From: Sphingomonas hankyongi
Lineage (GTDB): Bacteria > Pseudomonadota > Alphaproteobacteria > Sphingomonadales > Sphingomonadaceae
DNA: 64,000 nucleotides
Assembly (NCBI RefSeq): GCF_023516575.1
Contig: NZ_JAMGBE010000003.1
Location: forward strand, 434,001-498,000
Reading direction: 5' to 3'
Shown: piece after piece, positions 1-64,000 of the stretch
Layout: every line of letters begins with the position of its first letter
Numbering within the stretch: the stretch's first letter is position 1
Translations under genes and position numbers: made by a program
The notes under the pieces: generated by a model
The model's input: the letters and a program-made list of their open reading frames with translations, nothing else
What the model was told of the DNA's origin: nothing
Databases searched by the model: none

Positions 1-220
1 AACGATCCCACACCTGGACCGAGATCATCCGCGCCTCCGGCACGCTGACCGTCGCAACCTGGTTGAGCGGCATGTTCGCGCCGTAAACTTCGACATGCAC
101 GGGATCGAGCAAGGCAGTCGACGCGCGGCCTGTCCGAAGGCCCGCAAGATCATGCTTTAGCGCTTCGAGCGCACCGTGCATGCGTCGCTTCAGGTCCCCC
201 ATGCTGATGCTTGTCGTCAT
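1..220 (-). CDS. frr: Ribosome recycling factor, 3' part beyond the window
   Basis: Translating leftward from the ATG at 218-220 gives about 73 residues that look like the N-terminal helix of ribosome recycling factor ([19 protein letters not shown], then LRTGRAS). The family is about 185 residues long, so roughly 60% lies outside the left edge. The factor releases ribosomes from mRNA after termination, together with EF-G. It follows pyrH by 3 bases and completes the common rpsB-tsf-pyrH-frr order. The identification is firm although the gene is partial. Confidence 0.93.
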
Positions 221-223
221 CTT

Positions 224-946
224 TTACTCCTCGTTCTGCACGATCGTCGCCATGCCGCGACCCGAAAGCACCTCAGCCAGGTTGCCCGCTTGGCGTACGT
301 TGAAGACGACGATCGGAATATTGTTGTCGCGGCAAAGGGCGACGGCGGCCGCATCCATCACCTTCAAGTCGTCGCTAAGGACCTTGCTGAAGCTCAGCGT
401 CTCGTAACGTTTCGCGTCCTTCACCTTCTTGGGATCGGCACTGTAAATGCCATCGACGCTGGTCCCCTTGAACAAAGCGTCGCAGCCCATTTCCGCCGCT
501 CGAAGTGCCGCTGCCGTGTCGGTCGTGAAATAAGGATTGCCCGTGCCTGCTGCGAAAAGAACGATTCGGCCCTTCTCGATATGCCGTAATGCTCGGCGGC
601 GGATGTAGGGCTCACTGACGCTGGCCATCGGGATTGCGGACTGAACCCGCGTCTCGGCGCCAAATTTCTCGAGGGCCCCCTGCAATGCAATTGCGTTCAT
701 GACTGTCGCGAGCATGCCCATATAGTCGGCGCTCGCTCGGTCGAAGCCTTTCGCAGCTGCGGCCATGCCGCGGAAGATGTTGCCGCCGCCGACCACCAGG
801 CACAGGCCCGGGCAATGCTCGCGCGCAGCAATGATCTCCTTCGCTAGCGCATCGACGGCATCGGGATCGATCCCGAACTGACCTTGTCCCATCAACGCCT
901 CGCCGGAGAGCTTGAGCAGGATCCGGTTGAAGCGTGGGCGGGTCAT
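224..946 (-). CDS. pyrH: UMP kinase PyrH
   Basis: This 240-residue protein has the usual length for bacterial UMP kinase, the hexameric enzyme that phosphorylates UMP to UDP in pyrimidine nucleotide synthesis. Family landmarks are the N-terminal phosphate-binding segment [11 protein letters not shown] (about residues 10-20), GGGNIFRG (53-60) and the nucleotide-site stretch [13 protein letters not shown] (134-146). It lies between tsf (81 bases upstream) and frr (3 bases downstream) on the same strand, so it is probably part of the translation-factor transcript. Confidence 0.97.
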
Positions 947-1027
947 CAGGGAGGCCGTCCTTCAGTGCAAAGAAAAGGGCGGACACGCTCTTAGCGCGCC
1001 CGCCCCATTTTCCAACTGCCTTACTGC

Positions 1028-1972
1028 TTAGGCGACCGGCTCGGGCTTGTTCGTTCCCGCGGCGGCCGCGACTTCCGCAGCGAAGTCGTCCTGCTTTTTC
1101 TCGATCCCTTCGCCCAGCTGGAAGCGGACAAAGCTCTTGAGCTCAATGCCAGTCCCGGCATCCTTGGCGGCCGAGGCAACGACTTCGGCGACCGGGGTCT
1201 TGTTGTCCATCACGAACAGCTGCGACAGAAGCGCATTATCCTTGCGGAACTTGGCAAGGCCGCCCTCGACCATCTTTTCGATGATGTTCTGCGGCTTGCC
1301 GCTTTCCTTCGCCTTTTCCATCGCGATCCCGCGCTCGCGCTCGACGAGCTCGGACGGGAGCTCTTCGGCCGAAAGAGCCAGCGGATGGGCTGCGGCGACA
1401 TGCATCGCAATCTGCTTGCCAAGGGCCGTCAGCGTCTCGGCGGGAGCAGCACTCTCGAGCGCGACGAGCACGCCGATCTTGCCGAGGCCCGGCGCCACCT
1501 GATTGTGAACGTAGGACACGACGGCGCCCTGCCCGACTTCTACAAGCGCTGCGCGGCGCAGCGACTGGTTCTCACCGATCTTTGCGATGTTGTCGGTCAG
1601 CTTTTCCTGGACCGTACCGCCCTCGGGATACTGAACAGCTCCCAATGCCTCGACGTCGGTGCCATGCTGAAGCGCCAGCTTCGCGACATTGCGGACGAAA
1701 TCCTGGAAAATCTCGTTCTTCGCAACGAAGTCAGTCTCGGAATTCACCTCGACAACGGCGCCGCGCTTACCGTCAACCGCAACGCCGACAAGACCCTCTG
1801 CGGCTGTGCGACCGGCCTTCTTCGCGGCTGCCGCAAGGCCCTTGGCACGCAGCCAATCGATGGCCGCTTCCATCTCGCCATTGGTTTCGGCGAGCGCCTT
1901 CTTGCAGTCCATCATGCCGGCGCCGGTGCGCTCGCGCAGTTCCTTCACAGTCGCGGCCGTGATCTCAGCCAT
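1028..1972 (-). CDS. tsf: Elongation factor Ts
   Basis: EF-Ts is the guanine-nucleotide exchange factor that recharges EF-Tu. The 314-residue product begins with the UBA-like N-terminal domain ([20 protein letters not shown], residues 8-27). It carries the TDFV signature at residues 80-83, the position that contacts EF-Tu in the E. coli protein. A purine-rich AAAGGA site lies about 9 bases before the ATG. It sits 93 bases downstream of rpsB; that gap contains an inverted-repeat element. Confidence 0.97.
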
Positions 1973-1990
1973 TTCTATTTTCCTTTCGTT

Positions 1991-2052
1991 CCCCGGCGAA
2001 GGCCGGGGTCCAGTCCAGATTCAATATAGGTCCGGGCCCCTGCATCCGCAGG
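1991..2052. repeat. REP-like pair of inverted repeats between rpsB and tsf
   Basis: Two stem-loops lie in the rpsB-tsf gap. The first is a 7-bp stem CCCCGGC/GCCGGGG with loop GAAG (1991-2008). The second is a 5-bp stem CCTGC/GCAGG with loop ATCC (2039-2052). From memory, the first hairpin with its flanks resembles an extragenic palindrome common in sphingomonads and relatives. No second copy was recognised by eye in this window. It could act as an mRNA-stabilising or attenuating structure between the two genes. Confidence 0.55.
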
Positions 2053-2065
2053 AGCGCAGTCAGTT

Positions 2066-2821
2066 TCAGGCTTCCAGCGCGGGCTCGACCGGCGGCTCGG
2101 CCATTTCGCCGATGTCCTGGCCACGCGCAGCGGCGTTGCCCGAACGGCCCTCATTGACTGCCTGCGCGACGGAATCGCAGTACAAGCGGATCGCGCGGCT
2201 GGCATCGTCATTGCCGGGAACCGGGAAAGCGATACCGCTCGGATCGCTGTTCGAATCCAGGATGGCCACAACCGGAATGCCCAGCGTGTTCGCTTCCTTG
2301 ATCGCCAGCTCTTCCTTGTTGGTGTCGACGACGAACATGACGTCGGGGAGACCGCCCATGTCGCGGATGCCGCCCAGGCTCTTCTCGAGCTTGTCACGCT
2401 CGCGAGTCAGCTGCAGCACCTCCTTCTTGGTGAGGCCCGCGGTGTCGCCCGAAAGCTGCTCCTCAAGGGTCTTCAGGCGCTTGATCGAGTTCGAAATGGT
2501 CTTCCAGTTGGTGAGCATGCCGCCCAGCCAGCGATGGTTGACGAAATGCTGACCCGCAGCCTGGGCCGATTCGGCAATCGCGTCCTGCGCCTGGCGCTTG
2601 GTGCCTACGAACAGTACCTTGCCGCCCCGGGCGACAGTCTGCTGAACGAAGTCGAGCGCGCGGGCGAACAGTGGAACGCTTTGCGACAGGTCGATGATGT
2701 GAACGCCATTACGGTCGCCGAAGATGTACGGCTTCATCCGCGGGTTCCAACGATGGGTTTGGTGGCCGAAATGCGCTCCGGCCTCGAGCAATTGCTGCAT
2801 GGTGACGACCGTGGCCGCCAT
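2066..2821 (-). CDS. rpsB: 30S ribosomal protein S2
   Basis: S2 binds the head-body hinge of the 30S subunit. The 251-residue product carries the family's N-terminal block [15 protein letters not shown] (15-29) followed by [16 protein letters not shown], and ends in an acidic, alanine-rich tail. A strong AAGGAG site precedes the ATG. It is first in the cluster with tsf, pyrH and frr, and a plausible promoter lies about 95-120 bases upstream. Confidence 0.97.
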
Positions 2822-2914
2822 AATCTTTCTCCTTCCGGTTCTGCCTCAGCGGAGCCGAATGACCAGCCTTACGGCCGGCACCGGTATGTAAGCTCCGCCT
2901 GTGGGATGCGCGGC

Positions 2915-2943
2915 CACCTAGCGAAAGGGACGGCCGCTTTCAA
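2915..2943 (-). promoter_or_regulatory. Candidate sigma70 promoter for rpsB
   Basis: On the minus strand there is a TTGAAA -35 (2938-2943), a 17-bp spacer and a TAGGTG -10 (2915-2920). It lies about 95 bases before the rpsB start, in the right orientation. The -35 is good, but the -10 is weak, as is common in alphaproteobacteria. No transcript evidence is available. Confidence 0.4.
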
Positions 2944-2963
2944 GGGGAGGAAAACCAGCCGGC

Positions 2964-2989
2964 TTGACAAAGAAGAACAAAACAGGAAC
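2964..2989 (+). promoter_or_regulatory. Candidate LexA-controlled promoter (TTGACA plus GAAC-N7-GAAC)
   Basis: A perfect TTGACA -35 lies at 2964-2969. Six bases downstream (2975-2989) is GAACAAAACAGGAAC, an exact GAAC-N7-GAAC direct repeat, the known alphaproteobacterial LexA operator (reverse complement GTTC-N7-GTTC). The operator would sit between -35 and -10, where bound LexA blocks transcription. No good -10 hexamer is visible. The first gene downstream is the small membrane protein at 3077. A bare GAAC-N7-GAAC match is expected about twice per 64 kb by chance, so placement carries most of the weight. Confidence 0.45.
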
Positions 2990-3076
2990 GTTGTTTCACC
3001 TCAACTGAGCGCCCTGCTCCTTGCTGGAACGAAACGTGTCCAGATTGGTTAGGCGCTCTCAAGAAGGACCGATGCG

Positions 3077-3298
3077 ATGATTGCAGCCCTGGCCACCCTC
3101 GCCTTCCTAGCCACTTTGTGGCTCTTGGTCGTCGTGGGCGCGGCAGTCCTTGAGGAAAGCGGCGCAAAGATCGCCGCCGCCCTCAAGGGGCAGTCCGCAA
3201 ATGGTTCTTGCCTGCAGTTAACGCCGGCGCGCATCCGCCCTCGGACCCGGGTGCAGCAGCCTATGCGCGTCCGGCCCCGCTGGCGCGACGCCGCCTGA
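3077..3298 (+). CDS. Small single-pass membrane protein, possibly SOS-regulated
   Basis: This 73-residue protein is not assigned to a named family. Residues 2-24 form one very hydrophobic helix (IAALATLAFLATLWLLVVVG). The rest is soluble and ends in a basic segment rich in Arg and Pro. AAGAAGGA (3061-3068) lies 8 bases before the ATG, which supports translation. It is divergent from rpsB, and its last 38 bases overlap the 3' end of convergent pssA. The upstream candidate LexA box and the topology recall short SOS-induced inner-membrane division inhibitors such as Caulobacter SidA; that is analogy only, with no sequence similarity claimed. Confidence 0.6.
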   Translation: MIAALATLAFLATLWLLVVVGAAVLEESGAKIAAALKGQSANGSCLQLTPARIRPRTRVQQPMRVRPRWRDAA

Positions 3299-4028
3299 CC
3301 CTCGCATATCCGGCAAGGCTGAAGGGTATCATCGCCAAATAGAGAAGTGCGACGACCAGCAACGTATGCCACGGAGCGCGAATGAGGGCTGCTCCGAGCA
3401 GCGCCACTCCAGCAAGCGCAAATAACCGCCAGCCACTGCGAATGCGAATGCTGGACCAGCTATAGGTCGGGATGCTCGAAATCATCAGCAGTGCGATGAA
3501 GATCGTCCATGCCATGACCAGTGGCCAGGCGCGGAACGCTTCATTGCCGGTGATCAGCCACAGGTAGATCGGCACGAACGCCAGGCCTGCTCCCGCCGGA
3601 GCGGGCACCCCCGTGTTGAACCCGGCAGACTTATGGGGTTGATCGGCTGCGTCGATGCGCGCGTTGAAACGCGCAAGCCGAAGCGCGCAGCATACAGCCA
3701 GCGACAGGGCGGCAATCCAGCCGAAGCGCGGTGCGGTCTGCAACGACCAGAGGAACAAGATCAACGCGGGAGCTGTGCCGAACGCAATATTGTCGCTCAG
3801 GGAATCGAGCTCCGCGCCGAACTTGCTCTGTGCCCTCAGCAGGCGCGCAATGCGCCCGTCCATTCCATCAAGGACGCCCGCTAGGACGATTGCCCCGAGC
3901 GCCTTTTCCCACTCGCCTCCAATCCCGAAGCTGACACCCGTGAGACCCAGGCACAGAGCCATTGCGGTAATGGCATTGGGGATCATTGCGCGGAACGGTA
4001 TCGGCCGCGGCTCGCTGTCCTCGTTCAT
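3261..4028 (-). CDS. pssA: CDP-diacylglycerol--serine O-phosphatidyltransferase
   Basis: This membrane enzyme makes phosphatidylserine from CDP-diacylglycerol and serine. The 255-residue protein has the complete CDP-alcohol phosphotransferase signature: D54, D57-G58, A61-R62, G71, D75 and D79, with the exact family spacing. Several hydrophobic helices follow. Its start overlaps the psd stop by 4 bases (ATGA), so the two are translationally coupled and form the phosphatidylethanolamine branch. The serine substrate is inferred from the pairing with psd. Confidence 0.93.
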
Positions 4029-4765
4029 TGGCTGGTGCCGGTAAGTCCCGGATCGACACCGATCTCCGCGAGCACTGTTTCGCCTGCGATCGTACGCTGA
4101 CCCAAAAGGACGCGCGGGCCGGTCCCGGCCGGCAGATATACGTCGACGCGGCTGCCGAAACGGATCAGGCCGACACGCTGCCCAGCTTCAACTGCATCGC
4201 CTTCCCGAACGAACGCGATAATGCGGCGAGCGACCAGGCCGGCGATCTGCGTGAAACCGATCGCCGTTCCGTCGGTCCCCTCAACGAGAAAGTGCTGGCG
4301 CTCATTATCTTCACTCGCCTTGTCGAGATCGGCGTTCACGAACTTGCCGGGGATGTAAGCGATGCGCTTGACCCGTCCGGCAATGGGCGCGCGATTGATG
4401 TGAACGTCGAAGACGCTCATGAAAATCGATACGCGCGTGAACTCGCCTTCCGCCAGCAGCCCTGCCCCCCGAAGCTCCGGCGGGGGCGGCACCCGAGCGA
4501 TCAATGTAATGAGGCCGTCGGCTGGCGCGATGACCAGTTTGTCCCCACGAGGCGTCGTCCTGACGGGGTCTCGGAAGAAGGCCGCGACCCAGATGGTCAG
4601 GCCGACGAGCAGCCAGCCGAGCATCTGCCAGTGCAGCAGGAAAGCGAACAAGGTGATGGCGCCTGCGCCGACCGCGAACTTGCGCCCTTCAGGGTGGACT
4701 GATGGGAAACGCCATTTGACGTTGGTTGTGGTGAGCGGACTGTCCGGCTTCTCAAGGGCTGGCAT
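4025..4765 (-). CDS. psd: Phosphatidylserine decarboxylase proenzyme
   Basis: Psd converts phosphatidylserine to phosphatidylethanolamine after self-cleavage that creates a pyruvoyl group. With the start at 4765 the protein has 246 residues. [16 protein letters not shown] (about 115-130) and the cleavage region [11 protein letters not shown], with Gly-Ser at about 204-205, match the short bacterial form. This ATG was preferred to one 12 codons upstream because AAGGGAAG sits just before it. An N-terminal hydrophobic segment would anchor the protein. It leads the psd-pssA pair and diverges from icd. Confidence 0.93.
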
Positions 4766-4868
4766 GGCGCTTCCCTTAAAGCGCAGCACGCAGGCGCACA
4801 ACGCCGCGGTTGCGCCCGTTCCGCGCGCATCCTAGAGCGCGGGCGAAATCTGAAATCGCAGGACTGAC

Positions 4869-6098
4869 ATGGCCAAGATCAAGGTGAAGAACCCGGTCGT
4901 CGAGCTCGACGGCGACGAGATGACCCGCATCATATGGCAGTGGATCCGGGAGCGCCTGATCCAGCCTTATCTCGACGTCGACCTCCGCTATTTCGACCTG
5001 TCCGTCGAGAACCGCGATGCGACCGACGACCAGGTCACCATCGATGCAGCCAATGCCATCAAGGAGCACGGCGTAGGCGTCAAATGCGCGACCATCACGC
5101 CAGACGAGGCGCGGGTCGCCGAATTCTCGCTCAAGAAGATGTGGAAGTCGCCCAACGGGACGATTCGCAACATCCTCGGCGGAGTCATCTTTCGCGAGCC
5201 TATCGTCATCTCCAATGTCCCGCGCCTGATCCCTGGCTGGACCGACCCGATCGTCGTCGGCCGTCACGCATTCGGCGATCAGTATAAGGCAACCGACTTC
5301 CGCGTTCCGGGGCCCGGCAAGCTCACCATGAAGTGGACCGGCGAGAACGGGGAGGTGCAGGAATATGAGGTGTTCGATTTCCCCGGCTCGGGCGTGGCCA
5401 TGGGCATGTACAACCTCGACGAAGCCATTCGCGAGTTCGCTTATGCCTGCTTCAACTACAGCCTCGACCGCGGCTGGCCCCTCTACCTCTCCACGAAGAA
5501 TACGATCCTGAAGGCCTATGACGGGCGCTTCAAGGATATCTTCCAGGAGATTTACGACAGCGAATACAAGGCGAAGTTCGAAGCTGCTGGCATTGAATAT
5601 CAACATCGCCTGATCGACGACATGGTCGCATCCGCGCTGAAGTGGAGCGGCAAGTTCGTCTGGGCCTGCAAGAACTACGACGGGGATGTGCAGTCGGACC
5701 AGGTTGCTCAGGGGTTCGGCTCGCTGGGCCTGATGACCTCGGTGCTGATGACTCCCGACGGCAAGACCGTCGAGGCCGAGGCTGCTCACGGCACGGTTAC
5801 CCGCCACTATCGGATGCATCAGCAGGGCAAGGCGACGTCGACGAACCCGATCGCTTCGATCTTCGCCTGGACTCGCGGGCTTATCTACCGCGGCAAGTTC
5901 GACGACACGCCCGAGGTGGTCCGCTTCGCCGAGACGCTCGAAAGGGTTTGCGTCGAAACGGTCGAGAATGGCCAGATGACCAAGGATCTCGCCATCCTCG
6001 TGGGTCCAGAGCAGGCGTGGATGACGACCGAGCAATTCTTCGAGGCGATCGTGAAGAATCTCGAAGCGGCAATGGCGGAAGAAGGCGTCGCTGCTTGA
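4869..6098 (+). CDS. icd: NADP-dependent isocitrate dehydrogenase
   Basis: This enzyme oxidatively decarboxylates isocitrate to 2-oxoglutarate in the TCA cycle. The 409-residue sequence belongs to the homodimeric class that resembles eukaryotic IDH1/2, not the E. coli type. Signs are [14 protein letters not shown] near residue 9, [12 protein letters not shown] near 106 and [16 protein letters not shown] near 209. It is divergent from psd. Its stop overlaps the TTG start of the next gene (CTTGA), suggesting translational coupling. Confidence 0.96.
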
Positions 6099-6751
6099 AT
6101 TGGAGACGACAGGGCATTTACGCCCTGCTGCTCCTCATTCTCCTGTCACCGCTCGCCGCTCCGCAACTGCTGGCTTTCCCTTTTTCGGCTCGCGTCGGGG
6201 GTCATGACATCTACTCCGAAGCGCCGATCGGGCCGCGGATTAGCGAGATCGTGGGTCGCGCGGACGATGTTGCGCGGGGTTCGCCGATCGCAGGCAGCGC
6301 CGGCGATCAGCCGATTTTCCTGACCGACGGCGGGTGGCGCTGGATCTGGCTTTCGCTCGGTTCGCTCGGCGCCTTCGCGATTAGCCGACCGCTGGTCGAG
6401 GCAATTGTCGTGAACCGCAGCGATCAATCGGCGGATATCGTCCGCAATGGCCGGGCCGTCGGCGGCCGGCGCTCCCTTTCAGGAACCATCGCGCACGAGA
6501 TGACGCATGGCTCGATCCGGACTCACTTCGGGGTTACAGCCGACTGGCGCTATCCGGCGTGGCTGCGCGAGGGTTATTGCGATTATGTCGCCGGCGGCGG
6601 GTCCTTGTCGGACAAGGAAGCAGCGAAATTGGAGCAAACGGGTACGAAGCACCCTGCCCTGATCTATTGGCGGGGCCGCAAGCAGGTGGAAGCCGAGCTT
6701 CGTCGAAACGGCGGCTCCGTAGACAAATTATTCGCCGCGCACCGAATCTAG
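6095..6751 (+). CDS. Membrane-anchored HExxH protein, putative metalloprotease
   Basis: Reading from a TTG that overlaps the icd stop gives 218 residues. Residues 7-30 form a hydrophobic signal or anchor segment, followed by an outward-facing domain. HEMTH (134-138) is a canonical zinc HExxH motif, and E159 in [11 protein letters not shown] is a plausible third ligand as in gluzincins. No in-frame ATG lies between the icd stop and the hydrophobic segment, so TTG is the natural start. The frame stays open leftward into icd, but that part is an out-of-frame shadow. The 3' end overlaps the convergent monooxygenase by 24 bases. Substrate unknown. Confidence 0.7.
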
Positions 6752-7939
6752 AGGGGAGCGCACGCGCTCCCGCCTGAAGCCCAGCCCGATGATCCGCCCG
6801 GGAATGCGTCGGAGCATGGGAAATCGATTGAGCATCCGGATCAACATGGGCGCCTGGCGTATCGGCTCTCCGCCCTGAAGCAGTCGCCCGATGACGCGGT
6901 CCTGCGCAGCTTTCTGCCCAGCCTGGATGATCTGCGTCGGCAGCATGCGCCGGTCCTGCACCTTGTGAAGTAGGGGATCGATGTCGTCGCCCCGCCGCAA
7001 AGGGACCGCGAGCGCGTTCGCCGCCGCCACCGCATCCTGGATGGCAAGGTTGATCCCGATGCCGCCGATCGGCGACATGGCGTGGGCGGCATCGCCGATC
7101 GCCAGCAGGCCCGGGCGCCACCATTGCGTCAGGCGATCCAGCTTGACCGTCAGAAGGTGGAGATCGGTGATCTCGTCCAGGTCAGCGAGATCGAGATCCG
7201 GCGGTGCAGCCGCGGCCACCTCCTCACGGATCGCATCGATACCTCGCGCCTGATAGGCTTCGGCAGCGCCTTTCGGGATGAGGAAGGCGCATTGCCAATA
7301 GTCGCCGCGGTCGATCATCACGAGAAGCCGTCCTCGCTCGACGTTTCCCCGCAAGGCCCCTTGAGCCCGCTCCTTCTTGCCTACTCGGAACCAGAACACG
7401 TCCATGGGCGCCCCCAGGTCGGCGAGGGGCAAGAGATTCCTGGCGATCGATGACCGTCCGTCGGCCGCAATAGTCAGTTTCGCTTTCCGCTCGCTTCCGT
7501 CGCCGAGCCGGACTCCAGTCACCCTCCCCCCACTTTCGACGAAAGCGGTCACGGGGGCGGACATCTGGAGATCGAATGTCGGAAAAGCGGCTGCTTCTCC
7601 CCGGAGGAAGTCGAGGAAATCCCACTGGGGCATCATGGCGATGAACGGCGCGGCGGTGTGCAGGTGCGACAAGTCCCCGATCGTCCATTCACGACCGGCG
7701 ATACGCAGCTCAGCTCGATCGACCCTGTCATGCGGCCGCGCAAGGAAGCGCTCCAGCATTCCAAGCTGGTCGAGGATCTCCATGGTCGAGGGGTGGACGG
7801 TGTCGCCACGGAAATCGCGAAAGAAATCCGCGTGCTTCTCGAGAATCTGAACCTTGCAACCGGCCCGCGCGAAGAGGAGGCCCGCCATCACGCCGGCCGG
7901 TCCGCCGCCGACGACGATCAGATCGAGGTCTGACGTCAT
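6728..7939 (-). CDS. FAD-dependent aromatic-type monooxygenase or oxidoreductase
   Basis: This 403-residue protein has the fold signatures of the PHBH/UbiH flavoprotein monooxygenases. There is a dinucleotide-binding GGGPAGVMAG at residues 11-20, an Asp-Gly segment (TIAADGRSS) mid-protein and the second FAD motif GDAAHAMSPIGGIGINLA in the C-terminal third. Such enzymes hydroxylate aromatic or quinone-like substrates using NAD(P)H and oxygen. There is no pathway context: its neighbours are a putative protease and a stress-type small protein. The substrate cannot be assigned. Confidence 0.85.
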   Translation of the reverse strand: MTSDLDLIVVGGGPAGVMAGLLFARAGCKVQILEKHADFFRDFRGDTVHPSTMEILDQLGMLERFLARPHDRVDRAELRIAGREWTIGDLSHLHTAAPFIAMMPQWDFLDFLRGEAAAFPTFDLQMSAPVTAFVESGGRVTGVRLGDGSERKAKLTIAADGRSSIARNLLPLADLGAPMDVFWFRVGKKERAQGALRGNVERGRLLVMIDRGDYWQCAFLIPKGAAEAYQARGIDAIREEVAAAAPPDLDLADLDEITDLHLLTVKLDRLTQWWRPGLLAIGDAAHAMSPIGGIGINLAIQDAVAAANALAVPLRRGDDIDPLLHKVQDRRMLPTQIIQAGQKAAQDRVIGRLLQGGEPIRQAPMLIRMLNRFPMLRRIPGRIIGLGFRRERVRSPLDSVRGE

Positions 7940-7971
7940 GACGGCTGTTTCGCAGCCTGATCAGTCGCGGG

Positions 7972-8181
7972 TCAAGCCTTCGACAAGGCAGATGCCTTGT
8001 GCGCCGCTCTTGCTCCCTCCTCCGTCTCGACGAGATATTCGGGATTTTCCTTCGACGCTGCGACCTTGTGACCCTTGATCGTCATCGGGGAGGTTATCTT
8101 CTTCACGACCTTTCCACGGGCCGTCCCGCCGTGCGATTTCCACGAGACGCGATCACCCGATTTCGGTTGATTTGCCATCAT
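7972..8181 (-). CDS. DUF2945-type small Tudor-like protein
   Basis: This is a 69-residue basic protein. GDRVSWKSHGGTARGKVVKK opens a small beta-barrel pattern, and a later ENPEYLVETEEG strand matches the HVA1/DUF2945 family as I recall it. Two adjacent ATGs are possible (MM); AAGGAG lies 5 bases before the first and 8 before the second. Family members are common near stress genes, but their molecular role is not established. It diverges from the antiporter gene at 8261. Confidence 0.8.
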   Translation of the reverse strand: MMANQPKSGDRVSWKSHGGTARGKVVKKITSPMTIKGHKVAASKENPEYLVETEEGARAAHKASALSKA

Positions 8182-8260
8182 CCAAGCTCCTTCACATCCC
8201 CAACACTTTATCGCGCCGTCAGGGTGACACCCGGCTACCGACCTGCTCTAAAGCCGGTAG

Positions 8261-10066
8261 ATGCACGGTGAGTTCAGCACGTCCGGTTTCAGCGATGCGC
8301 TCGTGGTGCTGGGAGCTGCGGGGATCATCATCCCAGCGTTCACGCGGTTCCGTATTAGCCCGGTCATCGGTTTCATCCTGATTGGGATCTTCGTCGGGCC
8401 GTTCGGGCTCGGCGCATTGACGCACAGCTATCCGGGGCTGAACTACGTTTCGATCTCGGACGCCGAACGGATCGAACCGTTCGCCGAGCTCGGGATCGTG
8501 CTCCTCCTCTTCTCCGCCGGCCTCCACATCAGTTTTCGCCGGCTACAGGCGATGCGACACACCGTTTTCGGGGTCGGAAGTGCGGAGCTGATCGGAAGCG
8601 CCGTCCTGATCAGCGGCGGGCTCCTGGCCTTTGGCGTAGCTCCGCAACCCGCGATCGCGCTGGGACTTGCGCTGTCCCTTTCGTCCACGGCCCTCGTCCT
8701 TCCCATCTCCGGCGTGGAAGGGCCCGTGGGCCGCTCCGCATTCGCCATGTTGCTGTTCGAAGATCTGGCGCTCGTGCCGATGCTCTTCGCGATCGAGGTC
8801 ATCGGCGGTCACGCAGAAGGTAGGGAATTCATTCGCACCGCCCTGCTCGCGATAGTCCTGGTCGCGGCCATGCTTGCCATCGGCCGGCTCGCTCTGCCCT
8901 CGCTCTTCGCCCAGGCGGCAAGAGCCAAGAACCCTGAACTCTTCCTCGCGATCAGTCTCCTGACGGTGATCCTCGCCAGCCTCGCGACAAGCGCGGTCGG
9001 GCTCTCTCCGATCCTGGGCGCGCTCATCGCCGGCATTCTGATCGGCGAAACGGATTACCATGCGGAGGTCGAAACGATCGTCGCTCCGCTGGCCGGTCTG
9101 GCGCTGGGGATATTCCTGATCACCGTTGGAATGCGCATCGATCTCCGGACGGTCACGCAGGAATGGCCTACGATCCTCGGCGCGGCCGCCGCAGTGCTGA
9201 TCGCCAAGGCGATCGTCACGACGCTGTTGCTTAGAGTATCTGGATCACGGCGAGCCGTTTCCGTCGAGACAGGCATATTGATGGCCAGTCCGTCCGAAAC
9301 GAGTCTGATCGTGATCTCCGCCGCAGCGGGGGCCGGACTGCTTGCCGCAAGCGAGGCCAATTTCTGGACGACCGTGACCGCGATCGGACTGACGGTCACG
9401 CCGCTGCTAGCCAAGCTCGGCCGTTTTGCCGGGAAGCGCGCCGCCGCCCAGCATCTCGCCGATGAGCTCGATTCGACCGTGGAGGGAGCGAAACTGGGGC
9501 AGGTCTTTGTCCTTGGCTTCGGGCGCGTCGGACGGATCGTCGCCGAAATGCTCGAAGCGCATGGCAAGGACTATCTCGCGGTCGATGCCGACATTGACGG
9601 AGTCGCCGCTGCACGAGCCGACGGTTACGACGTGCTTTTCGGTGATGTGTCCCGGCCAGAATTTCTGAAGCGCCTCGCAAAGCGCGAGCCGAGCGCCTTC
9701 ATTCTTACGATGGACAATCCGGTGCTGGTCGGCCGGCTGACACGCGCGCTTCGCAAGGCATTCCCGGATCTGCCGATCATCGCTCGAGCTCGCGATACCA
9801 GCCACGCGAGCAAGCTTTACCGCGCCGGGGTGACCGACGCCGTCCCGGAAACGCTCGAAGCGTCGCTCCAGCTATCGGAAGCGGCGCTGGTCGATCTTGG
9901 CGTCGCGATGGGACCGGTCATCGCGAGCATTCATGAAAAGCGCAGCGAACTTCGCGCGCGCATCATGCAAGAAGCCGAACTGGATGAAATCCCGGCTTTG
10001 GGGCGACGGCTAAGAGACGTTCAGACGTCCCCCGCTGGATCAAACCGAAGCACCCCCGCGGTATAG
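8261..10066 (+). CDS. CPA2-family cation:proton antiporter with TrkA-N domain
   Basis: This inner-membrane protein has 601 residues. About 12 hydrophobic helices (1-395) form a Na+/H+-exchanger-type transport domain like KefB/KefC/YbaL. They are followed from about residue 412 by a cytosolic RCK/TrkA-N domain whose Rossmann motif is VFVLGFGRVGRIVAE. Such proteins move K+ or Na+ against protons and are gated by nucleotide. No ancillary KefF/KefG subunit is adjacent. The last 46 bases overlap the convergent GFA gene. The ion cannot be told from sequence. Confidence 0.9.
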   Translation: MHGEFSTSGFSDALVVLGAAGIIIPAFTRFRISPVIGFILIGIFVGPFGLGALTHSYPGLNYVSISDAERIEPFAELGIVLLLFSAGLHISFRRLQAMRHTVFGVGSAELIGSAVLISGGLLAFGVAPQPAIALGLALSLSSTALVLPISGVEGPVGRSAFAMLLFEDLALVPMLFAIEVIGGHAEGREFIRTALLAIVLVAAMLAIGRLALPSLFAQAARAKNPELFLAISLLTVILASLATSAVGLSPILGALIAGILIGETDYHAEVETIVAPLAGLALGIFLITVGMRIDLRTVTQEWPTILGAAAAVLIAKAIVTTLLLRVSGSRRAVSVETGILMASPSETSLIVISAAAGAGLLAASEANFWTTVTAIGLTVTPLLAKLGRFAGKRAAAQHLADELDSTVEGAKLGQVFVLGFGRVGRIVAEMLEAHGKDYLAVDADIDGVAAARADGYDVLFGDVSRPEFLKRLAKREPSAFILTMDNPVLVGRLTRALRKAFPDLPIIARARDTSHASKLYRAGVTDAVPETLEASLQLSEAALVDLGVAMGPVIASIHEKRSELRARIMQEAELDEIPALGRRLRDVQTSPAGSNRSTPAV

Positions 10067-10467
10067 GTCCTGTGCTGCGGGTCATCCGCGGGATGCCGGC
10101 TACCGTCGTAAACGACCACCTCCTCGAAATCGAAGGGCGACAGTCCTGCAAGGCAGGCGACGTTGATGCCTAACTCGTTCGGGTTGGACCGGCGCTTGTG
10201 GTGGGTGTAGATCCCGCAAACCGAGCAAAAATGGTGCTCGGCGCTCTTCGTGTTGAAGCGATAGGTCGCCAGCTTGTCGGCGCCCTCATGGACTTCGAAG
10301 CCCTGAATGCTACCCGTCACGGCGATTGCGCCGCGCATCCGGCAGATCGAACAAGTGCATCGACGCGCGGACGCGAGCCCTTTTGGAAGTTCGGCCGTGA
10401 ATTTCACAGCACCGCAATGGCAGGATCCGCGAAGCGTGATCGGATCGCCGCTCTGCGTGTTGATCAC
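10021..10467 (-). CDS. GFA/CENP-V family zinc protein
   Basis: This 148-residue protein has the zinc-ligand pattern of the glutathione-dependent formaldehyde-activating (GFA) family. [10 protein letters not shown] (14-23) gives the first CxC, CTCSIC (37-42) the next cysteines, and FCSVCG a third pair. The family name comes from a glutathione-formaldehyde condensation activity, but most members are uncharacterised. Its ATG overlaps the alaS stop by 4 bases, so it is probably translated from the alaS transcript. No formaldehyde dehydrogenase is nearby to support a detoxification role. Confidence 0.88.
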
Positions 10468-13115
10468 GCGGCGACCTTCTCCAGCGCGTCCCTGACAGCA
10501 TCCAGCGCCGCCTGAGCCTTGGAACCGTCGGGACCGCCGCCCTGGGCCATATCGGGACGGCCGCCGCCCCCCTGCCCGCCGAGCGTAGCAACCGCGGCTT
10601 TCAACAGGTCGACGGCACTTACCTGTCCCGCGAGGTCATCCGTGACGCCGACCGCAACGCTGGCCCGGCCCTCATTCACAGCCACGAGGGCGCCGATGCC
10701 GGAGCCAAGCCGCTTCTTCATTTCGTCAACAGCTGCGCGCAAGCCCTTGGGATCAAAGCCATCCACGACCTGGCCGAGAAATTTATGCCCATTGACCTCT
10801 TCGGGCGCGGGACCCTCGGATTTCGCGGCCCCGCCCATCGCCAGAGCTTTTTTGGCGTCCGCAAGCTCGCGCTCCAGGCGCTTGCGATCCTCCACGAGCG
10901 CAGCGATGCGCGCGGGCACCTCGTCAGGTGCGGCTTTCAGCGTCGCCGCCGCTTCGCGAAGTTTCGAATCACGGTCGGTCAGCCAGCGTCGGGCAGCCTC
11001 TCCGGTCAGCGCCTCGATCCGGCGGACCCCTGAGCTGACTGCGCTTTCGCTGATGATCTTGAGGAGCTGGATATCGCCGAGGGCACGAACATGCGTTCCG
11101 CCGCACAGTTCCACCGAATAGTCGGCATCGGCGCCGCGACCCATCGAGAGCACGCGAACCTCGTCGCCATATTTCTCGCCGAAAAGCGCCATGGCTCCCG
11201 CCGCGATCGCGTCGTCAGGAGTCATCAGCCGCGTGGTGACGGCCTCGTTACCGCGAATCTGCGCATTCACATCGGCCTCGACCTGATCGATCTCTTCCCG
11301 CGTCAGCGCCTTCGGGTGCGAGAAGTCGAAGCGGAAATAATCGGGCGCGACCAGGCTGCCTTTCTGGGTCACATGCGTCCCAAGCCGATGTCGAAGCGCG
11401 GCGTGCAGGAGGTGCGTTGCGCTATGATTGGCCCGCACGCGGTCACGCCGCATGGAGTCGACGATCTGGTGGACGCTCTCACCGACGGAGAGTTCGCCGC
11501 GAGTGATCTTGGTCCGAAGGACGTGAAGCTTGCCCAAGGGTTTTGACGTGTCCTCGACTTCGCCAGATAAACCCTTGAGTGTGCTTAGCTTTCCGGTGTC
11601 GCCGATTTGTCCGCCGCTCTCGCCGTAGAAAGGTGTCTGGTTGAGGAGCACCTCGACCGTCTCGCCGACCTCGGCGCTTTGAACGCGTGCGCCATCCTTG
11701 ACGATCGCAAGCACGACGCCCTCGCCCTCGTCGCCGGAATAGCCCGTGAACTCGGTCGCGCCATATTCCTCGGCAAGGTCGAACCAGATGTCGTCGCTCG
11801 CCTTCGACCCGGAACCCTTCCATGCGGCACGCGCTTTGGCCTTCTGCTCGGCCATGGCGCGCTCGAAGCCGTCCTGATCGACCCGAAGTTCCTTCTCGAT
11901 CAGCGCCTGCTCGGTGAGGTCGAGCGGAAAGCCATAAGTGTCGTATAGCTTGAAGGCGGTCTCACCCGAGAGCGTTTCGCCCTTCCCCAGGCCCTCGGTT
12001 GCTTCATCCAGCAGCTTGAGCCCAGTCGCAAGCGTCTGGCGGAACCGAACTTCCTCCTGCTGCAGCGTGGCTTCGATCAGCGGCTGGGCGCGAACAAGCT
12101 CGGGATAAGCGGCGCCCATTTCCGAGACGAGCGACGGCACCAGTCGGTGCATCAAGGGCTCGCTGGCGCCCAGAAGGTGCGCGTGGCGCATTGCACGGCG
12201 CATGATGCGGCGGAGAACGTAACCCCTGCCCTCATTGGCCGGCAGCACGCCGTCCGCAACGAGGAAGCCAGAAGCCCGCAGGTGGTCGGCTATGATGCGA
12301 TGGCTCGCGGCCATGTCCGCCGACTTGTTCGACGTCAGCGACTCCGAGGCATGGATGAGCGCTTTGAACGTGTCCGTCTCGTAATTGTCGTGAACCCCCT
12401 GCAGCACCGCGGAGACACGCTCCAGGCCCATGCCCGTATCGATCGACTTCTTCGGCAGTTCGGACACGATCTCGCCCGCCGCCTGCTCATACTGCATGAA
12501 GACGAGGTTCCAGATCTCGACGAACCGGTCGCCATCCTCATCGGGGCTTCCGGGCGGCCCGCCAGGCAAATGATCGCCATGATCGTAGAAGATCTCCGAG
12601 CAGGGCCCGCAGGGACCGTCGTCGCCCATCGCCCAGAAATTGTCCTTCGTGGGAATTCGGACGATCCTGCTCTCGGGAAGGCCGGCAATCTTCTTCCACA
12701 GATCGAATGCTTCGTCGTCGGTGTGATAGACGGTCGCCGTCAGCCGGTCCGGACTAAGACCCCATTCCTTCGTAATGAGGTTCCACGCCAACTCGATCGC
12801 GCGATCCTTGAAATAATCGCCGAACGAGAAATTCCCGAGCATTTCGAAGAAGGTATGGTGGCGCGCGGTGTAGCCGACATTGTCGAGGTCGTTGTGCTTG
12901 CCGCCGGCGCGGACGCACTTCTGCGAACTGGTGGCCTGGCTGTACGGCCGCGTCTCAAGCCCCGTGAACACATTCTTGAACGGCACCATCCCCGCGTTGA
13001 CGAACATGAGCGTCGGATCGTTGTGCGGCACCAGCGGGGCCGACGGGACGCGCGCGTGGCCGTTCTTCTCAAAATAATCGAGGAATCCGCGCCGGATGTC
13101 GTTGGTCGTGGTCAT
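10464..13115 (-). CDS. alaS: Alanyl-tRNA synthetase
   Basis: AlaRS charges tRNA-Ala. From the ATG at 13115 the protein has 883 residues, close to E. coli (876). The class II core includes [13 protein letters not shown]. The editing domain holds [12 protein letters not shown] and the CGGTHV zinc motif, followed by the C-terminal C-Ala domain. The reading frame extends 13 codons upstream, but the family N-terminus ([12 protein letters not shown]) supports the chosen start. No strong Shine-Dalgarno is visible. It diverges from mtgA. Confidence 0.97.
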
Positions 13116-13200
13116 TGTGCTCGATGATGTAAATGTTGCGCTGCAGTGCGGCAAGGCGAGCCCCTTGGCACGAGGCGGTCGCGCCCGCTAGCAGGCGGTC

Positions 13201-14178
13201 GTGGCAAAAGCTGGCTCCATCCCCCGTTACAAGCGGCAACGACGCCGCCAACCGCGATCACCGATCGCGCGACTCATCGGCTGGATCGTGAAGCTAGTCG
13301 TCGCTTTTTTCGTCGTCTCGATCCTCTGGGTTCTCGCCTACCGATTCGTACCGCCCCCCATCACCGGCACGATGCTTGGAGACGTTTTCGCCGGGCGCGG
13401 CCTCACGAAGGATTGGATGTCAATCAACGAGATCGACCGCGACATGGTCCGCGGCGTGATTGCAGCCGAAGACAGCAAGTTCTGTTCGCATAACGGCTTC
13501 GACATAGAAGCCATTGAAGATGCGATGAAACGTAACGCTTCAGGTGGACGAATCAGAGGCGGCTCAACGATTAGCCAACAGACCGCGAAGAACGCTTTCC
13601 TGTGGCAGGGCGGCGGCTATTTCCGTAAAGGACTCGAAGCCTGGTTCACGTTCCTCATCGAGCACCTCTGGGGCAAGCGCCGGATCATGGAAGTCTATCT
13701 CAACGTCGCCGAAACCGGCATCGGGACCTATGGCGTCAACGCCGGCTCGCAACGCTATTTCGGCCATGACGCGAGCGCCATGAGCGCCACGGAAGCAGCG
13801 CGAATCGCTGCCGTTCTGCCCCTTCCAAAGAAGCGGGGTGCCGTCGCTCCCAAAGGCTTCACGCGGCGATACGGGAATACGATCAGCGCGCGGATTGGTG
13901 TCGTCGGCCGCGATGGCCTCGACGCATGCGTCTACCGGGGGACGAAGGCCCCGGCGAACAAGGCGCCTCCGCCCGTAAGCAAGGCGCCGCGACCTTTGCC
14001 GGGTGAGGAGTATGAAAGCGCAAAGGCGCTGCCGCCGGTCGAAAATGTCGTGCAGGAGTTACCGCCGGCGTCGACGGAGCCCCTGGTCGTAAACGAGCCA
14101 ACGCCCGCCGAGCCTCAAAACCCGGTCCAGATACCTCCGCCATCCGAACAGCCTCAGGATCCCGCGAACGGCGTCTAG
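13201..14178 (+). CDS. mtgA: Monofunctional peptidoglycan glycosyltransferase
   Basis: MtgA polymerises lipid II glycan chains without a transpeptidase domain. The 325-residue protein, read from a GTG start, has a basic N-terminus and one membrane helix (about 28-50). A GT51 domain follows with the catalytic-Glu region AAEDSKFCSHNGFD and the motif GGSTISQQTAKN. From about residue 245 a Pro/Glu-rich, low-complexity tail of about 80 residues follows, longer than in E. coli MtgA (about 240 residues). The tail may reach into the periplasm. Confidence 0.92.
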   Translation: MAKAGSIPRYKRQRRRQPRSPIARLIGWIVKLVVAFFVVSILWVLAYRFVPPPITGTMLGDVFAGRGLTKDWMSINEIDRDMVRGVIAAEDSKFCSHNGFDIEAIEDAMKRNASGGRIRGGSTISQQTAKNAFLWQGGGYFRKGLEAWFTFLIEHLWGKRRIMEVYLNVAETGIGTYGVNAGSQRYFGHDASAMSATEAARIAAVLPLPKKRGAVAPKGFTRRYGNTISARIGVVGRDGLDACVYRGTKAPANKAPPPVSKAPRPLPGEEYESAKALPPVENVVQELPPASTEPLVVNEPTPAEPQNPVQIPPPSEQPQDPANGV

Positions 14179-14215
14179 CCCTGCGCCGAACGGTTCGCGA
14201 ACTGCCTTCGCGAGC

Positions 14216-14241
14216 GGAACGGCGCCTCTTCCCTGACCGTT
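14216..14241 (+). promoter_or_regulatory. EcfG-type general stress promoter
   Basis: GGAAC (14216-14220), a 17-bp spacer and CGTT (14238-14241) form an exact match to the EcfG consensus of the alphaproteobacterial PhyR/NepR/EcfG stress response. The hemerythrin-protein ATG lies 31 bases downstream with a perfect Shine-Dalgarno between. Confidence 0.75.
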
Positions 14242-14272
14242 GAACCCCCAAATTCAGCCAAGGAGGAATAGT

Positions 14273-14932
14273 ATGGCAACGCGTACCCAAAGCCGCCAAT
14301 CCAATCGGGCAACTTCCAACCGCAGCTCCTCGCCGCGCCCGGCTTCGAGCCAATCCCGAAGCCGCGATAGCCGCAGCGCCTTTTCCTGGGGCGACGGCGC
14401 GGGTCCGGTTATCGCCGCAGCACTTGGCGGAGTGGCGATCGGGTTGGCTGCAAATTACGGTCGCAAGGCGCTGATGCAGGGCATGGAAGCCGCCGTTGGC
14501 GATTGGGACGAGATCCTCTCAGCAGAACATGACGTGGGCCTCGCCGTCTTCGACAAGATGCTCGCCACCGATGAGAGCCAGACGTTCAAGCGCAAGATGC
14601 TGCTGATGAAGCTCACCCATGCGCTCGACAAGCACGCGCACCAGGAAGAAATGGTCGTTTATCCGGCGCTGCGCGAAGCCAATGAGGCAGTCGACGCCGA
14701 CCACCTTGAAGGCGAGCACGGCTACATAAAGACGTTCATTTACGATCTGAACGAGATGGGCCCGGATGCCTCCAACTGGCTCGAAAAAGTGCGGGAGTTC
14801 CGGGCGCTCGTTTCCAAGCATGCGCATATGGAAGAGGAGCAGGTGTTCCCGCGCTTCAAGCAGGCCCTGAGTGAAGAACAGAACGCGCGGATCACGAGCC
14901 TCGTGAATCGCGACGGCTTCTGGATGGCCTGA
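14273..14932 (+). CDS. Hemerythrin-domain protein with Ser/Arg-rich N-terminus
   Basis: This 219-residue protein was started at the ATG 6 bases after a perfect AGGAGG (14261-14266). Residues 1-38 are rich in Ser and Arg, and a Gly/Ala-rich hydrophobic stretch follows (about 44-62). A four-helix hemerythrin domain then carries the di-iron ligand motifs AEHDVG, HALDKHAHQEE, EGEHGY and KHAHMEEEQVFP. Such domains bind O2, NO or iron. The exact EcfG promoter upstream points to a role in stress or oxidative protection. Confidence 0.92.
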   Translation: MATRTQSRQSNRATSNRSSSPRPASSQSRSRDSRSAFSWGDGAGPVIAAALGGVAIGLAANYGRKALMQGMEAAVGDWDEILSAEHDVGLAVFDKMLATDESQTFKRKMLLMKLTHALDKHAHQEEMVVYPALREANEAVDADHLEGEHGYIKTFIYDLNEMGPDASNWLEKVREFRALVSKHAHMEEEQVFPRFKQALSEEQNARITSLVNRDGFWMA

Positions 14933-14938
14933 CGCCGT

Positions 14939-17900
14939 TCAGCCGACGAGGGCGAGCTTCGGCGCTTCCTGAAGTGACAGGTCGACGCTCCCCTCCCCGG
15001 TTAGGAGCTCGATCCTGGCCGCAAGCTCGCCATCGAGGGCAAAATCGCGCCCCGCGATGATCGAAGCCTCGCGGGCCGAGCTTATGGGAACGACAAACCT
15101 GACCAGGCCATTGCTGCCGCGAACTGCTTTAAGCTCGGAAACCAGCCTCTGGATGACCGATGCGTCTGTAACTCGCACCGTCATTTGCAAGCGCGTTCGC
15201 TTTGCCAGCTCCGCCAGCGGCTGAAACCGCTTGATCGTTACGCGCGGCGTCTCGTCGCCGGCGCGGCAGTCCAATTCAACGCCCAGCAAACCGCACAGCC
15301 CCTCTTTCGCCGCGCTTTCGAGCGCCGCGCATACGTCGTCGTCGAATGCCGTGCAGACGAATTGGCCGGAACTATCGCTGAGCGTCGCCATCATATACCG
15401 GCGACCCTTGGCTGAAACGCGCCAGCGGCTGTCTTCGACCAGGCCGGCCATCGTCGCCCCGACACGCTCCCCTTCTGCAATCCGCGTCTCGGCGATCTCC
15501 GCGAAGGTGCGCACCTTGTGAGCGGCAAGGACGTGGCGATGCGTGTCGACCGGATGAGCGGAGAAATAGAAGCCAAATGCCTCGCGCTCCGCAGACATCC
15601 GCTGCGCAAGAGACCATGTGGCATCTCGCGGCATCCGAATGGGCGCGGCTTCCGCTGAGTTGACTCCAAACAGCCCGGCTTGGCCACTCGTGCGCTGGTC
15701 GTGGGCGCTTGCAGCATGCGCCAAAATCGTCTCGGCCGCAGCGAACACCGCCGCCCGATCGGGCTTGATGCTGTCGAATGCGCCAGCCGCGGCAAGGCTT
15801 TCAAGCTGCCGCCGATTGAGCAAGCGCGGATCGATGCGGGCCGCGAAGTCCTCCAGGCTCGAGAAAGGTCCGCCGCGCTCGCGCTCTTCGACGAGCGCGT
15901 CCATCGCCTTCTCGCCGACACCCTTGAGAGCCCCGAGCGCATAGCGAACCGCATCGTTTTCCACGGTGAAATGGGCGCGGCTGGCGTTGATGTCCGGCGT
16001 CAGGCAGGCAACGTCGCCGCGACGCAAATCTTCTACGAAGATGCCGAGCTTGTCGGTCAGCGCCATGTCGAAGCTCATCGAGGCCGCGTAGAACTCCGGC
16101 CGGTGATGCGCTTTCAGCCATGCGGTGTGGTAGGCGACGAGAGCATAAGCCGCAGCGTGGCTCTTGTTGAAGCCGTAGCCGGCGAACTTGTCGATCAAGT
16201 CGAACAGCTCATTGGCCTTGGTAGCCGGGATTTGGTGGTGCTCCGCGCAACCTTCGACGAAGGTGGCTCGCTGGGCGTCCATCTCAGACTTGATCTTCTT
16301 GCCCATTGCCCGACGGAGCAGGTCGGCGCTTCCGAGCGAATAGCCGGCTAGCACCTGCGCCGCCTGCATCACCTGCTCCTGGTAGACGAAAATGCCGTAG
16401 GTCTCGGCAAGAATGCCTTCGAGCAGCGGGTGCGGATATTCGATTGGGGCCCGGCCGTTCTTGCGGTCCCCGAACAACGGGATGTTGTCCATGGGGCCCG
16501 GCCGGTACAGCGCAACGAGGGCGATGATATCCTCGAACTTCGTCGGCCGGACCGCTGCCAGCGTGCGCCGCATGCCTTCGGATTCCAGCTGGAAGACCCC
16601 GACCGTGTCACCGCGCTGGAGCAACTCGTAAACGGCATCGTCATCCCAGCGCAGGCTGGCGAAATCTATGTCGATCCCCTGTTCCGCCAGTAACCGCTGG
16701 CCCTCCTTCAGGACCGACAGGGTCTTGAGTCCCAGGAAGTCGAACTTCACCAGCCCCGCCGCCTCGACATATTTCATGTCGAACTGGGTCACCGGCATCT
16801 CGGAGCGCGGATCGCGATAGAGCGGCACCAGCTCGTCCAGCGGCCGGTCGCCGATCACCACGCCTGCGGCATGGGTAGAGGCGTGGCGGGGAAGCCCTTC
16901 GAGCTTCATTCCCAGGTCGAACAAGCGCTTGACGTCCTTGTCGCTTCGATATTCGGCCGCAACCTCGGACACCCCGTTGAGAGACCGCTCCAGCGTCCAT
17001 GGATCGGTCGGATGGTTCGGGATCAATTTCGCAAGTCGGTCGACCTGGCCATAGGGCATCTGCAGTACGCGGCCCGTATCCTTGAGTACCGCACGCGCTT
17101 TCAGTCGCCCGAAAGTGATGATCTGCGCGACCTTGTCGCGGCCGTACTTGCGCTGGACGTAGGCGATGACCTTGTCGCGATGGGTTTCGCAGAAATCGAT
17201 GTCGAAGTCGGGCATCGACACGCGTTCCGGATTGAGGAACCGTTCGAACAGCAGGTTCAGCGCAATCGGATCTAGGTCAGTAATGGTGAGCGCCCACGCA
17301 ACGACCGAGCCGGCGCCCGATCCGCGGCCCGGGCCCACCGGTATGTCATTGGCCTTCGCCCATTTGATGAAGTCGGCGACGATCAGGAAGTAGCCGGCAA
17401 ACCCCATGCCGACGATGATTTCGAGCTCATAATCGAGCCGGTCGAGATAGGCCTGACGATCTTCGGCGCTGCGGTCCTTCAGACGCTCGGCCAAGCCTGC
17501 ATGAGCGTCGCGCCGAAGCTGTTCGTCCTCGTCCTCTCCGAGGCGGGGCAGGATCGGCTTCCGCTGAGGAGCCGCCACGGCGCAGCGCTGGGCGATCACG
17601 GAAGTGTTGGCGAGCGCCTCGGGGAGGTCGGCGAAGATCTCGGCCATCGCGGCCCCGTCCTTGAGCCAGGCCTCCGCCGAGGAGGAAATCCGGTCGGCCG
17701 TCTCCACATAGGCAGAATTGGCGATGCACAGCATTGCATCATGAGCGGCATGGAAGGACGGGTCGGCATAGGCCGCGGGATTGGTCGCCACGATCGGCAA
17801 ATCGCGATCGTAGGCGAGATCGATGAGCGCCTCTTCCGCGGCCTCTTCCACGCGATCGCCGCGTCGGCTGATCTCGATGTAAAGGCGATCGGCGAACAGC

Positions 17901-18385
17901 GCGCTCAACTCATCGAGATAAGCTTCGGCAGTGCTTCGTTGCCCGTCGGCGAGGAGACGAGCCAGCGCCCCTTCCGCTCCTGCGGTGAGAGCGATCAGCC
18001 CCTCCGAATAACTTCCAAGCTGATCGAAGGCGACATGAGGATCCTCTTCGACGGGACGGTCCAGGTGCGCGGACGACACGAGCTTGCAAAGGTGTGCATA
18101 TCCCGTTTCGTCCTTGGCCAGCAGCGCGAGCCAGTCGATTCCCGCTTCGCCGCCGATCGCCGACGGACGAGAAATGGCCATCATGGTGCCGATGATCGGC
18201 TGGACGCCTTTCGAAAAACAGGCGTCGCCGAACGGCATCGCGCCATAGAGGCCATTGCGATCGGTGAGCGCGACCGCAGGAAAGCCCAGCTTCGCTGCAC
18301 GTTCCGCAATGGTTTTTGGCTCGATTGCCCCTTCGAGCATCGTGAACGAAGAGAAAACGCGCAGCGGAACGTACGGCTGAGTCAC
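14939..18385 (-). CDS. dnaE: DNA polymerase III subunit alpha
   Basis: This is the replicative polymerase catalytic subunit. The 1148 residues hold an N-terminal PHP domain (RVFSSFTMLEGAI near residue 9, ALTDRNGLYG near 39). The polymerase core follows, with PDFDIDFCE carrying the catalytic aspartates and GPGRGSGAGS just before it. Helix-hairpin-helix, OB and C-terminal segments complete the protein. Length and N-terminus fit DnaE1 rather than the shorter error-prone DnaE2. It converges on the hemerythrin gene with 6 bases between. Confidence 0.96.
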   Translation of the reverse strand: MTQPYVPLRVFSSFTMLEGAIEPKTIAERAAKLGFPAVALTDRNGLYGAMPFGDACFSKGVQPIIGTMMAISRPSAIGGEAGIDWLALLAKDETGYAHLCKLVSSAHLDRPVEEDPHVAFDQLGSYSEGLIALTAGAEGALARLLADGQRSTAEAYLDELSALFADRLYIEISRRGDRVEEAAEEALIDLAYDRDLPIVATNPAAYADPSFHAAHDAMLCIANSAYVETADRISSSAEAWLKDGAAMAEIFADLPEALANTSVIAQRCAVAAPQRKPILPRLGEDEDEQLRRDAHAGLAERLKDRSAEDRQAYLDRLDYELEIIVGMGFAGYFLIVADFIKWAKANDIPVGPGRGSGAGSVVAWALTITDLDPIALNLLFERFLNPERVSMPDFDIDFCETHRDKVIAYVQRKYGRDKVAQIITFGRLKARAVLKDTGRVLQMPYGQVDRLAKLIPNHPTDPWTLERSLNGVSEVAAEYRSDKDVKRLFDLGMKLEGLPRHASTHAAGVVIGDRPLDELVPLYRDPRSEMPVTQFDMKYVEAAGLVKFDFLGLKTLSVLKEGQRLLAEQGIDIDFASLRWDDDAVYELLQRGDTVGVFQLESEGMRRTLAAVRPTKFEDIIALVALYRPGPMDNIPLFGDRKNGRAPIEYPHPLLEGILAETYGIFVYQEQVMQAAQVLAGYSLGSADLLRRAMGKKIKSEMDAQRATFVEGCAEHHQIPATKANELFDLIDKFAGYGFNKSHAAAYALVAYHTAWLKAHHRPEFYAASMSFDMALTDKLGIFVEDLRRGDVACLTPDINASRAHFTVENDAVRYALGALKGVGEKAMDALVEERERGGPFSSLEDFAARIDPRLLNRRQLESLAAAGAFDSIKPDRAAVFAAAETILAHAASAHDQRTSGQAGLFGVNSAEAAPIRMPRDATWSLAQRMSAEREAFGFYFSAHPVDTHRHVLAAHKVRTFAEIAETRIAEGERVGATMAGLVEDSRWRVSAKGRRYMMATLSDSSGQFVCTAFDDDVCAALESAAKEGLCGLLGVELDCRAGDETPRVTIKRFQPLAELAKRTRLQMTVRVTDASVIQRLVSELKAVRGSNGLVRFVVPISSAREASIIAGRDFALDGELAARIELLTGEGSVDLSLQEAPKLALVG

Positions 18386-18446
18386 CGCGATACTATGGGG
18401 TCACGGCGCCAACCCGGAAAGCTTTCTCGGCTTACTTATCCACGAT

Positions 18447-19448
18447 TTAGCGGGGCGGCTGCCAACGACCTGACATGATGTCGCTGATTTCTCGCATCCG
18501 CCCCCGGTAGGCGTCGGCTATGCATCCGTTGGTCTGGCAGGAATCGCGATACGAAAGGAAGCGCGAGCGAGTCCGCTGCAGGATCGAACGTTCGTTCGGG
18601 CCCGCGATGCCTAGTGCGCGATTGAATTGCGCGGCCATTTGGCGGTCGAGAGTGGCCAGCCCCGCATCCGAGCAAACGGCTATCTCGCCGCGCGTGCCTG
18701 CGTTCCCACAATCGAAGCTCGGCCGGGTGTTGACGGCCCGAGGCTCGCTCCGGGGCGCCATCGGCGCTGCGGGCTGCGCTTCGGGTTGCGGGGCCAGGGG
18801 ATCTGCCGGCGATACGACATTCGCGTCCGGACTCGCCGGTTGAGCAGCCGGCTCGGCGATCCGCGCCAGGGTCGCAAGTGGGGTGATGATCGGATCGGCA
18901 TTGCGCAGCAGGACCACGGGGCCGCTATCGTCCGTCGCCTGTTGTACCGAATAGTCGACTTCTGCGCTGACTGTGCGCCGCCCGCCGACCACGGCGACGC
19001 CAAGCGGCAGGTCCAGCGAGAGGGAGCCGGAGCAATTGACGGCGCCCGTGCCGCTGTCTTCGCTCTCCATCACCGGATTTTCCATGCGTAGCGTCGCGTA
19101 GGACGACAGCCGGTCGAACGCGGCCTGGTCGCTGCCGCGCACCTGGGCAGCGCGGCGGAACAATTCGCGCTTGATCAGGTCGTAAGTCGCCTTCTTCGAG
19201 CAAAGCTTGTCCGGATCGGATGCCGAGCTTGTCTCCGTCGAGGGGTTGATAAGCTTGTCCTGATCTTCGTTTCGGGTGGTGGTGAATAGCCAAAGACCGA
19301 GAAGCAGCAGGAGCAGCACGCCCAGAGCGATGAAGACAGGGCTGATACGCCGCCCGCCGCGATCGACGACTGTCATATTGGTCTCGGCTCCATTCGGGCC
19401 GCGCCGTACTGGCCACTCCGGCTCGCTGCCGCGATCAGCGCCGTTCAT
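18447..19448 (-). CDS. Membrane protein with C-terminal LprI-like domain
   Basis: This 333-residue protein has a cytoplasmic N-terminus and one strong membrane helix (about 38-57). A linker follows, including a Pro/Ala-rich part near 200-235. The C-terminal domain is about 90 residues with cysteines spaced as in the LprI/DUF1311 family (FDCGNAG, AVCSD, SCQTNGC). LprI of Mycobacterium is a lysozyme inhibitor, but most members are uncharacterised. It lies between lolD and dnaE on the same strand, 61 bases before dnaE. A periplasmic protective role is only a guess. Confidence 0.7.
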   Translation of the reverse strand: MNGADRGSEPEWPVRRGPNGAETNMTVVDRGGRRISPVFIALGVLLLLLLGLWLFTTTRNEDQDKLINPSTETSSASDPDKLCSKKATYDLIKRELFRRAAQVRGSDQAAFDRLSSYATLRMENPVMESEDSGTGAVNCSGSLSLDLPLGVAVVGGRRTVSAEVDYSVQQATDDSGPVVLLRNADPIITPLATLARIAEPAAQPASPDANVVSPADPLAPQPEAQPAAPMAPRSEPRAVNTRPSFDCGNAGTRGEIAVCSDAGLATLDRQMAAQFNRALGIAGPNERSILQRTRSRFLSYRDSCQTNGCIADAYRGRMREISDIMSGRWQPPR

Positions 19449-19504
19449 CTACGCACTCCCTCCTCAACACCCGTCGCAACGCAGCCGAGGCCCCGAAGGA
19501 TGCA

Positions 19505-20179
19505 CTAATCGAGATGCCCCTCGTGAAGACGGACCACACGATCCATTTTGGCGGCGAGGCGCTCATTATGCGTGGCGACGAGCGCGGCGCTCCCCTCGCC
19601 TCGAACCAGTCCTAGAAACTCGGCGAGGACCTTGTCGGCGGTATTCTCGTCGAGATTGCCGGTAGGCTCGTCGGCGAGCACCAGCGGCGGCTTGTTCGCG
19701 AGCGCACGAGCCACCGCAACTCGCTGCTGTTCACCGCCGGAAAGCTTCGACGGTCGATGCTCGAGGCGCTGCGACAGGCCGAGCGCGCCCAATAATTGTT
19801 CGGCGCGGGCGCGGGCGGCTCCGGGATCCGCATCGCGCACAAGCTGCGGGAGGACGACATTCTCGAGCGCGTTGAACTCGGGAAGCAAGTGGTGGAATTG
19901 ATAGACAAAGCCAAGCAACTCGCGCCGGAGGCGCGTGCGACCGTCATCGTCCAGTTCTGCAGCCTCCTGCCCCGCAAGGCGGATCGACCCCTCGAAACCA
20001 CCTTCAAGGAGCCCCACGGCCTGGAGCAAGGTCGACTTTCCTGATCCTGACGGACCAAGCAACGCGACGATCTCTCCGGGGGCAACCTCGAGGTCGACGC
20101 CACGAAGCACTTCAATGGTAACGTCGCCCTGCGTGAAGCTGCGCTTGAGCCCGCGGGTCGCAAGCACGGGCTCACTCAT
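19505..20179 (-). CDS. lolD: Lipoprotein-releasing ABC transporter ATPase LolD
   Basis: LolD powers extraction of lipoproteins from the inner membrane for delivery to LolA. The 224-residue ATPase has Walker [10 protein letters not shown] (42-50), the signature [15 protein letters not shown] and Walker [13 protein letters not shown]. Its start overlaps the lolC-type permease stop by 8 bases, confirming the operon proS-lolC-lolD. It resembles the LolD/MacB subgroup; the neighbouring permease settles the assignment. Confidence 0.93.
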
Positions 20180-21422
20180 AGCGGAGCACCTGGACGGGGT
20201 CCGTGCCCGCCGCTTTGTAAGCCGGATAAAGCGTGGCGAGGAAGGAAAGGATCAAGGCGGTCAGCACAATCGCAGTGACCTCGACTGGGTCGGTCTTGCT
20301 CGGCAGATCCGTCAGGAAGCGTACCGAAGGATCCCACAGATTTTGTCCCGTCACGACCTGGATGGCGTCGACCACATTCTGCCGGAAGAACAGGAAGATC
20401 GCGCCGAGGACGATCCCGAGGAGGATTCCGAGAGAGCCGATCGTGACGCCGACGGTAACGAATACCTTCATCATGCCGCGCCGGCTTGCCCCCATGGTCC
20501 GCAGGATCGCGATGTCACGCGTCTTGGCGCGCACGAGCATGATCAGCGACGAGAGGATGTTGAAGACCGCCACAAGCACGATCAACGACAGGACGACGAA
20601 CATGGCCACGCGTTCGACCTCCAGCGCCTGGAAAAGTGCCGAGTTCATCTGCCGCCAGTCGACGATGATCCCGCGACCTTCCACGAGCGGCCGGAGCGGT
20701 GCCAATATCTCTGATACGCGGTCTGGGTTCGAAGTCTGGATTTCGACCATCCCTACCTGATCGCCGAGCATCAACAGCTCCTGAGCGTCCTGCATCGGCA
20801 TGATGACGAACGCCTTGTCGTAATCGTAGACCCCGACCTCGAAGACCGCGCCGACCGTGTAGCTGACGATGCGCGGGACTGTCCCGACCACCGTGGATCG
20901 GCCTTCGGGGCTGATCAGGCTGACCTCGCTGCCGGGAAAAGCGCCAAGCGTATCAGCGAGCCGAGACCCGATCGCGATCTTCCCGCTGCCCGGCGTAATC
21001 GCCTTGATGTCTCCGGCAAGCACGTTCGACGTGATTGTCGGATTGCTTCGAATATCCTGGACGCGCAGGCCGCGGACGAGCACGCCTTCCACCCGTCCAT
21101 TGGACGAAGCCATCAGCGGCTGCTCGATTAAAGGCAGTGCGGATGTGACACCCGGCGTCTTCCGAGCGGTGTCGGCGATCCTTTGCCAGTCCGGAAGGCG
21201 CCCCTCATACCCCTGGACGACCGCATGGCCGTTCAGGCCGACGATCTTGTCGAACAGTTCGGCGCGGAAGCCATTCATCACGCTCATCACGATGATCAGC
21301 GCGGCCACGCCGAGAGCGACCGCGATCAGGCTGATGGTCGCGACGAGGAAGATGAACCCCTCCCCCTTGCCGGGAAGTAGATAGCGCCGGGCGAGCATTC
21401 GCTCCGCACGGTTGAGAATCAT
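20172..21422 (-). CDS. lolC: Lipoprotein-releasing ABC transporter permease (LolC/LolE type)
   Basis: This 416-residue inner-membrane protein has one N-terminal helix (about 25-50), a large periplasmic domain (about 51-270) and three C-terminal helices, the MacB/FtsX fold of LolC and LolE. Only one such permease is present, as in the single-permease LolF arrangement of many alphaproteobacteria, so LolC or LolF are alternative names. It overlaps proS by 4 bases and lolD by 8. Confidence 0.9.
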
Positions 21423-22741
21423 GAAGTCAGCCTCGCCAATGCGGATTCGAGGCTCAACTCCTCACGCTCGCCGGTTGCCCGCTTCTTGAGCTCCACCGTA
21501 CCTGCGGCGATCCCGCGCGGACCCACGATGATTTGCCACGGCAGCCCAATCATATCCATCGAGCCGAGCTTGACGCCGCCGCGCTCGTCACGGTCGTCAA
21601 ACAGCGTCTCAATCCCCGCCCCCGTGAGATCGCCATAGAGCTTTTCCGCGGCAGCAGCGCTCGCTTCGTCATCGGCGCGCATCGTGATGAGGCCGACCTG
21701 CCACGGGGCGACGGCCTCCGGCCAGATGATACCAGCGTCGTCGTGACTCGCCTCGATGATTGCGCCGACCAGGCGCGATACGCCGACGCCATAGCTGCCC
21801 ATCATCGGAGTGACCATGCTTCCGTCTCGGCCCGAGACCTTCAGGCCCATCGCGGCTGAATATTTGTCGCCGAAGTAGAAGATGTGACCCACTTCGATCC
21901 CGCGGCCGGTCCGCTGCCTATCAGCGGAGATCCCGCTCCACCGCTCTTCATCGTGCGTCTCGTCAGTCGCGGCATATGTCGAGTTCACGCGTTCGAAGAG
22001 GCCCTGCAAGCCCGCGGCGTCATCGTACCGGAGATCGGACTGTTGCCAGTCGAACTCCTCATAGGCGGCATCGTAGAAGACCTCGCTCTCCCCCGTCGGT
22101 GCAAGCACGATGAATTCGTGGCTCAGATCGCCACCGATCGGCCCCGATGCCGCCTTCATGGGTACGGCCTGGATGCCCATCCGCTGGAAGGTGCGCAGAT
22201 AGGCGAGCATCTGTGTGTAATAGCTTTGCCGCGCTCCGGCTTCGTCGAGATCAAAGCTATAGGCGTCTTTCATCAGGAACTCGCGCCCTCGCATGACGCC
22301 AAAGCGGGGACGAACCTCATCCCGGAACTTCCACTGGATGTGATAGAGCGTGCGCGGCAGGTCGCGATAGCTCTTCACTTCATCCCGAAAGAGCACCGTG
22401 ATCATCTCTTCGTTCGTGGGACCGTAAAGCATCTCACGCTCGTGCCGGTCCCGGATCCGCAGCATCTCCGGACCATAAGCGTCGTAACGCCCGCTCTCAC
22501 GCCAGAGCTCGGCCGACTGGAGCGTCGGCATCAACATTTCAAGCGCGCCGGCGCGGTCCTGCTCCTCACGAACGATCTGCTCGATCTTTTTCAGGACGCG
22601 AAATCCGAGCGGTAGCCACGCATAGATTCCAGCCGCCGTCTGGCGCACCAGCCCGGCGCGCAGCATGAGCTTGTGACTGACGATCTGAGCGTCGGCCGGA
22701 CTCTCCTTGAGAACCGGCAAGAAAGCACGGGACCAGCGCAT
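21419..22741 (-). CDS. proS: Prolyl-tRNA synthetase, short form
   Basis: ProRS charges tRNA-Pro. At 440 residues it lacks the roughly 180-residue insertion (editing) domain of E. coli ProRS, as is usual for alphaproteobacteria. Class II motifs are visible: [20 protein letters not shown] (motif 2 region), FLMKDAYSF, and a C-terminal glycine-rich motif 3 region near [13 protein letters not shown]. The absent domain implies that mischarged Ala-tRNA-Pro must be cleared in trans. It leads the operon with lolC and lolD. Confidence 0.95.
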
Positions 22742-22819
22742 GGTCCGGCGCTCTAGGGGGCCACTCTACGGCTGGCAACCACACCCTTGTGTGGCTCGCT
22801 CGACACAGGAGTCGCGGAA

Positions 22820-22927
22820 ATGCAGCGATATGCGATTTCAGCGGTGACAGTCCGGCGGTCCGGGAATAGCAAGCCTTGTCCGAACAGCTGGCTCTTGGGT
22901 CGTGGTTCGGGATGCAGCGGGCGCTAA
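22820..22927 (+). CDS. Candidate 35-residue peptide
   Basis: An ATG 8 bases after AGGAG (22807-22811) opens a 35-codon frame ending in TAA at 22925-22927. The peptide has no transmembrane segment, is rich in Gly, Ser and Arg, and contains two cysteines. It is not recognised. A terminator lies 55 bases downstream, which would fit a short mRNA, but the ORF overlaps predicted hairpins and could be chance. Confidence 0.3.
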   Translation: MQRYAISAVTVRRSGNSKPCPNSWLLGRGSGCSGR

Positions 22928-23017
22928 TGGGGACACTCGCTGTCACACTCCAAGGGGGCTGACGAGCAATCGTCACGCAGGACGCCCGGATCGCTCGACG
23001 GTCCGGGCGTTTGCTTT
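22843..23017 (+). ncRNA. Candidate structured RNA ending in a terminator
   Basis: A 7-bp outer pairing GTGACAG (22843-22849) with CTGTCAC (22940-22946) can enclose an inner CCGAAC/GTTCGG stem (22880-22885 with 22905-22910). A CAGCG/CGCTG pairing (22915-22919 with 22938-22942) is a partial alternative. Then come a perfect TGACGA-GCAA-TCGTCA tetraloop hairpin (22960-22975) and an intrinsic terminator. No plus-strand protein gene upstream accounts for this terminator. It does not match SRP, tmRNA or RNase P hallmarks that I can recall. It could be an sRNA or a leader attenuator. Confidence 0.4.
22983..23017 (+). terminator. Rho-independent terminator, plus strand
   Basis: An 8-bp GC-rich stem CGCCCGGA (22983-22990) with TCCGGGCG (23002-23009), an 11-base loop, and then TTTGCTTT form a typical intrinsic terminator for rightward transcription. 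Confidence 0.7.
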
Positions 23018-23108
23018 ATCCCGAAGTGGACTGCTTTGGCCCCCCGTTGGATGCCGGGCCGGATAGGCGTAGAACGACCGGCAGCTTGGACCGAACGGGA
23101 GGTATGCC

Positions 23109-23441
23109 ATGCGCATGACCAAAGCTTTCATCTTCGCTGTCGCTGTCACGCTCGCTGGAACGCAGGCGGGCGCGCAAAATACTACGGACGCCGGAAACGC
23201 CGCGGACGTGGCCGCCGAGAACGCCGCGAGCACGACTACGAATGACGTCTCGGCGCCTTCCGCGGTACCTCCTGCTGACGCGAATGCCCTGGAACCGATC
23301 GACAGCAATACGGGCGAAATAGACAGCACCGATATGGGAACGCCGCCGCCCGTGGATGAAGGGGGCCGAAGCTTTCCATGGGGCTTGCTCGGCCTTCTGG
23401 GATTGCTCGGGCTTATCCCGCGGTTGCGCGGCGGCAGATAG
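23109..23441 (+). CDS. Small exported protein with C-terminal WGxxGxxG-type anchor
   Basis: This 110-residue protein has a signal peptide (FIFAVAVTLAGTQAGAQ, cleavage after about residue 21). The mature region is low-complexity, rich in Ala, Asp, Asn and Pro. The C-terminus WGLLGLLGLLGLIPRLRGGR has a Trp-Gly motif, a hydrophobic helix and basic residues. This tripartite tail is the layout of protein-sorting signals such as WGxxGxxG-CTERM. GGGAGG lies 8 bases before the ATG. It is probably a surface protein; no sorting protease is in this window. Confidence 0.75.
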   Translation: MRMTKAFIFAVAVTLAGTQAGAQNTTDAGNAADVAAENAASTTTNDVSAPSAVPPADANALEPIDSNTGEIDSTDMGTPPPVDEGGRSFPWGLLGLLGLLGLIPRLRGGR

Positions 23442-23509
23442 CAATACGTAACCGTTCCCCTTCGCGGAGCGCGCTGCCATAACCCGTGGCGGCGTGCCGG
23501 GGAGTGCGG

Positions 23510-24670
23510 ATGACGGAGCGGAAACCAGGGATTGGCACCAAGCTGGTGGAAGGCGGCCGCCGAAAAGAATGGCGCGGACGGCTGGTGACGCCGCCTGTGG
23601 AGCGTGCATCCACCATCCTGTTCGACAGCGTTGCCGACTTGGAAAACGGCACGCCTCGCCTTGGCGAATACCGCTACGGCCTGCAGGGCACCGCGACGCA
23701 TTGGGCCCTTTCCGAAGCGTTGACACAGCTCGAGCAGGGCGCAGCAGGAACTGCGTTGTTCTCGTCCGGCCTGTCAGCGATCACGGGAACGTTGCTCGCT
23801 TTGCTTTCTCCCGGCGACGAGCTCCTTGTCACCGACAGCGTCTATGGGCCGACCCGACGCTTTTGCGACACGATCCTGAAGCGGTTCGGCATTGTCACGA
23901 CTTACTACGCGCCCCTCATAGGCGCCGACATTGCAGACCTCATCACGGAACGTACCCGAGCCATCATCCTCGAAAGCCCGGGCTCGCACACGATGGAAAT
24001 TCAGGACGTGCCCGCAATATGCGCGGCGGCGGCCGACAGAGACGTCGTGACCGTAATCGACAACACCTGGGCAACGCCCCTTTTCTTTCCGGCGCTTTCC
24101 GCTGGCGTGGACATCACCATCCTGGCGGCAACCAAATATGTCGCCGGACATGCGGACCTTCTCCTCGGTACCGCAACTGCGACGGCCAAATATTTTACGC
24201 GCATCCAACGGACCGCCTGGGACCTGGGCCACGCTGTTTCCGCAGACGATGCCTGGCTCGCCCTGCGCGGACTTCGCACGATGGCTGTCCGGCTGAAGCA
24301 GCATCAGGAAAATGCGCTGACCGTGGCGGGATGGCTGAAGCAGCAACCTCGAGTCGGTCAGGTCCTGCACCCAGCTCTGGCTGACTGTCCTGGCCACGAA
24401 CTTTGGTCTCGCGACTTCAAAGGCTCATCCGGCTTATTCTCGTTCGAGCTGACAGGCGCGAATGATGCGGAACGGGCCGCGTTCGTCGACCGGCTCGACA
24501 TGTTTGGTATCGGTTACAGCTGGGGAGGCTACGAAAGCCTTGCGCTACCCGTAAATCCCATTCGGACCGCTTCGACGGCGCCGGCGGACAATCTTATTCG
24601 GCTGCACATCGGGCTCGAGGATCCCGATGACCTGATCGCCGACTTGGCCGCTTCTTTCGCGGCGATGTAG
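23510..24670 (+). CDS. metC: Cystathionine beta-lyase-like PLP enzyme
   Basis: This is a 386-residue member of the Cys/Met-metabolism PLP family. Landmarks are ALFSSGLSAITGTLLALLSPG (cofactor phosphate region, about 80-100), VIDNTWATPLF, and the PLP lysine in AATKYVAGHADLL at about residue 210. MetC cleaves cystathionine to homocysteine, pyruvate and ammonia; gamma-synthase and related lyases are alternatives. The start at 23510 was chosen over an earlier GTG because GGGGAG sits 5 bases before it. Confidence 0.88.
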   Translation: MTERKPGIGTKLVEGGRRKEWRGRLVTPPVERASTILFDSVADLENGTPRLGEYRYGLQGTATHWALSEALTQLEQGAAGTALFSSGLSAITGTLLALLSPGDELLVTDSVYGPTRRFCDTILKRFGIVTTYYAPLIGADIADLITERTRAIILESPGSHTMEIQDVPAICAAAADRDVVTVIDNTWATPLFFPALSAGVDITILAATKYVAGHADLLLGTATATAKYFTRIQRTAWDLGHAVSADDAWLALRGLRTMAVRLKQHQENALTVAGWLKQQPRVGQVLHPALADCPGHELWSRDFKGSSGLFSFELTGANDAERAAFVDRLDMFGIGYSWGGYESLALPVNPIRTASTAPADNLIRLHIGLEDPDDLIADLAASFAAM

Positions 24671-24681
24671 GCCGGAGCGCA

Positions 24682-25278
24682 TCACGCGCCGGGAACGATC
24701 GCATCGGGCTTGTGATCGGCCCATCCCTTGATCTGGATCCCAAGCGCTCGTCCAAGCTGCTGCGGGACATCGGGGCTTTCGATATCGATCTCGATGAAGC
24801 GATCGTCGGTCGCGAAGTAAGCGCGACAGGCGTCAAAGTGATTTTCGATCCACGTCACCAGTTGTTCCCGAGTGGCGCCAGCACCCGCGGGGAGCCCGGG
24901 AATCTCCGAGCGCTCGAGCCGGGTCTGCATTCCGCGCCAATTCATCAAGCTCTCGCAGATGGCCTCGGGCCTGCGATAATTGAGCACGAACAGGCACGTC
25001 GGATGCGCGCGGCGGATTGCTCTCAGAACAGCGAAATCGAGGTTGGGCCAATAATTCATGCCTCGCCGGGGAAGGCAGACGTCCGCTTGCGTGATAGCGT
25101 CATAGCCTTGGAGATGCGCGAACGGGTCCAACCCGTTCACCACCGCATGGTAGATGAGTTGCCCAACGAACCGATATTTGTCGTCCTGCCAGTGCGCCGC
25201 TTTGAGGCCACTGGTCTCGAGAGATCGGGTTAGACTGGTGGTGCCTGATTTCGGGAAGCCGATCGCCATGAGTTGCAT
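24682..25278 (-). CDS. Sulfotransferase-like P-loop protein
   Basis: This protein is about 198 residues from the ATG at 25278. The N-terminus MAIGFPKSGTTSLTRSL has the 5'-phosphosulfate loop (PKSGTT) of PAPS-dependent sulfotransferases. A later FVLNYRRPEAICESLMNW segment matches the 3'-phosphate-binding region (Arg plus Ser). At about 200 residues it is shorter than many family members. The acceptor is unknown. It converges on metC with 11 bases between, and the same-strand gene upstream ends 49 bases before its start. Confidence 0.75.
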   Translation of the reverse strand: MQLMAIGFPKSGTTSLTRSLETSGLKAAHWQDDKYRFVGQLIYHAVVNGLDPFAHLQGYDAITQADVCLPRRGMNYWPNLDFAVLRAIRRAHPTCLFVLNYRRPEAICESLMNWRGMQTRLERSEIPGLPAGAGATREQLVTWIENHFDACRAYFATDDRFIEIDIESPDVPQQLGRALGIQIKGWADHKPDAIVPGA

Positions 25279-25327
25279 GCCGTTCGTCGATAAAGAGCGC
25301 CGTTCGTAGGTCAAATGCCGCGTTCGT

Positions 25328-25810
25328 CTAAGAGGGGCATCTCTCCAATATTGCACTCAATGACCGGCGCACGGACTCCAGGGTGTACGGATCATCCCGA
25401 TCCGGGGGAGCGCCCTCCCGCTCGAAATGAGGTCGCTCATCCATCGAGCGGCCCCATTCGATGTCCGCCTCCCCAACGATCTCGCTCAATCGGTTGTCCG
25501 AAGCGAGAACCTGACCGCAGAATGTGCTTATCGCGGTCAGCGGACGGTCGAGGTGTTGCAGGAGAAGCCTGCTGCCGTTGAGATGGCGGCAGAGCACGAC
25601 CTTGAGCGCTCCCGAAGGATCGACGAGATTGGAGCCCAACCAGGTGCTGATCTCATTTTCGGCCTGCTGCTGAGGCGAAACGGCCGATGCGCCTTTCATC
25701 GCGCCGGGGCCGGCCATGCGCCCTAATGCTTCTTCGGGAGTAAACCTTCGCCCTTGCCGGATCTCGCGCTCGATCTCGGCATCGGTGACCGGCTTGTCGT
25801 CACCCTGCAT
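25328..25810 (-). CDS. Conserved-looking hypothetical protein
   Basis: I do not recognise this 160-residue soluble protein. It has a charged N-terminus (DAEIEREIRQGRRFTPEEA), a Gln/Ala-rich linker, a central domain with two cysteines (VVLCRHLNG, STFCGQVL) and an Asp/Glu/Arg-rich C-terminus. There is no signal peptide or membrane segment. It lies upstream of the sulfotransferase-like gene on the same strand, 49 bases away, so the two may be co-transcribed. Normal codon use supports a real gene. Confidence 0.6.
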   Translation of the reverse strand: MQGDDKPVTDAEIEREIRQGRRFTPEEALGRMAGPGAMKGASAVSPQQQAENEISTWLGSNLVDPSGALKVVLCRHLNGSRLLLQHLDRPLTAISTFCGQVLASDNRLSEIVGEADIEWGRSMDERPHFEREGAPPDRDDPYTLESVRRSLSAILERCPS

Positions 25811-25825
25811 TTTGCTCGCCGGGTG

Positions 25826-26029
25826 TCAGCAATAATAAACGCCGGCGGCGCAGCGCCTCGCGGTGCGGCGCGCTACTCCCGCGACACTGACCGGAGTCAA
25901 CGGACGGCCCACTCGGGCCTCCGCCGGAGTAACCAGGCTGAACGATTGCGTCGCGGTAATCTCGTTCGCGGCCTCTGAGCCGAAGGAAATGACCACTGCC
26001 GCCAGCAGAATGGTCCGAAGCTTGGTCAT
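25826..26029 (-). CDS. Small exported Arg/Cys-containing protein
   Basis: From the ATG at 26029 the product is 67 residues. A signal peptide (LRTILLAAVVISFGSEA) precedes a segment VGRPLTPVSVAGVARRTARR ending in CAAGVYYC. From memory, a similar C-terminal block occurs in short proteobacterial proteins of unknown function. Its start overlaps the stop of the DUF2092-like lipoprotein gene by 4 bases (ATGA), so it is probably translated with it. The two cysteines could form a disulfide in the periplasm. Confidence 0.65.
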   Translation of the reverse strand: MTKLRTILLAAVVISFGSEAANEITATQSFSLVTPAEARVGRPLTPVSVAGVARRTARRCAAGVYYC

Positions 26030-26925
26030 TGCGATGCTCCCATCCTGTAGTTCTCCGGCAGGTCGCTGGTTTCCTTCAGAGCCTCCAGGTCCTTGGCGTC
26101 CAGCTTCTTGGCGCCAGCCGGCGGCGTGAACGCGAAGTCGGACTGGCCGACTCCCGACCCGGCCTTCCATTCACGGATATTCAACGTGAATTCGGGGGCT
26201 TGATCGACCTGCTTGCTGGTGATCACGTAGCGGCAAGGATAGGGCGTCCCGCCCTGCGCGATCCAGATTTGCCAGTCGGTCTCCTTGGCGCGGAACGCGA
26301 TATGATCGCATTCCTTCCCGCCGATCACGCCCGAGCCGAGATCCTTCACATCGGTCACGTCGCTCATCAGCGTGCCATAGACGTCCGATCCCAGCAGATC
26401 GGCCCCCGGAAGCTGCCGGTGAAACTTGTCTCTCAACTGGTCGATCAGATTGTCTACCGTGCCCGGCGCTTCAGCCTGGATGTAGGCGTTCTGCCCCTTG
26501 CCCAGGAACGATACGGTCTTCCCGTCGAAAACCATCTCGGTATCGGAAAAGCCCGACTGGCGGGTGGTGTGGATCTTGTCCGGACGGTTCAGCAGGACGG
26601 TCCCGGAGGTCGCGAGCTGAAGCTTTTGCTGGTCCTTGGTGACCACTTCGAAGATCGAATCGTAGCTGAGCGAAATTGTTTGCTGTGCCGCGAGATAATC
26701 CGACATCGCCTTGAGCAACGCCTTGGCATTCTTCGCAGACTGATCTTCGGCCCCGGACGGCTGCTGCGCCGCAGCCGGCTCGCCTGCATTCTGCGCCGTT
26801 CCCGCTGGCTCGGCCGCATTCTGCTCCCCTGCGTTACCCTGCCCGCCCTGCGAACAGGATGAAAGACCGGCAGCCATGGCCAATGCCGCAGCGGAAAGTA
26901 GCGTGTCCCGGATGGTTGTCTTCAT
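26026..26925 (-). CDS. DUF2092-like periplasmic lipoprotein
   Basis: This 299-residue protein has a lipoprotein signal ending LSSC, with the lipidated Cys near residue 24. A Gln/Ala/Gly-rich linker (25-65) leads to a domain resembling DUF2092, a LolA/LolB-like fold predicted to bind lipid: SYDSIFEVVTKDQQKLQL, NRPDKIHTTRQSG, and FDGKTVSFLGKGQNAYIQA. It is probably envelope-located. It is followed by the 67-residue exported protein with a 4-base overlap. Confidence 0.8.
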   Translation of the reverse strand: MKTTIRDTLLSAAALAMAAGLSSCSQGGQGNAGEQNAAEPAGTAQNAGEPAAAQQPSGAEDQSAKNAKALLKAMSDYLAAQQTISLSYDSIFEVVTKDQQKLQLATSGTVLLNRPDKIHTTRQSGFSDTEMVFDGKTVSFLGKGQNAYIQAEAPGTVDNLIDQLRDKFHRQLPGADLLGSDVYGTLMSDVTDVKDLGSGVIGGKECDHIAFRAKETDWQIWIAQGGTPYPCRYVITSKQVDQAPEFTLNIREWKAGSGVGQSDFAFTPPAGAKKLDAKDLEALKETSDLPENYRMGASQ

Positions 26926-27088
26926 CGTGGGATCCTCTTCTTTGAGGCGAGAGAATCACGAGGATTGGTTCCATCCCGGACGGATCCAGGCTGTTACCAA
27001 AGCGAAGGACAACCGTAGCCATCAGCGCCGGGCGAAATATCGGGGGAAGTACCAGTGGGACTACGGTTAAGCCGTAGCCAAGCCGCGA

Positions 27089-27235
27089 TCAGGGACCGAA
27101 TTGTTCGAGGTTGCGCCTGATTTTTTCATCAACAGCAGCGTCTGCCGCGGCCGCGGCGTCACTTTTCTTTTGGGCATCGGATTTGAGGCGCCCGCTTCGC
27201 TCTTCGGTGGTCTCTGACGTGCGCTGCTTTCTCAT
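27089..27235 (-). CDS. Short charged 48-residue protein
   Basis: This ORF lies between the DUF2092 gene and tRNA-Met. It begins MRKQRTSETTEERSGRLKSD, has an Ala/Asp-rich middle and ends in a basic/acidic helix (VDEKIRRNLEQFGP). GGGAG lies about 9 bases before the ATG. The pattern, with an RLKSDAQ block and a helical tail, resembles short proteins I recall from many sphingomonads, function unknown. Just after its stop is a CTACGG/CCGTAG hairpin (27061-27077) that may end its mRNA. No other gene was seen in 26926-27088. Confidence 0.6.
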   Translation of the reverse strand: MRKQRTSETTEERSGRLKSDAQKKSDAAAAADAAVDEKIRRNLEQFGP

Positions 27236-27350
27236 GGCTTCGGCTCCCACCCCCTGGGCGACCGGCTAGCAACAATGGCGAGGGCCGCCACAATGTAGGT
27301 TAAGGCGGGCAAGCCGCTGCTTTTGTGCCTGTCTGCCGAAGTCAGTGAGA

Positions 27351-27427
27351 TGGTAGCGGAGGAGGGACTTGAACCCCCGACACGCGGATTATGATTCCGC
27401 TGCTCTAACCAGCTGAGCTACTCCGCC
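27351..27427 (-). tRNA. tRNA-Met (CAU), elongator type
   Basis: The 77-nt gene folds fully: acceptor GGCGGAG/CTCCGCT (with a terminal G-U pair), D stem GCTC/GAGC, anticodon stem GCGGA/TCCGC with loop ATCATAA (anticodon CAT), T loop TTCAAGT and an encoded CCA. Length and stem sequences fit the alphaproteobacterial elongator tRNA-Met. An initiator tRNA (C1-A72 mismatch, three GC pairs) or Ile2 (needs TilS) is less likely but Ile2 is not excluded by sequence alone. Confidence 0.93.
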
Positions 27428-27441
27428 CCATTCGGGTAAAT

Positions 27442-27498
27442 CCGGCGTTTCGCGACGCCGGGAGCGCGCGATATAAGTGCGTGACCCCAGCCGGTCAA
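27442..27498 (-). promoter_or_regulatory. tRNA-Met promoter and 5' leader hairpin
   Basis: On the minus strand there is a TTGACC -35 (27493-27498), a 17-bp spacer and a TATATC -10 (27470-27475), a strong match. The leader then holds a 7-bp stem CCGGCGT/ACGCCGG (27442-27461) immediately before the tRNA, probably removed by RNase P. It lies back-to-back with the stress promoter of the DUF3775-like gene. Confidence 0.65.
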
Positions 27499-27504
27499 CG
27501 CGGA

Positions 27505-27529
27505 GGAACCGCTTACGGCTGCTCTCGTT
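27505..27529 (+). promoter_or_regulatory. EcfG-type general stress promoter
   Basis: GGAAC (27505-27509), a 16-bp spacer and CGTT (27526-27529) exactly match the EcfG consensus. The DUF3775-like ATG lies 24 bases downstream. Confidence 0.72.
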
Positions 27530-27553
27530 GAGCGTTGAGATGATGAGGCTCGA

Positions 27554-27979
27554 ATGGACCCGCTGACACCGCTCGATACGCTCTGCAGGATCATCCTGCG
27601 CGCGCGCGAATATGAAGCGCAGACCGCTACCGACTATGATGGCGGCGAGGCTGCAGACAATGTGGACGATGAGGACGAAGGCACGCTTTCCGTCCTCGAC
27701 GACACAATCAACGACAGCGTGGAGGAAGAGCTGCGCGCCGCCTTCGAGGATCTCGGAGAGGATCAGCTCGCCGAAGTCATCGCCTTCTGCTGGGTCGGCC
27801 AGGGGACCTATGAAGCGGGAGACTGGGACGAGGCTATCGCCGAAGCGCAGGATCTCGTCAGCGAGGGGAGCAACGGTGCGGTCGAAGAGCTGATGGATCA
27901 GCCTATGCTCGCGTCCGTGCTGGAATCGGGTCTCGCCGCTTTCGACCTCAGTTGCGACGGCATCGGCGACCTGAGCTAG
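27554..27979 (+). CDS. DUF3775-like acidic protein
   Basis: This is a 141-residue, strongly acidic soluble protein. Its central block (EEELRAAFEDLGEDQLAEVI, then AFCWVGQGTY) matches my recollection of DUF3775, a family of unknown function in alphaproteobacteria. GAGG is 5 bases before the ATG. Transcription from the exact EcfG promoter upstream would make it part of the general stress response. Its stop shares a CTAG with the convergent RNA ligase-like gene. Confidence 0.75.
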   Translation: MDPLTPLDTLCRIILRAREYEAQTATDYDGGEAADNVDDEDEGTLSVLDDTINDSVEEELRAAFEDLGEDQLAEVIAFCWVGQGTYEAGDWDEAIAEAQDLVSEGSNGAVEELMDQPMLASVLESGLAAFDLSCDGIGDLS

Positions 27980-28482
27980 CCGCCGCGGAAGGGATAAACG
28001 GCCAACGTCTCCCACGGCCCGTCGCGGTATCGATGCAGCCCGAGGCCCGCGATCGCCAGCGCTCTAGGCAAAGGCATCTTCTGAAGGCTTGAAAGCAGTT
28101 CGCGGGCGGCTTTCGGCGTCACCTTGTTCTGGACCGTAACGTGCGGCCGCCAGCCGGCTGCGTCCTGTGCGCTCAGCAGGCCATGGAAGTCGGCCGAGAG
28201 TTCTCGACGGATTGAATCGAGGTCATCGGAGACCACACGAAAGGCAACGCCGCCTCCGAGATCCATGAGGCCATCGACCCGCGCAACCGGCCTTCGGCCC
28301 GCAGCCAAGCCAGCGAGGCGGCTGCGAATCTCCGGCTCGGCCGATGGAGGAAGCGCGTGAAAGATGGTGAGATGCGCAGGAACGCGGTTGCGCTCGGTCG
28401 GATAATGCATCGCGCGAAGCCCGTTGAGCCACGCGAAATCGTCGCGGCCCAGCTCGGCAGTGACGATCAGCGCGCCGGCCAT
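27976..28482 (-). CDS. 2'-5' RNA ligase / cyclic phosphodiesterase family protein
   Basis: This 168-residue protein is of the 2H phosphoesterase superfamily. The two signature tetrads are HLTI (37-40) and HVTV (114-117), spaced as in LigT/ThpR. Members open or make 2'-5' RNA linkages or cyclic phosphates; the substrate cannot be told. Its start overlaps the stop of the upstream PRC-barrel-like gene by 16 bases, which suggests co-transcription. Confidence 0.85.
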   Translation of the reverse strand: MAGALIVTAELGRDDFAWLNGLRAMHYPTERNRVPAHLTIFHALPPSAEPEIRSRLAGLAAGRRPVARVDGLMDLGGGVAFRVVSDDLDSIRRELSADFHGLLSAQDAAGWRPHVTVQNKVTPKAARELLSSLQKMPLPRALAIAGLGLHRYRDGPWETLAVYPFRGG

Positions 28483-29030
28483 TCGTCCTTTTCTATCGTC
28501 TCGAGCCTATCGAACTCCTCGGCCGAGCCCTCGGCAAATAGCGCGCCGTCTTCGACATGCGCTCGGCGCCACGGAAGACGGCGCAAGGTTTCACCTACCC
28601 CGCCGACTCCTCCTTGAGAGACCACGACATAGGCAAGGCGGCCGCTGCGGCTTCCAGCCATTGCATCGATGCAGTTGCCGATCTGGTCGCCGCCGCATTT
28701 GACGCTCCCATGGGTCAGCAGGGACACAGGGAACAAAGCTTCGCCCGGAGTATCCTCGCTCGCCTCCGCGGCCGAGCGCGCGCCCTCCTCGACCTTCGCC
28801 TGCCGGCCGAGCCAGCGCCAGATTCCGAATATGTTGAGGATCGTCAGGACGATGTTCGTCCAAACAAGCGCGGGTTGACTCGTGGAAAGCCCGGCCGCGA
28901 GCCAGGACAGAGAGCCAAGCAGGAACACGCAGAAGCCGTAGCCGGTGATCCGTGAGCCGAGGTTAGCGGCAGTCATCGATGCGGCAATTATGGTCGCGAC
29001 GGTCGCAACCCACGAGATGGTATCAGCCAT
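28467..29030 (-). CDS. Membrane protein with putative PRC-barrel domain
   Basis: This 187-residue protein has about three N-terminal hydrophobic segments (6-75). A cytosolic part follows with GNCIDAMAGSRSGRLAYVVV, RLPWRRAHVEDGALFAEGS, the pattern of a PRC-barrel (photosynthetic reaction centre H-subunit-like) domain. Such domains bind partners or RNA, but no partner is evident here. It lies between kup and the ligase-like gene on the same strand. Confidence 0.65.
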   Translation of the reverse strand: MADTISWVATVATIIAASMTAANLGSRITGYGFCVFLLGSLSWLAAGLSTSQPALVWTNIVLTILNIFGIWRWLGRQAKVEEGARSAAEASEDTPGEALFPVSLLTHGSVKCGGDQIGNCIDAMAGSRSGRLAYVVVSQGGVGGVGETLRRLPWRRAHVEDGALFAEGSAEEFDRLETIEKDEWPAR

Positions 29031-29063
29031 AGACGCGGGGAATGCGCGGCCGTGCCCGAAGGT

Positions 29064-31010
29064 TCAGATTTCGACCTGGCTGCCAAGCTCCACCACCCGG
29101 TTCGTCGGGAGCTTGAAGAACTCCATCGCGCTTTCCGCGTTGCGCAGCATCCAGGCGAACAATTTCTCGCGCCAGATTGCCATTCCCGGCCGGGACGACG
29201 CCAGCAGGGTCTGCCGAGCCAGGAAGAAGCTGGTGTCCATCATCTTGCACTGCGGGCCGCAGTCCTTGAGCTGCGCGAGCGCGCTCGGAACATCCACTTC
29301 CTCCATGAATCCGTATCGCAGGACTACACGATAGAAGCCCGACCCATAGTCGCTTTGCTCGATCCTTTTTTCATCGGGAACATAAGGAACGTCCTCGATC
29401 CGGACAGTGAGCAGGATGATCCGTTCGTGGAGCACCTTGTTGTGCTTCAGATTGTGCAGGAGCGCATGCGGCACTCCGCTGGCGGAGCTCGTCATGAACA
29501 CGGCGGTGCCGGGGACCCGCGCGGCGCTGGGCGCAGCCGACTTGATGAAAATCTCCATCGGCAGGCTCGCTTCGTTCATCCGGTTGATCATCAGCTGCCG
29601 GCCCTTCGCCCAGGTCGTGAGGAAGGTGAAAGCGATCGCTCCAACGAGCAGCGGGAACCAGCCGCCCGCGGGGATCTTCGTCAGGTTCGAGCTGAAATAG
29701 CCGACATCGACGATCACGAAGAGCGCCAGCAGTGCGCCGGTGATGATCCTGTTCCACTTCCACATGGTGATCAGCACCACCGCGATCAGGACCGTGTCGA
29801 TCAACATGGCGCCCGTCACCGCGATGCCATAGGCGGCCGCGAGGTTCGAGGAGGTCCGGAAGGTCAAAACGAGGATCAGCACCATGACCATCAGCGCCCA
29901 GTTCACGACCGGAATGTAGATCTGCCCGGCGGCGCTCTCGCTGGTATGCGTGATCCTGAGACGAGGAACGAAGCCGAGCTGGATCGCCTGTTGAGTGACC
30001 GAGAAAGCGCCGGAGATCACGGCCTGGCTCGCGATGATCGTCGCGGCCGTAGCGAGGAGCACCAGGGGAAGCCGCATCGATTCCGACGCGAGATAGAAAA
30101 AGGGATCCCTGACCGCGGTCCCGACCTGGCCGACGGGAAGAGACAGCAGCATTGCACCTTGGCCCATGTAGTTGAGGACTAGGGCCGGGAGGACGAAATA
30201 CAGCCACGCGACCTTGATCGGCCGCCGTCCAAAATGTCCCATGTCCGCGTAGAGCGCCTCCGCGCCTGTCAAAGCGAGGACGACGGAGCCCATCGCAAGG
30301 AAAGCGCGGACGGGCTCTTCCATAAAAAAAGCCGCGGCGTTCAGCGGATTGACCATCGCCAGCACGATGCTTGGGCGGTCCATGATGTGGATGAGGCCCA
30401 GCACCGCGAGCGAAGCGAAATAGATGAGCATGACCGGCCCGAAGAACAGGCCCACCCGAGCCGTGCCGTGCGCCTGGATCGCGAACAGTCCGACAAGGAT
30501 CGCGATCGCGATTGGGACGACGAACGGCGCCAGCCCTCCGTTGACGGTCGTCAAACCTTCGACGGCCGACAACACCGAGATTGCCGGAGTGATCATCGAA
30601 TCGCCGTAGAAGAGAGCGGTTGCGAACACGCCCATCATGACGATCCCACTCGCCCACTTCTTCTTCCCGCCGATCGTGCGGTTGATGAGGGCCAGCAGGG
30701 CAAGGCTTCCGCCCTCGCCCTTGTTGTCGGCCCGCATGATGATGGAGACATATTTGAGCGTCACTACGATCATCATCGACCAGAAGATCATCGATAGGAC
30801 GGCGTGGATGTGAAACTCGTCGGGGACGAGCGGATGGTGGCCCGCGAACGTCTCGCGGAACGAATAGATCGGCGACGTGCCGATGTCCCCGAACACGATT
30901 CCAACGGCGCCTATCGCCAGCTTGTATAGTGGGCCCTGGGCGTGACCGTGGCCGTGCGAGGCGTCTAGCGGCGCCTCTGCCTCTGCGCCTCCAGTGGCGG
31001 TGATGTTCAT
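29064..31010 (-). CDS. kup: KUP-family potassium uptake transporter
   Basis: This 648-residue transporter has about 12 membrane helices (to about residue 460) and a C-terminal cytosolic domain. The N-terminal [20 protein letters not shown] (31-50) and the nearby [16 protein letters not shown] are hallmarks of KUP/HAK proteins, which import K+ with protons. It is monocistronic or leads into the gene at 29030 (33-base gap). It diverges from ald. Confidence 0.96.
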
Positions 31011-31150
31011 GCTGCGGTGATCAAACTAGACAGTCCACGCCCCCGGGGGCGCCGACTAGCACCGACGTCAGAGTGCTGCAATCGCACGGGACAGGCCGCA
31101 AAACCCCGTCTATAGGCGCCCGCAAACATCATTGCGGGAGCGAACGAACA

Positions 31151-32254
31151 ATGCGCGTTGGGGTGCCGAAAGAGATCAAGGTCCACGAATATCGGGTGGG
31201 TTTGACACCCGCTTCGGTGGCTGAGCTCATTGCAGCAGGGCACGAAGTCGTGGTGGAAGCCGGCGCCGGAAACGGCATCGACTGTCCGGACAAAGCCTAT
31301 GAGAAGGCAGGCGCGCAAATCCTTCCGGACGCGCCTTCGGTCTTCAAGGCAGCCGACATGATCGTGAAGGTCAAGGAGCCGCAGCAGCAGGAGATTGCGC
31401 TTCTGGAGCCGCGGCACATCCTCTTCACCTATCTCCACCTGGCAGCGGACAAGCCGCAGGCCGAGGGTCTGATGAAGTCGGGCGCGACCTGCATCGCCTA
31501 TGAGACGGTGACATCGCGAAACGGATCGCTGCCGCTCCTGAAGCCGATGAGTGAAGTTGCCGGCCGCATGTCCGTGCAAGTCGGCGCGCACTATCTGGAG
31601 AAGGAGCAAGGCGGGCGCGGCGTGCTCCTGGGCGGCGTACCTGGGGTCGCCCCTGCTCGCGTCGCGATCCTCGGCGGTGGCGTCGCCGGCGTAAATGCCG
31701 CCCAGATGGCCGTCGGAATGCGCGCGGACGTTACGATCTATGACATCAGCATGGAGCGCTTGGCCGAGCTGGACATGTTCTTCTCGAGCCAGATCAAGAC
31801 GGCGTTCGCGTCCCGCAGCGCGATCGCAAACGCGGTCCAAAAGGCCGAGCTCGTGATCGGAGCCGTGCTGGTTCCGGGCGCTGCCGCGCCGAAGCTGGTC
31901 ACGCGCGACATGCTGAAGACGATGAAGCGCGGATCGGTGCTCGTCGACATCGCGATCGATCAGGGCGGGTGCTTCGAAACGTCCCATGCGACGACCCACG
32001 CCGACCCGGTCTACGAGGTCGACGGCATCATCCATTATTGCGTGGCGAACATGCCCGGCGCCGTCGCGCGGACCAGCGCGTTCGCGCTTAACAACGCCAC
32101 GCTTCCGTTCGCCCTGAAGATTGCAAATCTGGGTGCGGAGGAAGCCATGCGCCAGGATCCGCACCTCGCCGCGGGTCTCAACGTCTCCGGCGGGAAGATC
32201 CGGCACGAGGCAGTGGCGGAAGCCCTCGACCTACCGTTCGAGGCGGTTGCCTAG
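31151..32254 (+). CDS. ald: Alanine dehydrogenase
   Basis: Ald reversibly deaminates L-alanine to pyruvate with NAD+. The 367-residue product begins with the family signature MRVGVPKEIKVHEYRVGLTP. It has the substrate-binding segment IVKVKEPQ, the NAD Rossmann motif ILGGGVAGVNAAQMA, and a C-terminal NATLPFALKIANLG. GGGAG lies about 10 bases before the ATG. It converges on the ccm operon with 4 bases between. A leucine-dehydrogenase-family gene lies at the other end of that operon. Confidence 0.95.
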   Translation: MRVGVPKEIKVHEYRVGLTPASVAELIAAGHEVVVEAGAGNGIDCPDKAYEKAGAQILPDAPSVFKAADMIVKVKEPQQQEIALLEPRHILFTYLHLAADKPQAEGLMKSGATCIAYETVTSRNGSLPLLKPMSEVAGRMSVQVGAHYLEKEQGGRGVLLGGVPGVAPARVAILGGGVAGVNAAQMAVGMRADVTIYDISMERLAELDMFFSSQIKTAFASRSAIANAVQKAELVIGAVLVPGAAAPKLVTRDMLKTMKRGSVLVDIAIDQGGCFETSHATTHADPVYEVDGIIHYCVANMPGAVARTSAFALNNATLPFALKIANLGAEEAMRQDPHLAAGLNVSGGKIRHEAVAEALDLPFEAVA

Positions 32255-32258
32255 GACG

Positions 32259-32879
32259 TTAGCGCCGGGCGGCCCGCTGCCGCTCTCCAGCTGCGATCGC
32301 GATCGCGAGCTGTTCCGCCATCGGGCGCCAGCTCGCGTTCGGATATTCGCGGATCAACGCGATGAGGTCGTTCAACGCCGGCTCGCCCTGCCCTGAGCGA
32401 GCAAGCGCGAGATCGTGGAAGAAGCGGGGCGCCGGGTGACCGGGAAGCAGCTCGGCCGCCCTCGCATAAGCCATCTCGGCAGGCGGGGTCAGCCCGTGCG
32501 CATGATCGACCAAGGCGTTTCCAAGGCCGACCCACAGATGCGCGTCCCCGGGATAACGGGTGACCGCGTTCGTGAGGATGTTGACCGCATCTTCGGAATG
32601 TCCCGTCCTTGCGAGCGCCTCCGACATGCGCATCCAGCTTTCCTCCGGACTAAATTCTCCGAAGAAGGCGTGCCGCGCCTGCGTAAGCATGATCGGCTCC
32701 TCTTCTGCGCTGCCCCCTGCCGGAGCGCCGGCGAGCGTAGGGCGACCTTGAAGCGCATAGCCGGACGCGCCGAAAAGGAGGGCTGCGCCGCAAGCCTGGA
32801 GCAGGCCGCGCCTTACGCCGAGCAACCACAGCAGCCCGGCGCTAAGCGCGAGGAGAATGAGAAGGATCAGCCAGCCCAT
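32259..32879 (-). CDS. ccmI: Cytochrome c biogenesis TPR protein (CcmI/CycH type)
   Basis: This 206-residue protein has two short N-terminal hydrophobic helices and a TPR region (about 65-195) such as SEDAVNILTNAVTRYPGDAHLW. CcmI/CycH chaperones apocytochrome c for heme attachment. It is shorter than full-length CcmI (about 400). The ATG overlaps the ccmH stop by 1 base (TGATG), and it is last in the ccm operon. NrfG-like is an alternative name. Confidence 0.78.
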   Translation of the reverse strand: MGWLILLILLALSAGLLWLLGVRRGLLQACGAALLFGASGYALQGRPTLAGAPAGGSAEEEPIMLTQARHAFFGEFSPEESWMRMSEALARTGHSEDAVNILTNAVTRYPGDAHLWVGLGNALVDHAHGLTPPAEMAYARAAELLPGHPAPRFFHDLALARSGQGEPALNDLIALIREYPNASWRPMAEQLAIAIAAGERQRAARR

Positions 32880-33286
32880 CAGCGGCCACTCCTCAGCATG
32901 ATCCGGCGGCTGACGAGGAGCAGGCCGACGATCAGAAGGGCAACCGGGGCAAGCCAAAGCGGCCAGGCAGCAGCTTCGGCCGTCGGGCGATAACTGACCC
33001 ACGATCCATAACGTTGGATGAGCCAGGCCCGAATGTGGGCCGGGGTTTCGCCTTCAGCGATCCGGCGACGCACGAGATCGCGCATGTCGCCGGCCAGCTC
33101 CGCATCCGAATCCGCAATCGACTGGCCTTGGCAAACCAGGCACCTCAGCTCTTCCATCAACGCCTGGGCTTTCGCCTCCTGGCTGGCGTCCGGAAGCTGG
33201 CGGTTCGCCCAATATGCCGGCGGCAGATTGCTGTCGGCGAAGGTCGGAATTGCGACGAGCGCTAGAAGTGCGACAACCGGTCTCAT
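32879..33286 (-). CDS. ccmH: Cytochrome c maturation protein CcmH (CcmL)
   Basis: This 135-residue thiol protein keeps apocytochrome c reduced. It has a signal peptide (residues 1-17), then the periplasmic RCLVCQ (48-53) with the catalytic CxxC, and a C-terminal membrane helix (about 107-126). Its start overlaps ccmG by 4 bases. The short form without the TPR domain is complemented by the next gene. Confidence 0.93.
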   Translation of the reverse strand: MRPVVALLALVAIPTFADSNLPPAYWANRQLPDASQEAKAQALMEELRCLVCQGQSIADSDAELAGDMRDLVRRRIAEGETPAHIRAWLIQRYGSWVSYRPTAEAAAWPLWLAPVALLIVGLLLVSRRIMLRSGR

Positions 33287-33810
33287 TTACGTAGCGACGC
33301 CCATTTGTCGCGGATGATTGCAACATCCTTCGCCTCGAGCGGGCCGATATGCTGGTATCGAACCACCCCATACGCATCGACGATGAAGGTCTCGGGAACC
33401 CCTGAAGCGCCAAATTGCATCTGAACGTTACTTTTGGGATCAGCGCCGATGGCATCATAGGGGTCGCCGCGTTCCTTCAGGAAAGCCGCGATGTCCTGGG
33501 GCCGGTCGCGCACCGCAATGCCATCAACCCCTACTCCCTGACGCTTTAGCTCCTGAAGCAGCGGCACTTCCGCGATGCACGGTACGCACCAGCTCGCGAA
33601 AAAGTTGATGACCCGCGGATTTCGAAAGGCATTCCCCACGTGGACGCCGTCCCTTCCCGGCAGGGCTGCAGGCGCGCGAACATTGGAAAGATCGCTGCCG
33701 ATCATCTTGGACGGGATGGTGGTGTCTGACGGGGTAGCAAGGCGCCAAACCAGCCCTGTCAGCAGCACCAGCAGGATAACGAGAGGCGCAAAGCGCAGCG
33801 TGCGGCTCAT
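33283..33810 (-). CDS. ccmG: Thiol:disulfide interchange protein CcmG/DsbE
   Basis: This 175-residue periplasmic thioredoxin-like protein is anchored by an N-terminal helix (about 6-24). The active site WCVPC lies at 74-78. It transfers electrons from CcdA/DsbD to the CcmH-apocytochrome system. It overlaps ccmF by 4 bases and ccmH by 4. Confidence 0.94.
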   Translation of the reverse strand: MSRTLRFAPLVILLVLLTGLVWRLATPSDTTIPSKMIGSDLSNVRAPAALPGRDGVHVGNAFRNPRVINFFASWCVPCIAEVPLLQELKRQGVGVDGIAVRDRPQDIAAFLKERGDPYDAIGADPKSNVQMQFGASGVPETFIVDAYGVVRYQHIGPLEAKDVAIIRDKWASLRK

Positions 33811-35741
33811 ATGTAGCGCTCCCGCCAGTTCGGTTCACGCTTGCGGCGAGCGCGCCATGCCCGAAGCGCCCTGCCGAACAACGCGATTGCCCCGCCCAAG
33901 GCGATGATTGCGCCGCCTAGCCAGATCAGGGTCACGAACGGCTTCCACCAGAGCCTGAGCTGCCACGCGCCTGACGGATCCGGTTTCCCGACAACCGTAT
34001 ACAATTGCCCGTTCCAGAACGTTTGGATCGCAGCCTCATTGGTCTCCGTCGGTGGATCGCTGAAGTAACGCGTTTGCGGCTTTAGAACGATCGGAGCCGC
34101 TCCGCGTGACGCACGAAGCTGGGCTTCGATCGCGGTCCAGTTCGCTCCCGCAGTCGGAGCGACGCTCTCCAGGCGAACGACCCACGGTCCGACATCCAGC
34201 GCCTCGCCGAGCCGGGCGACCGCGAGCCGCTCGGTCGTGAAGGCCGCGTTTGCGGCCATCCCGGCAAGCGCGACGGCGATCCCGACATGCGCGACCACCA
34301 TTCCCCAGGTCTCGGGCGGCGCGCGAAGAGGGTTGCGTCCCACCAACGGCAAGATTGCCGCCGCTCCCAGGAACGCCGCTACCCCGAGCGCGAGACGCGG
34401 CAGGATCGCGATCCCCGGCGCCAGGACGATCGTGACGACCAGCGCGGTGATGCCCAGCAGGGCCGGCACTCGGAGCTTGGGAAGAATGGCCCGGCGCTCC
34501 CGCCGCCATGCCAACAACGGCCCGACGCCCACAAGCACGGCAAGAAGCAGCGCCAGCGGCCCCGCTACCGCATTGAAGTAAGGTGCGCCGACCGACAGCT
34601 TCTCGCCGCTGATTGCCTCCACGAAGAGGGGGTAAAGCGTTCCCAGGAAGACGATGGCGAGGATCACGCTCAAAAGCAGGTTGTTGATGACCAGGCCGCT
34701 TTCCCGGCTCACGAGCTCGAACGGCGCTCCTTCTTTGAGGGTTGCGCCGCGCAGAGCAAAAAGAGTGAATGCCGCGCCTACGTAGATCGCCAGAAGCGCC
34801 AGCAGGAAGGTTCCGCGCTCGGGGTCGATCGCAAATGCATGGACGGAGGTAAGCACGCCCGAACGCACCAGGAAGGTGCCGACCATCGACATGGAGAAGG
34901 CGATGACCGCGAGCATCATGGTCCAGGCCTTGAGCGCGCCGCGCGCCGCAAGCACGTTGATCGAGTGAAGCAGCGCCGTCGCGGCTAGCCAGGGCATCAG
35001 GGAAGCGTTTTCTACCGGGTCCCAGAACCACCATCCGCCCCAGCCGAGCTCATAATAAGCCCAATAGCTGCCGGCCGTGATGCCGAGCGTAAGCATGATC
35101 CAGGCCGCGAGCACCCACGGCCGCATCGCCCGGCCGAGCCGTGAATCGACCTGCCGCGTCAGCAGTGCTCCGACCGCGAGGCTGAATGCAACGGAAAGCC
35201 CAACATAGCCGAGGTATAGGGTCGGAGGGTGGAAGGCGAGGCCGGGGTCCTGGAGCAGCGGGTTTAGTCCCCGCCCTTCGATGGGCGCCGGATCGAGGCG
35301 GGCAAACGGATTAGAAGCAACGAGCAGGAAGGCATAAAAGCCGAGGGCGAGCGCCGCCTGCGCCCCGAGCGCGGCAGTGAGCGTGCTTTCGCCGATCCGG
35401 CGCGACAACAGCGCCAGGAAAGCGCCCGATGCGGACAGGACCGTCACCCACAGCAGCATCGAGCCCTCGTGGTTACCCCACGCGCCGGCCACCTTGTAGA
35501 TGAACGGCTTCGCGCTGTGGCTGTTCTCGAACACCAGGGCGACCGAAAGATCGGTGCGCGCGAAGACGATCAGCAGCATGGCGAAAGCCAGCAGCGTCAG
35601 CACGCCCTGAACGACGGCTATCCCTCTCATCGCCCGTTCAGCGGCAAATTCGGTCCGAAGGGCGGCGATGCCCAGGATGAGTTGAAGGGCGGCCAGTCCC
35701 GCCGCCAACCATAGTGCCGCCAGTCCGGTCTCGGCGATCAC
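33807..35741 (-). CDS. ccmF: Heme lyase subunit CcmF
   Basis: This 644-residue polytopic membrane protein has the WWD signature GWGGWWFWDPVENASLMPWL (mid N-terminal half). With CcmH and CcmI it attaches heme to apocytochrome c. Length is as expected (about 650). It overlaps ccmG by 4 bases and ccmE by 4. Confidence 0.96.
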   Translation of the reverse strand: MIAETGLAALWLAAGLAALQLILGIAALRTEFAAERAMRGIAVVQGVLTLLAFAMLLIVFARTDLSVALVFENSHSAKPFIYKVAGAWGNHEGSMLLWVTVLSASGAFLALLSRRIGESTLTAALGAQAALALGFYAFLLVASNPFARLDPAPIEGRGLNPLLQDPGLAFHPPTLYLGYVGLSVAFSLAVGALLTRQVDSRLGRAMRPWVLAAWIMLTLGITAGSYWAYYELGWGGWWFWDPVENASLMPWLAATALLHSINVLAARGALKAWTMMLAVIAFSMSMVGTFLVRSGVLTSVHAFAIDPERGTFLLALLAIYVGAAFTLFALRGATLKEGAPFELVSRESGLVINNLLLSVILAIVFLGTLYPLFVEAISGEKLSVGAPYFNAVAGPLALLLAVLVGVGPLLAWRRERRAILPKLRVPALLGITALVVTIVLAPGIAILPRLALGVAAFLGAAAILPLVGRNPLRAPPETWGMVVAHVGIAVALAGMAANAAFTTERLAVARLGEALDVGPWVVRLESVAPTAGANWTAIEAQLRASRGAAPIVLKPQTRYFSDPPTETNEAAIQTFWNGQLYTVVGKPDPSGAWQLRLWWKPFVTLIWLGGAIIALGGAIALFGRALRAWRARRKREPNWRERYI

Positions 35742-36178
35742 CTTTCGAGCGTCCCGCCCGCCTTGTGCTCCGCCGACAGGTTGCCGAGTTCCGGCGGCAT
35801 GTAGCGCTCGTCATGCTTGGCGAGAATCGTGTCGGCCATGAATGTCCCGTTTTGCAGCCGTCCCTCGGCAACGGCCCCGCTCCCTTCACGGAACAGGTCC
35901 GGAACGATGCCGCGGTAGACGACCGGCGTGGTCGCCTTCCCGTCCGTGACGACGAAGCGTATCGTCAGGCCGTCGCCCTGCCGCTGGATGGAGTGGGCCT
36001 GGACCATTCCACCCAGGCGCATGGCCTTGCCTTCGCTGGCCTTCCCCGCCGCAATGTCCGCCGGCGTGAAGAAATAGGATGCCTGTTCGCGGAGACCCCA
36101 CATGGCGAGGAGCGCCGCGGCAACGACTGCGAAGAGCGCCGCCGCCACCAGGATCAGCCGCTGGTTCTTGGGCTTCAT
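35738..36178 (-). CDS. ccmE: Heme chaperone CcmE
   Basis: This 146-residue protein, with the start at 36178, has an N-terminal membrane helix (8-28) and an OB-fold periplasmic domain. The heme-binding signature is AKHDERYMP: H122 binds heme covalently and Y126 is the conserved tyrosine. The upstream extension of the frame overlaps ccmD and is rejected. It overlaps ccmF by 4 bases. Confidence 0.95.
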   Translation of the reverse strand: MKPKNQRLILVAAALFAVVAAALLAMWGLREQASYFFTPADIAAGKASEGKAMRLGGMVQAHSIQRQGDGLTIRFVVTDGKATTPVVYRGIVPDLFREGSGAVAEGRLQNGTFMADTILAKHDERYMPPELGNLSAEHKAGGTLER

Positions 36179-36188
36179 TCGCACCGGT

Positions 36189-36317
36189 TCATTTACGGCG
36201 CAGCGAGTCCGCTGCAGCCTCCGCGCTGCGCATTGAAATGTAAGACCAGGCCAGCAGGCCCACCGTGAGCGAGATCGCAACCGTGTAGGCGGCAGCGACG
36301 AACGGCCATGGGTTCAT
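36189..36317 (-). CDS. ccmD: Heme exporter subunit CcmD
   Basis: This tiny 42-residue protein is easily missed. It has one membrane helix (VAAAYTVAISLTVGLLAWSY) and a charged C-terminal tail ending LRRK, the standard CcmD layout. It helps CcmC load heme onto CcmE. Its ATG overlaps the ccmC stop by 4 bases, and ccmE begins 10 bases after its stop. Confidence 0.92.
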   Translation of the reverse strand: MNPWPFVAAAYTVAISLTVGLLAWSYISMRSAEAAADSLRRK

Positions 36318-37030
36318 GCGCCGAGCCTCCGCATGCGGGCTTCGACCTTTGCTTCGGCAAGCTCTGCGCGCATCCGCATCAATACCGCGGCCCCGAACAG
36401 GAAGGAAAAGCCGATCATCGTCAGCGGCAGCGGCCAGAGGATCGCATTATCGATGCTCGATCCCCCCGTCACGGAGATGCTCTGGCCTTGATGCAGCGTT
36501 CGCCACCACAATACCGAGTAATGGATGATCGGCAGGTTGACCGCGCCGACGAGCCCGTAGATCGCCGCGATCCGGCCCTCCCCGCCGCGCTCGCGCTCCG
36601 CCGACGCAAGGGCGACATAGCCAAGGTAGAGGAAGAACAGGATCAGCATCGACGTCAGCCGGCCGTCCCATTCCCACCAGGTGCCCCACGTCGGACGCCC
36701 CCAGATGGAACCGGTGAGCAGGCAGATGGCGGCGAACGTGGCGCCCGCCGGAGCGACGGCGCGCCCCGCGACTGCCGCCAAGGGATGGCGCCAGACCAGC
36801 TGGCTGATCGATGCGGCGGCAATCCCGAGCCAGCCGCCCATGCCGAGCCATGCCGACGGAACGTGGACGTACAGGATCCGTACCGTCTCGCCCTGCAAAT
36901 AATCGGGCGGCGTGAGGGTCAGGCCGGCGCTTATGCCCAACAGGGCGAGCGCCAGGCCGACGGCCAGCAGCCAAATGGTCGCGGGCCGGGCAATGCGCAG
37001 GAAACGCGCCGGGTTAGCGAGCGCGTGCAT
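36314..37030 (-). CDS. ccmC: Heme exporter CcmC
   Basis: CcmC presents heme to CcmE. The 238-residue protein has six membrane helices and the tryptophan-rich WGTWWEWD (115-122). Periplasmic histidines include H56 in the segment LYVHVPSAW. It is first of the ccm genes here; ccmA and ccmB, usually upstream, are absent, and the gene upstream is an amino-acid dehydrogenase 9 bases away. Confidence 0.95.
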   Translation of the reverse strand: MHALANPARFLRIARPATIWLLAVGLALALLGISAGLTLTPPDYLQGETVRILYVHVPSAWLGMGGWLGIAAASISQLVWRHPLAAVAGRAVAPAGATFAAICLLTGSIWGRPTWGTWWEWDGRLTSMLILFFLYLGYVALASAERERGGEGRIAAIYGLVGAVNLPIIHYSVLWWRTLHQGQSISVTGGSSIDNAILWPLPLTMIGFSFLFGAAVLMRMRAELAEAKVEARMRRLGA

Positions 37031-37039
37031 GGCGGCGCC

Positions 37040-38089
37040 TCAGGCTCTCCCGATCAGGCGCTGCGCCATCGCATCGGCGACGGAAGCCGGGTCGCGGCCG
37101 GTCTCGGCGCTTTCCGCCCAGATCTGCTCGAGCCGCACCGGAATGCCTTCGATCCGCTGGCGCACCAGGCTGGCATCGCCATCCGCGAGATATTCGGTGC
37201 ACACGTTGATGATACCACCGGCATTAATGACATAGTCGGGCGCATAGAGGATGCCCCGTCCGTGAATGCGGGAGCCGTCTTCCGGGGTGGCGAGCTGGTT
37301 GTTCGCGCCGCCGGCGACGATCGGCGTCTTCAGCGCCGCAATCGACTGCTCGGTGAGGATCGCGCCTAATGCGTTCGGGCTGATCACGTCCGCTTCGACC
37401 CCCAGGATCTCGTCCGGCGATACGACCGTGCCGCCGACCTTGTCGGCCAGCTTCCGGGCCTTCGCCTCGTCGACGTCGGCGATCGTCACCTTCGCCCCCT
37501 CGGTGCACGCGTGGAGCGCAACGCCGCTCGCAACGCTGCCGGCGCCCTGCATCGCGATATGCAGTCCGGAAAGATTGTCCTTGCCCAGCGCCCGCTTGAC
37601 GGCCGCCTTAATGCCCAGGAACACGCCAAGCGACGTATGCGGTCCGGGATCGCCTCCCACGTCGCCCGCCGAGTTCGGCAGGCCAGCGACATATTTGGTC
37701 GCCCGCGCAACCTCGATCATGTCGGCGACGCTCATGCCGACATCCTCCGCAGTGACATATCGGCCACCCAGACTGTCGACCGCTTTGCCGAATGCGTGCA
37801 GCAGCTCCGGCGTCTTTTGCCGGTCGGCGGGCGCCAGGAGCACGGACTTGCCGCCACCGAGCGGAAGGCCTGCCATGGCATTCTTGTAGCTCATGCCGCG
37901 CGACAGGCGCAGGGCGTCCGTCAAGCCGTCCTCGTCATGTGCATAATGCCAGAAGCGCGCGCCTCCTGCGGCGGGGCCAAGATGCGTCGAATGCATCGCG
38001 ACAATGGCCTTGAGGCCAGTCGCCTCATCCTCGAAAAAGCGTACTTCTTCGTGGGCATCAAAATCAGGCAGAGCCTCAGGCTGAATCAT
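37040..38089 (-). CDS. Glu/Leu/Phe/Val dehydrogenase (leucine dehydrogenase-like)
   Basis: This 349-residue amino-acid dehydrogenase has the catalytic Lys region PLGGGKSVLLAP (about 94), the N-terminal AIVAMHSTHLGPAAGG, and a Rossmann segment AMQGAGSVASGVA. Size and motifs fit leucine dehydrogenase, which deaminates branched amino acids with NAD+. Substrate specificity is inferred. It lies 9 bases before ccmC, so it may drive the ccm operon. The frame is open a further 26 codons upstream, into the tRNA relic, but the family N-terminus supports 38089. Confidence 0.87.
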   Translation of the reverse strand: MIQPEALPDFDAHEEVRFFEDEATGLKAIVAMHSTHLGPAAGGARFWHYAHDEDGLTDALRLSRGMSYKNAMAGLPLGGGKSVLLAPADRQKTPELLHAFGKAVDSLGGRYVTAEDVGMSVADMIEVARATKYVAGLPNSAGDVGGDPGPHTSLGVFLGIKAAVKRALGKDNLSGLHIAMQGAGSVASGVALHACTEGAKVTIADVDEAKARKLADKVGGTVVSPDEILGVEADVISPNALGAILTEQSIAALKTPIVAGGANNQLATPEDGSRIHGRGILYAPDYVINAGGIINVCTEYLADGDASLVRQRIEGIPVRLEQIWAESAETGRDPASVADAMAQRLIGRA

Positions 38090-38122
38090 TTGTCGGGAAA
38101 GTCCGCAGCAATGGTGAATGGG

Positions 38123-38170
38123 TGGGGCGTGCGACGCGACTTGAACCCGCGACCCTCGGTACCACAAGCC
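38123..38170 (-). pseudogene. Displaced 3' fragment of tRNA-His
   Basis: This stretch matches the 3' half of the intact tRNA-His at 40247: anticodon loop, variable and T arms, and acceptor 3' strand with CCA. A 30-base core is identical. The acceptor strand differs at two positions that would break pairing, as expected for a non-functional relic. No 5' half is adjacent. It marks the far end of an integrated element. Confidence 0.82.
38138..38167. repeat. Putative att repeat, relic side
   Basis: This is a 30-bp sequence identical and in the same orientation to 40262-40291. It spans tRNA positions from the anticodon loop through the T loop, a usual crossover site for tyrosine recombinases. Confidence 0.8.
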
Positions 38171-38361
38171 AACCCTAGCGTTGTTTTTATTGGGTTTTTT
38201 TGCAAACCGTGGTCCGGCACTCGCCGTAACGCTCCTAGACGCGCCCTGTGGCTGTAAACTGAAACGCTGTCAATTTCGCAGACTAAGCTCGTACTCGAGG
38301 CAGCCGTTGAGGGCATGCGTGAGGAATCTCGCTAATGGCGGAATGGGTGGAAAGCGGACCC
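38168..38361. other. Left end of the element, no gene seen
   Basis: This 194-base stretch begins with a T-rich tract (about 38177-38201) and contains no ORF with a ribosome site. A segment near 38330-38355 (GCGGAATGGGTGGAAAGCGG) recalls a short repeat I associate with sphingomonad genomes, but only one copy was noticed here. Confidence 0.4.
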
Positions 38362-38559
38362 TCAGCTCGATCGTGACCCTAGCAGTCGAACGAGAATGTC
38401 GTCGTAATCCGCGATGTCCTGGCTCAGCATGGTGATCGCTTCCTCCTTCGTCATGCCATGCGAAGGTTCGCAAACGTTCGCTTGGATTGAGGCGAGCAAG
38501 GCTGCTTTGTGATCGCGTTTGAGTTGGGTCTTGGCAATGCCCCTATCGGAATAGCTCAA
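38362..38559 (-). CDS. Micro-ORF 9, 65 residues
   Basis: This ORF begins with a TTG that overlaps the stop of micro-ORF 8 (TTGA). The product is helical and charged, with SIQANVCEPSHGMTKEEAI and a C-terminal ADYDDILVRLLG segment. There is no signal or membrane helix. Function unknown. It is the last ORF of the array. The 4-base overlap is the main evidence that it is translated. Confidence 0.5.
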   Translation of the reverse strand: MSYSDRGIAKTQLKRDHKAALLASIQANVCEPSHGMTKEEAITMLSQDIADYDDILVRLLGSRSS

Positions 38560-38756
38560 GCGCTTTCGCCCGGTGTGTCCACTCCCGGCGGGATGGTGTC
38601 ATTCGGTTCGACGGCGTCGAGCCGGTCGGCCTCCGCATCCAATTCGTCTGCCATCATGCGCAATTCGGTTTGGCCTTCGAGACTACTCATGTTGTGGGAA
38701 ATGCGCCGCGCTTGTGTTGCGCGAGCGCGAAACGCGTCCGAATTCTCAGTACCCAT
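38556..38756 (-). CDS. Micro-ORF 8, 66 residues
   Basis: AGGAAGAGG lies close before the ATG. The product is an amphipathic helix-rich protein (FRARATQARRISHNMSSLEG, then LRMMADELDAEADRLDA). Heptad-like spacing suggests a coiled coil. From memory, similar short proteins occur widely in alphaproteobacteria without a known function. It is coupled to micro-ORF 9. Confidence 0.58.
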   Translation of the reverse strand: MGTENSDAFRARATQARRISHNMSSLEGQTELRMMADELDAEADRLDAVEPNDTIPPGVDTPGESA

Positions 38757-38802
38757 TGTTGCCTCTTCCTAGTCACTTTCGCGGACGCCCTAGGCGGAAA
38801 GT

Positions 38803-38988
38803 TCAGGCACGCTCGTCGCCAAGTCGTTCGTTGAGTTGCGCCAGTCGCTTTTCAAGCACGGCCAGATCGCCCGACGTAGTCGCCTGCCTCGGATCGGATT
38901 TCCGATCGCGTCGGATGCCCAGGGCATGTGCGCAATGAAGAAGCTCAACCAAGCGATCCCGCTCCTCGTGCCAATTTTCCGTCTGCAC
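38803..38988 (-). CDS. Micro-ORF 7, 61 residues (GTG start)
   Basis: The start was set at a GTG 6 bases after AAGGAG (about 38995-39000); the frame opens further upstream without a ribosome site. The product (NWHEERDRLVELLHCAHALG, then LEKRLAQLNERLGDERA) is helical with two amphipathic segments and one Cys-His-Ala-His stretch. Function unknown. Confidence 0.55.
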   Translation of the reverse strand: MQTENWHEERDRLVELLHCAHALGIRRDRKSDPRQATTSGDLAVLEKRLAQLNERLGDERA

Positions 38989-39007
38989 AACGGGCTCCTT
39001 TCGCATC

Positions 39008-39253
39008 TCAAATTTGCATTCGCTGATGGGAAGCACCTGAGTTCGCAGCCCGCCGTGCGGATAACTCGCCCTCGAGCTCGGCCACTAGGCCACTGACCGA
39101 TTTCTCGGAAGAATTGACAGGAATGCAGACTGCATATTCGGCAAGCATTCTCCAATGCCGCAGAGTATCATTATGCACCGGCTTGCCGCGCCACCTGCGC
39201 GCGCTCGCGATCGCCGCTAGTAGATTGGAGCGAACGCTGCCCTCAATCTTCAT
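39008..39253 (-). CDS. Micro-ORF 6, 81 residues
   Basis: The ATG lies 2 bases after the stop of micro-ORF 5, suggesting reinitiation. The product has a basic N-terminus (LLAAIASARRWRGKPVHNDT) and an acidic helix near the middle (KSVSGLVAELEGELSARRAA). It has no export signal. It is the longest of the nine. Function unknown. Confidence 0.5.
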   Translation of the reverse strand: MKIEGSVRSNLLAAIASARRWRGKPVHNDTLRHWRMLAEYAVCIPVNSSEKSVSGLVAELEGELSARRAANSGASHQRMQI

Positions 39254-39255
39254 CG

Positions 39256-39354
39256 CTACGCCTTGCTCGACGGGTTCAGAGCCGGAGCCTTCTTCGATTT
39301 ATTCGCCTTCGGTTTACGTGTCTCCTTGGTGGAGCGCTTCTGTCCTTTAGCCAT
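39256..39354 (-). CDS. Micro-ORF 5, 32-residue Lys-rich protein
   Basis: This 33-codon ORF is far below usual calling limits. It encodes a protein starting MAKGQKRSTKETRKPKANKS and continuing with more Lys, Ala and Pro. The MAKGQ-RS-KE-RKPK pattern matches, from memory, a short conserved alphaproteobacterial family, which is the main reason to call it. It may bind RNA or DNA by charge. The ribosome site is weak (AAGG about 13 bases upstream). Confidence 0.6.
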   Translation of the reverse strand: MAKGQKRSTKETRKPKANKSKKAPALNPSSKA

Positions 39355-39391
39355 GCCGTTACATCTACCTTTCAATACCTGACTTCCCCGG

Positions 39392-39616
39392 TCACCAGAG
39401 AGGGCTCGCCGGACGATGCCGCTCGCGAACAACTTCGCCCGTCATCAGATGCCGTTTGAACTTGCGCATCATTTCCGATGCGCCGTCACTGCTCATGCAG
39501 ACAAGCCTGACGCCTCCCCCGGGAAGACGTTCGATAGCGGAAATGCCGACATTCGCGGCGAGGCACTGCGCGACGACCTGACCCTCATCGAGCGACACGA
39601 AGAGGACCCGGCTCAT
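39392..39616 (-). CDS. Micro-ORF 4, 74 residues
   Basis: The ATG overlaps the stop of micro-ORF 3 (ATGA). The product alternates hydrophobic strands and helices (VLFVSLDEGQVVAQCLAANV, RLPGGGVRLVCMSSDGASEM), consistent with a small alpha/beta fold of ferredoxin-like size, and ends in a basic tail. It is the most folded-looking member of the array. Function unknown. Confidence 0.58.
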   Translation of the reverse strand: MSRVLFVSLDEGQVVAQCLAANVGISAIERLPGGGVRLVCMSSDGASEMMRKFKRHLMTGEVVRERHRPASPLW

Positions 39617-39756
39617 CTTTTGGGGGTCCGTCTGGCAGCGGCGACTGCGTCGCTCAGATTGCTGTAGCGATAGCCTCCCCAGAGAAACGCTTCGGTCTGC
39701 ACCCTCTCTATCCCGAGGCGGGTCAACTCTGCATCATCGATATGATTGTCCTTCAT
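39613..39756 (-). CDS. Micro-ORF 3, 47 residues
   Basis: The start was set at the ATG at 39756, 6 bases after GAGG; the frame opens 31 codons further upstream with no family signal. The product (DDAELTRLGIERVQTEAFLW, then GGYRYSNLSDAVAAARR) is a compact helix-turn-helix-sized segment, too short to assign. It is coupled to micro-ORF 4. Confidence 0.55.
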   Translation of the reverse strand: MKDNHIDDAELTRLGIERVQTEAFLWGGYRYSNLSDAVAAARRTPKR

Positions 39757-39790
39757 CGGGGCCTCGCGATTTTGTTGGGGATTGGCGGCA

Positions 39791-39964
39791 TCATCGCCGC
39801 AAGCTTTTTGGGTCGATGAGCCGAGCATCATCGTCGAACCTTTCGGCAACAGCCTTGAGCGCCGTCGAGCCAGAGGCCGTGCGGGCTCGCTGGGCGAGGC
39901 GGCGGCAGGATGCCGCCTGCTCTCGCAGCCCGTCGGCCGCCTCTTCGCGAGACGGGCCGTTCAC
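39791..39964 (-). CDS. Micro-ORF 2, 57 residues (GTG start)
   Basis: A GTG overlapping the stop of micro-ORF 1 (GTGA) opens a 57-residue frame: EEAADGLREQAASCRRLAQR, then ALKAVAERFDDDARLIDP. Two amphipathic helices with an REQAxxCRRLAxxA pattern resemble, from memory, a widespread short alphaproteobacterial protein. The frame continues upstream antisense-free but without a start signal. Confidence 0.6.
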   Translation of the reverse strand: MNGPSREEAADGLREQAASCRRLAQRARTASGSTALKAVAERFDDDARLIDPKSLRR

Positions 39965-40119
39965 GCGATTGCTACTCGATTGTCGCGCACCGCGTCGGCG
40001 ATCCGGCCAGCATAAGCCCTCGCGAGAAATCGATGCACTCGGCGAGACCGGTCGCAGGCAGCGTTCTCGGCCATGAGAAGCGATACGCCGTGCCGGTGAT
40101 AGAGATAATCGAGGTCCAT
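39961..40119 (-). CDS. Micro-ORF 1, 52 residues
   Basis: This is the first ORF of the array, 127 bases from the tRNA-His 3' end. GGGAG lies just upstream of the ATG. The product starts MDLDYLYHRHGVSLLMAENA and continues with an Arg-rich helix ending in VAIA. The DYLYHRHGVSLxxAxxAxC pattern resembles short sphingomonad proteins as I recall them. Function unknown. Confidence 0.62.
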   Translation of the reverse strand: MDLDYLYHRHGVSLLMAENAACDRSRRVHRFLARAYAGRIADAVRDNRVAIA

Positions 40120-40200
40120 TTGGGGCTCCCTTCAGTAAGCGGGAGCGCATGGTCTCTCAGCCGCGCGAAAGCCTACATGTGAAGAAGCGCGCGATGCCGC

Positions 40201-40206
40201 ATCATA
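40201..40206 (-). promoter_or_regulatory. Possible -10 for the micro-ORF array
   Basis: A TATGAT hexamer (minus strand) lies 82 bases before micro-ORF 1, between it and tRNA-His. No convincing -35 is present. The array could instead be read through from the tRNA-His promoter. Nothing else was seen in 40120-40246. Confidence 0.25.
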
Positions 40207-40246
40207 TCACATGCAGTGCTGATTAGCTAACGCGGTGACAGTCTTA

Positions 40247-40324
40247 TGGGGCGATCGACGGGACTTGAACCCGCGACCCTCGGTACCACAAACCGATGCT
40301 CTAACCAGCTGAGCTACGATCGCC
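40247..40324 (-). tRNA. tRNA-His (GUG)
   Basis: This 78-nt gene includes the G at position -1 that is specific to tRNA-His. It has acceptor GGCGATCG/CGATCGCC, anticodon stem TCGGT/ACCGA with loop TTGTGGT (anticodon GTG), T loop TTCAAGT and an encoded CCA. Its 3' half contains the att repeat and was probably supplied by the integrated element. Confidence 0.95.
40262..40291. repeat. Putative att repeat, tRNA side
   Basis: This 30-bp stretch inside tRNA-His is identical to 38138-38167. The pair defines the element's ends. Confidence 0.8.
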
Positions 40325-40412
40325 ACAGCGCTTCGAGGCCGCCCCGTCAGCGGTTCCCTAATGCGCCGGCGCCACTTAGGGTTCGTTCTATTCGAACGCA
40401 AGCGAGGCACCC

Positions 40413-40841
40413 GTGAACGAGACGATCCGGAAATTCGGCTATCCCTCGACCTTGGTCGCAGAGCTAGAGCATTGGGTGATCCTGCTTCGTCCGGCGCAGG
40501 TGACCCTTGGCTCACTCGTGCTCGCGGCGAAGAGCGACGCGACTGCCTTTTCGCAAATCCCCGTGGAAGCTTTCACGGAACAAGCGGACGCTGTCCGGCG
40601 CATCGAGCAGGTTCTCGCCGGATTTTGCTCGTACGAGCGGCTCAACTACCTCATGCTGATGATGGTGGACCCCAACGTGCACTTCCATGTCATTCCCCGC
40701 TATTCAGAGCCTCGACAATGGAACGGGCTCGAATTCGCAGATGCGGGGTGGCCTGGAATGCCCCAGCTCGGAACAGCGCGGGAGCTCACCGGCGGCGAAA
40801 AATCGCAGCTAACGAGCGAACTCGCCGAGAGATTCCGCTAA
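40413..40841 (+). CDS. HIT-family nucleotide hydrolase
   Basis: This 142-residue protein carries the histidine triad region NVHFHVIPR. The central (H90) and last (H92) histidines are present, but the first is Asn (N88). HIT enzymes hydrolyse dinucleoside polyphosphates or nucleoside phosphoramidates; the central His is the nucleophile and is kept. The Asn swap may alter activity. It lies just right of tRNA-His, divergent from it. Confidence 0.85.
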   Translation: MNETIRKFGYPSTLVAELEHWVILLRPAQVTLGSLVLAAKSDATAFSQIPVEAFTEQADAVRRIEQVLAGFCSYERLNYLMLMMVDPNVHFHVIPRYSEPRQWNGLEFADAGWPGMPQLGTARELTGGEKSQLTSELAERFR

Positions 40842-40924
40842 TCGAAATCAGTACGCCATTTGTCTAATTCCCTTGCGGAGGCTTCTCGCGAGGCGCATCA
40901 ACTAAGTGCGGGAGAGGCTTTAGG

Positions 40925-41632
40925 ATGGCGAGTCGACGCGGAAGATCGCCACCTCCGGGTGTGTCGCTGCGCGATACCTTGATCGCGGCGGGCCTCGAAA
41001 CGCATCTCGCCGATATGCTCGAGGAAATGCCCCACAAGGTCATGCAGGTGGAGCCTCGTCGGGCGTTCAGAGAGCCGGGTTCGCCTCGCGACGAAGTCCT
41101 GTTCGTGCGCTCGGGAATCCTTTCTAAATTCAAGACTGACCTTAGCGGCCGGCGCCATATCGTGGCGCTGAGGTTCGCCGGCGAGGGAATCCTTCCGCGG
41201 CCTGGCCGCTCCGACTTTGGCATCCAGGCCATCGTCCGAAGCGAGGTGATGGTGGGAAAAGCGGCGGATTTCGATCCGATCGTCGATGCTCACCCAGAGC
41301 TCCAGCGTTTCTTCATGCGGCTCATCCAGCGCCACGAAGCGATCGGCTACGAATGGCTGGTGAATTGCGGACGGCGGGATTCCGTCGCGCGGGTCGCGCA
41401 TCTGCTCTGCGAGACTGCCGAGAGGATGCACAGCGGCACGAACCGCCTCGTCAATCCCTTCACGCAACAGCAGATCGCGGACATCACGGGCCAGACGTCC
41501 GTCAACGTCAATCGCGTTTTTGCGGACATGGAGCGGCAGGGGCTGATCAAGCGCGCCGGACGAGAGATCCAGTTCAACGACTGGATGGAAATGCGGAGGG
41601 TCGCGAGCTTCCGCCCGGAATATCTCGCTTAA
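40925..41632 (+). CDS. Crp/Fnr-family transcriptional regulator
   Basis: This 235-residue regulator has an N-terminal cyclic-nucleotide-binding-like beta roll (about 20-140). A C-terminal winged helix-turn-helix has RDSVARVAHLLCETAERM and the recognition helix region NPFTQQQIADITGQTSVNVN. There is no Fnr-type four-cysteine cluster, so oxygen sensing through iron-sulfur is unlikely. The signal and targets are unknown. A GGGAGAGG-like site precedes the ATG. Confidence 0.9.
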   Translation: MASRRGRSPPPGVSLRDTLIAAGLETHLADMLEEMPHKVMQVEPRRAFREPGSPRDEVLFVRSGILSKFKTDLSGRRHIVALRFAGEGILPRPGRSDFGIQAIVRSEVMVGKAADFDPIVDAHPELQRFFMRLIQRHEAIGYEWLVNCGRRDSVARVAHLLCETAERMHSGTNRLVNPFTQQQIADITGQTSVNVNRVFADMERQGLIKRAGREIQFNDWMEMRRVASFRPEYLA

Positions 41633-41651
41633 CTGGCCATCGATTCGTCGA

Positions 41652-41726
41652 TGGTGGGCGCGGTAGGGATTGAACCTACGACCCCACCCGTGTGAAGGGT
41701 GTGCTCTACCACTGAGCTACGCGCCC
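41652..41726 (-). tRNA. tRNA-Val (CAC)
   Basis: This 75-nt gene has acceptor GGGCGCG/CGCGCCC, anticodon stem CACCC/GGGTG with loop TTCACAC (anticodon CAC), T loop TTCAATC and an encoded CCA. All arms pair perfectly. Confidence 0.95.
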
Positions 41727-41728
41727 GC

Positions 41729-41774
41729 GCTCTCGCGAGAGCCGCGGATATAGTGTCGTAAGACCGCCTGTCCA
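41729..41774 (-). promoter_or_regulatory. tRNA-Val promoter with leader palindrome
   Basis: On the minus strand there is a TGGACA -35 (41769-41774), a 16-bp spacer and a TATATC -10 (41747-41752). A 14-bp perfect palindrome GCTCTCGCGAGAGC (41729-41742) lies between the -10 and the tRNA, mirroring the hairpin before tRNA-Met. The promoter abuts the hupB stop. Confidence 0.6.
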
Positions 41775-41775
41775 G

Positions 41776-42048
41776 CTACTGAACTGCGTCCTTCAGGACC
41801 TTGCCCGGGCGGAACTTGGGCTGGGAGCTAGCCTTGATCTGCATTGGCTCTCCAGTCCGGGGATTCCGCCCCGTCGACGCCTTGCGGCGAGTGACGGAGA
41901 AGTTGCCGAAACCGACGAGCCGGACCTCATCGCCCCGCTTCAACGTCGACGTGATGACTTCGAGCATCGTTTCGACGGCGCGCATTGCGTCGTTCCGGTT
42001 CAGCCCGGCGCGGTCTGCGACGTGGCCAATCAGTTCCTGCTTGTTCAT
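41776..42048 (-). CDS. hupB: HU-family DNA-binding protein
   Basis: This 90-residue histone-like protein has the N-terminal helix ELIGHVADRAGLNRNDAMRA and the DNA-arm signature VRLVGFGNFSVTRRKASTGR, with RNPRTGEP following. HU bends DNA and compacts the nucleoid. It follows lon on the same strand by 99 bases, an arrangement also seen in E. coli (lon-hupB). Confidence 0.96.
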   Translation of the reverse strand: MNKQELIGHVADRAGLNRNDAMRAVETMLEVITSTLKRGDEVRLVGFGNFSVTRRKASTGRNPRTGEPMQIKASSQPKFRPGKVLKDAVQ

Positions 42049-42147
42049 CGACCCGTCTCTCCCCGCGGCGGGCCGAGACTCGCGCCCGCCAAGTCTCCAA
42101 CTTTAAGGCAAGAGTTCGCGGGTGAGTCAAAGGAAAGGGTTAGCGCC

Positions 42148-44547
42148 TTAGTGACGAATGGCCGTACCGGTCTCCGCGCCCGGTGAATGGACGGGCGGTT
42201 CGGCCGCATGCTCGTCGGCATCGGTCCACTCGATTGCTCGGACCGGCTCGACCAGAGCCCGAGCCAGCACTTCATCGACATGCGAAACCGGGACGATTTC
42301 CAGGCTTTCCTTCACCGTGACGGGAATCTCGGCAAGATCCTTCTCATTCTCGATAGGGATCAGGACGGTCTGGATGCCGCCGCGAAGGGCCGCCAGCAGC
42401 TTCTCCTTCAGTCCACCGATTGGAAGCACGCGGCCGCGCAGCGTCACCTCGCCGGTCATTGCGATATCCCGCCGCACCGCGATGCCGGTCAGCGTCGAGA
42501 TCATGGCGGTCACCATGCCAATGCCCGCGGACGGCCCGTCCTTGGGTACAGCGCCTTCGGGCAGGTGGACGTGAATGTCCTTGCGGGCGAAGATCGACGG
42601 TTTGACGCCATAGGCGGGAGCGCGCGCCTTCACGAAGCTCATCGCTGCCTGGATGGACTCCTGCATGACCTCGCCGAGCTTGCCGGTGGTCTTGATCTGG
42701 CCCTTCCCAGGTACCGTCACGGCCTCGATCGTGAGCAATTCGCCACCGACCTCGGTCCAGGCGAGACCGGTGACCGCACCGATCTGGTCCTCTTCTTCGC
42801 CCATGCCGTACCGAAATTTCCTGACACCGAGGAACTCGCCGAGATTCTCTGCGGTGAGCTCTACCTTCTCGATCTTTGCTTCGAGGATCTGGCGAAGCGA
42901 CTTACGAGCCACCTTTGCAAGTTCTCGCTCGAGCGTACGAACGCCCGCTTCCCGAGTATAATGCCGGATCATCGCGCGAAGGCCGCCGTCGGCGAAGGTC
43001 AGCTCGCCGGGTTTCAAGCCGTGGGCATCCATCTGCTTCGGGATCAGGTGGCGCTTGGCAATCTCGACCTTCTCGTCCTCCGTGTACCCCTCGAGCCGGA
43101 TGATCTCCATGCGATCGAGCAAGGGCTGCGGCATGTCGAGCGAGTTGGCGGTCGTGACGAACATCACGTCCGACAAATCGTAATCGAGCTCGAGATAATG
43201 GTCCTGGAACCGGCTGTTCTGCTCCGGATCCAGCACTTCCAGGAGCGCCGAGGACGGATCGCCGCGGAAGTCCTGGCCGAGCTTGTCGATCTCATCGAGA
43301 AGGAACAGCGGGTTCGACATGCCCGCTTTCTTCAGGTTCGAGATGATCTTGCCCGGAAGCGAACCGATATAAGTGCGCCGGTGGCCGCGGATTTCGGCCT
43401 CGTCGCGCACACCGCCCAGCGATTGGCGAACGAACTCGCGACCCGTCGCGCGCGCGATGGAGCGACCCAGCGAGGTCTTGCCAACGCCGGGCGGCCCCAC
43501 GAGGCACAGGATCGGTCCCTTGAGCTTGTTTGTGCGGGCCTGCACCGCGAGATACTCGACGATGCGCTCCTTGACCTTCTCGAGTCCGTAATGGTCCTCG
43601 TCGAGGACGCGCTGCGCCTCGGCGATGTCCTTCTTCAGCTTCGACTTCTTGCCCCAGGGCAGCGCAAGGAGAACGTCGAGATAGTTGCGCGCCACCGTAG
43701 CTTCGGCGGACATCGGCGCCATCGCCTTCAGCTTCTTTAGCTCGGCCGTGGCCCTGACGCGGGCTTCCTTGGACAGGCGGGTCTTGCGGATCTTCTCGGC
43801 CAGCTCGTGGAGCTCGTCGCCGCCTTCCTCGCCTTCGTTCCCAAGCTCCCGCTGGATCGCCTTCAGCTGCTCATTCAAATAATATTCGCGCTGCGTCTTC
43901 TCCATCTGGCGCTTGACCCGGCTACGGATCTTCTTCTCGACCTGGAGTACGCCGAGCTCACCCTCCATGAAGGCGAAGACCATCTCCAGCCGGCGCGCAG
44001 GGTTCAATTCGCCAAGCAGGGCCTGCTTGTCGGACACCTTGATCGACAGGTTCGAGGCTACGGCATCGGCGAGCGCCGAAGGATCGTCGATCTCAGCAAG
44101 CTGAATGCCCGTCTCGGGAGGGAGCCGCTTGTTGAGCTTCGCGTAATTCTCGAACTGATCGAGCACGGAGCGCATGAGCGCCTGGCCCTCGGGCCCGGCC
44201 GCTGCTTCCTCGTCCACGTCCTCGATCTCCGCCACGACATAGCCGTCGCGGGGCAGGAGATTGACCAGCCGCGCCCTCTTCACGCCTTCGACAAGCACGC
44301 GAACCGTGCCGTCCGGCAGCTTCAGGAGCTGCATTGCAGTCGCGATGACGCCGAGATCGTAAAGTGCGTCCCGATCGGGGTCGTCCTCGCCCGGATCGAG
44401 CTGCGCGACGAGGAAGAGCTCCTTGTCGGCGGCCATTGCAGCCTCGAGCGCGGCAACCGACTTCTCGCGGCCAACGAACAACGGAACGATCCGGTGGGGG
44501 AAAACGACAATATCGCGGAGCGGGAGGATCGGGAGAAAACGAGTCAT
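42148..44547 (-). CDS. lon: ATP-dependent protease Lon
   Basis: This 799-residue protein, with the start at 44547, has the Lon N-terminal domain ([20 protein letters not shown]) and an AAA+ module with Walker [12 protein letters not shown] and Walker [13 protein letters not shown]-terminal Ser/Lys protease carries the catalytic Ser in [11 protein letters not shown]. It degrades misfolded and regulatory proteins such as CcrM. An upstream 118-codon frame extension has no family match and was rejected. No Shine-Dalgarno precedes the ATG; a CCCATATA motif 8 bases upstream could allow a leaderless transcript. Confidence 0.96.
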
Positions 44548-44591
44548 GAGCGAGTATATGGGCGCCGCCTCGGTCCTCCGCAACAAAGTCG

Positions 44592-44617
44592 GGAACATTC
44601 GCGCTCGCCTGCTCGCT
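44592..44617 (+). promoter_or_regulatory. Near-consensus EcfG-type promoter
   Basis: GGAAC (44592-44596), a 17-bp spacer and CGCT (44614-44617) differ from the EcfG consensus at one -10 base. The 69-residue protein gene starts 24 bases downstream, the same spacing as at the exact sites. Confidence 0.45.
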
Positions 44618-44640
44618 TGATCCGCAAAAGGGAGGCGCAA

Positions 44641-44850
44641 ATGACCGACGATCGAGAGAAAATCAGCAACGGACCGAACGAGCGCGCCATCGACGAGAAT
44701 ATCGCAGGGACCGGTCCGGGCATTCCGGATGACGCGCTGGCGCCCGGCGAGGAGCTTCCGCAGCCGCCAACCGACGAGCAGGTCGAGAAGGCCGCCGAGG
44801 CGCTCGGAATACGGACCGAGCGGGACACGCTTCCGCTCGAAGGTGAATAA
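44641..44850 (+). CDS. Small acidic protein, 69 residues
   Basis: This short soluble acidic protein ([38 protein letters not shown]) has a strong GGGAGG 5 bases before the ATG. It is probably partly disordered with one helix. It is not recognised as a named family. A near-consensus stress promoter precedes it, and it is divergent from lon. Confidence 0.65.
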
Positions 44851-44916
44851 ATTACGCGCTAGCGTTAATCGCTGATTCCGTTGCCGTTCAGTTTCGGTCA
44901 CTATCTAGGGATGGTG

Positions 44917-46341
44917 ATGAAACCTTCTGTTTTGCTTGCGCTTGGCGCCCTCGCACTGCCCGGAGCCGCGGCAGCCCAATACGGCATGCCCTACCCGCCG
45001 ATGCCGCCCGCCCCGATGCCCATGCCAGCGCCATCCGTACGCGCGGAGCCGTGGATGGCGCCCCCTCCGGGCGTTCAGGCGCCCCAGCCGTGGGGCCGGA
45101 CCGCCGCGTCGAAGTCCCGGTCCCCCGCGCTCGAACCCATCGATCTGCCGCCGGCGATCGAACAGGGCGTGGACATGATCTACATCGACGAGGAGCTCGT
45201 TCCTCGCGCGGTGCAGGACCCTGCCCTGCTGCACAACATGTCGTTCGACGACTGGAGCGGCGCGCCAGTAGACCTCTTCACCTCGGTGAACCCGATCTAC
45301 ACCGACCTTCGTCGCGGATTGATGCGCTACCAGCAGCGCTGGGGCGACCTGCCTCAAACCACGATCCCGTCGGGGCCTACCCTCAAGGCGGGCGTAACCG
45401 GTGACCGCGTCTCCATGCTGCGCGAGCGGCTCGGCCTGGCCCCCGGAGGCAGTTTCGACGCCGCTCTGGGAAGCGCGGTCAAGGAATTCCAGGCCGTTCA
45501 TGGCCTCAAAGCGGACGGCGTAGCCGGCGCGGGCACGATCGATGCGCTCAACCGCGGCGCTCGTTATTACGAGCAGCTGATCATCATCAACATGGAGCGG
45601 GCGAAGCGGCTCCCGGCGCCCGAAGAGCAGCGGAAATATGCGATCGTCGACTCCGGCGGTGCGCGATTGTCGCTTTGGGAGAACGGCCGGAAGGTCGACG
45701 AGATGAAGGTGGTCGTCGGCAAGGCCGAGACCGCAACCCCCATGATGGCGGCCTATATCCGCTACGCCAGCGTCAACCCTTACTGGAACGTGCCGCCCGA
45801 GTTGGTGAGGAATCTCATCGGCCCGCGCATCGTCTCCCAAGGCATCAGCTACCTGACCGAGCGCGAATATCAGGTCCTGTCGAGCTACGGAGAGGACGCC
45901 AAGGTGCTCGACCCGAGCAGCATCGACTGGCGGGCCGTGGTGGACGGACAGCAGGAGGTGCGCCTGCGCCGCCTGCCCAGTCCGGCGAACTCGATGGGCA
46001 TGATGAAGTTTATGCTGCCCAACTATTTCGGCATCTATCTCCACGATTCGCCGGAAAAGGAGCACTTCACCAAAAACGAGCTCTGGATCAGCAACGGCTG
46101 CGTTCGCGTCGAGGATTACAAGCGGTTCGCGAGCTGGCTGTTCGGCGGCTACGTGCCGAAAGGCGGCAATCCGAAGGTCGAGGAAGAAGTAAACCTCCCT
46201 GCGCCGGTGCCGGTTTACATGACCTATTTGACGGTACAGCCCACAGCATCGGGGATTCAGTTCCTTGCCGACCCCTATGGCCGGGATGCCCATCTCATGG
46301 AGCGGTTCGGATCGCGAATGGTGGCCGGCGTCGGCGGCTGA
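44917..46341 (+). CDS. Exported murein L,D-transpeptidase with peptidoglycan-binding domain
   Basis: This 474-residue protein has a signal peptide (to AAA-Q, about residue 21) and a Pro/Met-rich low-complexity stretch (22-70). A peptidoglycan-binding helix bundle follows (about 165-215), then a YkuD domain with ISNGCVRVEDY, whose Cys (about 394) is the acyl-enzyme nucleophile. It forms 3-3 crosslinks. Architecture resembles YcbB/LdtD but is shorter. The second ATG was chosen because AGGG sits 6 bases before it. Confidence 0.9.
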   Translation: MKPSVLLALGALALPGAAAAQYGMPYPPMPPAPMPMPAPSVRAEPWMAPPPGVQAPQPWGRTAASKSRSPALEPIDLPPAIEQGVDMIYIDEELVPRAVQDPALLHNMSFDDWSGAPVDLFTSVNPIYTDLRRGLMRYQQRWGDLPQTTIPSGPTLKAGVTGDRVSMLRERLGLAPGGSFDAALGSAVKEFQAVHGLKADGVAGAGTIDALNRGARYYEQLIIINMERAKRLPAPEEQRKYAIVDSGGARLSLWENGRKVDEMKVVVGKAETATPMMAAYIRYASVNPYWNVPPELVRNLIGPRIVSQGISYLTEREYQVLSSYGEDAKVLDPSSIDWRAVVDGQQEVRLRRLPSPANSMGMMKFMLPNYFGIYLHDSPEKEHFTKNELWISNGCVRVEDYKRFASWLFGGYVPKGGNPKVEEEVNLPAPVPVYMTYLTVQPTASGIQFLADPYGRDAHLMERFGSRMVAGVGG

Positions 46342-46344
46342 TCG

Positions 46345-46872
46345 TCAGATCGCCGTTCCGGCTCCGTAGAACAGGAGCAGAGCGGGCAGCAGGTTCTGCA
46401 GCGCATGGGCTGAGGCCGGAACGAGGATGGCCGCGGCCAACGAATGGCGCCGCCACGCCACAAACAACGTAGAGAATACGAAGAACGGCCACCAGATCAC
46501 GAGGCCCCAGGCCGGTGCAGCCATGGAATGAGCGACGCCCCAGCCGATCGCGCTGATCACGACTGCGACAGTCGGCGGCACGAAGCGCAACAGGATCGCG
46601 AGCACGCTGGCCATGATCAGGGTCTCGGTCACCGGCGCGAACACCACCATGAGGAACACGCCCAGCCAATTCGAAACCGGAAGCTGCGGTTGCGCCGATT
46701 GCGGGAACAGGTGCGTGACCAGCGCGCCGATAAGCAAGCTCGGCAGGAATGCAGTCAGCCAACCGATCACGATCGACAGCCACAAGCGCCGGGGCTCGCG
46801 CACGGCCGGTGGAAGGAAACTCACCGGCGCCGTCCACTGTGCAGCCTGCAGCGAGCGCGCAGTCTCGTCCAT
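46345..46872 (-). CDS. CPBP-like polytopic membrane protein with degenerate motif
   Basis: This 175-residue protein has about five membrane helices. FAPVTETLIMASVLAILLRF sits where CPBP/CAAX-protease-like proteins have EExxxR; here only the first Glu-like position is kept (TETLIM). GWGVAHSMAA and SAHALQNLLPA resemble motifs 2 and 3 with their histidines. It may be an inactive or altered Abi-family member. It converges on the L,D-transpeptidase with 3 bases between. Confidence 0.65.
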   Translation of the reverse strand: MDETARSLQAAQWTAPVSFLPPAVREPRRLWLSIVIGWLTAFLPSLLIGALVTHLFPQSAQPQLPVSNWLGVFLMVVFAPVTETLIMASVLAILLRFVPPTVAVVISAIGWGVAHSMAAPAWGLVIWWPFFVFSTLFVAWRRHSLAAAILVPASAHALQNLLPALLLFYGAGTAI

Positions 46873-46897
46873 TTAGCTTGTCAGTTGTTCCGGCAGG

Positions 46898-48163
<1,266 letters not shown>

Positions 48164-48364
48164 TCGTGTCCTTGCATCCCGGCCTTTAACGACCGTCTCT
48201 CATGGGCATGCTAGCCCGCTTTATGCCACAATCAACTCTGCCGGAGTCTTAACGCCGCCCCGCGAAAGATTGCTCCTTTAGTTTCAGGAATATGGATGGC
48301 GTTGGGACGAGTAGCAAGGGACTCTGGCGTCGCGGTAACCTTACCATGTCCCAAGATAGGGCGA

Positions 48365-48390
48365 GGAACGTGGCTCTCCGGCCAGGCGTT
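48365..48390 (+). promoter_or_regulatory. EcfG-type general stress promoter
   Basis: GGAAC (48365-48369), a 17-bp spacer and CGTT (48387-48390) exactly match the EcfG consensus. The exported protein at 48454 starts 63 bases downstream. The rest of 48164-48453 holds the clpX leader and no other ORF. Confidence 0.72.
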
Positions 48391-48453
48391 TAACCACCGG
48401 AAGCCGACCTTCCCCGTTGCGTAAGCGTACAGGGGGCCAAAAGGAGCTCCACC

Positions 48454-48777
48454 ATGAGGAAAATCGTCACGTTGATTGGCGCCAGCGCATTTGCGCTCGG
48501 GCCGGCCATAGGTGCCCAGCCGGCGCCTGGAAGCATTTCGCCCCACCATCAAACAGGTCAGCAAGTTGGCGACCAGGTCCCGGATGGCCTGGAATGCGAC
48601 GAAGGCGGCACCCCGCCCAGCCAGTCAGGCCGTGAGCCCGGTCCTGGATCGCCATTCCAGGAGGACAGCATCTCGGGCGACCATTATGCGGGCAATCGGG
48701 ACGGCATCAACAACAAGAACACGGCATCCGTGTCGCAGTATGACATAGCGTGTTTCAGGGGCCCGGATACTCACTGA
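48454..48777 (+). CDS. Small exported protein under a stress promoter
   Basis: This 107-residue protein has a signal peptide (IVTLIGASAFALGPAIGAQ, cleavage near 21). The mature domain is rich in Gly, Asp, Pro and Asn, with two cysteines (ECDEGG, IACFRG) that may form a disulfide. AGGAG lies about 7 bases before the ATG. It is not recognised. Its exact EcfG promoter suggests stress-induced export. Its 3' end overlaps the convergent hydrolase by 7 bases. Confidence 0.72.
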   Translation: MRKIVTLIGASAFALGPAIGAQPAPGSISPHHQTGQQVGDQVPDGLECDEGGTPPSQSGREPGPGSPFQEDSISGDHYAGNRDGINNKNTASVSQYDIACFRGPDTH

Positions 48778-49517
48778 CCGCTGACGGCGGCCACGGCCTC
48801 CCGCATGGCTAGTTGGAAATCGGATCGGGCGTAAATGTCGTTGTGGCCAGCGCCCGCGATGGTGCGGTCGAAGACCAGGTTCTTTACCTGGTGGCGCAGC
48901 GCGTCCGTACGCTCGCCCGAGATGAGCTCGTCGCGTTCGCCTGCAATGATCGCGACGAGCGCCTCGGCATCGCGAAGCGGCGTCGCCGCGTCGATCTCGT
49001 GCCGGAAGAATGGACCGATCGGGAGCCAAGGGTACATCCCCTGGGCGACCGCCTTCAGCGAATCGAACGGTGTGACCAGCACCAGGCCATCCAGCGGACG
49101 CCGGGCGGCCAGTTGGGCCGCTACGCCCGTGCCAATGCTGAATCCCACGGCGATGATGCGACGGGGCTTCAGCCGTTCGACCGCAAAGTCATAGAGAAGC
49201 GGAGCGTCCGCGATGAGCGTGTCTGCCGAGGGCGAACCCGTGGACGGCCTGTACCCGCGATAGTGGAATGCCGCGACCCCGTGGTCCGGGAGGACTTCGT
49301 GCAGATATTCCGCGACGTCCTGCGCGTTCCAAGCATTCCCGCCGAAGCCGAGGATCAGGTCGGGCGCTCCGCTGGGCGCCCGTTCAGGCGGAATATATAC
49401 TCCGGACAGCTTGTGACCATCGATCTCAAGTGCAAGCCGTTCTGCGTCGCGAGGTAACGGCCCGGCCTTCGGCACCGCATGCGTCGGAAAGATCAGGCTG
49501 TCCTGGAAATCAAACAT
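48771..49517 (-). CDS. Alpha/beta hydrolase
   Basis: This 248-residue hydrolase has the nucleophile elbow GFSIGTG (about 120), a catalytic Asp region around VAIIAGERDELI and a C-terminal His in AGAGHNDIY. It has an N-terminal hydrophobic segment (LIFPTHAVP) but no clear signal. The substrate is unknown. An in-frame GTG three codons upstream is an alternative start; neither has a strong ribosome site. Confidence 0.82.
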   Translation of the reverse strand: MFDFQDSLIFPTHAVPKAGPLPRDAERLALEIDGHKLSGVYIPPERAPSGAPDLILGFGGNAWNAQDVAEYLHEVLPDHGVAAFHYRGYRPSTGSPSADTLIADAPLLYDFAVERLKPRRIIAVGFSIGTGVAAQLAARRPLDGLVLVTPFDSLKAVAQGMYPWLPIGPFFRHEIDAATPLRDAEALVAIIAGERDELISGERTDALRHQVKNLVFDRTIAGAGHNDIYARSDFQLAMREAVAAVSGQ

Positions 49518-49550
49518 TGAAAGCACGATTGGGAGGGGCTGCGCAGGTAA

Positions 49551-49907
49551 TTAGCGCGCGAAAGCCGCGTCGATGGCCGGAGTGACACGATCCACGGTGT
49601 AGGGCTTTTCAATGACTGGCGCGTCGTCGAACTCGGGCGGAGGCGGATCGACATGCCCGCCGGTCGCGATCACGAACGGGACGTTCTTCTCGCGCAGGCG
49701 CGTTGCTACCGGCCAGACATTCTCGCCCTTCAGGTTCACGTCCAGAATCGCGAGATCGAAGCCGCCCTTCTCGACCTCGTCGAGCGCGCAGCGGACATTG
49801 TCGCAGGTATTGCGAACAGTGTGACCGAGCGACCCGAGGAAATCCTCGAGCATCATCGCGATCAACGGTTCGTCCTCGACAATGAGGATTGAACGCCCCT
49901 CAGCCAT
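49551..49907 (-). CDS. Single-domain response regulator, FAT-GUY-like
   Basis: This 118-residue stand-alone receiver has acidic pocket E11-D12, phosphoacceptor D56, Thr82 and Lys101. PFVIATGG (77-84) resembles the FAT-GUY motif, named for single-domain regulators such as Sphingomonas SdrG that act in the general stress phosphorelay. Nearby EcfG promoters make that role attractive. It lies 40 bases after cckA on the same strand, so it could also receive phosphate from CckA. The link to either pathway is inference. Confidence 0.8.
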   Translation of the reverse strand: MAEGRSILIVEDEPLIAMMLEDFLGSLGHTVRNTCDNVRCALDEVEKGGFDLAILDVNLKGENVWPVATRLREKNVPFVIATGGHVDPPPPEFDDAPVIEKPYTVDRVTPAIDAAFAR

Positions 49908-49947
49908 CGGATGGGAGATAGTTGCGCAATGCGAACGAGGAAAGAGC

Positions 49948-52329
49948 CTATTTCGCCGTAAGGGTTCGTTTCGCCGCCTCAGCGAGTTCCTGCACCGAAA
50001 ACGGCTTGGGCAGAAAGCTCACATTATCGACGTCGATCGAGTTCCGGAGCTGCTCCTCCGCATAACCCGACATGAACAATATCTTCAGCTCCGGCCAGCT
50101 CTTGCGCGCCTCGGCGACCATCGTCGGACCATCCATGCCGGGCATCACAACATCGCTGATAAGAAGGTCGATCTGTTCCCCGCCTTCCAGGACTTCGAGT
50201 GCTCCCTCGCCATTCTCGGCGGTGATGACCTTGTAGCCGTGACGCGTCAGCGCTCGCTCGGCCACGGCCCGAACCATAGGCTCGTCCTCCACCAGCAGGA
50301 CGGTGCCGCTGCCCCACAGCTCGCTCTCTTTGTCCTTGGATGTTTGCCGTGATTTGGCGGCGGACTCTTCCTCGTGGTGGACCGGCAGATAGATCACGAA
50401 ACGAGTGCCATCGCCGACTTTCGAATCGGCGAAGATGAATCCGCCGGACTGCTTCACGATTCCGTATACGGTCGACAGTCCCAGCCCCGTGCCCTTCCCC
50501 ACTTCCTTGGTTGTGAAGAAAGGCTCGAAGATCTTGCCGAGCACGCTCGGCGCAATTCCGCAGCCCGTGTCCGTGACGGAAAGCGCAGTGTAGTCGTCGA
50601 CGGGAAGAATGTCGGAGCCGAGCTCCGCCACCTGGTTTGCCTTTACCGAATAGGTCTGGATGGTGAGCGTGCCTCGCCCTTTCCCTTCCATGGCGTCGCG
50701 CGCGTTTACGGCGAGGTTGATGATGACCTGTTCGAGCTGGCCAGGGTCGGCCCGCACGGGGCCGAGGTTGCGGCCGTGCTTGACGACCAGCTCGACCGTT
50801 TCCCCAAGCAACCGCTTCAACAGATGCGAGACTTCGGAGACGACGTCCGGAAGCTGCACGACTTGTGGCCGGAGCGTCTGCTGCCTGGAAAAGGCGAGAA
50901 GCTGACGCGTCAGGCCGGCAGCGCGGTTTGAGTTCGACTTGATCTGCTGGATGTCATCATAATCGCTGTCGCCGGGAGTATGACGCATCAGCATGAGGTC
51001 GCAGTGGCCGATGATCGCCGTGAGGATGTTGTTGAAGTCGTGCGCGACACCCCCGGCGAGCTGACCGACCACCTGCATCTTGGTTGCTTGCGCGACCTGC
51101 CGCTTGAGCTTCGCTTCCTCGCTATTGTCTTTCAGGAGAAGCAGGACCGAAGCTTCACCTAGCCCGCGAAGGCCGGCGATGGTCAGCGCAACCGGCTCCG
51201 ATGCCTGCCGAGAGAGACGGACTGCGAGGTCTCCCGACATGGCCGGACCGCGAGCATTACGGCGTACAGCATCGGCTACCGCGGCCTTGTCTTCCTTGAC
51301 GACGAGGTCCCCGGGATAGACCGGGAGCGAATTGCCCTTCACCCCCGCGGCCTGACTGAAGGCCTGGTTCATGGTCAGGAAGCGTCCGTCCCGGTCTACC
51401 AGCGCCAGTCCGACCGGCAATACGTCGAGGAGGGCCTGAAGGTTAGTGGACTGGTTGGTAGGGCCATCCTGGTTTTCAAACAGGATGAACATGCCCGCTC
51501 CACTTTCCGGGACCCCATCGAGGGGCAAGTGGACCAGTCGAAGGGGCTGCGCATGTTCGCCTTCGATGGTGAGGCGGACCTGCTGGTCGCCAGCGCGCTG
51601 CACAAGATGGGCGAAGATCGCCTCCCGGCGCTGTTCGCCCTCCATCGCCCTGCCGAAGAACAATCGATTGGCGCCGAGGACCACGCCCTCATTGTCGACT
51701 ACAGCGGCAAGCACGCCCGCGGCCGACAGTCGCTCGCCCTCCAGGCCCTGTGCCTGTCTCACAGCGACGCTCAACGGATCGACGGCAGCAGTCGGCTGGG
51801 GAAAACGCCATAGGAGCAACTCACCGGTCGACCCCACGCGCTCGACCTCAACGGGACAGGTGCCGGAGCTCGTCGCGACTCCTGCGACGCAGCCGCCGCC
51901 GTCGCGCCAGGCCATGTTCCTTGCGACAGCCAAAGCTTCACGCCCGTCATCATCGGTCGCAAGTAGGAGCGGTTGTTTTGTTGCTCCAAATCGCTCGCGA
52001 TATGCCGCATTGGCTATCAGCAGGGAGCCTTCCGGACTGGTCAGCGCGGCGGGTTCCTTCAAAAGGCCTAGCGCTGACCCGACCAAGGCGTAGTCCGGGC
52101 CTACGGCGAGCTCTGCGCCGCCTAGGACCGGAGCCGAAGGCCTCGCCAACGCGACACCGGCGGCCGCAACGCCCAGAATTACCGCGCCGGCTGCGATCAG
52201 CGGAAAGCCAATCAACAGGATCACGAGACCAAGGGAAATCCCTGCGGCCATCAGGATGGCCGGGATCAGCCAGCGCTCCCATCCCGCCGGTGCGGCGGTA
52301 TCGAGTGAAGGGAGCGCCGGCTGCAACAT
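49948..52329 (-). CDS. cckA: Hybrid sensor histidine kinase CckA
   Basis: This 793-residue protein has two N-terminal membrane helices (about 20-65), PAS-like regions (about 100-400) and the H-box AGGVAHDFNNILTAIIGH (His about 428). An HATPase domain has GTGLGLSTVYGIVKQSGG, and a C-terminal receiver has LLVEDEPMVR with Asp in LISDVVMPGMDG. This is the CckA layout: it controls CtrA through ChpT. The start at 52329 avoids overlap with the peptidase gene. Confidence 0.93.
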   Translation of the reverse strand: MLQPALPSLDTAAPAGWERWLIPAILMAAGISLGLVILLIGFPLIAAGAVILGVAAAGVALARPSAPVLGGAELAVGPDYALVGSALGLLKEPAALTSPEGSLLIANAAYRERFGATKQPLLLATDDDGREALAVARNMAWRDGGGCVAGVATSSGTCPVEVERVGSTGELLLWRFPQPTAAVDPLSVAVRQAQGLEGERLSAAGVLAAVVDNEGVVLGANRLFFGRAMEGEQRREAIFAHLVQRAGDQQVRLTIEGEHAQPLRLVHLPLDGVPESGAGMFILFENQDGPTNQSTNLQALLDVLPVGLALVDRDGRFLTMNQAFSQAAGVKGNSLPVYPGDLVVKEDKAAVADAVRRNARGPAMSGDLAVRLSRQASEPVALTIAGLRGLGEASVLLLLKDNSEEAKLKRQVAQATKMQVVGQLAGGVAHDFNNILTAIIGHCDLMLMRHTPGDSDYDDIQQIKSNSNRAAGLTRQLLAFSRQQTLRPQVVQLPDVVSEVSHLLKRLLGETVELVVKHGRNLGPVRADPGQLEQVIINLAVNARDAMEGKGRGTLTIQTYSVKANQVAELGSDILPVDDYTALSVTDTGCGIAPSVLGKIFEPFFTTKEVGKGTGLGLSTVYGIVKQSGGFIFADSKVGDGTRFVIYLPVHHEEESAAKSRQTSKDKESELWGSGTVLLVEDEPMVRAVAERALTRHGYKVITAENGEGALEVLEGGEQIDLLISDVVMPGMDGPTMVAEARKSWPELKILFMSGYAEEQLRNSIDVDNVSFLPKPFSVQELAEAAKRTLTAK

Positions 52330-52342
52330 CAGGAAACGACTG

Positions 52343-54412
52343 TTACCAGATTCGCACGCGATCCGCAGGGGCGAGGTACAGCTTTTGCCCCGCCTGCACG
52401 CCAAATGCGTTGTACCACGGGTCCATATTACGGACGATGCTCGCGCGCTGCTCCGAGGGCGAGTGCGGGTCGGTCAGGAGCCGCTGCCGGAGGTTCGGCT
52501 CACGATAGTTACGGCGCCACACCTGCGCCCATCCGTAGTAGAAACGCTGATCGCCCGTCGTCCCGTCGATCACCGGTGGTTCCTTTCCACCGAGCGAAGC
52601 GATGTATGCATCATGGGCAACGGTCAGGCCGGCGAGATCGGCGACGTTCTCACCCATGGTCAGCTTGCCGTTCACATGAAGGCCCGGAAGCGGCTCATAG
52701 GCATTATACTGCTGCTCGAGCTTGTCGAGGCGCGCGGTGAACGCCTTCGTATCGCCCGGCGTCCACCAGTCGATCAGTTGGCCCTTCGAGTCATATTTGG
52801 CGCCCTGGTCGTCGAAGTGGTGGCTGAGCTCGTGGCCGATCACCGCACCGATGCCGCCGTAATTCACGGCCGGGTCGGCGTTCGGATCGAAGAATGGCGG
52901 CTGAAGGATCGCAGCCGGGAAGACGATCTCGACCATCCCGAAATTGGCGTAGGCGTTGATTTCCATGGGGGTCATTCCCCACTCCCAGCGCCGGATCGCG
53001 CCGCCAAGCTTGCCGATCTGGTATTCGTGCTCGAAGCGCGCCGACCGCATCGCATTGCCGAGCACGTCGTTGCGGTCGACCTGCAGACCGCTCATGTCGC
53101 GCCATTGCGAGGGATATCCGATCTTCGGCGTGAAGGCGGCGAGCTTCGCGTGCGCCTTCACCTTCGTCTCCGGCGCCATCCACTCGAGCTGGTCGATACG
53201 ACGGTCCATCGCCGCGATGACGTTGCGAACGAGCTCATCTGCTGCGGCCTTGGTCTCGGGCGGGAAGTATTTCGCGACGTAAAGCCTACTGACGTCATCC
53301 CCGAGTGTGTTCGTGGTGAAAGTGACAGCCCTCTTCCAACGGTCCTCCTGCTGAGGCGTGCCTGAGAGAGCCGTCCCGAAGAAGGAAAAGCTTTCATTGT
53401 CGAAAGACTGCGGCAGGTAATCGGAATAAGTATCCAGCGACCTTACGAGCAGCTGATCCTTGAGAACCTGGACCGGCGTCTTGCCGATGAGAGCCGCGAT
53501 GCCCTTGAAGGCGCTTGGCTGCGCGACGATGACATTGTTCTCGTTGATGCCGGCGCCCTTCAGGAACGCGCCGAAATCATAGCCCCGCGCCATCTTGTCG
53601 AGCTGCGCGACCGTCATCTTGTTGTAGGTCTTGTTCGCGTCGCGACTATCGGTCTTTGTCCAGTGAACGCGCGCGATCCCGGTCTCGAAATAGAGAATAG
53701 CCTTGGCCCGCGCCGCCGCGTTCTTCTCCCCAGCCAGATTCAGCATGTTCGTCAAATGCTGAAGATACTTGGCGCGCGTCTCCGCGAGCTTGGCGTCCTT
53801 CGAGAGATAATAATCGCGGTCCGGCATTCCGATTCCGGCCTGGAACATCGTCGGAGAATAATTGTCGGGCGCCTTGTCGTCCTGCCCGATGAAGACGCCA
53901 ACCGGCCCGCTGATTCCGAGCCGATCCGCTTCCGCATAAAGGCTCGCCAAGTCATTCTTCGACTGAAGCCCGCGAACCTGGTTGAGCCAGGGCTCGAACG
54001 GCGCAAGCCCCTTCGCATCGATCGCCGCCTGGTCCATGAAGCTGGCATAGGCGGCGCCGATCTTGCTGTTGGGATCCTTCGATTGCTCCTCGATCAGCCC
54101 GCGAGTGCGCTCGCGCGACAGGTCATCGAGGATATTGAACGAACCGTAGTTGGACTTGTCGGCCGGGATCGGCGTGCTCTTCGCCCAAGTGCCGTTTGCG
54201 AACTGATAGAAATTGTCCCCGGGCGCAAAGCTGCGATCCATGCCGCCGGTGTCGAACCCGTAAGTTCCATATTGCGGCTTCGGGCTCTCGGGCACCGGAG
54301 CCACGGGTGGAACGGTTTCGGCCTGAACAGGCGGCGGCGGAACCTCCGCGGGCGCCGTAGCGCAGCCGGCAAGAGCCGTCGTTGCAGCCAAAACAACAAT
54401 CAATTTAGTCAT
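52343..54412 (-). CDS. M13-family metallopeptidase lipoprotein
   Basis: This 689-residue neprilysin-type enzyme has a lipoprotein signal with lipobox LAGC (Cys about 17) and the zinc site GHELSHHF (about 524-531). The third ligand lies in ENVADLAG (about 588), and a C-terminal Trp closes the family fold. It degrades short peptides in the periplasm or at the outer membrane. It is 13 bases upstream of cckA on the same strand. Confidence 0.93.
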   Translation of the reverse strand: MTKLIVVLAATTALAGCATAPAEVPPPPVQAETVPPVAPVPESPKPQYGTYGFDTGGMDRSFAPGDNFYQFANGTWAKSTPIPADKSNYGSFNILDDLSRERTRGLIEEQSKDPNSKIGAAYASFMDQAAIDAKGLAPFEPWLNQVRGLQSKNDLASLYAEADRLGISGPVGVFIGQDDKAPDNYSPTMFQAGIGMPDRDYYLSKDAKLAETRAKYLQHLTNMLNLAGEKNAAARAKAILYFETGIARVHWTKTDSRDANKTYNKMTVAQLDKMARGYDFGAFLKGAGINENNVIVAQPSAFKGIAALIGKTPVQVLKDQLLVRSLDTYSDYLPQSFDNESFSFFGTALSGTPQQEDRWKRAVTFTTNTLGDDVSRLYVAKYFPPETKAAADELVRNVIAAMDRRIDQLEWMAPETKVKAHAKLAAFTPKIGYPSQWRDMSGLQVDRNDVLGNAMRSARFEHEYQIGKLGGAIRRWEWGMTPMEINAYANFGMVEIVFPAAILQPPFFDPNADPAVNYGGIGAVIGHELSHHFDDQGAKYDSKGQLIDWWTPGDTKAFTARLDKLEQQYNAYEPLPGLHVNGKLTMGENVADLAGLTVAHDAYIASLGGKEPPVIDGTTGDQRFYYGWAQVWRRNYREPNLRQRLLTDPHSPSEQRASIVRNMDPWYNAFGVQAGQKLYLAPADRVRIW

Positions 54413-54509
54413 TTAGTCACCCTCCACGAATCTCTTCCATGCGACAGCACCGGAGCGCAATCGGTTGCCAGAAGCAACCGACAAGGCGCCGTGAGAAGCC
54501 GACGAACGG

Positions 54510-54992
54510 TCATGCGCTGCGCCTCAGCAACCGCTGCTGCTCGCGCTTCCAATCCCGTTCCTTCACGGTCTCGCGCTTGTCATGCACTTTTTTGCCGCGA
54601 GCGAGCGCGAGTTCGACCTTTGCGCGGCCGCGGCTGTTGAAATAGATCGACAGCGGAACCAGCGTGAGCCCCTGTCGGGTCACAGCCCCGTTGAGCCTGC
54701 CGATCTCCCGGGCTTTGAGGAGGAGCTTTCGCGGGCGGCGCGGCTCATGATTCAATCGGTTGCCGTGGCTATACTCAGGGATATGGCTGTTGATCAGCCA
54801 GATTTCGTCGCCTTCGACGGCAGCGTAGCTCTCCGCAATCGACCCTTCGCCATGGCGAAGCGACTTCACTTCCGTGCCTGAAAGCTGGATGCCCGCCTCA
54901 AACCGGTCCTCGATGAAATAGTCGAAGCGTGCGCGCCGGTTCTCGGCCACGACCTTTGCTTTATCGAAGGGAGCTGGGAGCGGTTTCGTCAT
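54510..54992 (-). CDS. smpB: SsrA-binding protein SmpB
   Basis: SmpB binds tmRNA for ribosome rescue. The 160-residue product has the OB-barrel segments [19 protein letters not shown] and [19 protein letters not shown], and a basic C-terminal tail that enters the decoding site. It follows dapA by 6 bases and converges on nothing before the M13 peptidase. The ssrA gene itself is not in the window. Confidence 0.96.
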
Positions 54993-54998
54993 CGCGGT

Positions 54999-55874
54999 TT
55001 ATGCCAGGCCGGCATGCTCCAGCGCGGCGTCGACGGCGCTGCGCGACGCTTCCGACGGTCCAACGAGCGGCAGGCGCACGTCAGTGGGGAATCCTGGCCG
55101 AACCCGCGACAGCGCATATTTCACCGGGCCTGGAGATGCGTCGGTGAACAAGGCGGTGTGCAGAGGATAGAGCTTGTCCTGAAGATTGAGCGCCTCGTCC
55201 CAGCGACCCTCCCTCATAGCTGCCTGGAATTGGGAGCAGAGCTTGGGTGCGACGTTGGCAGTCACGGAGATGCAGCCGACACCGCCCATTGCATTGAAGG
55301 CAAGTGCAGTCTCGTCGTTGCCGCTAAGCTGAACGAAACCCTGTCCGCAAGCGAGGCGCTGCGCAGTAACCCTGCCGAGATTGCCGGTAGCGTCCTTCAC
55401 TCCGACGATATTCGGCAGCTTCGCGATCTCTGCGAGTGTCTCGACCGAAATATCGACCACGGCCCGCCCGGGAATATTGTAGACGATGATCGGCAGCGCC
55501 GATGCCTGCGACAACGCCTTGAACGCCGCGATCATACCGGCCTGGCTCGGCCGATTGTAATATCCCATCACGATCAGCGCCGCGTCTGCACCGACCTCCT
55601 TGGCCGCATGAAGATATTCGATCGCGTGGTCGACATTGTTGCTACCGCAACCGGCGATCACCGGCGCACGCCCTCCCGAAACCTCAACCGTCAGCTCAAT
55701 GACCCGGCGCTGCTCGGCCGCGCTCATCGTCGCGCTTTCTCCAGTGGTTCCACAGGGCACCAGCGCATTGCTGCCATCGGAGATTTGCCATTCGACGAGC
55801 TCGCGAAATGTGTCCTCCGCGACACGGCCGCCTGAAAATGGCGTCACCAGCGCCGGAATCGAGCCGGAAAACAT
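54999..55874 (-). CDS. dapA: 4-hydroxy-tetrahydrodipicolinate synthase
   Basis: This 291-residue TIM-barrel aldolase of lysine and diaminopimelate synthesis condenses pyruvate with aspartate semialdehyde. SIPALVTPFSGG begins the protein, GTTGES (about 44-49) binds the substrate carboxylate, and the Schiff-base Lys is in VGVKDATGN (about 161). AGGAG lies 8 bases before the ATG at 55874. An upstream extension of 18 codons was rejected. Confidence 0.96.
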   Translation of the reverse strand: MFSGSIPALVTPFSGGRVAEDTFRELVEWQISDGSNALVPCGTTGESATMSAAEQRRVIELTVEVSGGRAPVIAGCGSNNVDHAIEYLHAAKEVGADAALIVMGYYNRPSQAGMIAAFKALSQASALPIIVYNIPGRAVVDISVETLAEIAKLPNIVGVKDATGNLGRVTAQRLACGQGFVQLSGNDETALAFNAMGGVGCISVTANVAPKLCSQFQAAMREGRWDEALNLQDKLYPLHTALFTDASPGPVKYALSRVRPGFPTDVRLPLVGPSEASRSAVDAALEHAGLA

Positions 55875-55954
55875 GAACTTATCTCCTCGATGAGGCGTTT
55901 TTCTGTGGACAACCCAGGCTGCGTTCATTGCCTGATAAGGAGCGGGGGCGGACG

Positions 55955-57925
55955 ATGTCCAGCATGTGGCGCGTTGCTGTGATACCTCCGCTTCTCCTGG
56001 CGATCTCCGCGTCTAGCTCGGCGCAATATTCGGCGGCGCCGCCAAGCCCCGCCCCAGCCCAGGTTTATGCCGCTCCAGCAATCGCGAATTCGCTGAGCGA
56101 GTGGCGCAACTTGCGGCAGAGCAGCGGCTATCGATTCTCAGACTATGCGCATTTCCTGATCTTCAACCCCGATTGGCCTGAAGAGACCAAGCTGCGCCGC
56201 TGGGCGGAGCGCGCGATGCAGCCCGGAGAGAATGGCCCCACGGTCATCGCCTTTTTCGCCAATGATAAACCGGCGGCCGGCAATGGATGGGCGCGGCTCG
56301 CGGACGCCTATGCGGCGAGCGCCCGCATGACCGAGGCGCTACAGGCGGCACGGGAAGCCTGGGCATCCGACGACCTCAGCGCGACCGACGAACAGGCGAT
56401 CTGGTCGCGGTACGGAAGCAGTTTCACGTACGCTGACCACGATCGCCGAACAGATGCCTTGCTGTTCGCCAAGGACGCACAGGACGCGGCGCGTTTTGTG
56501 CCGATGACTAGCCCGGGACGGCGCGCTGCCTTCGCTGCACGCGTGGCGATGCTCTCGGGTGCGGCCAACGCAGACGCGCTTTATTCAACGGTGATCGGGA
56601 CGGTGACCAACGACGCGGGCCTGATGATGGACCGTGCGCGGTATCTGCGCGGCAAGGGCTATACTGGGGCTGCTCGGGACTTGGCTGCACGATCCCACAA
56701 TTTCACCTACAGGCCGTCAGACCCCGAGCGCTTCTACGACATGCTTCTTGTTCTCGCGAACGAAGCTGCGCAGGCGAGGCAATGGCAGGCGGCGTACAAT
56801 ATCGCTCGTCAGCTCGACGACGTGCTGCCGGTTGGTGCCCTTGTTCCGGATCAATCGCTGGGCGTCCGCGACAATTACACCAGCCTGGCCTGGCTTGCCG
56901 GATCCGTCGCACTCGACCGTACGGGTAATTATCCCGGCGCCATCGCGATGTTCGACCGCTATGCGCGCGCCGGCCGCTCCCTCCAGGTGCAGACCAAGGG
57001 CTATTATTGGTCGGGTCGCGCAGCGCTCGCCGCGCACCGCATCCAGGACGCCAACGGCTATTTTCAGCGAGCCGCGTCCTATCCTGAGCTTTTCTACGGC
57101 CAGCTCGCGCTCGAGCGGCTCGGTCGATCGGTCACTCCGCCGCAGCAAGCGGTGGCGAGCTATACATCGACGCCGGCGCAGCGCGCGGCTTTCTACAACG
57201 GGCGGCTCGTCCAAGCGACGCGCATGATCGCGCAACGGGGCAATGCGACGGAGCGGGCGCAATTCGTCAGAGCGCTGTCGGAGTCTCTGGATAACGACGC
57301 CGAACGTGCCCTCGCTGTGGAGCTTGGACAGCAGATTTCGCGACCTGATCTCGCCGTCTGGGTTGCGCGCTCGGCAAGGATCAAGGGGTCGATGTTCTAC
57401 GTCCGTCAGGCGTTCCCAAGCCTGCCCGCGCAGGTGTCGGGCGATCTGTGGTCGCTCGCTCACGGGATTTCGCGCCAGGAAAGCTCCTTCGATCCATACG
57501 CAATCAGTCACGCCGGCGCGCGCGGCATGATGCAGCTGATGCCAGGAACCGCCCGCGAACAAGCCGGGAAGATGGGCGTCGGCTACGACGGGACGCGGCT
57601 TTATACGGACGCCAATTACAACGTGATGCTCGGCTCGGCCTACTTCCGCCGCATGCTGAACATGTGGGACGGAAACGTTCCCCTTGCGGTCGCCAGCTAC
57701 AATGCGGGCTACGGCAATGTCCGCAAATGGGTGAACGCTTATGGCGATCCGCGCGGCGGCGTCGACGTCCTCAAGTGGATAGAGGCGATCCCCTACGTCG
57801 AGACCAAGGCGTATGTGCAGCGGGTCATCGAGAACAGCGTGGTCTACGATTCGCTGCGCTCCACCTCGCAGCAGCAGCAAGCTTTCCACGTATCTCGCTA
57901 TCTGGGGAAGAGCCGACCAGGCTGA
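55955..57925 (+). CDS. Soluble lytic murein transglycosylase (Slt type)
   Basis: This 656-residue exported enzyme has a signal peptide (residues 1-24). A long superhelical domain (about 40-480) is followed by a C-terminal SLT catalytic domain with the active Glu in SRQESSFDPYAISHAGARGM and then MQLMPGTA. It cleaves glycan strands to 1,6-anhydro muropeptides. Together with mtgA and the L,D-transpeptidase it remodels peptidoglycan. A second ATG three codons later is possible. Confidence 0.93.
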   Translation: MSSMWRVAVIPPLLLAISASSSAQYSAAPPSPAPAQVYAAPAIANSLSEWRNLRQSSGYRFSDYAHFLIFNPDWPEETKLRRWAERAMQPGENGPTVIAFFANDKPAAGNGWARLADAYAASARMTEALQAAREAWASDDLSATDEQAIWSRYGSSFTYADHDRRTDALLFAKDAQDAARFVPMTSPGRRAAFAARVAMLSGAANADALYSTVIGTVTNDAGLMMDRARYLRGKGYTGAARDLAARSHNFTYRPSDPERFYDMLLVLANEAAQARQWQAAYNIARQLDDVLPVGALVPDQSLGVRDNYTSLAWLAGSVALDRTGNYPGAIAMFDRYARAGRSLQVQTKGYYWSGRAALAAHRIQDANGYFQRAASYPELFYGQLALERLGRSVTPPQQAVASYTSTPAQRAAFYNGRLVQATRMIAQRGNATERAQFVRALSESLDNDAERALAVELGQQISRPDLAVWVARSARIKGSMFYVRQAFPSLPAQVSGDLWSLAHGISRQESSFDPYAISHAGARGMMQLMPGTAREQAGKMGVGYDGTRLYTDANYNVMLGSAYFRRMLNMWDGNVPLAVASYNAGYGNVRKWVNAYGDPRGGVDVLKWIEAIPYVETKAYVQRVIENSVVYDSLRSTSQQQQAFHVSRYLGKSRPG

Positions 57926-57937
57926 TACTTCCTAACT

Positions 57938-58423
57938 ATGAGCGATTCGCGGCCGCGCTTCATTACTCCGCAGGGCTTCGCGCGCGTCCGCGCCGAATAT
58001 GACGAGCTATTCGGAATCGAGAGGCCGAAGCTCGTTGAGACAATCGCCTGGGCAGCCGCCAACGGCGACCGCTCGGAAAATGGCGATTACATCTACGGGC
58101 GCAAGCGTCTTCGCGAGATCGACAGGAGGCTCGCCTACCTCGGCAAGGTCATGAAGACGGCAAAGGTAGTTGACCCCTCCGCGCAAGAGTCGAGAGATCA
58201 GGTGCGCTTCGGCGCGACCGTCGAGCTGGCCGACGAAGACGACAATCGCCGACAGCTGACGTTGGTAGGCGACGATGAGGCCGACGCCTCGTCTGGGAAG
58301 ATCGGCTGGAGCGCTCCGCTCGCGCGGGCCCTCATCGGGGCGAAAGTCGGTGACGAAAGGATCGTCCGCCTGCCATCCGGTGAAAAGAGCTACGAGGTCT
58401 TGCGGATCGCCTATCCCGCCTAG
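57938..58423 (+). CDS. greB: Transcription elongation factor GreB
   Basis: This 161-residue factor has an N-terminal coiled coil whose tip carries the acidic AANGDRSENGDYIYGR, followed by LREIDRRLAYL. The YIYGRKRL form is GreB-like, not GreA-like. It rescues backtracked RNA polymerase by stimulating transcript cleavage. It follows the transglycosylase by 12 bases and shares a CTAG stop with the convergent PPK2-like gene. Confidence 0.92.
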   Translation: MSDSRPRFITPQGFARVRAEYDELFGIERPKLVETIAWAAANGDRSENGDYIYGRKRLREIDRRLAYLGKVMKTAKVVDPSAQESRDQVRFGATVELADEDDNRRQLTLVGDDEADASSGKIGWSAPLARALIGAKVGDERIVRLPSGEKSYEVLRIAYPA

Positions 58424-59154
58424 GCGGCGCGGCCCGAAGCGTCGATCACATGCGGAGGCTCTGACGGCATCGCCTCGGCCCACGCATCGGCGATCGCGGA
58501 CAAGGCCGCGATCGAGGCCGCCTTTTCATCATTGGCATCGATCATCCGCCAGGGCGACCAGCGCGTGTCGGAATTGGCGCGCAACTCATCGAGGGCGTGA
58601 CCATAGGCCACCTCTCCCACGCTTACTGCCTCATCCCCGCGCCGCATTCGGGCCCATGGGTGCTCGGCGCGTTCATCCAGGCGTGCCTTTTGCTCGTCCG
58701 CTCCGACGTCGAAATAGAGCTTTACGATCAAGGTGCCGTAGTCGCGCTGCTGCGCTTCGAACTCGTTGATCTCATCGAAGGCGCGAGCGATCGACTGCTC
58801 GTCGACGCGACCGAGGATGCGATCCTCCAGGACGCGGCGATACCAGCTCCGGAAGAAGATGGCGGTATTCCCCGCGACGGGAAGCTGGCGCCAGAAGCGG
58901 GCCAGCCAATGTCCTTCGGCGGCTTCGCGACGATCGTAGGTCGTGCAGTGCACTGCGTAGTGACAGGGATCGAACGCCGCAGCGAGCTGCCTGAGCGCAA
59001 ACTTCTTCCCGGCGCCCTGGGGGCCTTCGAACAGGATTATCGCTCTGCGGCCGTGCGCGATCTGGGGCTGCTGAAGCTCGAACAAATGCTCCCGCAGCGC
59101 GGCAAGCGCCGAGACATGGTCGCCGTCTTTGGCAATCGGTGTGCGAACCCCCAC
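58420..59154 (-). CDS. PPK2-like kinase with altered catalytic residues
   Basis: This protein is about 244 residues from a GTG at 59154 (a TTG 12 codons upstream is possible; neither has a clear ribosome site). It follows polyphosphate kinase 2 closely in order: Walker A FEGPQGAGKK (about 42-51), FFRSWYRR (100-107), then EINEFEAQQRDYG and KLYFDVGADEQKAR. Canonical PPK2 has EGxDAAGKGG and FDRSWYNR. Here the Walker Asp is Gln46 and the FDR Asp is Phe101, both normally catalytic, so classic phosphotransfer is doubtful. Confidence 0.75.
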   Translation of the reverse strand: MGVRTPIAKDGDHVSALAALREHLFELQQPQIAHGRRAIILFEGPQGAGKKFALRQLAAAFDPCHYAVHCTTYDRREAAEGHWLARFWRQLPVAGNTAIFFRSWYRRVLEDRILGRVDEQSIARAFDEINEFEAQQRDYGTLIVKLYFDVGADEQKARLDERAEHPWARMRRGDEAVSVGEVAYGHALDELRANSDTRWSPWRMIDANDEKAASIAALSAIADAWAEAMPSEPPHVIDASGRAA

Positions 59155-59251
59155 CCGGCTACATCTAGCCAAGGGGCTGAATCGCGACAATCGCGCTTCG
59201 GAATCGCGTGCCGAAATGGGTCAGATGTGGCGCGTGCGCCACTCAGTGGGC

Positions 59252-61027
59252 TCAACTCGGGTGGACGATCTTGATGTGGAGCTCCTTCAGCTGCTTCGGA
59301 TAGACCTCTGCAGGAGCGTTCATCATCAGGTCCTCGGCCTTCTGGTTCATCGGGAAGAGGATAACCTCCCGGATGTTCGGCTCGTCCGCCAGCAGCATGA
59401 CGATGCGGTCGATGCCCGGCGCGGAGCCGCCGTGCGGCGGAGCGCCGAACTTGAAGGCGTTGATCATGCCCGAGAAGTTCGTGTCGACCTCGTCCCGCGT
59501 GTAGCCGGCGATCTCGAACGCCTTGTACATGATGTCCGGGCGGTGGTTTCGGATGGCGCCCGAACTCAGCTCGACCCCATTGCAGACGATGTCATATTGC
59601 CACGCGAGGATATCGAGCGGGTCTTTCGTCGTCAGCGCTTCCATCTCGCCTTGCGGCATCGAAAAAGGATTGTGGGAGAAGTCGATCTTCTTCTGCTCGT
59701 CGTTATATTCGAACATGGGGAAGTCGACGATCCAGCAGAAGCGGAACGAGCCCTTCTCGATCAGGTCCAGCTGTTCGCCGACACGAGCTCGAGCGGCGCC
59801 TGCTAATTTGGCCGCATCCTCTTCCTTGCCCGCCGCGAAGAAGATGCCGTCATCGGGCCCGAGAGCCATGGCTTCCGCAATGCGGTTCATGCCGTCTTCG
59901 CCGTGGTTCTTGGCGATCGGCCCGCCCCACTCGCCGCCCTTGCGGGTCGCATAGCCCAGACCGGCGAAGCCCTCGCTCCTTGCCCACTCGTTCATGTCGT
60001 CGAAGAACTTGCGGCTCTTCTCGGCGGTGCCGGGTGCAGGAACGGCGCGAACGACGGCGCCCTTCTCAACGAGCCCGGCGAAGAGTCCGAATCCGGATCC
60101 TTTGAAATGGTCCGAGACGTCGGTGATGAGCAGCGGGTTGCGAAGGTCCGGCTTGTCCGAGCCATATTTCAGCAGCGCTTCCTTGTACGGAATACGGGGA
60201 TATTCGCCGGCAGGCGTCACCGAGCGGCCGTCGGCAAACTCCTGAAAGACGCCCGACAGCACTGGCTCGATCGCGTTGAAGACGTCGTCCTGCGTGACGA
60301 AGCTCATCTCGAAATCAAGCTGATAGAATTCGCCGGGGCTGCGGTCTGCCCGGGCGTCCTCGTCGCGGAAGCAAGGCGCTATCTGGAAGTAGCGATCGAA
60401 GCCCGCGACCATGATCAGCTGCTTGAACATCTGCGGCGCCTGCGGAAGCGCATAGAATTTGCCCGGATGCACGCGGCTTGGAACGAGGTAGTCGCGGGCG
60501 CCTTCCGGCGAACTCGCCGTAAGGATCGGCGTCTGGAATTCGGTGAAGCCCTGGTCGATCATGCGCCGCCGGATCGAGCTGATCACCGACGAGCGCAGGA
60601 TAATGTTGCGGTGCACCTGCTCCCGGCGAAGATCCAGGTAGCGATATTTGAGCCTGATTTCCTCGGGATAGTCGGCCTCGCCGGCTACCGGCATCGGCAG
60701 CTCAGCGGCTTCAGACTGGACCGTCACGCTTTTCGCGAAGACCTCGATCTCGCCGGTCGAGAGGTTGGCGTTGGTCGTGCCCTCGGCGCGCGCCTTCACA
60801 TTGCCTTCGATGGTGACGACCGATTCGACGCGAAGGCGATCGAGCACGGGAAGCGCGGGGCTGTCGGTATCAGCCACGACCTGCGTGATTCCGTAATGAT
60901 CCCTCAGATCGATGAACAGCACGCCGCCATGGTCGCGCTTGCGATGGACCCAACCGGACAGGCGGACCGTCTCGCCAACATTGCTTTGGCGCAGTTCGGC
61001 GCAGGTGTGGGTGCGATAGGCGTGCAT
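59252..61027 (-). CDS. aspS: Aspartyl-tRNA synthetase
   Basis: This 591-residue class IIb synthetase has an OB anticodon domain (about 1-110), motif 2 [20 protein letters not shown], the GAD insertion (about 290-420) and motif 3 near [14 protein letters not shown]. Alphaproteobacterial AspRS usually charges both tRNA-Asp and tRNA-Asn when AsnRS is missing; that cannot be judged here. It diverges from rnd. Confidence 0.96.
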
Positions 61028-61126
61028 GATGAAGCTTGTGCTCTCTGTAATTCGGAAAATGGCTGGAAAAGCGCGCGCCGCGCTTCACTGGCGAGAAGCT
61101 TTTTGTCAACCCGCGAGGGCGGGGCT

Positions 61127-62338
61127 ATGGGCCTTTACAAGAACATGCGTATCCACCCGTTGATTACCAAGTCCGAGGACCTCAAGGCCCTCGTCGACCG
61201 TCTTTCGCAGCACCCGTTCGTCGCCGTGGACACCGAGTTCATGCGCGAGAATACCTACTGGCCCGATCTGTGCCTCATTCAGGTTGCGAGCAGCGATGAA
61301 GCTGCGGCTATCGATCCCAAGGCCGACATCGATCTGAAGCCCCTGCTCGACTTGTTCGTGAAGAATGAGGACGTGCTGAAAGTCTTTCATGCGGGCGGTC
61401 AGGATCTGGAGATCATCCACAACCTGACGGGCAAGGTGCCGCACCCTTTGTTCGACACACAGATCGCGGCAATGGCGCTCGGCCATGGCGAGCAGGTGGG
61501 ATATTCCAACCTGATCGAAAGCCTGCTCGGACATAGCTTAGACAAGGGAGCTCGGTTTACCGACTGGGGCCGCAGACCTCTGGACAAGCGCCAGATCGAC
61601 TATGCGATCGCGGACGTGACCCATCTGGCCACGGTGTTCCCGCGCATGGTCGAAAAGCTGAAGAAGACTGGCCGGGGCGCCTGGCTCGATGAGGAGATGG
61701 AGCGCCTCGCCGATCCTTCGACGTTCGCTTTTCCTCCGGAAGACGCCTGGAAGCGCCTCAAGCTGCCGAGCCGCAATCCGGTCGTGCTGGGCCGGCTCAA
61801 AGTCGTCGCCGCATGGCGGGAGACCGAAGCCCGTTCCAAGAACCTGCCCCGCGGCCGGATAGTCAAGGACGACACGCTTAGTGAAATCGTGCTTCACCCG
61901 CCAAAGTCACAGGACGATCTCAGCCGGATCCGCGGACTTTCCGCCGGATGGAAAACGAACGACATCGGAGCTCGCCTGATGACCGCCATCGAAGGCGCGA
62001 CGCCGCTCGATCAAGGTGAGATGCCCGACCGCGAGCCGCGCCGTCCTGGCCTCACGAAGGACGCCGCGCTTGTCAGCGACCTTTTGAAGCTGCTGCTCAA
62101 GATCCGCGCCAAGGAGAGTGGAGTTGCCGCACGGCTCATCGCGCGCTCCGACGATCTCGAGGCTCTGGCGGCGGGAGTTCGGAAGAACCTCAGCATCCTC
62201 AGTGGCTGGCGCTACGAGCAGTTCGGCAAGGATGCCCTCGACCTCGTTGAAGGCCGGCTGGCCTTCGCCATCGAGAATGGAAAGCTGAAAATGAGCCGGG
62301 TTGTCAGCGAGAAGCGTGAGGAGCGCGTCCATGCGTAA
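61127..62338 (+). CDS. rnd: Ribonuclease D
   Basis: This 403-residue 3'-5' exoribonuclease has DEDD motifs: VAVDTEFMRE (exo I), VFHAGGQDLEIIHNL (exo II) and IDYAIADVTHL (exo III). A C-terminal HRDC domain follows. It trims tRNA precursors. The ATG at 61127 follows AGGGCGGGG; MRIHPL six codons later is an alternative. The frame runs far upstream antisense to aspS, but that part is not coding. Confidence 0.94.
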   Translation: MGLYKNMRIHPLITKSEDLKALVDRLSQHPFVAVDTEFMRENTYWPDLCLIQVASSDEAAAIDPKADIDLKPLLDLFVKNEDVLKVFHAGGQDLEIIHNLTGKVPHPLFDTQIAAMALGHGEQVGYSNLIESLLGHSLDKGARFTDWGRRPLDKRQIDYAIADVTHLATVFPRMVEKLKKTGRGAWLDEEMERLADPSTFAFPPEDAWKRLKLPSRNPVVLGRLKVVAAWRETEARSKNLPRGRIVKDDTLSEIVLHPPKSQDDLSRIRGLSAGWKTNDIGARLMTAIEGATPLDQGEMPDREPRRPGLTKDAALVSDLLKLLLKIRAKESGVAARLIARSDDLEALAAGVRKNLSILSGWRYEQFGKDALDLVEGRLAFAIENGKLKMSRVVSEKREERVHA

Positions 62339-62627
62339 CTGGTTGCTTTTGGCGCCCTTGTTGCTCGCCAGCTGCGCCGCCAGCGAGAATAAGAACCCAG
62401 GACTGGATCAGCTGCCGCCGGGCTCGGCCTGTACGTCGACCGCTCTGGATTCCTTCGTCGGTCAGCCGGCAAGCGCCGATCTCGGTGCGCGAATGTTGGC
62501 GGCATCGCACGCGAGCAAGCTGCGTTGGGTTCCTTTTGGTGCCGTCATCATGATGGACTTCAGCCCAATGCGCCTGACCGTCCGCCTGGATCAGCAAAAC
62601 CGGGTGGCTTCGGCGACCTGCGGCTAA
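62331..62627 (+). CDS. I78-family peptidase inhibitor lipoprotein
   Basis: This 98-residue protein has a lipoprotein signal ending LLASC (Cys about 15). A domain matching peptidase inhibitor I78 has FVGQPASADLGARML, WVPFGAVIMMDFSPMRLTV and a final pair of cysteines. The inhibitor probably protects the periplasm against serine proteases. GAGGAG lies 9 bases before the ATG, which overlaps the rnd stop by 8. It shares stop bases with the convergent hdaA. Confidence 0.85.
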   Translation: MRNWLLLAPLLLASCAASENKNPGLDQLPPGSACTSTALDSFVGQPASADLGARMLAASHASKLRWVPFGAVIMMDFSPMRLTVRLDQQNRVASATCG

Positions 62628-63247
62628 GCCGCCTCGCCAATCATACTATTCTCGATCAGCGCGCGGCGGATTGTAGGTAGGCTGAGCCTGGCGCGTTCGG
62701 CGATCGCGAATCGGTCCACGGCCTCAACGGCGCGTTCGGCAGTCCAATAGTCGCGATGGAGACGCTCGCTCATGAAGCGCAACGCATCGGCCGGCACATG
62801 TAGACCCCGATCGGCGAAGAAAAGCTGGATCAGCCCCGAGAAGAGCATGTCGTCGGGATGATCTATGCGCGCGACCGGCGTAACTGCGAGCCGCGTCTTC
62901 AGATCAGGCAGTCGCGGCGACCATGCCGGCGGCGCTTGATCCGCGACCATCACCAAAGGATGCCCGCTGTCCTGCGCCTGGTTCCACGCATGGAACAGCT
63001 CTTCTTCGTCTCGCTGCTCGGCCTCGTCGAACAGCCGACCACCTACCCTTTCGGCAAAGGTGCGCGCCAATAACGTACGGCCGGAACGCCTTGGACCGAT
63101 CAGGATCGTCGATTTGACCGGCCAAAGGCTCCACTTGCGAAAGTGCTCGAAGGCCTCCCGATTCGCTTCGCTGACGATGAAGCGGGCGTCGCCTTCGCTT
63201 TGCGGCCAGTCGAGCGGGAGCGCGATCTGGTCGTGACCGCGGTTCAT
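62624..63247 (-). CDS. hdaA: DnaA-related regulator HdaA
   Basis: This 207-residue DnaA-like AAA protein has N-terminal QIALPL (7-12), a sliding-clamp-binding motif as in Hda, and the P-loop IGPRRSGRTLL. A C-terminal lid segment SLPTIRRALIE follows. It promotes hydrolysis of DnaA-ATP after initiation. The P-loop GxRRSGRT lacks the usual Lys of GKT, as in several Hda proteins I recall. The start at 63247 overlaps the upstream stop by 4 bases; a longer frame lacks the QIALPL-start. Confidence 0.9.
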   Translation of the reverse strand: MNRGHDQIALPLDWPQSEGDARFIVSEANREAFEHFRKWSLWPVKSTILIGPRRSGRTLLARTFAERVGGRLFDEAEQRDEEELFHAWNQAQDSGHPLVMVADQAPPAWSPRLPDLKTRLAVTPVARIDHPDDMLFSGLIQLFFADRGLHVPADALRFMSERLHRDYWTAERAVEAVDRFAIAERARLSLPTIRRALIENSMIGEAA

Positions 63248-64000
63248 TCGGCCCCGGAAACCTGGTTCGACGCGGGCGGCGGCTGCGCCGGTGTGGACGG
63301 AGGCGGCGCTTGTGGCGCGGGCGGCTGCGGAATCGGCGGCGGCTTTTCGGAACCGGAGCGTACCCGAACCACCGTTCCAGATGCCTCCGCGACCCACCCA
63401 CGGGCGCTCAGCGCGGCAGCCAGGCTGGAAATGCCCCCGCGGTATGAGACCAGCACGTAGCTCGTGCCACCCGGATTGATCTGCTGCGGCGTGGCCGATT
63501 CGATCCCCGGCAGGGTCCGAAGGTGGGCCATGGCGAAATTGTACATGTTCACGTCGCCGCTGATCTGCACCTGATAGGCATTGGCCGGCGCCGCGACTGC
63601 CGCGACCGGCGCTTCCAACGGAAGCTCGAGCACTGGGGGCGGAGGAAGATCGAGCGACGAATCGCGCACGAGCATGCCGGCAGCGAGCGCATTGCCGAAA
63701 AGCTCATCCATGCGCCGCACGCCTTCGGCCATCATCTGAGGCAAGGCATCGCTGTTTGCGGCCGTCAGGGTGAATCCTCCAACAATCTCATTGTCGGGAC
63801 CGTGACGGGCGATGAACCGCGCGCGAGCCGGTCCGCCCGGATAGAGCCGCTGAACCTGCACCTCCGCGACGAGGATATCGGCGGCGCCATAATAATCGAT
63901 GATGTTGCGCCACCAGCCTCGTCCGGGCCGGATCGTTTGGGAAGCGTTGACCAACATCGGATCGGCACCAAGGCCGCTCACTCGAACGTAATCGATCGGG
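63244..64000 (-). CDS. Exported or periplasmic protein, 5' end beyond the window
   Basis: The frame is open to the right edge, so the N-terminus is missing; a GTG at 63981 is only an internal candidate. About 250 residues are visible. They include an alpha/beta part (ADILVAEVQVQRLYPGG), a domain QVQISGDVNMYNFAMAHLRT with an ACT/ferredoxin-like strand pattern, and a Pro-rich tail (PPPIPQPPAPQAPPPS). In some bacteria hda neighbours a DUF2066 protein; this may be its counterpart, but I cannot confirm it. It is coupled to hdaA by a 4-base overlap. Confidence 0.6.
   Translation of the reverse strand, partial: PIDYVRVSGLGADPMLVNASQTIRPGRGWWRNIIDYYGAADILVAEVQVQRLYPGGPARARFIARHGPDNEIVGGFTLTAANSDALPQMMAEGVRRMDELFGNALAAGMLVRDSSLDLPPPPVLELPLEAPVAAVAAPANAYQVQISGDVNMYNFAMAHLRTLPGIESATPQQINPGGTSYVLVSYRGGISSLAAALSARGWVAEASGTVVRVRSGSEKPPPIPQPPAPQAPPPSTPAQPPPASNQVSGAE

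Follow-up and report, generated by a model that had tools for sequence, protein, structure and literature searches.

An integrase-less insertion at tRNA-His in Sphingomonas hankyongi carries nine micro-ORFs headed by a predicted structured leader RNA

Results

In a 64,000-nucleotide stretch of the Sphingomonas hankyongi genome (hereafter the window), an insertion of about 2.1 kb has entered the 3' portion of the tRNA-His gene, leaving a 48-bp repeat, and it carries nine micro-ORFs that form a single set, all in one direction, with a leader at its head (Table 1). The reading that we favour, with a probability of roughly 60%, is a remnant resembling a cis-mobilizable element (CIME) at tRNA-His, whose operon has been kept by selection and whose leader serves as 5' UTR and translational switch.

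Table 1 Features of the element and its flanks (window coordinates)
Feature	Position	Strand	Basis or closest homologue
Glu/Leu/Phe/Val dehydrogenase gene, left host flank; adjoins tRNA-His in relatives	37040..38089	-	Pfam PF02812/PF00208; empty sites
tRNA-His 3' relic (att-like repeat, 44/48)	38123..38170	-	alignment to gene, BLAST
Dispersed, palindrome-like repeat (approximately GTCCGCTTTCGACCCATTGCGGACATTAG), a single diverged copy; separates relic and operon	38337..38359	-	
Micro-ORF i1, 65 aa (TTG start as listed)	38362..38559	-	L075 homologue, 66% aa, dN 0.23, dS not computable
Micro-ORF i2, 66 aa	38556..38756	-	weak similarity only (32%)
Micro-ORF i3, 67 aa	38803..39006	-	L075 homologue, 47% aa, dS not computable
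Micro-ORF i4, 81 aa	39008..39253	-	L075 (59% aa, dS not computable), L090 (36%, dN 0.63, dS 2.15)
Micro-ORF i5, 32 aa, Lys-rich	39256..39354	-	no trusted homologue; one 38% match outside a cluster
Micro-ORF i6, 74 aa	39392..39616	-	78% to G031, dN 0.19, dS 2.7
Micro-ORF i7, 47 aa	39613..39756	-	homologues, dN/dS
Micro-ORF i8, 57 aa (GTG start)	39791..39964	-	homologues, dN/dS
Micro-ORF i9, 52 aa (MDLDYLYHRH...), first gene past leader	39961..40119	-	homologues, dN/dS
Predicted structured leader RNA, 71 nt, heads operon	40125..40195	-	model R1 66 bits, E 5.8e-15; pair counts; Rfam negative
-10-like TATGAT; transcript would start at about the first leader base	40201..40206	-	read by eye
Intact tRNA-His(gtg)	40247..40323	-	tRNA annotation, relatives, Rfam
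Right host flank, 142-aa ORF; DNA similarity in only part of relatives	40413..40841	+	ORF list, relatives' loci

Insertion at tRNA-His

The intact tRNA-His gene is linked to a 3' relic by a direct repeat of 48 nt (38123-38170 and 40247-40294), 44 of which are identical. The two copies lie 2,124 bp apart, with 2,076 bp between them. An earlier note on this DNA had described an exact 30-bp repeat, which is present (38138-38167 and 40262-40291) but forms only part of the longer homology. When the tRNA-His gene was compared with the window by BLAST, the relic was recovered at E 3.8e-15 and the sole other match was a normal tRNA-Met (1e-9); in this genome, the tRNA-derived 30-mer (up to one mismatch) is confined to the gene and the relic. 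The same note had placed two changes, all in the relic. We count four differences (38130, 38131, 38137 and 38168), and at each of them the relic's base occurs in none of the tRNA-His genes of nine aligned relatives, so the relic is indeed the decayed copy. Gene and relic also have in common a stem variant, CCGAGGG, that occurs in two of these relatives and is missing in seven, and the relic thus matches the tRNA-His gene of its own lineage. A direct repeat of the tRNA 3' portion, one copy of which belongs to an intact terminal gene, is the arrangement of a tRNA-gene island, and the 3' part of the intact gene was probably supplied by the element.

Relatives display the empty site that such an island should have. 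We sampled 60 genus mates, of which 29 loci were read directly, 26 were judged by coordinates and five were not assessable. The tRNA-His site was empty in all 29 loci read and, by coordinate arithmetic, in all 26 other genomes (55 of the 60 sampled), with none filled among the 55 assessable relatives, indicating that this lineage acquired the ~2.1 kb by insertion. These empty sites bear out the proposal that DNA entered at tRNA-His and left an intact gene; the contrary outcome named in the earlier note, relic and ORFs in relatives with no empty site, did not occur. They also contradict the idea that nothing was inserted and that the repeat is left over from an ancient duplication or array of tRNA genes, the ORFs being merely intergenic. 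The region does hold more than one tRNA, since a tRNA-Val lies 1.3 kb away, but none of the 55 relatives that could be assessed has the 2.1-kb interval, only one tRNA-His is present in each of the 29 loci read, and the relic comprises only the 3' 48 nt of the tRNA, making this origin extremely improbable. A search of 397 family genomes for tRNA-His islands with the 30-mer (at most one mismatch) used a pattern that was too narrow, matching 20 genomes; two matches were found only in this genome and in the fragmentary G382, where they lie on two contigs.

Absence of a recognizable recombinase

No site-specific recombinase was found inside the element: the integrase profile PF00589 had no match, and no credible integrase fragment was seen within the 2.1-kb insert. 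The best candidate remnant matched a stop-to-stop Xer frame, which probably extends beyond the gene itself, at E 4.5e-4. This is a lower E-value than any from 20 mononucleotide shuffles (best 0.002, median 0.024), but the match was not credited. No remnant of an ICE or IME parent was seen in the element. Genes of phage satellites (PICI and kin), whether phage-derived or phage-interfering, were likewise not found in PHROGs searches, and none of 50,697 phage records matched i6 at E<=0.01. The element retains att repeats and no integration or transfer gene was found in it, as in a CIME, and the earlier description of an element with no recognizable integrase or phage gene holds.

One way to account for this is a live, non-autonomous element that never had an integrase and depends for its movement on a recombinase supplied in trans, either from another locus or from a visiting element. 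Such an element would fit the lack of a credible integrase trace, the neatness with which the leader-headed operon fills the insert (the nine ORFs add up to 1,650 of the 2,076 bp) and the presence of other recombinase genes in this genome. None of those genes, however, has a tRNA-His gene or relic nearby: one region forms an island at tRNA-Tyr, bounded by a perfect repeat of 59-60 bp, and another lies beside tRNA-Ser. The relic has decayed at four positions, and the genome was found to hold the complete element only once. Movement in trans, which the earlier note had raised together with an integrase elsewhere serving tRNA-His islands, thus lacks positive evidence from phage families or from the other recombinases; we regard it as unlikely, and a decayed island as likelier.

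Micro-ORF cargo

The nine micro-ORFs (32-81 codons) all lie on the minus strand, and three neighbouring pairs overlap by 4 bases. Searches of the nine micro-proteins against Pfam, NCBIfam and PHROGs returned nothing convincing (best PHROG E 0.0043, function unassigned), in agreement with the earlier account of a cargo made only of micro-ORFs. For the closest homologues of i1, i3, i4 and i6-i9, dN was 0.16-0.48; dS was roughly 1 or higher, except for i1 and i3, where it could not be computed. Judged by these values, seven of the nine have homologues under purifying selection, which is compatible with the suggestion that selection maintains the cargo of a remnant.

Many genus mates have related micro-ORF clusters at other places. 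Of the 20 contexts taken, 8 lie near nrdB, a neighbourhood scored by membership of the protein cluster represented by nrdB, with Pfam run on one representative. We considered whether these clusters are themselves tRNA islands and rejected this: only five of the 20 contexts contained tRNAs, six in all, and none of these was duplicated within its stretch, while the other 15 contexts had no tRNA. Homologues of this genome's recombinases (seven frames, E<=1e-6) were found in 0 of the 20.

The nrdB association raises a second possibility, that a cluster kept near nrdB in relatives was relocated within the chromosome to tRNA-His, by island capture or recombination, and did not come from outside. In G058 and G039, nrdB and an M1 peptidase gene bracket the cluster; here they are apart (on C1 and C2, respectively), and no relative of i1-i9 (E<=0.01) lies in the 7.1 kb after nrdB or the 20 kb before the M1 peptidase gene. 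DNA identity between the element and G031 or G039 is 66-73% over the ORFs, about usual for neighbours in these genomes, and 77-80% on the dehydrogenase side. Against this, a home copy could have been lost independently, and the genome has two further i6/i7 paralogue pairs, at C2:453-461 kb. Relocation alone also leaves the tRNA repeat unexplained, so a recombinase would still be needed. We consider relocation possible, if somewhat doubtful; it is compatible with a CIME-like remnant and does not compete exclusively with it.

A predicted structured leader RNA

The leader upstream of i9 is predicted to form two hairpins joined through their loops. Helix 1 pairs 40193-40188 with 40167-40162; helix 3 pairs 40146-40141 with 40130-40125 and holds the Shine-Dalgarno GGGAG; and the 6-bp loop-loop helix 2 pairs 40176-40171 with 40140-40135. 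A conserved GAGAGA lies at 40158-40153. Comparison of window positions 37800-40700 with Rfam 15 (4,227 families) returned only tRNA at E<=1, leaving the leader unmatched, and seven further loci with leaders gave 0 matches at the same threshold. A sigma-70 consensus scan of 38000-40500 found no promoter. Candidate EcfG-type promoters (GGAAC-N15..19-CGTT) were set aside, as there are four in the window and none in the element, and 11 of 100 shuffles had as many, which is near chance.

Leaders were collected from 43 motif matches, reduced to 41 when L135 and L137 were dropped as in-gene chance matches. Alignment A1 holds 39 of these, and the model seed A2 holds 14 of the 39, chosen for equal loop length, five of them placed by MAFFT with a gap in helix 1. 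The resulting 68 model matches include places counted twice in overlapping loci, and model E-values are only rough. The final alignment, A4, has 62 rows (61 distinct) from 54 chosen sources.

Covariation was assessed before and after model building. Before the model, helix 1 had 6.22 of 7 positions paired compared with 4.86 in 2,000 partner shuffles (maximum 5.34), and helix 2 scored 5.71 against a shuffle maximum of 5.68, a small margin with little variation. Across the 61 distinct rows of A4, 93.3% of cells were paired compared with 37-41% in slid controls, and 96 cells had changed on both sides compared with 29.6 in shuffles (0 of 500 as high); these counts favour helices 1 and 3, to which A4 had been fitted. 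The whole-structure count of pairs changed on both sides (7 compared with 6.0; 118 of 500 shuffles) was not above chance. Double changes occur at five of the six helix 1 pairs. Helix 2, absent from the search model, was paired in 98.8% of cells once gapped rows, 4-9 for each pair, had been excluded, and a UA pair is replaced by CG in nine rows. The 5' strand of helix 3 is nearly invariant, so the support for this helix comes from complementarity and position and not from double changes. Minimum-free-energy folding did not distinguish five leaders from their shuffles (z -0.89 to 0.40), nor a longer stretch of the window (z -0.79); the case for structure consequently lies in covariation. On this comparative evidence, the leader's relatives form a covarying structured RNA family, with the strongest signal in helix 1 and a weaker one in helix 2.

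At E<=0.001 the model matches 51 of 71 genus genomes, and the 20 genomes with no match indicate that the leader is not essential. Across the family it matches 116 of 249 genomes, in 56 of 96 sampled genera, and seven genomes outside the family also match. A start codon follows helix 3 by 3-12 nt in 59 of 62 leaders and by 5-6 nt in 41, in a search that favoured starts at 2-14 nt; such a fixed place, covering the ribosome site, is that of a cis-regulatory leader. The genes downstream of the leaders examined are mostly micro-ORFs. A PAS/HisKA_2 kinase follows a weaker-scoring leader, and a cold-shock gene and a desaturase lie near another. The earlier note had missed both the leader and the related clusters elsewhere.

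The conserved block might instead be a promoter or Shine-Dalgarno region, or a dispersed DNA repeat, that does not fold. GAGAGA and GCTCCCGCTT are conserved as sequence, fold energies are unremarkable and copies are scattered over genomes. Nevertheless, pairing is kept through GC, CG, AU and UA in helix 1 and through UA, CG and GU/AU in helix 2; outside the family, in L196 and L198, C replaces U opposite G in helix 2; and the place before start codons is nearly fixed. An unfolded element is, in our judgement, quite improbable.

Discussion

Tyrosine recombinases usually act on the segment from the anticodon loop to the 3' end of the tRNA gene when tRNA islands integrate. We propose that one did so at tRNA-His and that its gene was later lost, leaving a CIME-like remnant; with no credible integrase remnant, the loss is an inferred step. 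Selection would then have retained the nine-micro-ORF operon. In its 5' UTR the leader may act in cis as a translational switch: hairpin 1 would stand at the 5' end of the transcript, hairpin 3 would bury the Shine-Dalgarno sequence, and the 6-bp loop-loop contact (a pseudoknot) would join them, such that a signal at the GAGAGA linker or the loop contact might open or close the ribosome site. Stress and cold are candidate signals, by gene neighbourhood only.

Integrase-less, att-flanked islands are an already known kind. The excerpts of PMC5704250 and PMC3146451 describe CIMEs in these terms, together with 15 Dehalococcoides ssrA islands that have no integration module, and the earlier remark that recombinase-less elements are unusual was to that extent overstated. 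As far as those excerpts go, the likeness consists of target-RNA-gene repeats at the ends and cargo with no integration or transfer gene found, whereas Dehalococcoides islands use a serine recombinase, unlike the tyrosine recombinase proposed here. The present element differs from CIMEs in being very small, in having a single leader-headed micro-ORF set as cargo and in having no adjoining tandem island in view, and its descent from an ICE or IME would be putative. The tRNA-Tyr island of the same genome (C2:531.9-548.6 kb), an ordinary tRNA-gene genomic island, has a similar 3' tRNA repeat but differs in its recombinase genes and in an exact repeat whose copies enclose 16.6 kb. Tycheposons, reportedly known from work on Prochlorococcus, offer another parallel. 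In the part of PMC10872708 that describes them in Methylophilaceae, they are likewise tRNA-bounded cargo elements, but of 4-200 kb and with a tyrosine recombinase; no such recombinase was found here.

Turning to the leader, RNA thermometers and translational riboswitches sequester the Shine-Dalgarno sequence in a hairpin. The leader resembles them in its predicted hairpin, and no Rfam family matched it at E<=1. The odc1 motif of alphaproteobacteria, as described in PMC8632094, is a cis-acting leader with a pseudoknot and a hidden ribosome site, including a tested Sphingomonas example. According to the same paper, odc1 forms a single extended hairpin, contains a uORF that starts with UUG and usually precedes ornithine decarboxylase; the leader here has two hairpins, a loop-loop contact and micro-ORFs downstream, and we rejected odc1 as its identity on these differences of architecture and downstream genes. 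We found no description of the leader in the literature searched, which included a term look-up in PMC2864571 and did not cover the 2017 candidate structured-RNA survey.

Taken alone, the element is one more integrase-less island, though an unusually clean one. The leader, with its covariation, a testable mechanism and no Rfam 15 match, offers a common handle on many unannotated micro-proteins of one family, and if it senses a signal, knowing that signal would shed light on their purpose. The arrangement suggests a way for gene sets with their own post-transcriptional control to move between sites. A broader and decidedly tentative extension is that the leader belongs to a class of ligand- or temperature-sensing RNAs not yet described, coordinating a Sphingomonadaceae regulon of micro-proteins and a PAS/HisKA_2 stress-type kinase, and that its micro-operons are mobile tRNA-island cargo, inserted with their own promoter and switch and at once under host control. 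The tRNA-Tyr island of this genome holds two leader matches.

Insertion at tRNA-His

The insert lies in a genome of 2.55 Mb in 8 contigs, and the anatomy given in the earlier note is right: a relic linked to the intact tRNA-His by an exact 30-mer, nine micro-ORFs and no integrase. The repeat as a whole is an imperfect one of 48 bp. The micro-ORFs (i1 to i9, with i9 first after a leader RNA) are all on the minus strand, span 32-81 codons and account for 1,650 of the 2,076 bp. Family profile searches of the insert and the nine proteins found no integrase, phage or transfer families. In 500-bp steps, the G+C content of the element was 56-64% compared to 64-69% in the left flank and 60-65% in the right flank, and base composition therefore gives no strong sign of foreign origin. 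The exact 30-mer begins at anticodon-loop position 33 of tRNA-His, with the anticodon at 35; the anticodon loop is a usual place of the att site for tyrosine recombinases in tRNA genes. At all four positions where relic and gene differ, the base of the relic is absent from nine aligned relatives.

Features of the element in window coordinates
Feature	Position	Strand	Remark
Intact tRNA-His	40247-40323	minus	
tRNA-His relic	38123-38170		48-bp partner; 44 identities; contains exact 30-mer
Leader RNA	40125-40195	minus	71 nt
-10-like TATGAT	40206-40201		

The earlier note had proposed looking for an empty site at tRNA-His in relatives, and such sites were found in every relative that could be assessed; the outcome that would have refuted the note, relic and ORFs in place in relatives lacking any empty site, did not arise. 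Using positions 36314-41632 as a query against 60 genus mates, similarity in the left flank ended at the relic and in the right flank started at tRNA-His. In all 29 loci that were read, the flank pieces overlapped by about the repeat length and tRNA-His was single. A further 26 genomes, judged by distances taken from the similarity listing rather than by reading the loci, were all closer to an empty site (−48 to 880 bp observed versus 2,076-3,025 bp expected with the element); they deviated by up to ~430 bp from the exact empty-site expectation because the stretch from the tRNA to the next gene varies. Five of the 60 (G012, G027, G028, G040 and G056) were left out of the count, as the listing gave no basis for judging them. 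None of the 55 assessed genus mates shares the insertion, which is therefore private to its own lineage within this set.

These features fit a decayed tRNA island that retained a selected operon. The element may instead have moved in trans, but no helper was identified for this. We favor decay with retention because it needs only known steps and because it fits published CIME-like elements (att-flanked islands without an integrase), as described in PMC5704250 and PMC3146451. The insert is an element of a known kind; what looks new is the leader at the head of its cargo.

Micro-ORFs and related clusters

For seven of the micro-ORFs (i1, i3, i4 and i6-i9), homologues exist in genus mates. The closest of these show dN of 0.16-0.48 with dS either ~1 or higher or not computable (the latter in every comparison made for i1 and i3); dN reached 0.63 in more distant pairs. 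Only weak similarity was found for i2 and no trusted homologue for i5.

For a comparison of related clusters, 20 contexts, each no longer than 16-18 kb, were taken: one in the own genome and the other 19 in 18 genus mates. The order i9, i8, i7, i6 was mostly kept where those ORFs occur, with a weak i8 match in locus L088 as the exception. In L075 and L090, i4 follows i6, and in L075 i1 and i3 come next in swapped order. Eight contexts include a nearby protein from the cluster whose representative is a ribonucleotide-reductase small chain. A tRNA is present in five contexts, in no case with a second copy of its 3' end. The two genes bracketing the cluster in G058 and G039 stand apart in the own genome, where neither retains a cluster beside it.

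Two more i6/i7 paralogue pairs occur in the own genome at C2:453-461 kb (contig 2), on either side of a short recombinase gene. This gene encodes a 203-aa tyrosine recombinase (L095 8794-9405, C2:~458.8-459.4 kb), a decayed relative of which lies at about L097 5625-6189 inside a 16.6-kb island at tRNA-Tyr. The ends of that island (L097 1928-2013 and 18575-18633) share an exact 59-60 bp repeat, and it carries two recombinase genes, together with two matches to the leader model.

Structure of the leader

The leader motif lies upstream of i9, just within the tRNA end of the element, and was first noticed as a repeat at two other places in the own genome. The pattern GAGAGN{3,10}GCTCCCGCTT had 65 occurrences, spread over 37 of the 71 genus genomes, compared to 8 occurrences in 7 of them for the reversed control. 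An alignment of 41 leaders revealed two hairpins (helices 1 and 3) with complementary loops (helix 2). In a partner-shuffle test that is biased toward the result, as the 5' strands were set by best fit, helix 1 pairing was 6.22 of 7, a value never reached in 2,000 shuffles (maximum 5.34), and helix 2 pairing was 5.71 versus a maximum of 5.68, a small margin because helix 2 varies little.

A covariance model built from 14 leaders, including helices 1 and 3 only, gave 68 matches in 60 sources, with some places counted twice; pairing statistics were taken from 62 matches in 54 chosen sources. In helix 1, 94.4% of cells were paired and five of the six pairs showed double changes. Helix 2, which lay outside the model, reached 98.8%, its pairs exchanging UA/CG/UG and AU/GU. 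For helix 3 the figure was 87.1%, with a nearly invariant 5' strand and a last pair that was mostly open (34/60). Slid control structures were paired in 37-41% of cells. Four of five summary measures exceeded every shuffle; the exception was the count of doubly changed pairs. Folding energies of five leaders were no different from shuffles, and Rfam contained no match to the leader at E ≤ 1. Some leaders (L085, L086, L089 and L077) represent a longer variant, in which about 15-20 additional nt separate GAGAGA from helix 3.

A start codon follows helix 3 by 3-12 nt in 59 of 62 leaders (by 5-6 nt in 41 of these), which makes the helix 3 3' strand, with its GGAG, the Shine-Dalgarno sequence. The TATGAT would put the transcript start at approximately the first leader base. 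The leader is most simply explained as a cis-acting translational switch, in which helix 3 would conceal the ribosome site and the loop contact with hairpin 1 would tune helix 3 stability, with the conserved GAGAGA linker a likely contact point for a ligand, protein or second RNA.

Distribution of the leader

The own genome contains 12 leader matches at E < 0.03, including five in C2:452-466 kb and two within the tRNA-Tyr island (C2:541.7 and 542.0 kb). In the genus, the model matched 51 of 71 genomes (E ≤ 0.001). In the family it matched 116 of 249 genomes, representing 56 of the 96 genera (E ≤ 0.01), and in the class 11 of 385 genomes (E ≤ 0.001), four of the 11 being family members. Two named plasmids provide examples: pLA3 (Novosphingobium pentaromativorans US6-1), with a match of 58.9 bits, and pTomTYG65a (Sphingobium sp. 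TomTYG65), where the match scores 48.1 bits and lies ~1 kb from a gene annotated as a cold-shock protein.

In the loci examined, genes downstream of leaders were mostly micro-ORFs, many starting MDLN.LY and others of the i6, i7 or i8 kinds. A PAS/HisKA_2 histidine kinase follows a weaker match (26.6 bits), and another downstream protein has a cyclic-nucleotide-binding-like stretch below the Pfam cut-off. Weaker matches precede kinase genes at L116 858-921 and L095 14128-14191 (Pfam PAS/HisKA_2 for the L095 gene). At L082 8643-9069, the best-scoring leader of the own genome heads an i9-like frame whose similarity to i9 ends after 33 residues. Cold-shock-type genes near leader operons (L082 about 9160-9280; L095 about 5590-5640 and 11840-11900; Pfam CSD for the L082 gene only) appear by eye to share another conserved 5' leader.

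Finally, accessory-looking stretches often contain a dispersed, palindrome-like 23-nt repeat (about GTCCGCTTTCGACCCATTGCGGACATTAG), with six matches in L095 (C2:450000-469000), eight in L097 (C2:530000-549900) and five in L082. In the other scanned stretches it is rare or absent, with none in L099, L100, L102 or L103 and one or two, several of them poor, in the rest. One copy lies at window position 38337, between the relic and the operon.
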